From a virus, in IMG/VR virus record IMGVR_UViG_3300010883_007296, positions 1-28,817 of that record: a DNA stretch of 28,817 nucleotides; one strand, written 5' to 3'. A program made the translations under genes and the position numbers. The notes below the pieces were generated by a model. That model ran no database searches. It saw nothing but the letters and a program-made list of their open reading frames with translations, and had not been told where the DNA came from. Of the stretch, positions 1 through 28,817 are shown one piece after another (position 1 is the stretch's first letter; the number at the start of each line of letters is the position of its first letter).

Positions 1-449
1 GTATCAGCACTTAATCCATAATGTTGTTGCCACTCTGCATAAGTTTTTTCTGTAAGAGCACCAAAACCTAAGTATTCACATAGTTCATATTCCATTGCCT
101 TTAAATCATCAACATCTCCTGGCATTTCAAATTCAAACATTGGAAAGATAATATCATGTCTTCCGGGTATTGCATTAGGCTCTTGCCTATAACTCGTGCT
201 GACACAAAAAAAGCCCTGGCTATCGGGCTTGCATAGTAATTCATGTTCTAACCACATCTGGCCTGTTTGCGGTAGTGGCCAAACATTGCCTGCATAGTTG
301 TAAGTTGCTACATTGAATGGATCTTCACATGCGGCTAGTATTGACAGTCTGTTTTGTGTATGGACTTCTAGGAATCCTTTACTCAAAAAAAAGGACCTTA
401 AAAGGCCAACTGTGTCTGTAAATTTTTGTGGGTTTATTAATTGCGTCAT
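1..449 (-). CDS. Class II aminoacyl-tRNA-synthetase-like protein, partial
   Basis: The frame opens at ATG 449-447 after an AAGGAAAAAG ribosome-binding site and runs off the left edge (149 complete codons visible). The visible part looks like the catalytic core of the Asp/Asn/Lys (class IIb) synthetases. FLEVHTQNRL resembles the 'F.EV.TP' motif 1 region, PLPQTGQMWLEHELL the substrate-loading segment, and STSYRQEP followed by RHDIIFPMFEFEM fits motif 2 (R.E, loop, R/H..F...E). The fold starts almost at residue 1, so there is no N-terminal OB-fold anticodon-binding domain, which recalls EpmA (PoxA) or AsnA-like stand-alone catalytic cores. Motif 3 would lie outside the window. Substrate is unknown: it could charge a tRNA, modify a protein or be an amide synthetase. 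A TATAAATA box lies about 70 bp upstream. Confidence 0.7.
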   Translation of the reverse strand, partial: MTQLINPQKFTDTVGLLRSFFLSKGFLEVHTQNRLSILAACEDPFNVATYNYAGNVWPLPQTGQMWLEHELLCKPDSQGFFCVSTSYRQEPNAIPGRHDIIFPMFEFEMPGDVDDLKAMEYELCEYLGFGALTEKTYAEWQQHYGLSAD

Positions 450-521
450 TTCTTTTTCCTTTTGTAAGTCAAAAAAATATAGTCCAGTCAAAAAAAAGGA
501 GACTACATTTTTGTATCAGTC

Positions 522-529
522 TATTTATA
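522..529 (-). promoter_or_regulatory. T4-type late promoter box TATAAATA
   Basis: Minus-strand TATAAATA, identical to the T4 late promoter consensus, sits between the tctA terminator and the start of the synthetase-like gene at 449. No -35 element is evident, as expected for the gp55-type late sigma. The assignment is by motif and position only. Confidence 0.55.
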
Positions 530-538
530 CAATCGTTG

Positions 539-571
539 TAAAAAGCAAGACACTTTACTTTGTGTCCTGCT
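539..571 (-). terminator. Rho-independent terminator after tctA
   Basis: On the minus strand AGCAGGACAC (571-562) pairs with GTGTCTTGCT (553-544), giving 10 bp with one G-U, an 8-nt loop and then TTTTT. It lies 11 nt beyond the tctA stop codon and would end the transporter operon. Confidence 0.8.
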
Positions 572-581
572 TTCTAAAACT

Positions 582-2147
582 TTATGCATAATCCATAGTA
601 CGGTTCTTATTAAAAAATCCATACAATAGTAAACATATACCAATTATAATTGCAATAGGTAATACTGGGTGTTGTATAAACGTAGGATTATTAAAGATAT
701 AGTTTGTGCTTAGTAAACTAAAATCTCCACCTAATGCCGTTGATACTGCAACAATATCATCATAAAAGAATACGTTGCTTAACTGTAGATAAGATCCTTC
801 AATACGAGGGAATAAGATATAACTCATAAGTAGGGCAGGTCTACTAAACTTACCATACTTAGCTATCATACCAATAATACCAAATACTACTAGCATACTT
901 AAATCTTCATATACACTTGCATAGAATCTACTTGCCAAAACTGCCCAGATAGTTAATGCCAACATCGGAGGAATCCAATATAATGGATTGATGTAAACAA
1001 TTTTGCAACACCATCTTGCGAATACCAACATTAGTACACCTGCAAAGAACGTTCCAAACATGTAGCCACCCAATAGATGATCCATAAACTGTGTATCATC
1101 CATAATAAATGGACTACCAACTTCAAAGCCTACATATAACCATAAGGCCATTAACAATGCAAACACTTTGCCGCCTGGAATACCAAACATAATAGTAGGC
1201 AATAAGCCTCCCATCTTGCCGGCGTTGTTGGCGCCTTCAGGTCCAATAACACCTTTGATGTTACCAGTTCCAAACTTAACTTTTTCTTTCTTGTTAATTG
1301 CCACTGTTGCACTATAACTTGTCCAGTCACCAATACCACCACCTGTACCAGGCAGGATACCGACAACAAAACCAATGCACCCACCCATAAGGGCTAGATA
1401 CTTGTGTTTCCAGACTGCTAGTATTCCGTCCCACGTTTGTTGATTGTGTTCCTTACGAGAAATCCTAGCAACTTCATACTTAGTTGTTAGTGCTTCATAT
1501 AATTCAGGAAGGGCAAATAACCCTGCCGCCACAATAACTACTGGAACACCATCTTCAAGATATGCCCAGCCACCTGTGTTACGAACTTCTCCCATCATGC
1601 CATAACCAATAGATCCGATAAACAAACCTACTGCAATAGCAATTAGACTTCTGCCTGTATTCTGTGTAGTAACAACTGAAATTAAACAGAAGGCTACTAA
1701 TATTAGTCCAGCTATTTCCGGTACACCAACATAATCTGCTATCGCTCCATAAAAAGGAATAATAGCCATGCCCAGGGCACCAAACAATAAACCATTAATT
1801 GTGCTTACTGTGATTGCAGAGCTAAGAGCGTAACTTGCCTTACCCTGCTTCGCCAGTGGAAATCCATCTACCATTGTACTTGCCGCTCCTGATGCTCCTG
1901 GAATACCCAAGAGTACACTTGCAAAACTATCGCCAATAGTACATGATACCATTGTTGCGATACTGAACAACACGAATAGATAATTACCACCAGTAAAATC
2001 AAAACTCTGTACAATGACAAAGAGCATAATGATTGCTTTACCAGGGCCTGCACTAGGTATTAACCCAATTAGTCCCCCATAAAAAATACCGGCAGTGAGC
2101 ATTATTGCCCACTGCACGGCTACTGGATATTGTAGGATCCACTCCAT
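582..2147 (-). CDS. tctA: TctA-family tripartite tricarboxylate transporter permease
   Basis: 521 aa, the usual size of the large permease of tripartite tricarboxylate transporters. It is hydrophobic throughout, with roughly a dozen membrane segments. Family hallmarks are visible: a Gly/Pro-rich N-terminal segment (GLIGLIPSAGPGKAI), the internal repeat of that motif near residues 260-275 (GILPGTGGGIGDW) and a long run resembling TctA around FGIPGASGAASTMVDGFPLA-type sequence. The protein would sit in the inner membrane and import a carboxylate or similar solute delivered by the periplasmic protein encoded just upstream. Its ATG shares one base with that gene's stop (TAATG), so the two are translationally coupled. 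No TctB-like small membrane subunit is encoded between or beside them. Substrate cannot be inferred. Confidence 0.9.
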   Translation of the reverse strand: MEWILQYPVAVQWAIMLTAGIFYGGLIGLIPSAGPGKAIIMLFVIVQSFDFTGGNYLFVLFSIATMVSCTIGDSFASVLLGIPGASGAASTMVDGFPLAKQGKASYALSSAITVSTINGLLFGALGMAIIPFYGAIADYVGVPEIAGLILVAFCLISVVTTQNTGRSLIAIAVGLFIGSIGYGMMGEVRNTGGWAYLEDGVPVVIVAAGLFALPELYEALTTKYEVARISRKEHNQQTWDGILAVWKHKYLALMGGCIGFVVGILPGTGGGIGDWTSYSATVAINKKEKVKFGTGNIKGVIGPEGANNAGKMGGLLPTIMFGIPGGKVFALLMALWLYVGFEVGSPFIMDDTQFMDHLLGGYMFGTFFAGVLMLVFARWCCKIVYINPLYWIPPMLALTIWAVLASRFYASVYEDLSMLVVFGIIGMIAKYGKFSRPALLMSYILFPRIEGSYLQLSNVFFYDDIVAVSTALGGDFSLLSTNYIFNNPTFIQHPVLPIAIIIGICLLLYGFFNKNRTMDYA

Positions 2148-3250
2148 TACTTGAGGAGTTCTTCCTTAACGTATGCATCTGAATACTTAAACACGTCATT
2201 TGCAAGAATAACTAGTGTCTCAAGACGCTCTCTTTTAATAAGTGAAAACAAGTAGTCTGAAAATTCAACAACTTCATCACCTGCTAACCAAGGGAACTTA
2301 CCAAGTTTTTTATCTAAACGAGCCATTGCTTCTGGATCGTTAATCATTTCTTGTACTGCTTCATTGATTACTGCTTTGTAAGGAGAGTTAGGTGCAATCC
2401 ATACTGTCTTTTGGAATCCATCTCTATAACCTTGGAACGTTCTATATGCATCATATACTGGTCCACTTGGAGCAACACCCCATTCTGCTTCGTATACTTC
2501 ATTAAATGACTGTGCGCCTTTTGGTGCATTTTCGTCACCATAAACAGAACCTTTTCCGTCTACAATACCGTGTGCAAACCATACACGACTTTGTCCACTT
2601 TTATACTCTTTAGCATAACCCATTAGGGAAGTCTGTGGAGTATCACGAGTTGCGTCTAGTTGTCCTCTACGGAATGCTTGACGCTTTTCACCACCAGAGT
2701 TAAAACCTGGGATAAAACGTACACGCTCATTTGTACACTCTAGGAATGTTTTTACTGTTGCGTTCACTTCAGGGCCACACATCATTAGTCCTACTGATAC
2801 GATATCAGCGGCAAATCCTGTACCACCTGTTGCTGGAAACTTAACTACGCCATTTTTCCAATCAACGTCTGAGTTAATAGAAACCCAAATGTTTGTGTTC
2901 ATTACAACAACTGGAGAGTAATTACGATAGTCAAATCCGCCTACGTCTTCAAGTAGGAAGCCTTCACCGTTACCACCATGTGCAATCATAAGTGTATCAC
3001 CACGATCCTTGTATGTCTTTGCCCAATCTTTAAGGGACTTCTTACCACGTTGACCTGGAAGGTAACGAGGTACAATATTGTGTCCGTGCTTCTCGAGCTT
3101 TGCATTAAGCTCTTTCATTACGTTGTCACCCCAGAATGCAGTACCGCCCTTACCTGGGCCGTTTGGAAACTGAAGTGTTAGTGTGTCTGCCGATGCAGAT
3201 CCTGTCACCATAGCCGCTATCAAGGCGGCGGTTGCTAATAGTTTTTTCAT
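2147..3250 (-). CDS. TctC-like periplasmic solute-binding protein
   Basis: 367 aa from the ATG at 3250, which follows AAAAGGAAAAAA. This start gives a textbook signal peptide, MKKLLATAALIAAMVTGSASA, with cleavage after ASA; a longer in-frame start adds an implausible leader. The mature protein begins TLTLQFPNGPGKGGTAFWGDNV and resembles the Bug/TctC family, which captures a solute in the periplasm for the TctA permease. Two cysteines about 16 residues apart (MMCGPEV and FLECTNE) could form a disulfide. The sequence is divergent from typical TctC, so the family call leans partly on the coupled tctA gene downstream. It is secreted into the host periplasm, which is unusual for a phage product. 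Confidence 0.8.
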   Translation of the reverse strand: MKKLLATAALIAAMVTGSASADTLTLQFPNGPGKGGTAFWGDNVMKELNAKLEKHGHNIVPRYLPGQRGKKSLKDWAKTYKDRGDTLMIAHGGNGEGFLLEDVGGFDYRNYSPVVVMNTNIWVSINSDVDWKNGVVKFPATGGTGFAADIVSVGLMMCGPEVNATVKTFLECTNERVRFIPGFNSGGEKRQAFRRGQLDATRDTPQTSLMGYAKEYKSGQSRVWFAHGIVDGKGSVYGDENAPKGAQSFNEVYEAEWGVAPSGPVYDAYRTFQGYRDGFQKTVWIAPNSPYKAVINEAVQEMINDPEAMARLDKKLGKFPWLAGDEVVEFSDYLFSLIKRERLETLVILANDVFKYSDAYVKEELLK

Positions 3251-3266
3251 TTTTTTTCCTTTTGAT

Positions 3267-3377
3267 TTAAAATGCCTGATCAATAGTATCAGGAGAATAG
3301 TGATCTGAACCTGTGCCATTCGGCTTGTAGTTATTCACGTTTGTTTTAGGGGTTTTGCAACACTCGTTGCTATACAT
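3267..3377 (-). CDS. Small 36-aa protein in transporter operon
   Basis: ATG at 3377 follows AAAAGGATAAATAA, a good ribosome-binding site at 7 nt, and the frame ends TAA at 3267. It begins MYSNECCKTPKTN and ends SDHYSPDTIDQAF. The gene fills the gap between the methyltransferase stop (3382) and the TctC signal peptide. It has no signal peptide or membrane segment. The Asn/Pro/Gly-rich middle and acidic, aromatic end look like a real short phage peptide, but I recognise no family. Its start region overlaps a GATAAATAA late-promoter-like box. Confidence 0.55.
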   Translation of the reverse strand: MYSNECCKTPKTNVNNYKPNGTGSDHYSPDTIDQAF

Positions 3378-3385
3378 TTATTTAT
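3378..3385 (-). promoter_or_regulatory. Possible late promoter box ATAAATAA
   Basis: Minus-strand ATAAATAA, seven of eight matches to TATAAATA, overlaps the end of the methyltransferase gene and lies about 130 nt upstream of the TctC-like gene. It could give separate late expression of the transporter genes. Weak evidence. Confidence 0.3.
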
Positions 3386-4035
3386 CCTTTTCGTTTTAGG
3401 ATAAAATAAATTCTGTTTGCATCTTTTCGCATATTAATTACTTCACAGCCTAGGGCGTGTGATATATTAAAGATAAATTCTGGGGTCCATTCAAAGAAGT
3501 CAATGTAATGTGCTTCTCCAGGATCATGTTGTATTCCTGGGTTAACTCTAAAGTACATTAGTCCGCTGGCTTTAACTAGACTTACTGCCTTCTTCATTTC
3601 AGCAATGATCTTTGTTACATTACCAAAGTTAATACTACCAAAACATATGACTGCATCATATGGTTCATCTATATTATAGTCTAATAAGTGTACTTGATGA
3701 TCAGCTCTGTTATTATAAGCATCAATGCCAGTTAGATTGTTAATCTTACCTTTGAATTCATTATAACCACAACCAATATCAAGTACACTATCTAGATTCA
3801 TATTGTTAATCTCATCAACAATACTTAATCCACTATACTTGTATTTCTTATGCTTGGGTTGCCATACTGTTGTAAAATACTTCTTTAATATTGCAACATC
3901 AATTTCATCTTCTGTTGGATTCTCTACATGTACACCAAAACGAGTTTTAACTAGTTGTATTAGTTCTGATTTTGTAATACCTGGACAACTTTTATATATT
4001 GACTCAAGTTCATTGTGTATTTTATAGTTTGACAT
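3382..4035 (-). CDS. Class I SAM-dependent methyltransferase
   Basis: 217 aa. The Rossmann-fold motif I is clear near residues 83-92 (VLDIGCGYNE), followed by an acidic strand-2 end (TGIDAY) and a motif IV-like segment YDAVICFGSINFG. The last half continues the alternating strand/helix pattern of small-molecule or protein methyltransferases. The N-terminal 75 residues are helical and may bind the substrate. Its ATG abuts the upstream gene's TAA with no gap (TAAATG), so translation is probably coupled. The acceptor is unknown; nothing points to DNA specifically, since no NPPY/DPPY motif is present. Confidence 0.75.
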   Translation of the reverse strand: MSNYKIHNELESIYKSCPGITKSELIQLVKTRFGVHVENPTEDEIDVAILKKYFTTVWQPKHKKYKYSGLSIVDEINNMNLDSVLDIGCGYNEFKGKINNLTGIDAYNNRADHQVHLLDYNIDEPYDAVICFGSINFGNVTKIIAEMKKAVSLVKASGLMYFRVNPGIQHDPGEAHYIDFFEWTPEFIFNISHALGCEVINMRKDANRIYFILKRKG

Positions 4036-4533
4036 TTATTCGTGTTCTCCACCTACATCATTTTTATCTAGTGCAATTCTTTGGCCGTTATACCACATGG
4101 ATCTTGAACGACTTGGTGTATGATATTTTTTATTCAGATTAAATATCTTGGGGTTACGTTTGGCTGTTTCGAAAGTAGCTACTGTAACTGCTATTGCACC
4201 CAATAATACTACGTGAATGACTGCACTTACTACGCCAGCATAGATACTGCTGACAATAATACCAAATGCAATACACCACATCCATGCTAAAACCTGCATG
4301 ATCATATGCCGTGTACTAAAATCTGGAATAACACTTAATGGATTACGCTCGTGATCCATTACTACATTCCAACAATTATAAACCCATTCTCTCATTGAGA
4401 ACGCTCCTTTTTCAAATTTTACGTTATCAGGGTAATTTGCATCAGCGACATCACGCCAATCGATTGCATCATACAGGTCTGTAAACTCTTGTACAATCTT
4501 ATGATTTTTAAAATATGCAGTTACTCTATACAT
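4036..4533 (-). CDS. Predicted membrane protein, unknown function
   Basis: 165 aa. A soluble N-terminal domain of about 85 residues (Trp- and Tyr-rich, with YDAIDWRDVADANYP) is followed by two closely spaced hydrophobic segments near residues 88-107 and 111-130, then a basic tail (NPKIFNLNKKYHTPSRSRS). This suggests an inner-membrane hairpin with both ends in the cytoplasm. I recognise no family. The start codon lies only 6 nt beyond a near-perfect sigma-70 -10 box, so its mRNA would be leaderless or nearly so. The gene heads the operon running through the methyltransferase to tctA. Confidence 0.65.
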   Translation of the reverse strand: MYRVTAYFKNHKIVQEFTDLYDAIDWRDVADANYPDNVKFEKGAFSMREWVYNCWNVVMDHERNPLSVIPDFSTRHMIMQVLAWMWCIAFGIIVSSIYAGVVSAVIHVVLLGAIAVTVATFETAKRNPKIFNLNKKYHTPSRSRSMWYNGQRIALDKNDVGGEHE

Positions 4534-4539
4534 GTACTA

Positions 4540-4568
4540 ATAATACTAAATTAATTAACGTTTGTCAA
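4540..4568 (-). promoter_or_regulatory. Sigma-70-type promoter P1
   Basis: Minus strand: TTGACA at 4568-4563, a 17-bp spacer containing TTAATTAA, and TATTAT at 4545-4540. This is close to bacterial consensus and lies just beyond a terminator. Expected transcription start is at or next to the ATG of the membrane-protein gene at 4533. Confidence 0.8.
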
Positions 4569-4569
4569 G

Positions 4570-4596
4570 AAAAAAAGCAATTGATTTGCTTTTTCT
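4570..4596 (-). terminator. Bidirectional-looking Rho-independent terminator
   Basis: AGCAA and TTGCT arms (4576-4580 and 4586-4590), extended by A/T runs, form a hairpin flanked by a T run on both strands. On the minus strand it reads GCAAATCAATTGC followed by TTTTTTT and would end the barrel-protein transcript and its structured 3' RNA, separating it from promoter P1. Confidence 0.8.
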
Positions 4597-4607
4597 TTTA
4601 GTATAAG

Positions 4608-4716
4608 GAGTAGGTTAGTATTTCTTGTCCGCGGTTGCTAAGTCTTATTGTGGGTTTGACAGCCAATGGCAATGAATCGTTCCACAATCTCGTTTCCGTT
4701 AAATACTGACCTACTC
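4608..4716 (-). ncRNA. Structured RNA or 3' UTR element, unassigned
   Basis: A 109-nt element begins 6 nt after the stop of the barrel-protein gene. Its ends form a 15-bp stem with one mismatch: minus-strand GAGTAGGTCAGTATT at 4716-4702 against AATACTAACCTACTC at 4622-4608. A second stem of 7 bp, ATTGTGG (4688-4682) with CCACAAT (4653-4647), closes an inner domain. A terminator follows 12 nt later. The arrangement fits a discrete small RNA or a stabilised 3' UTR. I cannot match it to a known family; a replication or recombination site is an alternative. Confidence 0.5.
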
Positions 4717-4722
4717 GTTGTT

Positions 4723-5304
4723 TTAGAATTTTACGGTGATACCTAGTTTCGCTTCCATATCATCTTTGGATTTGAAAGATGTATCACGGCTGTCTTTTAC
4801 TGATAGCTTCAGTGATAGTGCGTCTGTTATTGCATAACTAGAACCTACGTCAATGTATGAATCTTTCTTATCGAAATTCATTACATCATTTGTTGTAGAT
4901 TTCCATGTCATTCCAACTTCTGCGAATGGTGTAAATTTACCAATCTTTTGTGAAACTCCAGCATATGGAGTTAGATCAACACGTTCGTTGGCTGTGAAGG
5001 AATCACCCCACCAATAAGCACCTTTGGCTCCTGCATATGCTGGACCCTTTTTTACTTTTTTATTGGCTTGAACTTTCCAGTCCTGTGTATCACCATTGTT
5101 TTTAAGTGTTAGTGACAAACTATCAATTGGTCCTACTGCACCACCAATAGTAAATTGATCTGCGCCAGACTGTGGACTTTGTGATTGAATAAAGTAGTCT
5201 TTAGTTTTCATTGTAAATACAACTGAAGGATTATCAAAATCCTCAGCCATAGCTGTCGTTGAAAGAGCGGCCAAACTTGCCACTGCAATTAGTAATTTTT
5301 TCAT
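4723..5304 (-). CDS. Outer-membrane beta-barrel-like protein
   Basis: 193 aa from ATG 5304 after AAGGAAAGAAA; this start yields the signal peptide MKKLLIAVASLAALSTTAMA. The mature part consists of alternating amphipathic strands (DSLSLTLKNNGDTQDWKVQANKK, RVDLTPYAGVSQKIGKFTPFAEVGM, SYIDVGSSYAITDALSLKLSVK) and ends KLGITVKF, with the terminal Phe typical of outer-membrane barrels recognised by BamA. About eight strands would fit. The role may be surface alteration (such as superinfection exclusion) or solute passage; both are inference. The signal peptide resembles that of the TctC-like protein (both MKKLL). The gene lies directly downstream of the tmRNA and may be co-transcribed with it. Confidence 0.7.
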   Translation of the reverse strand: MKKLLIAVASLAALSTTAMAEDFDNPSVVFTMKTKDYFIQSQSPQSGADQFTIGGAVGPIDSLSLTLKNNGDTQDWKVQANKKVKKGPAYAGAKGAYWWGDSFTANERVDLTPYAGVSQKIGKFTPFAEVGMTWKSTTNDVMNFDKKDSYIDVGSSYAITDALSLKLSVKDSRDTSFKSKDDMEAKLGITVKF

Positions 5305-5372
5305 TTTCTTTCCTTGTTTTAAATTAAAATGCCACACTTCTGTTTCTAGGCAGTGGCCTCCCAGAGTAATTA

Positions 5373-5414
5373 AGCCGCTAGGGCAAAATCCTCATATGCA
5401 ATATTATCGTTTGC
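5373..5414 (-). other. tmRNA tag-peptide reading frame
   Basis: Fourteen codons, GCA through GCT, encode ANDNIAYEDFALAA and end in TAA at 5372-5370. The AND start and ALAA end match bacterial proteolysis tags; LAA at the C-terminus is the element ClpX recognises in E. coli. An A lies at -4 before the resume codon, as in the conserved upstream signal. Confidence 0.93.
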
Positions 5415-5500
5415 AATTATCGTTTTGTTCGCGTTAACCCAGCTTACATCGGGATAACTCCACATTCCTATTGACCAACTGTCGATCCTATTTCGTCCCC

Positions 5501-5694
5501 ATCATAAACACACGATTGTATTCTTCTTCAAAGCCTTCTTCATGTATGTAAACCTCATTGTTGTTCCACATACGTCTAAAGTAATAATTATAACTAGCTT
5601 CTATTGTTTCTGCAGTTACGTTAAGATGACCTTTAACGATATAAAATATCCTGCATTTCTCTTTGAAGTTTTCTATTTGTTCCTCATGTGTTTA
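5501..5694 (-). other. Intervening segment of tmRNA with open frame
   Basis: The 194 nt between the acceptor CCA and the coding-piece GGGGACG should be removed during maturation. One frame stays open for 67 codons, from just after the CCA-TAA junction (5691) to TAG at 5490-5488, which is inside the coding piece. It reads THEEQIENFKEK at first and ends NRVFMMGTK. The only ATG codons lie in its second half (codon 41 onward). An AGGAA precedes an ATA codon at position 6. It may be a relict or unusual small gene, or chance. Confidence 0.5.
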
Positions 5695-5762
5695 TGGTGG
5701 AGACGTCCGGTACTGCCCCGGAGTCCAGTCTGGCGTTGAGTTTGCTTCAACGTTACTCTTTA

Positions 5763-5791
5763 TTTATATAATACTATGTTAATAATGTCAA
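5763..5791 (-). promoter_or_regulatory. tmRNA promoter, sigma-70 type with late-box overlap
   Basis: Minus strand TTGACA at 5791-5786, 17-bp spacer, TATAAA at 5768-5763. The -10 region is part of a perfect TATAAATA (5768-5761), so the same site could serve host polymerase early and a T4-type late sigma later. Expected start is near 5756, at the head of the acceptor piece. Confidence 0.7.
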
Positions 5792-5800
5792 GAGCTTTTT

Positions 5801-6160
5801 TTAAAAAGTTCCGATTAAGACAACAATGTAATAATATGTTACATAGTGGAGCATTTGATCCACTGTCTGCCAACTCCAGTATAAATCACTTCCATGATCA
5901 ATACCAAATCTTTTAAAGAGATTGCTTTTAATACAATCTATAATTCCGTGTGCAACGTAATCTAGTAATCCCATCATTAGAGCTAACTCTGGACTAACAA
6001 AGAAACTACAAATTATACCTGTTGCAATTCCGTGATCCATACAATGAATATGTATTCCAGGACCCAAAGGATTTATCTTTGAACGAGCTGGTCTCCATCT
6101 CTGTACCCCCAGATCACATATTGCATGTTTTAGTAACAGAAAGAGTAATAGCTCAAGCAT
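5801..6160 (-). CDS. DUF3307-like membrane protein
   Basis: 119 aa, mostly hydrophobic. The pattern LLLKHAICDLGVQ near the start, His-rich centre (HIHCMDHGIATG), GLLDYVAHGIIDCIKS and WQTVDQMLHYVTYYYIVVL at the end recalls the DUF3307 membrane family (H..xD..Q, H..ID..K, DQ.lH). Three to four membrane segments are likely. The conserved His and Asp residues suggest metal or lipid-headgroup chemistry, but no function is established. Its ATG overlaps the end of the upstream gene by 8 nt. Confidence 0.6.
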   Translation of the reverse strand: MLELLLFLLLKHAICDLGVQRWRPARSKINPLGPGIHIHCMDHGIATGIICSFFVSPELALMMGLLDYVAHGIIDCIKSNLFKRFGIDHGSDLYWSWQTVDQMLHYVTYYYIVVLIGTF

Positions 6161-6452
6161 TAATTAGGTCGTCAAACTCCCATAATACTTTAGCATTGGC
6201 GCCGCCAAAATGTTGGGTTTTATCTAGTCCACAACTTCTCATCAATCCATCTAAACCAGAAGAATCTTGCTCTCTTTGTAACTTGTGCAAGTACTTGGGC
6301 TTCATTCCATGACGCTTAGTCATATCATACATTTCAAATGTATCAATACAACCTTCATATTTCATTTTAAGTAGCATGGCTTCACCTTCTGTCATTACAA
6401 CACAATCGTTTTTGCTACCAATAGTTACACTATATACTCGTTTTTCACTCAT
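6153..6452 (-). CDS. Hypothetical protein, 99 aa
   Basis: A soluble protein starting MSEKRVYSVTIGSKND and ending KVLWEFDDLINA. It is mixed alpha/beta with several Met and Cys residues. I recognise no family. It sits in a tight run of small minus-strand genes, separated by 4 nt from the gene upstream and overlapping the DUF3307-like gene downstream, which supports its reality. ATG at 6452 is the only sensible start. Confidence 0.6.
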   Translation of the reverse strand: MSEKRVYSVTIGSKNDCVVMTEGEAMLLKMKYEGCIDTFEMYDMTKRHGMKPKYLHKLQREQDSSGLDGLMRSCGLDKTQHFGGANAKVLWEFDDLINA

Positions 6453-6456
6453 CTGG

Positions 6457-6882
6457 TTATCTCCCCATGTTACTTATTTCTTCCGCTTGCTTCTTGTCAA
6501 TAATCGGAACAGCATTGCTTTTATGCATCGTAGCAATCCCTTTAATAAGAGTACCTGTATAGACTTTAGGATCAGGCCTAGCAGTACTGCCAGCCATACT
6601 TTCAATACTCGGTACATATCTTTGTTCTCTAACGTAGGGTTGTGGTTGCCTATATGCACTTGCCTTAGTAGGTTGCTTGGGTTTGGCGGTGTATTCACCA
6701 TGACAATATGCAATAAAGTCTTCTAGACTTAGTTGTAGGCTATGTAAGCCTTTACTTCTTAAATCCTTATTGTGTGCAAACATCTGCTTCTGATACTTGT
6801 CTATCTTACCAGTAGTAAGTTTACGTTTTTTAGCTTTTTTAGTATTAAGCCCTGACATTCCTCGAACTAAGTGCATAGTCAT
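6457..6882 (-). CDS. Conserved marine-phage-type hypothetical protein
   Basis: 141 aa, starting MTMHLVRGMSGLNTKKAKKRKL. The protein is strongly basic at the N-terminus and Pro/Gln/Tyr-rich in the middle (KPKQPTKASAYRQPQPYV), with a conserved-looking C-terminal motif, YTGTLIKGIATMHKSNAVPI. This tail is, from memory, widespread in proteins of T4-like marine phages, but its function is unknown. Low complexity suggests an unstructured linker with a short binding motif. Another Met at residue 9 is possible as the start. Confidence 0.6.
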   Translation of the reverse strand: MTMHLVRGMSGLNTKKAKKRKLTTGKIDKYQKQMFAHNKDLRSKGLHSLQLSLEDFIAYCHGEYTAKPKQPTKASAYRQPQPYVREQRYVPSIESMAGSTARPDPKVYTGTLIKGIATMHKSNAVPIIDKKQAEEISNMGR

Positions 6883-6893
6883 ATAATAATCTC

Positions 6894-7472
6894 CTAATAG
6901 AGTTGTTCTTTATCTCGCCATTCTCCAACAACATAGTTTATTATAACACTTTTTCGTATGCCGTCAACCACATTCTCCCTAACACCGTGAATTAATGGTG
7001 ATTTATTGTGACTTAACCAACCTGTATTATGTACAAATGGCACAGTTTGGAATATACCAACTTTTCTATGAATACTTGTTCCCCAAGCAGGCTTTCCACC
7101 TTGTAAGTATATTTGCATAGTAATTAGTTTTTCTGGAATATCAATATGTGGTTCTAGATAGAAACCAGCTGAGTCTTGACATAGCTCTACTCTCAAATGT
7201 CCATTGCCACAATCTACACCTGTTAGGTCTGTAAATTGTTTTCTCGTTTCTGCACTATCAAACTCTTCAAATAGTTTAGCAAGTACAGGAGTATGCATTC
7301 TTGATGCAAACTTACGGAAGTCATTTGCTCCGTCTCGTTTTCCTGTTATTGGTGCTTCTTTTGGTTCTGGAAAGTGTTGTATAACTCTACTTAAAATTTT
7401 ATCATCAAAGCAACTATGAATGTGCCACCATTCCTCTGGCTTATCCCATTTGGTGTGTGTTAGATTTAGCAT
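6894..7472 (-). CDS. 2-oxoglutarate/Fe(II)-dependent oxygenase
   Basis: 192 aa. The double-stranded beta-helix active site is visible: HID (H109, D111) and H162 (LIHGV) as iron ligands, and R173 (GIRKSV) as the 2-oxoglutarate anchor, with the usual spacing. The segment RVELCQDSAGFYLEPHID resembles prolyl-4-hydroxylase-like phage oxygenases. Such enzymes hydroxylate proteins, nucleic acids or small metabolites; the substrate here is unknown. The gene overlaps the radical SAM gene upstream by 7 nt, suggesting co-translation and perhaps a shared pathway. Confidence 0.8.
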   Translation of the reverse strand: MLNLTHTKWDKPEEWWHIHSCFDDKILSRVIQHFPEPKEAPITGKRDGANDFRKFASRMHTPVLAKLFEEFDSAETRKQFTDLTGVDCGNGHLRVELCQDSAGFYLEPHIDIPEKLITMQIYLQGGKPAWGTSIHRKVGIFQTVPFVHNTGWLSHNKSPLIHGVRENVVDGIRKSVIINYVVGEWRDKEQLY

Positions 7473-8692
7473 TCATAAACTTCCTTTCCTAATAATGGAT
7501 CGTAATCCATTAGGTTAACGCCTCTAAATTTGTCTTGTGCTTTACAATGTTGTACGAATGTATTCCATTGTGCAGGTACTGCTGGATTATTGAGTGCTCG
7601 TTGTGCATCTCTTAACATACCTTCTTCTATATCGTCTAACCATCCACTTTCAAATAGTTTTTCTATCTCGCTATTTGCTACTGCTTTAATAATGTCAGGA
7701 GCATGTCTTGCCTGGAAGTAATTTGGTCCTACTAGTATTCTATTATTAATATCAAAATTCATATCTCTTGTGTATGTAAAGAATTCATTTAATGAGGCGG
7801 CATTGTATAACTGGTAACTACTATTTAGACTTACCATAAGCCAATCAGTATTGTCTTTTGCATACTTACTTAGATCCTCTATACTGTTATGCATCTGATC
7901 CCATGTAAACACACCATTACTTCTCATGTATTCAAACATAGGACCAACAACATCTGTACTTAGATCCCAGTGAATCTGTTTAAAGTGTCTAAACTTATCT
8001 ATATCTGCTATTGAAGTTTTACTGCCATTAGTTGTTATAGTCATATGTATTTGTGATGGATCTGCATACTCATTTAGGATATCCATTGCTTTCCATATCT
8101 GATTGTCAATAAACGGTTCACCACCTGTTATCCATATACTTGTTAGATCTTGTAAACGGTGTTTGTTGTTCTTAATAAAATCCAGTACATTATTAACATT
8201 TTTGTATAATTCAGGCTCAAACTTAACTTTTTCAACTTCTTTACTGACTGCTTTCCATTCTGGAATAAGACTATTACTATAACGTGGACTACACATTCTG
8301 CATTTAAAGTTACATACATTATTAAAGTTTAGGAACATATGTCTTAATGTATTGCCTGTTAATTTTGGATTTGCAAAGGCCTCATCTCCGTCAAAGTTAA
8401 ATTTCTTCTTATGTTTTGCTTTAAGCCAGTTTTGTCTCTGACTCTTAACACCCATGTCTTCTTTACTTTTACAGTTAGCACAACCGGGTTCATCCCATTT
8501 GCCTTCCAACATACTCTTTCGTAACTTTTGAAAGTCTGGACTATCCCAATCCATGTTCTCTTCGTTACTCATAATCTCTTCACTCATCATACAACGAGTT
8601 AGTGTACCTGTTGGGTGTAGACTAATCGCAGTAAAAGGAATAGGACACCAAGTATCGCTATGCCTATTTGAGTCTTTAAATTCTTCTGTCAC
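7466..8692 (-). CDS. Radical SAM protein with N-terminal twitch-like domain
   Basis: 408 aa. The radical SAM cluster motif CNFKCRMC is at C127, C131 and C134, followed by the SAM-binding GGEPF (WITGGEPFIDN). Upstream of it, C16, C34, C71 and C74 in the pattern WCPIPF...GTLTRCM...GCANC look like the auxiliary-cluster (SPASM/twitch) module, here placed at the N-terminus instead of the usual C-terminus. Such enzymes use SAM-derived radicals to modify peptides or other molecules. Start ATG 8692 lies within the upstream gene (17-nt overlap). Substrate is unknown. Confidence 0.85.
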   Translation of the reverse strand: MTEEFKDSNRHSDTWCPIPFTAISLHPTGTLTRCMMSEEIMSNEENMDWDSPDFQKLRKSMLEGKWDEPGCANCKSKEDMGVKSQRQNWLKAKHKKKFNFDGDEAFANPKLTGNTLRHMFLNFNNVCNFKCRMCSPRYSNSLIPEWKAVSKEVEKVKFEPELYKNVNNVLDFIKNNKHRLQDLTSIWITGGEPFIDNQIWKAMDILNEYADPSQIHMTITTNGSKTSIADIDKFRHFKQIHWDLSTDVVGPMFEYMRSNGVFTWDQMHNSIEDLSKYAKDNTDWLMVSLNSSYQLYNAASLNEFFTYTRDMNFDINNRILVGPNYFQARHAPDIIKAVANSEIEKLFESGWLDDIEEGMLRDAQRALNNPAVPAQWNTFVQHCKAQDKFRGVNLMDYDPLLGKEVYEC

Positions 8693-9065
8693 TGTGTGTA
8701 ATAATATCCTTAATCATATACTTTGACTGTATAACTTCTAATACTTCTTGTAATACTGGTACTTGTCCAAATTGTCTATCACATAAGTTTATAAAGATTG
8801 CTGAACCATCTACTTCAACAATAAACTCTACATTCTGTGTTACAATTCCTTGGGAGTCAATATTTATGTGGCCTGACAATGCTACATCAGGTTTTTGAAT
8901 GTATTGTGCTAGAGCTTGTGCGCCTAACACAGTATCTACATGTCTAACTACGATTGAAGTGGGCTCCATCCCACCCTTCTTATTTGGTGTAGGATAAAAC
9001 TCCACATTTTTCCAGTCGTTTGTTTTTATGCTTTGCCACAAAATATCATTTTGTATAGCATACAT
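8676..9065 (-). CDS. Hypothetical protein, 129 aa
   Basis: A soluble alpha/beta protein beginning MYAIQNDILWQSIKTNDW. No signal peptide or membrane segment, and I recognise no family. It overlaps the radical SAM gene by 17 nt downstream and follows the endolysin stop by 1 nt. Tight packing supports it as real. Being coupled to the radical SAM gene, it could be a partner or substrate-binding protein, but this is inference only. Confidence 0.6.
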   Translation of the reverse strand: MYAIQNDILWQSIKTNDWKNVEFYPTPNKKGGMEPTSIVVRHVDTVLGAQALAQYIQKPDVALSGHINIDSQGIVTQNVEFIVEVDGSAIFINLCDRQFGQVPVLQEVLEVIQSKYMIKDIITHSDRRI

Positions 9066-9066
9066 A

Positions 9067-9579
9067 TTATGTCATTGAGATAGCAAGTTCAGTAGTTTCA
9101 TCGACACGGCGTGTCCATCCTTTACCAAACGTTTTAAAAGTATCTAGACTCTCATAAAAGTCTTGACGCTTCTGCTGGAACCCTCTAATAGCTTGTTCTA
9201 TACCTACTTCTTCGACATAAGCATCAACTGCCTTAAGAGTGTTTGGACCGATACCACCATCAACGGTTGTACCAATCAATGCCTGTAGATACTTAGCACT
9301 ACGGCCTGTACCTGCATTAACTCCAAAATCAAAAACACATAGATCTAAGCCAATAGGTAATTGATCACCTTTAACTCTATCCCAATAATTTTGCTTATAA
9401 ATTGGTGCAACATCATCGAACTCTAAGTCCTTCATGTCTTTCGTTCCACCAAAGTCATCATACACACGTTTAGTAACGCCCATATTGGTTTCCCCACCTG
9501 GATCCTCAGGATGGTTTACATAACCACCTTCGTGATGCAGGATAGTTTCCAAACATTTATCATAATTTACTGCAGACAT
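9067..9579 (-). CDS. Endolysin, glycoside hydrolase family 108 type
   Basis: 170 aa from ATG 9579 after GGAAGACTAAT; upstream in-frame codons overlap the small membrane gene and are not expected to be translated. The GH108 (N-acetylmuramidase, ZliS-like) signature ILHHEGGYVNHPEDPGGETNMGVT carries the catalytic glutamate E17. The C-terminal part (VDGGIGPNTLKAVDAY) matches the family's peptidoglycan-binding domain 3. The enzyme cleaves the glycan backbone to release phage. It has no signal peptide, so a holin is needed; the small membrane gene immediately upstream is the natural candidate. Confidence 0.9.
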   Translation of the reverse strand: MSAVNYDKCLETILHHEGGYVNHPEDPGGETNMGVTKRVYDDFGGTKDMKDLEFDDVAPIYKQNYWDRVKGDQLPIGLDLCVFDFGVNAGTGRSAKYLQALIGTTVDGGIGPNTLKAVDAYVEEVGIEQAIRGFQQKRQDFYESLDTFKTFGKGWTRRVDETTELAISMT

Positions 9580-9580
9580 A

Positions 9581-9745
9581 TTAGTCTTCCTTTTTATATA
9601 AAGTCCATGCACCGTAGGCAATGGCTCCGTAAGCCGCCAACGTTGCAAATGGTCCTGCAATAAGAACAATAATTCCTACTGCAATTAGTACTGCACCGTC
9701 TATTGATGTGCGTTCGCCAAGTCTTTTTGTAATCCAATTTTTCAT
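9581..9745 (-). CDS. Small membrane protein, holin candidate
   Basis: 54 aa with ATG at 9745 after AAGGAGAAATATT. Sequence begins MKNWITKRLGERTSIDG, then has one or two short hydrophobic segments (AVLIAVGIIVLIAGPFATLAAYGAIAYGAW in two halves around a Gly-Pro), and ends with a charged KKED tail. This layout fits a small holin or holin-like protein, and its TAA is 1 nt before the endolysin start. There is no sequence signature proving holin activity. It is preceded by a late-promoter-like ATAAATAC and a hairpin at the ribosome-binding site. Confidence 0.65.
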   Translation of the reverse strand: MKNWITKRLGERTSIDGAVLIAVGIIVLIAGPFATLAAYGAIAYGAWTLYKKED

Positions 9746-9755
9746 AATATTTCTC

Positions 9756-9780
9756 CTTGCATAGAGGACATGATGTCCTT
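9756..9780 (-). promoter_or_regulatory. Hairpin ahead of lysis-gene ribosome-binding site
   Basis: Minus strand AGGACAT and ATGTCCT form a 7-bp hairpin about 10 nt upstream of AAGGAG of the holin-candidate gene. It is followed by no T run, so it is more likely a translation or stability element than a terminator. Confidence 0.4.
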
Positions 9781-9785
9781 GCTTA

Positions 9786-9793
9786 GTATTTAT
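9786..9793 (-). promoter_or_regulatory. Late promoter box ATAAATAC before lysis genes
   Basis: Minus strand GATAAATAC about 40 nt upstream of the holin-candidate ATG. It matches TATAAATA in seven of eight positions at the place where a lysis-gene late promoter is expected. A 10-bp palindrome CCATATATGG lies directly upstream of it. Confidence 0.5.
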
Positions 9794-9900
9794 CCATATA
9801 TGGCCCCTACGTCCCGCCTATATGATGACTTGTCCTGCCGCTACGTCTACAAGTCTTAGCCTTTTAATTAACTAGCCCCACCTTCGCTGTCAATCCGATC

Positions 9901-10119
9901 CTAGTCTTCAGGATCTTTCCATCTCGGAAGTTTGTGATCTATGTTTTGATCATTAGCAAGTTGACGTGCTAGAGCTTGTAGATCTTCAACCATAAAAGTT
10001 ATTTGTTGTTCATCATACTTCTCTCCCGCTTCTGCTGAGTAACGTACCCGGTGCAATTGCACAGCCTTTTCGTACATTACGTTAACTAGGCGGTATACCT
10101 CTTCTATGCTATGTCCCAT
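9901..10119 (-). CDS. Hypothetical protein, 72 aa
   Basis: Starts MGHSIEEVYRLVNVMYEKAVQLHRVRY at ATG 10119, 6 nt after AGGAAG. The open frame extends upstream to 10212, but that part is the tRNA-Ser gene read as protein, so the shorter start is chosen. The product is all-helical and charged, ending KLPRWKDPED. No family recognised. It lies 17 nt downstream of the tRNA-Ser 3' end and is probably co-transcribed with it and processed away. The 155 nt downstream to the lysis genes hold no gene, only a GACTTGT/ACAAGTC hairpin and the late promoter. Confidence 0.6.
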   Translation of the reverse strand: MGHSIEEVYRLVNVMYEKAVQLHRVRYSAEAGEKYDEQQITFMVEDLQALARQLANDQNIDHKLPRWKDPED

Positions 10120-10136
10120 CACTTTCTTCCTAAATT

Positions 10137-10226
10137 TGGCGGATAAGGTAGGATTCGAACCCACGGAACGATTGCTCGTTCTCCGGATTAGTAATCCGGC
10201 GCTTTCGGCCACTCAGCCACTTATCC
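10137..10226 (-). tRNA. tRNA-Ser with anticodon ACT (reads AGT)
   Basis: 90 nt including encoded CCA. Acceptor stem GGATAAG/CTTATCC, discriminator G, a long variable arm GAACGA-GCAA-TCGTTC and T-arm GTGGG-TTCGAAT-CCTAC are all serine-tRNA features. The anticodon stem CCGGA/TCCGG closes the loop TTACTAA, so the anticodon is ACT, with A at position 34 where the standard AGY-reading serine tRNA has GCT. It would read AGT best, and AGC if A34 became inosine. Confidence 0.93.
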
Positions 10227-10235
10227 ATCTTATTA

Positions 10236-10466
10236 TTACAGTTCTAACTCTAACTGTGTTACATGCTTTAGTACTTCTTCTGGAGTAAAAATATCATATA
10301 CGAAGTTTTCACATGCATCTTCTGCATAACTTGCGTCTTTATCGTAATATTCTACTCTTCCTATTTTAACATCGTTTTCGTAAAAGTCAACAAAATAACC
10401 TTCATCATTATTATCTAATACGGCTTTTTTGTTCTCTACCTCATATCTTAAGGCACCTCTTAACAT
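10236..10466 (-). CDS. Hypothetical protein, 76 aa
   Basis: Acidic soluble protein starting MLRGALRYEVENKKAVLDNNDEG and ending HVTQLELEL. The pattern of strands with aromatic residues (YFVDFYENDVKIGRVEYYDKD) followed by a helix (TPEEVLKHVTQ) suggests a compact alpha/beta fold. Unrecognised. It lies 3 nt after the upstream secreted-peptide gene and 9 nt before the tRNA-Ser. Confidence 0.6.
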   Translation of the reverse strand: MLRGALRYEVENKKAVLDNNDEGYFVDFYENDVKIGRVEYYDKDASYAEDACENFVYDIFTPEEVLKHVTQLELEL

Positions 10467-10469
10467 AGT

Positions 10470-10676
10470 CTACTTCTCCTCTTTCTTTAGTTTAAAGTAT
10501 ACTGATTCTTCACCAGTTGCTGAGTTCACAACAGTTATTGCTGGTACTCCACTTGGTGTTGTCTTACCAATGTGATGCCAAGTATATCCATCCTCTTGGT
10601 TCTTTTTTACTGTGTTTAAAAATTCTGAATTGTCCACCATGAACATTCCTGATATTAGTGCTATTGCTATAAACAT
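10470..10676 (-). CDS. Small exported or membrane-anchored protein, 68 aa
   Basis: ATG 10676 follows GGGGAGAAGAAA. The first 14 residues (MFIAIALISGMFMV) are hydrophobic and could be a signal peptide or an N-terminal anchor, although there is no basic n-region. The remainder (NTVKKNQEDGYTWHHIGKTTPSGVPAI...) is soluble, with a basic end KLKKEEK. No family recognised. Confidence 0.55.
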   Translation of the reverse strand: MFIAIALISGMFMVDNSEFLNTVKKNQEDGYTWHHIGKTTPSGVPAITVVNSATGEESVYFKLKKEEK

Positions 10677-10701
10677 TTTCTTCTCCCCGGTATCTCTACC
10701 A

Positions 10702-10709
10702 TATTTATT
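10702..10709 (-). promoter_or_regulatory. Possible late promoter box AATAAATA
   Basis: Minus strand AATAAATA lies 26 nt upstream of the small exported-protein gene (ATG 10676). Seven of eight matches to TATAAATA; no -35 seen. Confidence 0.3.
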
Positions 10710-10715
10710 GTTAAG

Positions 10716-11813
10716 TTAGTTTCTACGGGTCTCATTATTTCCCCAAATTTTACCAAAGTGTTTTCCTTTAGTTCGTTGTGGGAAATAATCTTGTTGCTCG
10801 CCTTCACGATATAAATCAACTGTACAACAATGAATACCATTGTCCCAGAAGTGTCTATGTCGCATTGGACTTTCTACAAGTTCTACATCATACTTTTTAA
10901 GTTGTTGTGCTAAATCTTTATCGTAATAGTTACATATTAGAGTACTTGGATCAATGCTTAAACAGTTAACATTAAACTGTGTTTCAAATACATGTCCAGT
11001 ATTGAACCACTTTGCTATAAAGTTATGGAATTCTTCATTTTCTTCTTCGCCCTTTACCCAATAATTAACAACATCAGGCATTGACTCTCTGGTTCTCCAA
11101 TAGGCTTGTTGGTATTCATCTTGTGGACGTCCTACATATATAACGTCCCAACCCGGATAAGTTTCTTCGTAGTTGCTTATCTTTGTATGACTCAGCAACA
11201 GCCCAGGCTTTACTAAACATATTACACTATCTGAATGTCCACCCATTTCAATTGTGTTTACACGAAAGTCTGGAAAGTATTTTGGTATCCATTCTTCCGC
11301 AAACTTTTTAGTTTCTCCATTATGGAAACTTGTATCTACTTGAATATCTTTACCTGCTCGCATAATACTAGGTGGTTCTATGTGATGATCAAAGTCTGTT
11401 GTACGAGTTTGTATATAATCATCACAACCTTGCCAAGGACCCCAACGTTTATAAGTATCAACATCACTTGCATTGACTAAAGTATTACCCAAAACAATAA
11501 ATTCATCTCTAGGTGCTATTAATGGCTTAGTAATTTTGTTGTCAGTTTTATCCATGAAGTCTTGTACGTCTGTAACAGGTTCACCTCCAATTGATACATT
11601 TGCAGGAGTCTGTATAACTTCTACACTAGCTGATTCCAATATACCTTTAAGGTTTAACATATCTTCACGAGTGTCTTCGTTTACTTTGCTTAGTGCGTCT
11701 GCTACTCTAGTATCTTTATAGTTGCTGAACCACCCTGCTGGATATACACTACCCACCATACACTTTTTAAGTGGATCCCAACTATTCCAGCTATTAAATC
11801 CGTAAGTTGCCAT
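10716..11813 (-). CDS. Amidinotransferase-family protein
   Basis: 365 aa, similar in plan to glycine/inosamine amidinotransferases (the GATM fold, related to arginine deiminase). Visible motifs are the start NSWDPLKKCMVGSVYPA, the central FDHHIEPPSIMRAGKD and D-containing strand QVDTSFHNG, the His motif EMGGHSDSVICLVKPG, and the C-terminal nucleophile segment NGIHCCTVDLYREGE with C329 after His. In the family these Asp, His and Cys residues transfer an amidino group from arginine to an amine. Its ATG overlaps the upstream oxygenase stop by one base, suggesting the two act together. The acceptor is unknown. Confidence 0.8.
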   Translation of the reverse strand: MATYGFNSWNSWDPLKKCMVGSVYPAGWFSNYKDTRVADALSKVNEDTREDMLNLKGILESASVEVIQTPANVSIGGEPVTDVQDFMDKTDNKITKPLIAPRDEFIVLGNTLVNASDVDTYKRWGPWQGCDDYIQTRTTDFDHHIEPPSIMRAGKDIQVDTSFHNGETKKFAEEWIPKYFPDFRVNTIEMGGHSDSVICLVKPGLLLSHTKISNYEETYPGWDVIYVGRPQDEYQQAYWRTRESMPDVVNYWVKGEEENEEFHNFIAKWFNTGHVFETQFNVNCLSIDPSTLICNYYDKDLAQQLKKYDVELVESPMRHRHFWDNGIHCCTVDLYREGEQQDYFPQRTKGKHFGKIWGNNETRRN

Positions 11814-12493
11814 TAAATATCCATTACTAGGTCTGGGTTGTAGAACATATCTCTAGTCTTTTGTGTACCAACACCTGTTATAACCATTGTGCTTCTTGGT
11901 GTAACTCCTGCATTGCCTGTGCAATGTGGAACGTTCTTATGGTCCCAAGTGTATAAATCTCCAGCACGATACTTTGTAAGTATTTCATTTCCATACTGTA
12001 CAAAATGTCCAAACTCATAATCATGTAGGAAGATCATAAACCTAAAGATATTATCTGGCTGATCCTCACTCCACTTTTCTAGTTTATCCACATGTGCAGT
12101 CCAAGTCTGTCCAGGCATCTGTACATGTACTCTAGTTTGCATTGGGCGATCATTACCATCTACTAGTCCTAGTGCATCTGTCATTGCTTGAAAACTTGGA
12201 TACTTTGCAACGTCATCTTCTAAACTAGTAATCTCTAGATCTGCCTTACCACCTGCATTTATAATATCTGCTTCTGTGCTATCAATACCAGCACCGCCAC
12301 GTGGATTATCTTTTGGATCACGTGTTCTCCAAGTAATGCCTTTGGCATTTGCTACTGCTTGTGCAAGTTCGTCAGCCCAATTGCCCTGGAACCTACCAAC
12401 GTATCTCATTCTATCTGCTTGTGATGTAAATCCAAATGGATCAAAATGATAATTTGATCTCGCTTTGCAGTTTTCCCAATTACTATCTGCCAT
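11813..12493 (-). CDS. 2-oxoglutarate/Fe(II)-dependent oxygenase
   Basis: 226 aa. Iron ligands H134 and D136 (TAHVDKLEKW) and H190 (NVPHCTGN), with R200 (TPRSTMVI) for 2-oxoglutarate, spaced as in cupin-fold hydroxylases. The core strands IFRFMIFLHDYEFGHFVQYGNE and YRAGDLYTWDH resemble aspartyl/asparaginyl hydroxylase-like phage proteins. Sandwiched between a 59-aa GTG-start gene and the amidinotransferase with TAATG-type one-base overlaps on both sides, so the three are translated as a unit. Confidence 0.8.
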   Translation of the reverse strand: MADSNWENCKARSNYHFDPFGFTSQADRMRYVGRFQGNWADELAQAVANAKGITWRTRDPKDNPRGGAGIDSTEADIINAGGKADLEITSLEDDVAKYPSFQAMTDALGLVDGNDRPMQTRVHVQMPGQTWTAHVDKLEKWSEDQPDNIFRFMIFLHDYEFGHFVQYGNEILTKYRAGDLYTWDHKNVPHCTGNAGVTPRSTMVITGVGTQKTRDMFYNPDLVMDI

Positions 12494-12672
12494 TATCTTT
12501 CCTCTGATCTAACATAATGAACATCAACTCCATTTTTTATGTAGTGATGCTGATGAGCTTTAGGATTTTCTAATTTTATTCTATCCATGAACTTTATAGC
12601 TTCTGCTTCAGTCTCAAACTTCGCCACCACTACTTCGTCTTCTATTTTAGGTATGTAGATTATGTGGTACAC
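12493..12672 (-). CDS. Small protein, 59 aa, GTG start
   Basis: GTG at 12672 follows GAGGAG by 7 nt. The protein begins (V)YHIIYIPKIEDEVVVAKF and ends VHYVRSEER. It has a beta-alpha-beta look with a His cluster (HQHHY) in the middle. The stop overlaps the oxygenase ATG (TAATG). No ATG is available in frame before residue 29, so the GTG is the likely start. Family unknown. Confidence 0.65.
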   Translation of the reverse strand: MYHIIYIPKIEDEVVVAKFETEAEAIKFMDRIKLENPKAHQHHYIKNGVDVHYVRSEER

Positions 12673-12702
12673 GTTTGACTCCTCGTATAAAGTTATTTAC
12701 CT

Positions 12703-12780
12703 TGGTCGGAGTGGTAGGATTCGAACCTACGATCTCCTGGTCCCAAACCAGGCGCTTTAGCCAGACTAAGCTACACTCCG
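12703..12780 (-). tRNA. tRNA-Pro (anticodon TGG)
   Basis: 78 nt with encoded CCA. Acceptor CGGAGTG/CACTCCG, discriminator A, anticodon stem CCTGG/CCAGG with loop TTTGGGA giving anticodon TGG, and T-arm GTAGG-TTCGAAT-CCTAC. It lies 5 nt downstream of tRNA-Arg, so the two are likely processed from one transcript. Confidence 0.95.
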
Positions 12781-12785
12781 TGAAT

Positions 12786-12862
12786 TGGTCCGCTCTACAG
12801 GATTCGAACCTGTGACCTACGGCTTAGAAGGCCGTTGCTCTATCCAGCTGAGCTAAGAGCGG
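12786..12862 (-). tRNA. tRNA-Arg (anticodon TCT)
   Basis: 77 nt with encoded CCA. Acceptor CCGCTCT/AGAGCGG, discriminator A, anticodon stem ACGGC/GCCGT with loop CTTCTAA giving TCT, T-arm ACAGG-TTCGAAT-CCTGT. It reads AGA/AGG, codons favoured by an AT-rich phage. Its 5' 23 nt overlap the end of the upstream small gene. Confidence 0.95.
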
Positions 12863-13019
12863 AAAGTTGTCTTTCCAATTCTTGCTTTCTGCTTTCCATC
12901 CAACTAATGCTAGTATGGATATGACCTGTTGCAGTTGGTTGTATGCAACTTTTAGCATAAGCAATCTCGTCTTTAATTACTCCTATAACAAATGTTAATT
13001 CAATTTCATTGTCATACAA
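12840..13019 (-). CDS. Small protein, 59 aa, TTG start, overlapping tRNA-Arg
   Basis: Frame from TTG 13019, 1 nt after the upstream gene's TAA, to TAG 12840, which lies inside the D-arm of tRNA-Arg. The product starts (L)YDNEIELTFVIGVIKDEIAY and has a conserved-looking core, IQPTATGHIHTSISWMESR, that recalls short proteins of T4-like marine phages (from memory). The last nine residues are encoded by tRNA sequence. There is no ATG start in frame except deep inside; reinitiation after the upstream stop is the likely route. Confidence 0.6.
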   Translation of the reverse strand: MYDNEIELTFVIGVIKDEIAYAKSCIQPTATGHIHTSISWMESRKQELERQLSALSSAG

Positions 13020-13020
13020 A

Positions 13021-13362
13021 TTATGCTACCGTTTCTTCTAAGCGTCTTCCTAGGTTATCGAAACCAAAACTAGCGACAACATAAATGTTTTCATCGCCAT
13101 CCATTGTTAATACGTCACCTACACTAACACTATGCATTGGTGCATGACGTTTTATCTTCTCTTCAGGACCAATATTGCCCATTTCAAATGCTTCATTAAG
13201 TGTATCACACTCCAATTCAGCTACCAATTGGTATTCTCCATTTTGCATACATTCTAGTACTGTAGTACCGTTGAACTTAGCCATACCATACATCATTGAT
13301 GTAGTCTTATGCTTCTCATAGTAAGCCTTTGAATCTTTTAATTGGTATAATAAAATAGACAT
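13021..13362 (-). CDS. Hypothetical protein, 113 aa
   Basis: ATG 13362 after AGGAGAACAAT. The C-terminal half (HAPMHSVSVGDVLTMDGDENIYVVASFGFDNL) has the look of a small beta-barrel domain with a 'SVGDV' strand, common among T4-like marine phage hypotheticals by recollection. The N-terminal half is helical (KDSKAYYEKHKTTSMMYGMAKFNG). Function unknown. Driven by the early-type promoter P3 just upstream. Confidence 0.65.
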   Translation of the reverse strand: MSILLYQLKDSKAYYEKHKTTSMMYGMAKFNGTTVLECMQNGEYQLVAELECDTLNEAFEMGNIGPEEKIKRHAPMHSVSVGDVLTMDGDENIYVVASFGFDNLGRRLEETVA

Positions 13363-13392
13363 ATTGTTCTCCTAATTTCTAACTATATATAG

Positions 13393-13421
13393 AGTATATA
13401 GTAAGATGCCTTACTTGTCAA
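13393..13421 (-). promoter_or_regulatory. Sigma-70-type promoter P3 with spacer palindrome
   Basis: Minus strand TTGACA at 13421-13416, 17-bp spacer, TATACT at 13398-13393. The -35 lies inside the last codons of the upstream gene. The spacer holds the inverted repeat AGTAAG-GCAT-CTTACT. The -10 is followed by CTATATATA, a sequence also found after promoter P4. Confidence 0.75.
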
Positions 13422-13542
13422 CCTTTTTCTGCAATTTAATTGCAGTTTCTTTCCAGAATTTTTTAGCCCAGTCACTAACGTCTGGTTGCAGACTAGCCGC
13501 GATACATGCACAAATAGCTCGCTCTAACTTTTCGTTAGCCAT
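13411..13542 (-). CDS. Small helical protein, 43 aa
   Basis: ATG 13542 overlaps the upstream gene's stop by 8 nt (ATGGCTAA). The product starts MANEKLERAICACIAASLQP and ends LQKKVDK. The upstream extension of this frame to 13716 is a shadow of the preceding gene. It has two Cys close together (CAC) and a basic amphipathic end. Unrecognised. Confidence 0.55.
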   Translation of the reverse strand: MANEKLERAICACIAASLQPDVSDWAKKFWKETAIKLQKKVDK

Positions 13543-13780
13543 TGCTTGTTTCTTTAAATACTCTGTTGAACTCTTGCTCGGCACGAACACGAGATTCTTT
13601 GGCTTTCCGCTCTTGATCTTTTTCATCATCCATAAAATCCTTAAACATTTTACCCATTTCAATGTCTTCCAACACTTCAATACGTTTAATAAGTTGTTTA
13701 AAAGCAACGTTAACATCTGGGTTATCGTTCATTACAATCTCATCTTCGATTACTTCTACAATTTGTCTACTAGATATCAT
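13535..13780 (-). CDS. Hypothetical protein, 81 aa
   Basis: ATG 13780 follows GGAGAACAAC. Starts MISSRQIVEVIEDEIVMNDN; strongly charged and helical with coiled-coil character in the C-terminal half (DDEKDQERKAKESRVRAEQEF). Upstream in-frame codons to 13834 lie in promoter P4 and are excluded. Unrecognised. Confidence 0.6.
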   Translation of the reverse strand: MISSRQIVEVIEDEIVMNDNPDVNVAFKQLIKRIEVLEDIEMGKMFKDFMDDEKDQERKAKESRVRAEQEFNRVFKETSNG

Positions 13781-13806
13781 GTTGTTCTCCATTAAGTTAT
13801 ATATAG

Positions 13807-13834
13807 AGTATACACTATTACACCGTCTTGTCAA
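13807..13834 (-). promoter_or_regulatory. Sigma-70-type promoter P4
   Basis: Minus strand TTGACA at 13834-13829, 16-bp spacer, TATACT at 13812-13807 followed by CTATATATA as at P3. Drives the leftward genes from 13780. It lies back to back with the start of the rightward radical SAM gene. Confidence 0.75.
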
Positions 13835-13837
13835 GCA

Positions 13838-13845
13838 CTAAATAC
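13838..13845 (+). promoter_or_regulatory. Possible late promoter box CTAAATAC, plus strand
   Basis: CTAAATAC ends 3 nt before the ATG of the radical SAM gene at 13849. If it acts as a late promoter, the transcript would be leaderless or begin inside the gene. Weak evidence. Confidence 0.3.
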
Positions 13846-13848
13846 AGT

Positions 13849-14508
13849 ATGAACCACAATAAATTGAGTCACAGTTTTGACTTTGCTCTAACAACCTATT
13901 GTCAAGCAAGATGTCGTAGTTGTGCAAGAACTAATGAACATACAGGTGAAAAAGAAGCCTGGCTTGAACTTAAACACATGGATTTAGATATATTTAAACA
14001 AAGACTAGCAGGTGCTGGTAATTTAGATATTCATGAAATTACATTTTGTGGTGAACTTGGTGATCCTATGATGCACCCACAAGTAGAACATTTTATAGTT
14101 GAAGCAGATAAACATGTTAAGACTACAATACATGTTAATACTAATGGAGGCTTAAGAAGTCCAAATTGGTATGCAAGAATGGCTCGTGACTATAGTCCCA
14201 GACTAAAAATTAAATGGGGTATTGATGGAACTGATCATGATACAAATTGGTTATATCGTGAAGGTGTTGATTGGCAACGAGCAATGGATAATATGACTGC
14301 TTGGTTTACAAATGGTGGACAGGGTGCCTGGCACTTTTTAATCTTTGATTGGAACTGGCATCAGATACCAGAGGCAGTTGACATGGCCAAACAAATTGGC
14401 TGTGAAATAGAATTTAAAATTAATCACAGGAACTGGGGTAAAATTACTGAAGATAATAAAGTGATTGCTTGGAGTTTATTAGAGGAGCATTATGACCAAT
14501 TGCATTAA
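13849..14508 (+). CDS. Radical SAM protein, catalytic half of split enzyme
   Basis: 219 aa from ATG 13849. The iron-sulfur motif YCQARCRSC gives C18, C22 and C25, followed by FCGELGDPMMHP (the GGEP-equivalent SAM site) and the TIM-barrel strands IHVNTNGG and IKWGIDGTD. There is no auxiliary-cluster domain at the end; it is supplied by the next frame, which overlaps by 17 nt. No Shine-Dalgarno is visible before this ATG. A TTG 21 nt upstream is possible but lies in promoter P4. This is the first gene of the only rightward operon. Substrate unknown. Confidence 0.8.
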   Translation: MNHNKLSHSFDFALTTYCQARCRSCARTNEHTGEKEAWLELKHMDLDIFKQRLAGAGNLDIHEITFCGELGDPMMHPQVEHFIVEADKHVKTTIHVNTNGGLRSPNWYARMARDYSPRLKIKWGIDGTDHDTNWLYREGVDWQRAMDNMTAWFTNGGQGAWHFLIFDWNWHQIPEAVDMAKQIGCEIEFKINHRNWGKITEDNKVIAWSLLEEHYDQLH

Positions 14509-14848
14509 ATGTATGGTTGTTAAAGACGGCAACAGAGAATGGGAGATAACATCCGAGGGCAGAGTGTGGCCTTGTTGTTATTTTGCAAATGCTTGGGATA
14601 AACGTAAAGATACCAATTCAGATGAACATGCTAGACTTAAACAAGACAAGCCAATGTGGAAGTTAATGCAAGAGGATTCCGAATGGAATAGCTTAAATAC
14701 ATATGGATTAGAAGACATAATCAAGCATGAAGTCTTCTGGAATCATATTTGGTATAAAGGATGGGAGAGCGATGATCCAAGTCCTATATGCTTAAACGAA
14801 TGTAACGAAGGGAAATCAGAACTTAACGTTAACAAAATAAAGAAATAA
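14492..14848 (+). CDS. SPASM-like auxiliary-cluster half of split radical SAM enzyme
   Basis: 118 aa, ATG 14492 after AGAGGAGCATT, a strong ribosome-binding site inside the preceding gene. Cysteines C4, C7, C28 and C29 in TNCIKCMV and GRVWPCCYFANAWD, plus the late ICLNEC, match the auxiliary iron-sulfur domain normally fused to the end of radical SAM enzymes. An in-frame TAG lies a few codons upstream, so it is a separate frame and not a readthrough. It most likely works as a subunit of the protein encoded just before it. Confidence 0.75.
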   Translation: MTNCIKCMVVKDGNREWEITSEGRVWPCCYFANAWDKRKDTNSDEHARLKQDKPMWKLMQEDSEWNSLNTYGLEDIIKHEVFWNHIWYKGWESDDPSPICLNECNEGKSELNVNKIKK

Positions 14849-14871
14849 AATTACCATGGGGGGTATGGATT

Positions 14872-15633
14872 ATGAATTGGAAACACGCCAAAATGTGTGC
14901 CGATGTAAGCAATTCGGTTTACAAAGCAGAAAAAATATGTTACACAGATATTGAATCTTATGTAGCAACAAAGACATCTTATAAGTTTATGGACGAAGAT
15001 GGTGCTCAGGGTTGCATGTTTAAACTTAGCAAAACAGAATGGGTTGTAGCCTTTAGAGGAACACAACCAGAAGAATTAGGCGATGTACTCGCAGACTTAA
15101 AAGCCTGGAGAAACATAAGTGAAACAAAAGGCAAAGTACATTCAGGTTTTAAAACAGAACTTGACAAGATATATGATGATGTGTTATCATACTTTAAGAC
15201 TAAAAAAGTAAAGAAGACTGATAAGGTTATTGTAACAGGACACAGTCTAGGAGCCGCAATGGCAACGTTGTGTGCTAGTAGACTAGCAGAAGCGGGCTAT
15301 GATGCTGTATTATATAACTTTGGTTCTCCACGTGTAGGTAACACAGATTGGGCAGAACAGTTTGATAATATAGAAGCACATCGTTTCGTTAACAATAATG
15401 ATGTAGTAACTAAAGTACCACCATACGGTTTGTTCACACATATAGGTGAACTACACTACATTAACTTTTATGGAAACATTCGTAAAAATACATGGTGGCA
15501 GAGATTTAAAGATCAAATGAGAGGACGTTGGAGAGCAATGTGTAAGTTCCAATTTTTCGACGGAGCATTTGATCACAGTATGGGTTTATATGCAGACAAA
15601 GTTAACAAGCACAAATTTAGAAATGACATTTGA
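14872..15633 (+). CDS. Class 3 lipase-like hydrolase
   Basis: 253 aa. The alpha/beta-hydrolase core of Lipase_3 is clear: oxyanion-side strand WVVAFRGTQPEE, nucleophile elbow GHSLGAA with S125, catalytic Asp D177 (NNNDVVTKVPP) and His H235 (FDHSMGLY). No signal peptide, so it acts in the cytoplasm or is released at lysis. It may cleave acyl esters of host membrane lipids. A purine-rich GGGGGGTATGG precedes the ATG. The last codons overlap the start of the next radical SAM gene by 11 nt. Confidence 0.9.
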   Translation: MNWKHAKMCADVSNSVYKAEKICYTDIESYVATKTSYKFMDEDGAQGCMFKLSKTEWVVAFRGTQPEELGDVLADLKAWRNISETKGKVHSGFKTELDKIYDDVLSYFKTKKVKKTDKVIVTGHSLGAAMATLCASRLAEAGYDAVLYNFGSPRVGNTDWAEQFDNIEAHRFVNNNDVVTKVPPYGLFTHIGELHYINFYGNIRKNTWWQRFKDQMRGRWRAMCKFQFFDGAFDHSMGLYADKVNKHKFRNDI

Positions 15634-16474
15634 CGTTGAAGGGCACATTGCCAGTCGACACAATAGACATCAGAGTGCCAATATACATAGCAAAAACTTT
15701 CCAGGGTTAGCGACTATAGAGCTTAATATAACAGAGCTCTGTAATCGCACCTGTAGTTTTTGTCCCAGACATGATGAGAATATATATCCAAACCAAAAAT
15801 TATTCATGGAACTTTCAACAGTAGAGAAACTTACCAATGAATTACTAGCTAGTGATTGGTATGGTGACATACACATTACAGGCTTTGGAGAACCTCATAC
15901 CCATCCTAAACTAAAGGAGATAGTTGCAATACTTAGTGAAGCAAATGTATTCATTGAGATAACAACAAATGGTGATAGACTAATTGATAGTGATATTTCA
16001 TATACTCAGAAACTCTTTAGAGAAGGTTTAGATATGCTAACTGTTGATTGTTATGATGGAGATCAACAGTATGCAAGTCGTGTACTTGCTATGCAATCGC
16101 TCAAAGGTAAACACAGACTGCGTAAACATTATGATACTGGTAATGCACAAGAACTAATAACTGAATATGGATTTAACAATCGGGGAGGTTTATTAGGTGG
16201 TGCAGGAATACAGAACCAATGCTATTTGCCATTCTATAAAACACTAATTGATTGGGATGGTGGAATGGTTCTATGTTGTAATGACTGGCATAGACAAGCA
16301 GGAACAATGGGTAACATTGTTACAGAAAGTTTAGAGCTGTGTTGGAATAGTGATAAGTTAAAACTTATTAGAGCAGAACTTGCTCAAGGACTACGTCGTG
16401 GTGTTTGTGCTGACTGTAGTATTGTTGGTACTAAGTTTGGTAGTGACAGTTTTCTTCTTCACACGCAGGATTAG
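15623..16474 (+). CDS. Radical SAM/SPASM protein
   Basis: 283 aa from ATG 15623, which overlaps the lipase stop; the longer frame from 15569 lies inside the lipase gene. C40, C44 and C47 in LCNRTCSFC bind the SAM cluster, and GFGEPHTHP is the SAM-site motif. The C-terminal SPASM-like region holds C in NQCYLPF, LCCNDW and the final VCADC. It resembles the peptide-modifying and tungsten-cofactor-like radical SAM groups in layout. Its 3' end overlaps the convergent ligase-like gene by 84 bp. Confidence 0.85.
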   Translation: MTFDVEGHIASRHNRHQSANIHSKNFPGLATIELNITELCNRTCSFCPRHDENIYPNQKLFMELSTVEKLTNELLASDWYGDIHITGFGEPHTHPKLKEIVAILSEANVFIEITTNGDRLIDSDISYTQKLFREGLDMLTVDCYDGDQQYASRVLAMQSLKGKHRLRKHYDTGNAQELITEYGFNNRGGLLGGAGIQNQCYLPFYKTLIDWDGGMVLCCNDWHRQAGTMGNIVTESLELCWNSDKLKLIRAELAQGLRRGVCADCSIVGTKFGSDSFLLHTQD

Positions 16475-17395
16475 TTCATCGTTACTAGGTCCATTTTTCC
16501 AAGTACCATTTAAATTTTTAACAACAATATCAGATTTAATCTCCTTGGCTGCCTTTCTGGCATTACTCCAGGAAGTTACCTTATTACATATTGCTATACT
16601 ATAGCAGGGTTTTGGTGTTTTTTCTGATGCAAGTAACCACATATGTTCAAGTCCATTGAATCTCCAGTTATATCCTAATCTATTATCCTCGCCCTTAACG
16701 AAACCATCGTAACGTATTACGTCCCATATAACAAAACGTTTACCTTTTGCTGTTTTTCTATAGCAACCGTCAAATACTGTTGGTTGATTTTGTGCAAGAT
16801 GAGCAAATTCCTCTGCATATTCTTCAAAGCCAGTTAGTATTGTACCTTGTTGATCTCTGAACTCAATAGTATTCATTCTAACAATAATGTTAATTCTAGT
16901 ACCTTTATACTTTGGCTGGCCAACTGCTGGAAAAGTAATACGTTTCTCAAGTTCAGTTGTATGCTCTATTGCATTTTGTATTGGATAAGTTGGAATATAT
17001 CCAGGCCATACATTATTAATTGTATCAATATCAATGCCAACCCCAATATCTTTTTTAATCATTCCTAAGAATAATTCAGCTTCCTGTTCATTAATATGTG
17101 TGAGTACTAGATTACAGGCAAATGTTGCTTCTTGATAACCCAGTTTATTCTGATATAGATCGTCTGCAACGTGCATAAACTTACTAATACCCATACCACC
17201 ATCCATACCAAACTTAGTTTTTTGTGGGTGGTATTCGTCCATTCCGAATACAATCATTGGATTATAGGTATAGTAGAGTATGTGTTTAAAAAGTGTATCA
17301 GTACTATAACGTTGTAGTACTTCCTGCTTCTGTTCCTGTGTTTCCGCTTCAATTAACTTATCAGCTATAAAACGAATCATTGCAATTTTTGACAT
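16391..17395 (-). CDS. T4-type DNA-ligase-like protein with degenerate motifs
   Basis: 334 aa from ATG 17395 after AAAGG. The N-terminal region (FLGMIKKDIGVGIDIDTINNVWPGYIPTYP) and order of motifs are those of ATP-dependent DNA ligases. Motif I, normally KxDG, reads K162-Y-K-G; motif III, normally DGE, reads DGC (209-211); motif IIIa is FVIWDVI; motif IV, normally EGxVxK, reads SDIVVK; motif V LRVKKK is kept. Loss of the three acidic residues suggests altered or absent nick-sealing activity, perhaps a binding role. The Thr/Ser/Asn-rich C-terminal tail is read from the strand opposite the convergent radical SAM gene. Confidence 0.75.
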   Translation of the reverse strand: MSKIAMIRFIADKLIEAETQEQKQEVLQRYSTDTLFKHILYYTYNPMIVFGMDEYHPQKTKFGMDGGMGISKFMHVADDLYQNKLGYQEATFACNLVLTHINEQEAELFLGMIKKDIGVGIDIDTINNVWPGYIPTYPIQNAIEHTTELEKRITFPAVGQPKYKGTRINIIVRMNTIEFRDQQGTILTGFEEYAEEFAHLAQNQPTVFDGCYRKTAKGKRFVIWDVIRYDGFVKGEDNRLGYNWRFNGLEHMWLLASEKTPKPCYSIAICNKVTSWSNARKAAKEIKSDIVVKNLNGTWKNGPSNDELILRVKKKTVTTKLSTNNTTVSTNTTT

Positions 17396-17417
17396 AATAC
17401 TATACCTTTTGTTAATA

Positions 17418-17425
17418 GTATTTAT
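17418..17425 (-). promoter_or_regulatory. Late promoter box ATAAATAC before ligase-like gene
   Basis: Minus strand CATAAATACTA, 22 nt upstream of the ligase-like ATG and just after a terminator. The same ATAAATACTA occurs before the holin and hsp20 genes. Confidence 0.45.
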
Positions 17426-17445
17426 GTTAGTAGTTAATGCTCTGA

Positions 17446-17474
17446 TGCAAAAATAGAGCCCTAAGACTCTATTT
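17446..17474 (-). terminator. Rho-independent terminator
   Basis: Minus strand AAATAGAG (17474-17467) and CTCTATTT (17458-17451) form an 8-bp stem with 8-nt loop, followed by TT in a run of five T. It ends the small-protein cluster transcribed from 18252. Confidence 0.7.
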
Positions 17475-17498
17475 CCATTCACATTATTTTAATATTCT

Positions 17499-17606
17499 TT
17501 ATGTTATGTAATGTAATGTATTAAGTATCATAACACCTACTACTATGCTCATCATTGAAATGACTGCTAGTGTAGGTACTACTGCTTGTCTAATTTTTGT
17601 TATCAT
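17499..17606 (-). CDS. Tiny single-span membrane protein, 35 aa
   Basis: ATG 17606 after AGGAGACAATA. MITKIRQAVV leads into a membrane segment (TLAVISMMSIVVGVMIL), then a short tail NTLHYIT. The start overlaps the upstream gene by 17 nt. Its size and layout fit phage or host regulators that bind membrane complexes. No family assigned. Confidence 0.55.
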   Translation of the reverse strand: MITKIRQAVVPTLAVISMMSIVVGVMILNTLHYIT

Positions 17607-17790
17607 TATTGTCTCCTATCATTAAATATCTTGCTTCTTTGTACATGCCCCTACGGGATAGTTCACTTGCTGCTCTTGCTCTTCCAGCTGATTCACAAAA
17701 GTCCATAATACACTTACCGGATCTGTATAATACATTTCCGATCTTCTCGCAAATGTTACATGTTGTAACATACATTGTATGTGCTGACAT
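17590..17790 (-). CDS. Small basic Cys-containing protein, 66 aa
   Basis: ATG 17790 after GGAGAACTATA. Cysteines in CNIC and in CIMDFC could bind a metal. The second half, RARAASELSRRGMYKEARYLM, resembles the helical RAASELSRRG pattern of DUF1127-like short proteins encoded next to it, though without the full motif. Upstream codons to 17847 lie in the preceding gene's end and lack a ribosome-binding site. Confidence 0.55.
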   Translation of the reverse strand: MSAHTMYVTTCNICEKIGNVLYRSGKCIMDFCESAGRARAASELSRRGMYKEARYLMIGDNNDNKN

Positions 17791-17827
17791 TATAGTTCTC
17801 CTAGTATTAGTGTTGTAAATATTTTCA

Positions 17828-18085
17828 TTAGTTATACCCTCTAACATTTGTTTTTATTTCATCATCTCTGTCTGAATAAAATGTTCCGTTTGCAATACTT
17901 GTGATATCACCACGGCAAATTCCTATATCATGTAGATCATGATTACTCAATCTGCTTAGTTCTCTCATTGTTTTTGCTTGTTCTCTACGATCTTTGATTC
18001 TTAGTTTAAGATGTCTAAGACCATCCATTATTGTTTCTATTGCATCTGTTAAAAGGCTTGATGCTGCCATTATCGCTTGTGTCAA
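17828..18085 (-). CDS. DUF1127 (YjiS-like) protein, TTG start
   Basis: 85 aa. The C-terminal motif RELSRLSNHDLHDIGICRGDI near residues 41-61 is the DUF1127 signature, a family common in alphaproteobacteria and linked there to RNA binding and phosphate or nutrient metabolism. The start is TTG 18085, 7 nt after GGGAG and sharing bases with the upstream TGA (ATTGA), so it depends on coupling; an ATG at codon 6 is the alternative. The N-terminal half is helical and may be a membrane-surface helix. A host-type regulator in a phage suggests mimicry of a host protein. Confidence 0.8.
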   Translation of the reverse strand: MTQAIMAASSLLTDAIETIMDGLRHLKLRIKDRREQAKTMRELSRLSNHDLHDIGICRGDITSIANGTFYSDRDDEIKTNVRGYN

Positions 18086-18252
18086 TTATATACTCCCATT
18101 CTAGGTGCCTTACCTTTATTATCTTGCATATGTTGATATGCCCATCGCCAATCATTTCCGTATTCTGTCTTTGCCCATATCAGTAAATCAGAGTCGCGAC
18201 TTTTGTTGCGTCTAAACATACTCATAAGGATCTTGGTCATAGTTTTACCCAT
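18082..18252 (-). CDS. Small basic protein, 56 aa
   Basis: ATG 18252 after CAGGAGATTAAA. It starts MGKTMTKILMSMFRRNKSRDSD and ends KAPRMGVYN; the middle WAKTEYGNDWRWAYQHMQ is aromatic and helical. The stop shares bases with the TTG start of the DUF1127 gene. First gene after the structured leader RNA. Unrecognised. Confidence 0.6.
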   Translation of the reverse strand: MGKTMTKILMSMFRRNKSRDSDLLIWAKTEYGNDWRWAYQHMQDNKGKAPRMGVYN

Positions 18253-18281
18253 TTTAATCTCCTGTTATGTTTTGATGCTTG

Positions 18282-18416
18282 AGGAAAGCAATACCCCCTG
18301 TCTTTTCAGGGCGTCAGTAGTCTGTTGCTACCGTCATCTACTTTTAAGCCGCGAGCCGGCCTAGTCTTTCCTAGTGCCACTCATTTTTAATGAGCTGAGG
18401 ACGCTCTTTCTTATTA
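18282..18416 (-). ncRNA. Structured leader RNA, riboswitch-like, unassigned
   Basis: On the minus strand AGGAAAG (18372-18366) can pair with CTTTCCT (18288-18282), enclosing a multibranch domain. Inside are GCCG/CGGC (18360-18357 with 18351-18348), AGTAG/CTACT (18342-18338 with 18320-18316) and CCCTG/CAGGG (18311-18307 with 18300-18296). Alternative GTAG/CTAC pairing is also possible. The element lies 20 nt before the ribosome-binding site of the 56-aa gene and downstream of a GATAAATAA box. This fits a cis-regulatory leader, but I match it to no known class. The whole 343-nt stretch 18253-18595 has no convincing gene. Confidence 0.45.
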
Positions 18417-18421
18417 CACTT

Positions 18422-18429
18422 TTATTTAT
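18422..18429 (-). promoter_or_regulatory. Possible late promoter box ATAAATAA
   Basis: Minus strand GATAAATAA placed so that transcription would start near 18416 and include the structured leader RNA and the small-protein cluster. Confidence 0.4.
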
Positions 18430-18520
18430 CACCGAAGACCTCAAAAAAGGGCATTTTAGGCATGTTAAACGGGCATTTCACTGTTGCGTTTATTGCATAG
18501 ATCATTTAATATTACAGACA

Positions 18521-18566
18521 TTAATGCTGATATGTAATATAAGTAAATTACAGTGATCAGCATTAA
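18521..18566 (-). repeat. Long imperfect hairpin after guaC
   Basis: Minus strand TTAATGCTGAT (18566-18556) and ATCAGCATTAA (18531-18521) form an 11-bp perfect stem. A nested TGTAAT/ATTACA pair (18552-18547 with 18538-18533) extends it around an 8-nt loop. It starts 30 nt after the GMP-reductase stop. There is no T run, so it may protect the mRNA end or be a protein-binding site. Confidence 0.6.
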
Positions 18567-18595
18567 AATATTATATGTGTGTTATTATGTAGCAG

Positions 18596-19741
18596 TCAGG
18601 ATGCATACACTCCATTGAATTGTTGTGTGCATTGTATAAACGTTGTACACTTACTGAGTTGTTTTAGTTTAAGAGCTCCTGCATATGTGCAAGTACTTCT
18701 AATACCACCCAATAAATCCTGTAGAGTATCTTCTACTGCACCTCTATACGGCACAAGTACTTCTCTACCTTCTGATGAACGATATTCTTTAAGTCCACCA
18801 AAGTGTTTAGTATTGGCGGCATCTGAACTCATACCGTAGAACGCTACAAATTGTTTTTCTTCGTATACTGTTTCGTAGAAGTTATCATCTGTTTTAGTAA
18901 CTTCAGATGTTTCATAAATCTTAGTGATCACTTCACCACCACCTTCATCATGTCCTGCTAACATACCACCAAGCATAACAAAATCGGCACCAGCCGCAAA
19001 TGCTTTTGCTACATCACCTGGGCAAGTACAACCGCCATCAGCAATAATATGACCACCGAGACCATGTGCCGCATCTGCACATTCGATGACTGCCGAGAGT
19101 TGTGGATACCCAACGCCAGTCTGTATGCGAGTAGTACAAACACTACCAGGGCCAATACCCACTTTAATAATATCTGCTCCAGCAAGAATCAATTCCTCCG
19201 TCATTTCTCCTGTAACTACGTTTCCAGCAATGATAACAATGTCATCAAATTGTGCTCTAATAGTTCTAATTACTTCTGCGAACCTAGTTGAGTAACCATT
19301 TGCTACATCAACACATACATACTTAATATTTCCATCAGTTAATTCCATAACCTTTAGAAACTTTTCCATGTCTCGGTCCATGATACCCATGCTATAGGCA
19401 ACATTTTCAATACGTCTGTCTAGTGTATCAAAGTCTTCTGGATCAAAGAACTCCACTAGCTGATTAATCTCATACGTCTTAACTAGACATGTGAACATAT
19501 CCTGTTTGGCTAAAGTGTCTGCCATTTCAAATGTACCAACACCATCCATATTAGCCGCCATAATAGGAACACCCGTGTAATGAGGCTCAGCTGTCATTAC
19601 ATCTTGTTGGTTGTTCTCCTTATAGTTACGGAAAGTAAAACGTCTATGTAGTCTTACTTGCTTTCTTGAACCTAGTGTGCTACGTTTAGGCCGTATCAGT
19701 ACGTCCTTGTAGTCTAGTTTCATGTCGTTATCAATTCTCAT
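18596..19741 (-). CDS. guaC: GMP reductase
   Basis: 381 aa. Strong likeness to E. coli GuaC from the first residue ([23 protein letters not shown]). The catalytic loop [11 protein letters not shown] has C202, and [37 protein letters not shown] and [16 protein letters not shown] are the IMPDH/GMPR phosphate- and base-binding motifs. No CBS domain insert is present, favouring GMP reductase over IMP dehydrogenase. It converts GMP to IMP with NADPH, which would shift guanine nucleotides toward adenine for an AT-rich genome. Short insertions near residues 45-55 and 275-300 make it longer than the usual ~347. AGGAGG precedes the ATG. Confidence 0.92.
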
Positions 19742-19750
19742 TTTTTCCTC

Positions 19751-20716
19751 CTATAGTCCATTAGGAACTATAATATAATGTATTGCTAGTACAATGCCTA
19801 GACTTGCTCCAAGTCCAATCATCATCTTTAAAAAGTCCTTACCAATAATCGGAAACACATTCTTTAATCTATATGATCCATTGCTCATTGTACTAATAGC
19901 AAGTTCACGTCCACATAGTAGTCCAACAAATACCCAAGTAGTTGACATTGGAATATTGTTTAGTTCTTTAAAGAAGTACAAGCATAGAAAGTATGCAATG
20001 TTTACTATTGTGGCACTTCTAACATATCTTGTATGTTGTTTTTCTAGTACAATTTGTTGAATCTTGCCGCCACCTTCACGGAGCATATAAGCAAGTCCAC
20101 CTACAAAAGTTAAACTTACTGCTACCATCATATCCCATGGCACTTGTCTTGGCAAGAATACTGCTATGTTGGCAATATCATGTGCTAACCAAGTCCACCA
20201 CAATAATCCAGCACTTACCCATTGTGCTACACGCCACCATATTTTACGTTCTTCTTTAACAGGATTGTTTCGTTCGTCTAACCAACGTGCAATTAGTATC
20301 CACAATAGATAGGCAAACACACCTGCTACTGCATATCCCATAATAGATTTTACTAGCATCTTCTCTAATACAAATGTACTTGCAAAGGCACTTAACACTA
20401 AGAAACTTGTACTTACGGGTACGCCTACTCTTGTTAACAGTAATAATATTAATGGGGCACCTGCATGGTACCATTGTACTTCTTGGAATGGAATTTTATC
20501 TAATCTGCCATAACTGATGTCACCGCCATTGATATACCATCCATGCCATAATGTAAACAGTAGGACTGAACTAGCCGCTATCCACATTGTTGTCCATTTA
20601 AATCGTTCGTTATTACTAGCAATCCATGTGCCTAGTGTTTGAATACTATCGTTTGCTATAACTGAATAGCCTGCAAATAGAAAGCCTAGTGCCATCCAAA
20701 TTGTTAGTTGATCCAT
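19751..20716 (-). CDS. PiT-like inorganic phosphate transporter
   Basis: 321 aa, about nine membrane segments. The two inverted PiT signature regions are recognisable though divergent: VIANDSIQTLGTWIASN near residues 18-34 with GVPVSTSFLVLSAFAST, and WLAHDIANIAVFLPRQVP with NNIPMSTTWVFVGLLCGREL in the second half. In the family these (G)AND...GT and VSTT motifs bind phosphate and cation. It would raise phosphate uptake for viral DNA synthesis. It is shorter than bacterial PitA (about 500 aa) and lacks the large central loop. Promoter P5 lies just upstream; guaC follows after 9 nt. Confidence 0.8.
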   Translation of the reverse strand: MDQLTIWMALGFLFAGYSVIANDSIQTLGTWIASNNERFKWTTMWIAASSVLLFTLWHGWYINGGDISYGRLDKIPFQEVQWYHAGAPLILLLLTRVGVPVSTSFLVLSAFASTFVLEKMLVKSIMGYAVAGVFAYLLWILIARWLDERNNPVKEERKIWWRVAQWVSAGLLWWTWLAHDIANIAVFLPRQVPWDMMVAVSLTFVGGLAYMLREGGGKIQQIVLEKQHTRYVRSATIVNIAYFLCLYFFKELNNIPMSTTWVFVGLLCGRELAISTMSNGSYRLKNVFPIIGKDFLKMMIGLGASLGIVLAIHYIIVPNGL

Positions 20717-20753
20717 AATGTTCTCCCAATAATATTACGGTAAATACTCTTAT

Positions 20754-20781
20754 AATATAACACGATATTAGACTTTGTCAA
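20754..20781 (-). promoter_or_regulatory. Sigma-70-type promoter P5
   Basis: Minus strand TTGACA at 20781-20776, 16-bp spacer and TATATT at 20759-20754, driving the phosphate transporter and guaC. The -35 sits in AAAAAGGTTGACAA, also present at P3. Confidence 0.7.
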
Positions 20782-20786
20782 CCTTT

Positions 20787-21359
20787 TTAGTGTAAGCCAG
20801 CTAGACTAGTAATTTCATCCGGCATCCAATGATCTTCCATACGTTCAGGGTGCCATAATACACAACCAATATTTTCCAGTTTCCAGCTTTCACAATAACC
20901 TTGTGGGTCTTTTGCTAATTCTGTAACTCCTGGAGGTAGTGTATTTAATAGTTCATTATGTCTACTACAAACTGTTTTAGTTATATCATTATAACGAACT
21001 TTGTGATCGTCTTTATGTTGTTCTGTTTTCTCAATAGATCCACCGAGACTCATAGTTAAGAATTGTGTTCCTCTTGATATGCCCAGTATTTTTTTATTAT
21101 GTGCTAGAGCTAGATCAAGTGCATGTTTCTCAACTACTAATCGTTGTCTATTGTATTGCCAATCGCCTTCCACCATACTATTTCCACCACTGAAGACAAT
21201 TAAGTCTGCGTCAGTAATGCAGTTTGTTTTAAACTGTGATAATATATTTGGTATTGGTACCAATTGATGCGAATCAAACATGCTATAAAAGCCGTGATCT
21301 AATGCATCATATGGTCCATTGCGATAGTCAATAACACGTTGGGTTATTGCTATTTTCAT
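20787..21359 (-). CDS. Class I glutamine-amidotransferase-like protein, Cys to Ser
   Basis: 190 aa with the GATase1 / peptidase C26 fold: DLIVFSGGNSM (the GG oxyanion loop), nucleophile elbow KKILGISRGTQFL and the His-Glu pair LWHPERM (H170, E172). The nucleophile position is S95, encoded TCA, where the family has Cys (GICRG). Ser would not form the usual thioester, so hydrolysis of glutamine or gamma-glutamyl amides is doubtful; it may be a binding protein or a different hydrolase. It follows clpS by 2 nt in the same operon. Confidence 0.8.
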   Translation of the reverse strand: MKIAITQRVIDYRNGPYDALDHGFYSMFDSHQLVPIPNILSQFKTNCITDADLIVFSGGNSMVEGDWQYNRQRLVVEKHALDLALAHNKKILGISRGTQFLTMSLGGSIEKTEQHKDDHKVRYNDITKTVCSRHNELLNTLPPGVTELAKDPQGYCESWKLENIGCVLWHPERMEDHWMPDEITSLAGLH

Positions 21360-21361
21360 TT

Positions 21362-21661
21362 TTATCCATTCTCTTCTATACTCACATCTAAAGGATATCC
21401 TGCCTTTTGTGCATGTGAAATAGTTTCTATGCTCTTCTGTTCTGCAACTTCAAAGCTATAGGTGCCAGCTATACTACGTCCCTTCTCGTGGACTTCAAGC
21501 ATGATGTCTTTGGCGCTATCAGCATCCTTATGGAAAATTACCATTAGGATCTGAATAACAAAGTCCATTGGTGTTACGTTATCGTTAATCATAATCACAT
21601 TATATTTGTTGGGTGATGTAAGTTTAACTACTGTGTCTTCTGCTTGTTGTTCTGTTGACAT
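21362..21661 (-). CDS. clpS: ClpS N-degron adaptor
   Basis: 99 aa. The core YNVIMINDNVTPMDFVIQIL, DIMLEVHEKGRSIAGTYSFEVAEQK and AGYPLDVSIEE aligns along the length of ClpS, which captures proteins with destabilising N-terminal residues and hands them to ClpAP. The N-degron pocket Asn-Asp (MINDN) and His (EVHEKG) are retained. No clpA or clpP is in the window, so host ClpA/ClpP would be the partner, unless this variant works with the phage ClpX encoded about 1.8 kb upstream. A strong hairpin separates it from hsp20. Confidence 0.92.
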   Translation of the reverse strand: MSTEQQAEDTVVKLTSPNKYNVIMINDNVTPMDFVIQILMVIFHKDADSAKDIMLEVHEKGRSIAGTYSFEVAEQKSIETISHAQKAGYPLDVSIEENG

Positions 21662-21680
21662 TATTTCTCTCTTTTTTATA

Positions 21681-21706
21681 CTAGGGGGAGATTGCTCTCC
21701 CCCTAG
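21681..21706 (-). promoter_or_regulatory. Perfect 11-bp hairpin between hsp20 and clpS
   Basis: CTAGGGGGAGA and TCTCCCCCTAG arms with a 4-nt loop. On the minus strand it is followed by TATAAAAAA and not by a T run, so it is a poor terminator in the direction of transcription. It may be an mRNA-processing or stability element that sets different levels of Hsp20 and ClpS. Confidence 0.6.
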
Positions 21707-21726
21707 ACTTTATTTACTTGTCATTA

Positions 21727-22167
21727 TTACTTAGTTTGTTCAATAATGGAAATCTTTTGAGGCTTCTCTTCCTCAGGTACTTCCAACTTTAAGTGGATAT
21801 TAAGCATACCCAGTCTTAGTTCAGCAGTAACAATGTTTACATGTTCTGCAAGTGTAAATTCCCTACGGAAGTTTCGTGAGCCGATTCCCTTGTGTAGGTA
21901 TTTAACTTCTTCTTCCGTTACAGGTGAATTACCAATTACTTTTAAAACGTTTTTCTCTTTTGTAATATCGAGATCATCCATTCCAAATCCTGCAACTGCT
22001 ACTGAAATCATAAATTCGTCTTCAGCAATCTCTACTACATTATAAGGTGGATATCCACCTGATGCATTGGTATCAATTGTTTGTTGGAATTGGTTAAACA
22101 TTCTGTCAAAGCCAATAGTGGCTTTATAAAAGTTTGGTAGGTCTAGTGTTGTTAATGTTCTTGTCAT
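21727..22167 (-). CDS. Hsp20 / IbpA-like small heat-shock protein
   Basis: 146 aa. The N-terminal FDRMFNQFQQTI and the alpha-crystallin domain (PPYNVVEIAEDEFMISVAVAGFGMDDLDI, KYLHKGIGSRNFRREFTL, LRLGMLNIHL) match IbpA-type small heat-shock proteins, including the GxL near the domain end. The C-terminal I-x-I motif appears as ISIIEQ. It holds unfolding proteins soluble. Small heat-shock proteins are common in T4-like marine phages. It has its own sigma-70-type promoter with an operator-like palindrome. Confidence 0.92.
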   Translation of the reverse strand: MTRTLTTLDLPNFYKATIGFDRMFNQFQQTIDTNASGGYPPYNVVEIAEDEFMISVAVAGFGMDDLDITKEKNVLKVIGNSPVTEEEVKYLHKGIGSRNFRREFTLAEHVNIVTAELRLGMLNIHLKLEVPEEEKPQKISIIEQTK

Positions 22168-22227
22168 TTTGTTTCTCCTTTAAAAGCAAGATTAATGTAT
22201 GGATCCTATAGCGGCATCCATGTATAT

Positions 22228-22266
22228 ACTATAACAACAAATTGCTTTGTTGTCAATAGTATTTAT
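22228..22266 (-). promoter_or_regulatory. hsp20 promoter P6 with palindromic spacer and late box
   Basis: Minus strand TTGACA at 22256-22251, 17-bp spacer, TATAGT at 22233-22228. The -35/spacer contains ACAACAAA-GCAA-TTTGTTGT, an 8-bp inverted repeat that could bind a repressor. ATAAATAC (22266-22259) lies directly upstream, so early and late signals are adjacent. Confidence 0.7.
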
Positions 22267-22275
22267 TAATTTTTT

Positions 22276-22902
22276 TTAGTTAGTTACTAGATTAGGGCTC
22301 TTATGTGCATTTTTATAACTATACCATTTATGTCCATGTTCATTTTCAAGTACTTTAGCATTTTTGTTTTCCGGTACACCATAGCCAAATCCAACTGTTA
22401 CTGATGGATCTAAATCAAGACCTGATAATTTAGGAAAAGCTTCAGTCATTATTTTTGCATACTCTATACGTTTTTCCTCTTTGTTTTCTTGATGAAATCC
22501 GTGTGTACATCCTATTACAGTACTGTCAAGTCCTGAGTGTACGATCTCACAAATTAAAGCACCAGCGGCGAAAAATGCATTTCTAACTTGAAAATCAAAT
22601 TCCTTTACGTCTCCCTTTACACAATTAAATGCACAATGTAGTATATAAGGAGCCTGGATTAAATGTGCGAAGTTCTCGTATCCCAGACTATCCACACCAA
22701 TGTCATGATAGTGTACATTATCTACTAGCCACTTTTTAATATGTTGGTGTTCCGGTGTTAGTAGTACCCAGAAATGATCGTTGTTTGAAATTTGTGAAGG
22801 TATGTAATTAACAATTCCTGTAATTCTATCCACTGTTTCCTGTGGTGGTATCTCTGTTGTAAATTCTCTTACAAAATATCTGTTTTCCCAATTTTTTGTC
22901 AT
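22276..22902 (-). CDS. Nitroreductase-like FMN protein
   Basis: 208 aa. The opening (ENRYFVREFTTEIPPQETVDRITGIVNYIPSQ.SNNDHFWVLL pattern) follows the R..R.F...P......l......PS..N..PW.. layout of the nitroreductase family. AFFAAGALICEIVHSGLDSTVIGC and VGFGYGVPE match the dimer helix and the FMN-binding glycine loop. Such enzymes reduce nitro- or flavin-linked substrates with NAD(P)H; some remodel flavins or iodotyrosine. The substrate is unknown. It lies 14 nt downstream of infC. Confidence 0.65.
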   Translation of the reverse strand: MTKNWENRYFVREFTTEIPPQETVDRITGIVNYIPSQISNNDHFWVLLTPEHQHIKKWLVDNVHYHDIGVDSLGYENFAHLIQAPYILHCAFNCVKGDVKEFDFQVRNAFFAAGALICEIVHSGLDSTVIGCTHGFHQENKEEKRIEYAKIMTEAFPKLSGLDLDPSVTVGFGYGVPENKNAKVLENEHGHKWYSYKNAHKSPNLVTN

Positions 22903-22915
22903 CTTCTAATCCTTT

Positions 22916-23425
22916 CTACTTTATCTTTGCTGATATACGATTGCCACTGAAGCTAACATTTTCCAATGTTGATTCTGATAGCTCTGCAAACTTGGACAGC
23001 AATTGTCTTGCCATATCTTGTTTGCCTCGTTCTCTGCCTTTTAGTTGTATAGTTATAGTAACTATATTCTTCTTATCCAGAAACTTTCTAGCATTACGAA
23101 CCTTTACCAGTAGATCATGATCATCAATGTTCATTCCCATACGGATTTCTTTTTGTTCTGTAAAACTTATACGTTGCTTCTTTTTTGCTTCCTTGGCTTT
23201 TTGTTTAATATCGTACATGTATTTATTAAGGCTTGTTAGTTTAGCAACTGGTGGTTCTGCGTTCTCAGCAATCATTACTAGATCTAAATCTAAACGATTT
23301 GCATTTCTAATTGCATCATCTCTTGACATTATAATACTTTCACCGTCAGGCATGGTAACCCTTAGGGTCTCTGCATTTATGGCATTATTGGCTAGTATTG
23401 TTGGCCTTCTGGATTGTTTATTCAC
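22916..23425 (-). CDS. infC: Translation initiation factor IF-3
   Basis: 169 aa, full bacterial length. The N-terminal domain (NNAINAETLRVTMPDGESI, LDLDLVMIAENAEPPVAKLTSLNKYMYDIKQKAKEAKKKQ) and C-terminal domain (KEIRMGMNIDDHDLLVKVRNARKFLDKKNIVTITIQLKGRERGKQDMA) both match IF-3 and are joined by the usual lysine-rich linker. IF-3 binds the 30S subunit and checks the start codon and initiator tRNA. The start is GTG 23425, 7 nt after AGGAG, overlapping the clpX stop by 8 nt. Host IF-3 genes often use a rare start for autoregulation. A phage IF-3 could bias initiation to phage mRNAs, including leaderless or rare-start ones. Confidence 0.92.
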   Translation of the reverse strand: MNKQSRRPTILANNAINAETLRVTMPDGESIIMSRDDAIRNANRLDLDLVMIAENAEPPVAKLTSLNKYMYDIKQKAKEAKKKQRISFTEQKEIRMGMNIDDHDLLVKVRNARKFLDKKNIVTITIQLKGRERGKQDMARQLLSKFAELSESTLENVSFSGNRISAKIK

Positions 23426-24626
23426 TAACGTCTCCTAGGACGTACTTGGGGTTGCTACCGTTATTAATTGTGTCCTTCGTAATCACTATTTTCTTTACTC
23501 CTGTTTTTGCCATATCAGGAAGTTCGAATTGTATTTCCAATAACATTTCCTCTAATATACGGCGTAATCCTCTTGCACCTATATTTTGATCTATGGCTTT
23601 GTCAGCTATCGCTGATATGCTTTCTTTATTGAACTCTAGTTCAACATCGTCTAATTCAAACATCGCTTGGTATTGTTTAACTATGCTATGTTTAGGTTCT
23701 AATAATACTTTAATTAGATCTTCCTTTGATAGTTCATGTAGTATGTTTACACTTGGTAATCTACCTATAAACTCTGGAATTAATCCATATTGTATTAGAT
23801 CCTGTGTTTCTAAATGTTGTTCCCAACCTATACTAGTACTTACCTTCTGATCGCCAAAACCTATACGATTCTTGCCTACACGCTCCATAATACTCTTATC
23901 TAGCCCTACGAACGCTCCTCCCACAATAAACAGTACATCTTTAGTATCAAATGCTATCTGTGGTTGCTTTGATCCACGTTTGCTGGCAGTATTTACTACA
24001 CATCCTTCCATAAGTTTTAGTAGGCTTTGTTGTACACCTTCACCACTTACGTCTCTACTTAGACTAACATAGTCATTACGTTTTGCTTTCTTATCTATCT
24101 CATCTATGTATATAATACCCACTTGGGCTCTTTCCAAGTCATAGTTGGCGGCTTGGTATAGTTTGCTTATTAATACTTCTGCATCATCACCAGCATAACC
24201 ACTCTCCGTTATAGTAGTTGCATCAGTAATCACAAAAGGAACATCCAATAGTTCTGCTAGGTGCTGTGCAATTAATGTTTTACCCACACCTGTTGGTCCA
24301 ATGAATAACATGTTACTCTTTTGTACTGGTACTTTGGGGTTTCTAAATAATCGTTTGAAGTGATTATATACTGCTACACTGGCACTCTTCTTTGCAGTTT
24401 CCTGTCCAATTATATGTTCATCTAGGTGTGCAACAATCTGTTTGGGTGACTGTTTCTTTATTGTCTTACCCAATTGTTCTCTGGTGGTGTTGGGTACTTT
24501 TAATTCTTTTTGTAGTATACCATAACTCAGCTCAACACAATGATTACAGATATGTGTGGTATCCAAACCACTTAGTAGTTTCGCGACTTGACGCTGGGTC
24601 TTTCCACAAAAACTACAGGCTAACAT
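23418..24626 (-). CDS. clpX: ClpX, ATP-dependent unfoldase
   Basis: 402 aa, complete. Zinc domain C4, C7, C27, C30; Walker A GPTGVGKT (110-117); Walker B IIYIDE (171-176); pore-2 region RDVSGEGVQQSLLKLMEG; the ClpP-docking IGF loop at 255-257; sensor-2 GARGLRR. Two substrate-contact loops differ from E. coli: pore-1 GYVG reads GYAG (143-146), and the RKH loop (GGRKHPQQ) reads RGSKQPQI. It should therefore dock on host ClpP yet select substrates differently. It sits in one operon with infC, with TAATG coupling upstream. Substrates could include proteins tagged by the phage tmRNA. Confidence 0.95.
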   Translation of the reverse strand: MLACSFCGKTQRQVAKLLSGLDTTHICNHCVELSYGILQKELKVPNTTREQLGKTIKKQSPKQIVAHLDEHIIGQETAKKSASVAVYNHFKRLFRNPKVPVQKSNMLFIGPTGVGKTLIAQHLAELLDVPFVITDATTITESGYAGDDAEVLISKLYQAANYDLERAQVGIIYIDEIDKKAKRNDYVSLSRDVSGEGVQQSLLKLMEGCVVNTASKRGSKQPQIAFDTKDVLFIVGGAFVGLDKSIMERVGKNRIGFGDQKVSTSIGWEQHLETQDLIQYGLIPEFIGRLPSVNILHELSKEDLIKVLLEPKHSIVKQYQAMFELDDVELEFNKESISAIADKAIDQNIGARGLRRILEEMLLEIQFELPDMAKTGVKKIVITKDTINNGSNPKYVLGDVSE

Positions 24627-25069
24627 TAATAACTACCCCTGGGTAAAATTTCAGAATGTATAAAACTATCAAGTTTGTCTATACCATTTAACATATAAAA
24701 GTCACCCATAGCATTTATTAGTGTAACTGCTTCTGGTTTTATATTACGTTGGTTGAAGAATAATATATACTTGCCCTCTACATCTTGTTTTTTTAGGGCT
24801 AAACAAATATCAATCCATGCACATGTATCTAGATCAATTATTAGAAAGTCTGCTGGTTCACTTACATAGTATAGCCAGGCAAGACTTTTATCTGTTGTTA
24901 TTGTAGCTTGTACATTAAAAACAATACTACTGAGTAGATACTTCTCAAATGTATTCTGTATACTTTTAATTAGTTGTTTATCTGTTGAACTGATGCATAC
25001 GTTGACACCGTCCGGTGTTAACATTAGATCAGGATGAGTTACTGTGTAACTACTGTTGTCTATTTTCAT
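24626..25069 (-). CDS. Hypothetical protein, receiver-like fold
   Basis: 147 aa. Alternating strands and helices (VNVCISSTDKQLIKSIQNTFEKYL, ADFLIIDLDTCAWIDICLALKKQDV, GKYILFFNQRN, AVTLINAMGDFYMLNGIDKLDSFI) recall a response-regulator receiver domain, with D-L-D at the phosphoacceptor strand, but the usual acidic pair and Lys are not evident. A pseudo-receiver or adaptor is possible. Its stop overlaps the clpX ATG (TAATG), so a role with ClpX, such as substrate delivery, is an inference worth testing. Confidence 0.55.
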   Translation of the reverse strand: MKIDNSSYTVTHPDLMLTPDGVNVCISSTDKQLIKSIQNTFEKYLLSSIVFNVQATITTDKSLAWLYYVSEPADFLIIDLDTCAWIDICLALKKQDVEGKYILFFNQRNIKPEAVTLINAMGDFYMLNGIDKLDSFIHSEILPRGSY

Positions 25070-25087
25070 TTATTGCGTTTTCCAATA

Positions 25088-27112
25088 TTACTTCTCAAGA
25101 TCTTGTATAATTTTACGGTAAACTTCGTCTAGAGTTTGCTGGTTTGCCTTCTCTAATAGTTCAGATAGTTGTCCGTCTTTATCTTTATCTAAGACTTCTC
25201 TAATAACGTCCTTGACGCTGTCCCTTTCTGTAGGGCTCTCAGGTGGATTAGGCCATCTACCTTCGTCTTTCATTTTATCAATAGTTTGTTCAATCTGTTT
25301 TCTGTTTTCTTCTTCAGATCTTGTTCTTCTCATTCTATTGTTTTCTGTATACTGTTGTGGATCAATTAAATATTTTCTTCCACCACGTTCGTCCAATATA
25401 AATGTACCCTTCTCGTCTTTAAACAGACCATCTTCGTCTGCTACGAGCTCTTCAGTTACTTCCACAATGTCCTGTGATTTGTCCTCTGTGGGTTCTTCTG
25501 CAACCGCAACCTCAGTCACGGGCTCTTGAACTTTTTTTTGAGTATCATCGACTTCCACTATTTCAGCTGCTTCTTCCTTTGAACTGTCTTTTCCTTCATC
25601 GCCTTCGGACTTAACTTCTCCGACTGGTTGCTCTACGGTTTCTTCACTGACTTGCCTGGGACGTCTGTTTTGTTCGATTATAGTTAGACCTGCAATAACA
25701 AGTACAACCGCTAGTGGATCAAATACCAATACAAGTATTAGTATAACCCATCGAACTGCTTCTTCAAGCATAGTATTGTCTGCGGTTTCACCGTAAACAA
25801 ATTCTGCAATATACTTAACTGGACCAACTTCTGCTTCCAGTTTACGAGTCTCTGCCTCTAGGGCATACTTCTCGTTGGTAAGTACATCTATTTCTGTTGT
25901 CGCTGTCTTAATTTTAAGTAGTTGTTCATCAATAATAGCATCAGCTTGTACGTCTGTTCCTACTTTTAAACTGTTGCGGAGTTTAGCAATTAAGTCCTGA
26001 CTTGCTTTAATCTGTGTGTCTGCACTTGCACGGATTCTACTGATCTCATTTCTAGCTGTCTTAATAACAGGAGATTCAGTAGCACGAACATTGTCAATTA
26101 CTTTAAGTACTTCTATCTTACGAAGTTTAATACTCTTTAAGTTCTCTCCACGGGCTAGTGCAATTAAGTTTCTAAGTCTATCACGTTCTGCATTAAGTTC
26201 TGCTTCATTGTCTTTACGCAATTTGGTAATAGTAGCACTCAGACCATCAATACGAGCCTGTTGCTTTTCTTTCCATTCAGTAGTTGCTTTAGCAGTATTA
26301 CTGCCAAATATACCATCACTCTTAATGCCTATTGTCTGTTGAAACTTTTTAATCTCTTTTGTTTCACCACTGGTTGCTAGACGTTGTAGTGTTTCTATGT
26401 CTTTATTAATCTGATCTATCTGTGTCTGATATGGTTTAATACTTGCATCAATACTAGCAGTATCTTTTGAAACTGCCTTTAGTGCTATCTCATATTCGTT
26501 TGCTTGATCGTTTAGACTTTTAATCTCATCATCAAGTCCTTTTAACTGAACTAGATATGGTTCCACTTTGGTTGTGTCATTAGTACGAGCATTCTCAATA
26601 ATTTTGTTTTGTTCTTGTATAGCAGGTTGTATACGTTTATATGCTTCATCTATACGAAGTTGTTCTGTATCAATTTGTTTTTGTACACCCGCATTGGCGT
26701 TTCCACTTGATGCTTCTGCTTTTGTTATCTTTTGTTCTGCTCTTATGATTGTAGCATTTAAACGTGCAATCTCTATGCCAATCTGTTGAACTTGTACTAC
26801 TGATTCAGTACTTGCGGCTGTCTGTTCAATATGTGCTTTGGATAGGAAACCAAAAATACCCATGCTTGTAATAAACATCAGTAGTAATAGTGCAAACGAC
26901 AGATAAGATTTCATCCACCAAGTTGCACGTTTCCAATATGTATGTAGCCATACGGCTGTGGTTAGTTTACCTACTTCAAGTGCGGCCCCCATTATGATAA
27001 TGGGAATTGCGGCGGCGGCAAATATTGCTACCAATCCAATAATACTATAATATGCTGCCACTCCACTAATAACTAGTGCAACCAGCATTGTCCAATATCC
27101 AAATATTTTCAT
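25088..27112 (-). CDS. Large coiled-coil membrane protein
   Basis: 674 aa from ATG 27112 after AGGAAACAC. About three membrane segments lie within residues 5-92, followed by a long coiled-coil region (about 100-440), another membrane segment (455-479) and an acidic, Glu-rich tail. Within the coiled coil, residues 253-285 (IKKFQQTIGIKSDGIFGSNT) match the PG_binding_1 pattern of peptidoglycan-binding domains (FQ..lGL..DGiFG..T). The topology suggests a cell-envelope scaffold; the function is unknown. From memory, proteins of this type occur in T4-like marine phages. Confidence 0.65.
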   Translation of the reverse strand: MKIFGYWTMLVALVISGVAAYYSIIGLVAIFAAAAIPIIIMGAALEVGKLTTAVWLHTYWKRATWWMKSYLSFALLLLMFITSMGIFGFLSKAHIEQTAASTESVVQVQQIGIEIARLNATIIRAEQKITKAEASSGNANAGVQKQIDTEQLRIDEAYKRIQPAIQEQNKIIENARTNDTTKVEPYLVQLKGLDDEIKSLNDQANEYEIALKAVSKDTASIDASIKPYQTQIDQINKDIETLQRLATSGETKEIKKFQQTIGIKSDGIFGSNTAKATTEWKEKQQARIDGLSATITKLRKDNEAELNAERDRLRNLIALARGENLKSIKLRKIEVLKVIDNVRATESPVIKTARNEISRIRASADTQIKASQDLIAKLRNSLKVGTDVQADAIIDEQLLKIKTATTEIDVLTNEKYALEAETRKLEAEVGPVKYIAEFVYGETADNTMLEEAVRWVILILVLVFDPLAVVLVIAGLTIIEQNRRPRQVSEETVEQPVGEVKSEGDEGKDSSKEEAAEIVEVDDTQKKVQEPVTEVAVAEEPTEDKSQDIVEVTEELVADEDGLFKDEKGTFILDERGGRKYLIDPQQYTENNRMRRTRSEEENRKQIEQTIDKMKDEGRWPNPPESPTERDSVKDVIREVLDKDKDGQLSELLEKANQQTLDEVYRKIIQDLEK

Positions 27113-27119
27113 GTGTTTC

Positions 27120-27485
27120 CTACTCGTCCTGGCTGGCACCAAAGTAACTTAGTGCATGGCCTTCTTTTACTAGGGTTTCGTTGATATTTGTTCTAGTTCC
27201 ATCATCTTCATTAGATGTGAAAACTACACCAAGTATTCTACCAAACTTACCACGTTTATTTAAAATTGTTTCAACAATAAATTCCCTTGTCAAGATTTCA
27301 TTAAGGCGAGCTTTACTTGAGATGCCTTTTTCCCTGATGTCCAAGTCTTTTGATCTGCTGTCGGGAGTATTAATACCGTATAACCTAATACGTTGCTTAA
27401 CATAGACACTGAATCCAAGATCGATCTCTGCATCTATGGTATCACCATCAATTACTCTAATTAGTTTTGCTTTATATGTATACAT
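27120..27485 (-). CDS. Thermonuclease (SNase-like)
   Basis: 121 aa, compact. The staphylococcal-nuclease OB-fold motifs are present: VIDGDTIDAEIDLGF, RIRLYGINTPDSR with the catalytic Arg, and RGKFGRILGVVF with the second Arg. Calcium-dependent cleavage of DNA and RNA is expected. There is no signal peptide, so it acts in the cytoplasm, probably recycling host nucleic acid to nucleotides. ATG 27485 follows AAAGGGGAATAC. Confidence 0.88.
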   Translation of the reverse strand: MYTYKAKLIRVIDGDTIDAEIDLGFSVYVKQRIRLYGINTPDSRSKDLDIREKGISSKARLNEILTREFIVETILNKRGKFGRILGVVFTSNEDDGTRTNINETLVKEGHALSYFGASQDE

Positions 27486-27509
27486 GTATTCCCCTTTAGT
27501 ATCCTATAT

Positions 27510-27516
27510 GTATTTA
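27510..27516 (-). promoter_or_regulatory. Possible late promoter box TAAATAC
   Basis: Minus strand GGTAAATACAT, 25 nt upstream of the thermonuclease start. A partial match to the ATAAATAC boxes elsewhere in the window. Confidence 0.25.
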
Positions 27517-27560
27517 CCAATTCTCAATAGGAGTTATAGTGTCAGTAAACATAAGGGGAA

Positions 27561-28697
27561 CTATCTGCTGGATTGTTGCTTTTTAATCCAATTTTGTGCT
27601 ATACCACTCTTGGGTGGTGATTTAATAAATTGTGTTAGACGTTTATATATTTCATTTGTACCTGCGACCGAATCTGCACTATCACTATTATCCATGATGT
27701 ACATATGTTCATTAAAGTAACTTGCAAACCTGCCGATGTTTTTCTGTACATCGCTCCACATTTTAACAATCATATCTTCCGGTAGACTTCTCTGACGTTT
27801 TTCGTTACGATCTCTGGCTGTTTCTATATCTGTATTAACAAATACCATTGCAACTTCGTAACCAATTTTCTTTAGTCTTGTTGCTTGACTGGTAATCTTT
27901 TCATAGTCTTTGCCAGTACCGTCCAGTACTATACCCAGGCGTTCATTCGTATATTGAACAGTCTGTTTCTGTACTACATTCTTTGCTTTGTCACGAAGTT
28001 CCTGTCCAGCTGGTGACATAATATTATCTGGGGTAGGTTCCATTTCAGCCCATCGCATATAAGTTTCAAATGCACTATCGGAGTTAAGTAATTTTAATCC
28101 CATTGAAGTAGTAACACCTGTATCTCTAACAACAAAACTCTTACCACTACCAGGCCCACCCGCTAGGAATACTGCTTTAAATATTCCGGGATCGTTAACA
28201 CCTTCCATTACTTTCAAGTCTTGATCTTTTGCAAACTTGGCCGCGGCTGGTTTTATTAGAACAAAACTTATACTTCCATCTTCGTCACGTGATGTTGCAA
28301 CCCAGCCAATTTTACTTGCCCATTGTTTAGCAAACCTAGCATATAACTTGTATCTATTCTTACTGTCATCTGCTTGTTTAGATGCATTGAATGTTATCTT
28401 TTGTACATCATCTTCATCTACTGATTTCCACCATTCAAGTATACCTGCTTGTATTGTGGCAAATATTCTAAATTCATCACCAGTACCGGTTGCTTTCATT
28501 GTAGCACCCATACCCTTTGTGTCTGACTTTGAAAACTCTATATTGTAATAGCCTTCACCATCATCGTCGGTAATGTCTATAAACAGTTTACTACCGTCTG
28601 GTAGTTGAGCAGACCCTTCCCATGCCTCTTGTGTTTTTTGAAACCAATTGACTGGATAAGGATCGTTAAATGCTTCTGTAATTTCACTTATTTTCAT
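27561..28697 (-). CDS. P-loop kinase, zeta-toxin-like, with N-terminal domain
   Basis: 378 aa. Walker A GGPGSGKS at 180-187, then NSDSAFE (like the zeta-toxin/kinase D strand), an Arg-rich lid (ARDRNEKRQRS) and the segment GIVLDGTGKDY. This fits the zeta-toxin / polynucleotide-kinase-like P-loop group. The 165-residue N-terminal domain (MKISEITEAFND...) contains a beta-rich region (LPDGSKLFIDITDDDGEGYYNIEFSK) of unknown role. Substrate could be a nucleotide sugar, RNA end or protein. GGGGAGAAAATA precedes the ATG. Confidence 0.75.
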   Translation of the reverse strand: MKISEITEAFNDPYPVNWFQKTQEAWEGSAQLPDGSKLFIDITDDDGEGYYNIEFSKSDTKGMGATMKATGTGDEFRIFATIQAGILEWWKSVDEDDVQKITFNASKQADDSKNRYKLYARFAKQWASKIGWVATSRDEDGSISFVLIKPAAAKFAKDQDLKVMEGVNDPGIFKAVFLAGGPGSGKSFVVRDTGVTTSMGLKLLNSDSAFETYMRWAEMEPTPDNIMSPAGQELRDKAKNVVQKQTVQYTNERLGIVLDGTGKDYEKITSQATRLKKIGYEVAMVFVNTDIETARDRNEKRQRSLPEDMIVKMWSDVQKNIGRFASYFNEHMYIMDNSDSADSVAGTNEIYKRLTQFIKSPPKSGIAQNWIKKQQSSR

Positions 28698-28720
28698 TAT
28701 TTTCTCCCCGACTTCATCTG

Positions 28721-28817
28721 CTAAGCCTTTAACAAGTTTGTTACTGGATTACGTAGATACCAGGCCATGTCGTTGTATGTTTTAAAACGACTGGTTAATA
28801 ATTCTTTGTTTATATCA
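28721..28817 (-). CDS. C-terminal end of an upstream gene
   Basis: The last 31 codons, ending TAG at 28721, read DINKELLTSRFKTYNDMAW then YLRNPVTNLLKA. The gene enters from beyond the right edge. The aromatic, basic end is not enough to name a family. It precedes the P-loop kinase by 23 nt in the same direction. Confidence 0.55.
   Translation of the reverse strand, partial: DINKELLTSRFKTYNDMAWYLRNPVTNLLKA

Follow-up and report, generated by a model that had tools for sequence, protein, structure and literature searches.

What does a phage place between the two pieces of a permuted tmRNA? Few bacterial RNAs have been studied as well as tmRNA, whose permuted form is regarded as a pair of RNA pieces with a disposable spacer between them. 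The window analysed here, a linear IMG/VR virus contig of 28,817 bp from a phage of marine type, contains such a gene, with a spacer (IVS) of 194 nt. An earlier note, made from the letters of the window, had recognised the tmRNA and treated the IVS (5694–5501) as a plain spacer, overlooking a conserved protein gene there (5676–5488). We consider it probable (about 85%) that a single transcription unit here yields both a permuted phage tmRNA and a 62-aa three-helix protein whose gene is nested in the removed segment. Sequence comparison shows a tmRNA with a compensating acceptor pair, protein-level selection on the IVS reading frame, homologues of the predicted nested protein both in IVSs and free-standing, and about 20 other conserved clusters of nested ORFs.

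The features of the locus, in the order of transcription, are as follows.

5763–5791, minus strand: predicted σ70-like promoter of the whole unit, with TTGACA at 5791–5786, TATAAA at 5768–5763 and a spacing of 17 (direct reading).
5695–5756, minus strand: acceptor (tRNA-like 3′) piece, 5′ end approximate (RF04321 match from 5756), 3′ end at the encoded CCA.
5501–5694, minus strand: IVS, 194 nt, between the CCA and the acceptor 5′ strand, not in the mature tmRNA of the permuted family.
5684–5694, minus strand: 5′ arm of the IVS-end helix, TAAACACATGA, pairing with 5515–5505.
5681–5685, minus strand: Shine-Dalgarno-like GAGGA, partly inside the IVS-end helix (direct reading; kept in L002 and L003).
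5488–5676, minus strand: predicted nested gene for a 62-aa protein, AUA as putative start at 5676–5674, stop TAG at 5490–5488 (homologues, substitution tests and start alignment).
5505–5515, minus strand: 3′ arm of the IVS-end helix, TCGTGTGTTTA, pairing with 5694–5684.
5340–5500, minus strand: coding (mRNA-like) piece, starting GGGGACGAAATAGGATCGAC, 3′ end approximate (alpha_tmRNA match to 5328; Rfam and ARAGORN).
5370–5414, minus strand: tag reading frame, ANDNIAYEDFALAA plus stop (ARAGORN).

ARAGORN and Rfam agree that the minus strand at 5791–5328 is a circularly permuted tmRNA of the alphaproteobacterial type, bearing out the central claim of the earlier note. ARAGORN calls a permuted tmRNA at 5787–5279 (minus strand), and two Rfam models match the minus strand over their full length: RF04321 (tmRNA_permuted) at 5756–5370 with 105.5 bits (gathering 47, E 6.8e-20), and RF01849 (alpha_tmRNA), against which the note had proposed a search, at 5795–5328 with 85.7 bits (gathering 50). 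The order of the pieces, acceptor piece, IVS and coding piece, is that of RF04321. Direct reading gives a 7-bp acceptor stem, GGGGACG (5500–5494) with CGTCTCC (5705–5699), in which the third pair is G-U, the known alanine identity pair; it also gives a discriminator A, a CCA encoded at 5697–5695, and GGATCGAC. The tag frame ends in hydrophobic ALAA. The stem, its G-U pair, the encoded CCA, the tag ending, the boundaries at 5695 and 5500 and the consensus promoter at 5791–5763 are all as the note had them, but its reading of GGCAGTA as a departing T-loop is wrong, the alpha_tmRNA consensus at this place being GGCgGUA, so that the sequence is typical of the family. Furthermore, the fifth acceptor pair covaries, A-U in the window being replaced by G-C in L005–L010 (GGGGGCG/CGCCTCC), from which we infer that the acceptor and coding pieces pair across the 194-nt gap. 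A TTGACA-N17-TATAAA-type element likewise lies 5′ of the acceptor piece in nine related tmRNA loci (L002–L010) and in the cultured phage Melnitz. No group I intron of Rfam matches within the window.

The tmRNA might nevertheless be dead or a decoy, retained solely because it supplies the nested gene with a leader and processing signals. SmpB was not found in the 13 large phage contigs searched, nor in Melnitz, so tmRNA function in these phages would need host SmpB, which is presumed for that reason; in addition, the tmRNA of phage DS6A, which has the tRNA-like domain only, has been discussed as an inhibitor (PMC4131195). Against this, the tag frame, the compensated acceptor stem and the CCA are kept, the loci score above the gathering threshold, and in many phages the tmRNA has a short IVS that contains no nested gene. 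We regard a dead or decoy tmRNA as unlikely.

A comparison of the window DNA and its tmRNA region with named phages gave tRNA matches only and no tmRNA match. The window encodes three tRNAs on the minus strand, tRNA-Ser(act) at 10137–10226, tRNA-Pro(tgg) at 12703–12780 and tRNA-Arg(tct) at 12786–12862, the last nearly identical to the tRNA-Arg of several gammaproteobacterial phages. It also carries three radical-SAM-like genes (7466–8692, minus strand; 13828–14508 and 15569–16474, plus strand), an ATP-dependent DNA ligase-like gene (16391–17482, minus strand) and a polynucleotide-kinase/ATPase-like gene (27561–28697, minus strand).

On the strand of the tmRNA, the IVS of the window forms a single open frame, and a search with its translation matched ten viral loci. 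Nine of these (L002–L010), at 70–99% amino-acid identity, carry the frame between the CCA and the GGGG of a permuted tmRNA; the tenth (L011) lies outside any tmRNA. More distant homologues, retrieved by a profile search, are free-standing phage genes with ordinary starts, several of which overlap the 3′ end of the upstream gene; one of the free-standing homologues (L167) overlaps a gene that we take to be RegA-like. The acceptor pieces of the window and L003 agree at all of 75 nt, while their IVSs differ at 22 of 194 sites; the differences fall mainly on third codon positions (7, 2 and 13 at the first, second and third), with an NG86 pN/pS of 0.18 in the nested frame. In substitution simulations, the observed amino-acid changes were fewer than simulated in four of four window-clade pairs (P = 0.006, 0.010, 0.0017 and 0.0007). 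The length of the window ORF taken alone is not significant by shuffling (p = 0.24), because the ORF has a non-ATG start, and the predicted coding status of the window frame rests on the homologues and the substitution pattern. Together they are sequence-level evidence that the IVS reading frame is under protein-level selection.

AlphaFold2 models the nested protein as three helices with a mean pLDDT of 77.7. Searches against Pfam, PHROGs, PDB profiles and Foldseek gave no match above cut-off and no credible relative, and named phages and 84,980 prokaryote genomes gave no match. A match to a BEN-domain chain (E 0.008, 35 residues) was not trusted.

The start of the nested gene is the weakest link. 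Throughout the window clade there is no ATG, GTG or TTG before residue 41 of the open frame. In the alignment, the window clade has ATA (ATT in L010) at the place where L124, L282 and L308 have ATG and L141 has TTG; L281 and L307 also start with ATG. A GAGGA sits a few bases 5′ of the window ATA. AUA initiation is rare, IF3 normally rejecting AUA, and the AUA start of the nested gene is here taken as putative, from the alignment. Two other entries into the frame were ruled out: a start at the out-of-frame ATG at 5687–5685 followed by a frameshift, as L003 has no such ATG, and translation entering from upstream, as an in-frame TAA directly follows the CCA. The missing standard start, with ATA or ATT in its stead, could also mark the window-clade ORFs as recently captured genes in decay. 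Yet the frame is intact and free of stops across a clade of 70–99% amino-acid identity, the substitutions conserve amino acids among members that all lack ATG, and GAGGA is kept in the closest members, so that decay appears quite improbable.

Similar nested genes recur in other phage tmRNAs. In an exact-motif sample of 117 viral and 113 alphaproteobacterial tmRNA loci, drawn from the matches listed, the median IVS among these matches is 84 nt in viruses (n = 117) and 30 nt in bacteria (n = 113, maximum 116), and IVSs of at least 130 nt occur, again among the matches listed, in 29 of 117 viral and 0 of 113 alphaproteobacterial loci (Fisher 6e-10). Further long viral IVSs were added by length-targeted scans, giving 145 distinct IVSs of at least 130 nt, and a sense start-to-stop ORF fills at least 70% of the IVS in 115 of these, an antisense ORF in 3. 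BLAST clustering grouped the IVS ORFs into 21 multi-member clusters, of which some may be merged or split because the IVS ends are conserved; most have an ATG preceded by a Shine-Dalgarno-like motif. For the majority of the clusters examined, substitution tests speak for coding, with P below 0.01 in most clusters other than that of the window. One cluster is Pfam DUF6356 (46 bits against a cut-off of 24.4), another scores just under the DUF2061 cut-off, and many of the nested ORFs look like small membrane proteins. Nearly all IVSs of 263–385 nt contain ORFs of 72–117 aa. The conserved clusters take 32 of the 117 viral loci of the motif sample, a rough rate among the matches listed. Predicted nested genes are therefore general in phage tmRNA IVSs, with many unrelated small genes in more than 100 distinct tmRNA genes.

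About one-fifth of the long IVSs lack such an ORF, as do the IVSs of Rhodobacter and Ruegeria phages. The latter (L447, L450, L451, L452 and L454) measure about 97–111 nt and have strongly pairing ends and no evident gene; here a structured RNA may stand in place of a protein gene. In two of these loci, from Ruegeria phages DSS3P8 and vB_RpoS-V10, a GOLLD RNA lies just upstream of the permuted tmRNA (L447 45–478, 150.7 bits; L450 45–478, 151.4 bits; cut-off 150) and is unannotated in both stretches. The annotation of phage RcRudolph places a 'hypothetical protein' over the tmRNA (L452 625–960), which is probably a miscalled gene.

These comparisons bear on two other accounts of the window IVS. 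If the 194-nt spacer were a long non-coding IVS that happens to be open, the absence of an ATG from the window-clade frame would be unsurprising, and bacterial IVSs are short and, to our knowledge, not coding; this account is contradicted, however, by the protein-level homologues in nine tmRNA loci and in free-standing genes, by the amino-acid selection, and by the excess of sense over antisense ORFs in long IVSs, and we give it very little credence. Alternatively, the real gene could lie on the opposite strand, where a 65-aa ATG ORF (5542–5739, plus strand) exists in a frame that is open in several relatives. The antisense pN/pS is lowish in some pairs (0.28), as is expected from codon-phase coupling, so that any one pair has less power. 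The minus frame is nevertheless the one used by the free-standing homologues and by those relatives that start with ATG, the antisense frame is broken in L010 (longest piece 41 aa), its pN/pS is above that of the sense frame, and antisense ORFs are rare over all loci; an opposite-strand gene is thus highly improbable.

The ends of viral IVSs pair over a mean of 10.1 bp, compared with 5.3 when halves are swapped between loci and 3.7 after shuffling. The helix usually begins right after the CCA and stops four bases before the GGGG, and folding of the window precursor also gives it (z −3.7). Nested ORFs end in two main places, at a TGA one base before the RNase P site (50 cases) or at a TAG in the coding piece (37 cases). 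The window belongs to the latter class; its TAG is found in the mature coding piece, 10 nt from the start of that piece (GGGGACGAAATAG).

The layout suggests how the two products could be made. A single promoter would drive a precursor, and the template on which ribosomes read the nested gene would be either this precursor before cutting or the excised IVS, kept together by the helix at its ends. Both tmRNA pieces would be freed by RNase P and 3′ processing. Judging from known tmRNA processing, RNase P would cut before the GGGG, which in the window class would remove the nested stop codon and so turn the message nonstop; to reach the end of the window gene, a ribosome would have to open the acceptor stem. 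Because the nested stop lies inside the mature coding piece, maturation and translation should compete, and the truncated nested product would itself become a tagging target, by a logic like that of arfA, whose nonstop mRNA is under the control of trans-translation.

In evolutionary terms, the simplest view is of an IVS that can take up insertions and serves phages as a compact site for small genes. Such an expression slot is the plainest reading, and a regulatory reading would be the novel case. In the regulatory reading, nested translation and tmRNA maturation would be mutually exclusive fates, and the released mature tmRNA would tag and remove the nested product, forming a self-sensing switch that, if real, confines the small protein largely to conditions in which tmRNA processing or the rescue capacity of the host runs short. 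We regard this switch as possible but doubtful; the nonstop design may be a chance of frame rather than selection, because the stops partly follow conserved IVS-end and coding-piece sequence. The spacer of phage tmRNAs would regularly be a protein gene, so that the processing of a non-coding RNA would at the same time destroy an mRNA or set it free. The nested genes would form a hidden set of small phage proteins missed by annotation and a new gene architecture for compact genomes, and would tie RNase P processing to translation and ribosome rescue in a way that is open to test.

A permuted tmRNA in a phage is, taken alone, ordinary and not new, and the view of the earlier note that it is unusual does not hold. 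PMC9004378 (2022) reports 402 phages that carry tmRNA genes; of the 133 unique structures among them, 53 are two-piece by ARAGORN, and 50 of those 53 come from marine or aquatic phages; our IMG/VR scan found at least 120 loci bearing the permuted-tmRNA motif, and the tmRNA database update (PMC11915505), which introduced RF04321, holds 79 phage sequences. The note's suggestion that the tmRNA points to the host stands only weakly, the phage tag being unlike SAR11 tags (ANESYAIAA). In the open literature covered, where absence is not proof, we found no report of protein genes within permuted-tmRNA IVSs; protein genes nested in phage tmRNA IVSs have apparently not been described before.

Melnitz (L446), a phage of Methylophilales H5P1, provides a cultured example. 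Its 142-nt IVS contains an ORF at about 1793–1969 of L446 (MFKWLSKTRLVVITRDYFRERNRKADAKIPKYLSG...), which extends into the coding piece, and the annotation at this place is 'SsrA' only. Gene 85 of Melnitz, free-standing directly upstream of the tmRNA, is a homologue of another nested cluster (MEIIWHILL...), so that one and the same predicted protein can be nested in the tmRNA or encoded next to it, depending on the phage. A glutamine riboswitch (L446 2107–2155), confirmed at 52.8 bits, follows the Melnitz tmRNA immediately downstream.

The window tmRNA shares with the families RF04321 and RF01849 the gene order, the acceptor stem with G-U at pair 3, the CCA, the tag frame and the position of the IVS, and differs in the IVS itself, which is 194 nt long and holds a predicted protein gene, whereas the 113 alphaproteobacterial controls among the matches listed reach at most 116 nt. 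Melnitz and its relatives (PMC9004378) are likewise marine phages with a tmRNA of the alphaproteobacterial type and a similar tag and promoter layout; the passages of that paper covered here treat a glutamine riboswitch, not an IVS gene, and the unannotated IVS ORF of Melnitz belongs to another cluster than that of the window. Intron-form tmRNA (PMC11915505), in which a group I intron in the T-loop carries the gene of a homing endonuclease, likewise has a protein gene in a removed precursor segment, but this locus has neither group I intron nor endonuclease, and removal would proceed by the tRNA-type processing of a permuted gene. Extra sequence in a permuted IVS is also on record, as single cases of one tRNA gene and one repetitive element (PMC11915505); neither of the two is a protein gene, and they do not form a pattern that recurs in phages. 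Finally, arfA may be compared for the way it works, with no sequence relation shown: there too a message is turned nonstop and hence opened to tagging, while in the window the cut would be the tmRNA's own maturation.
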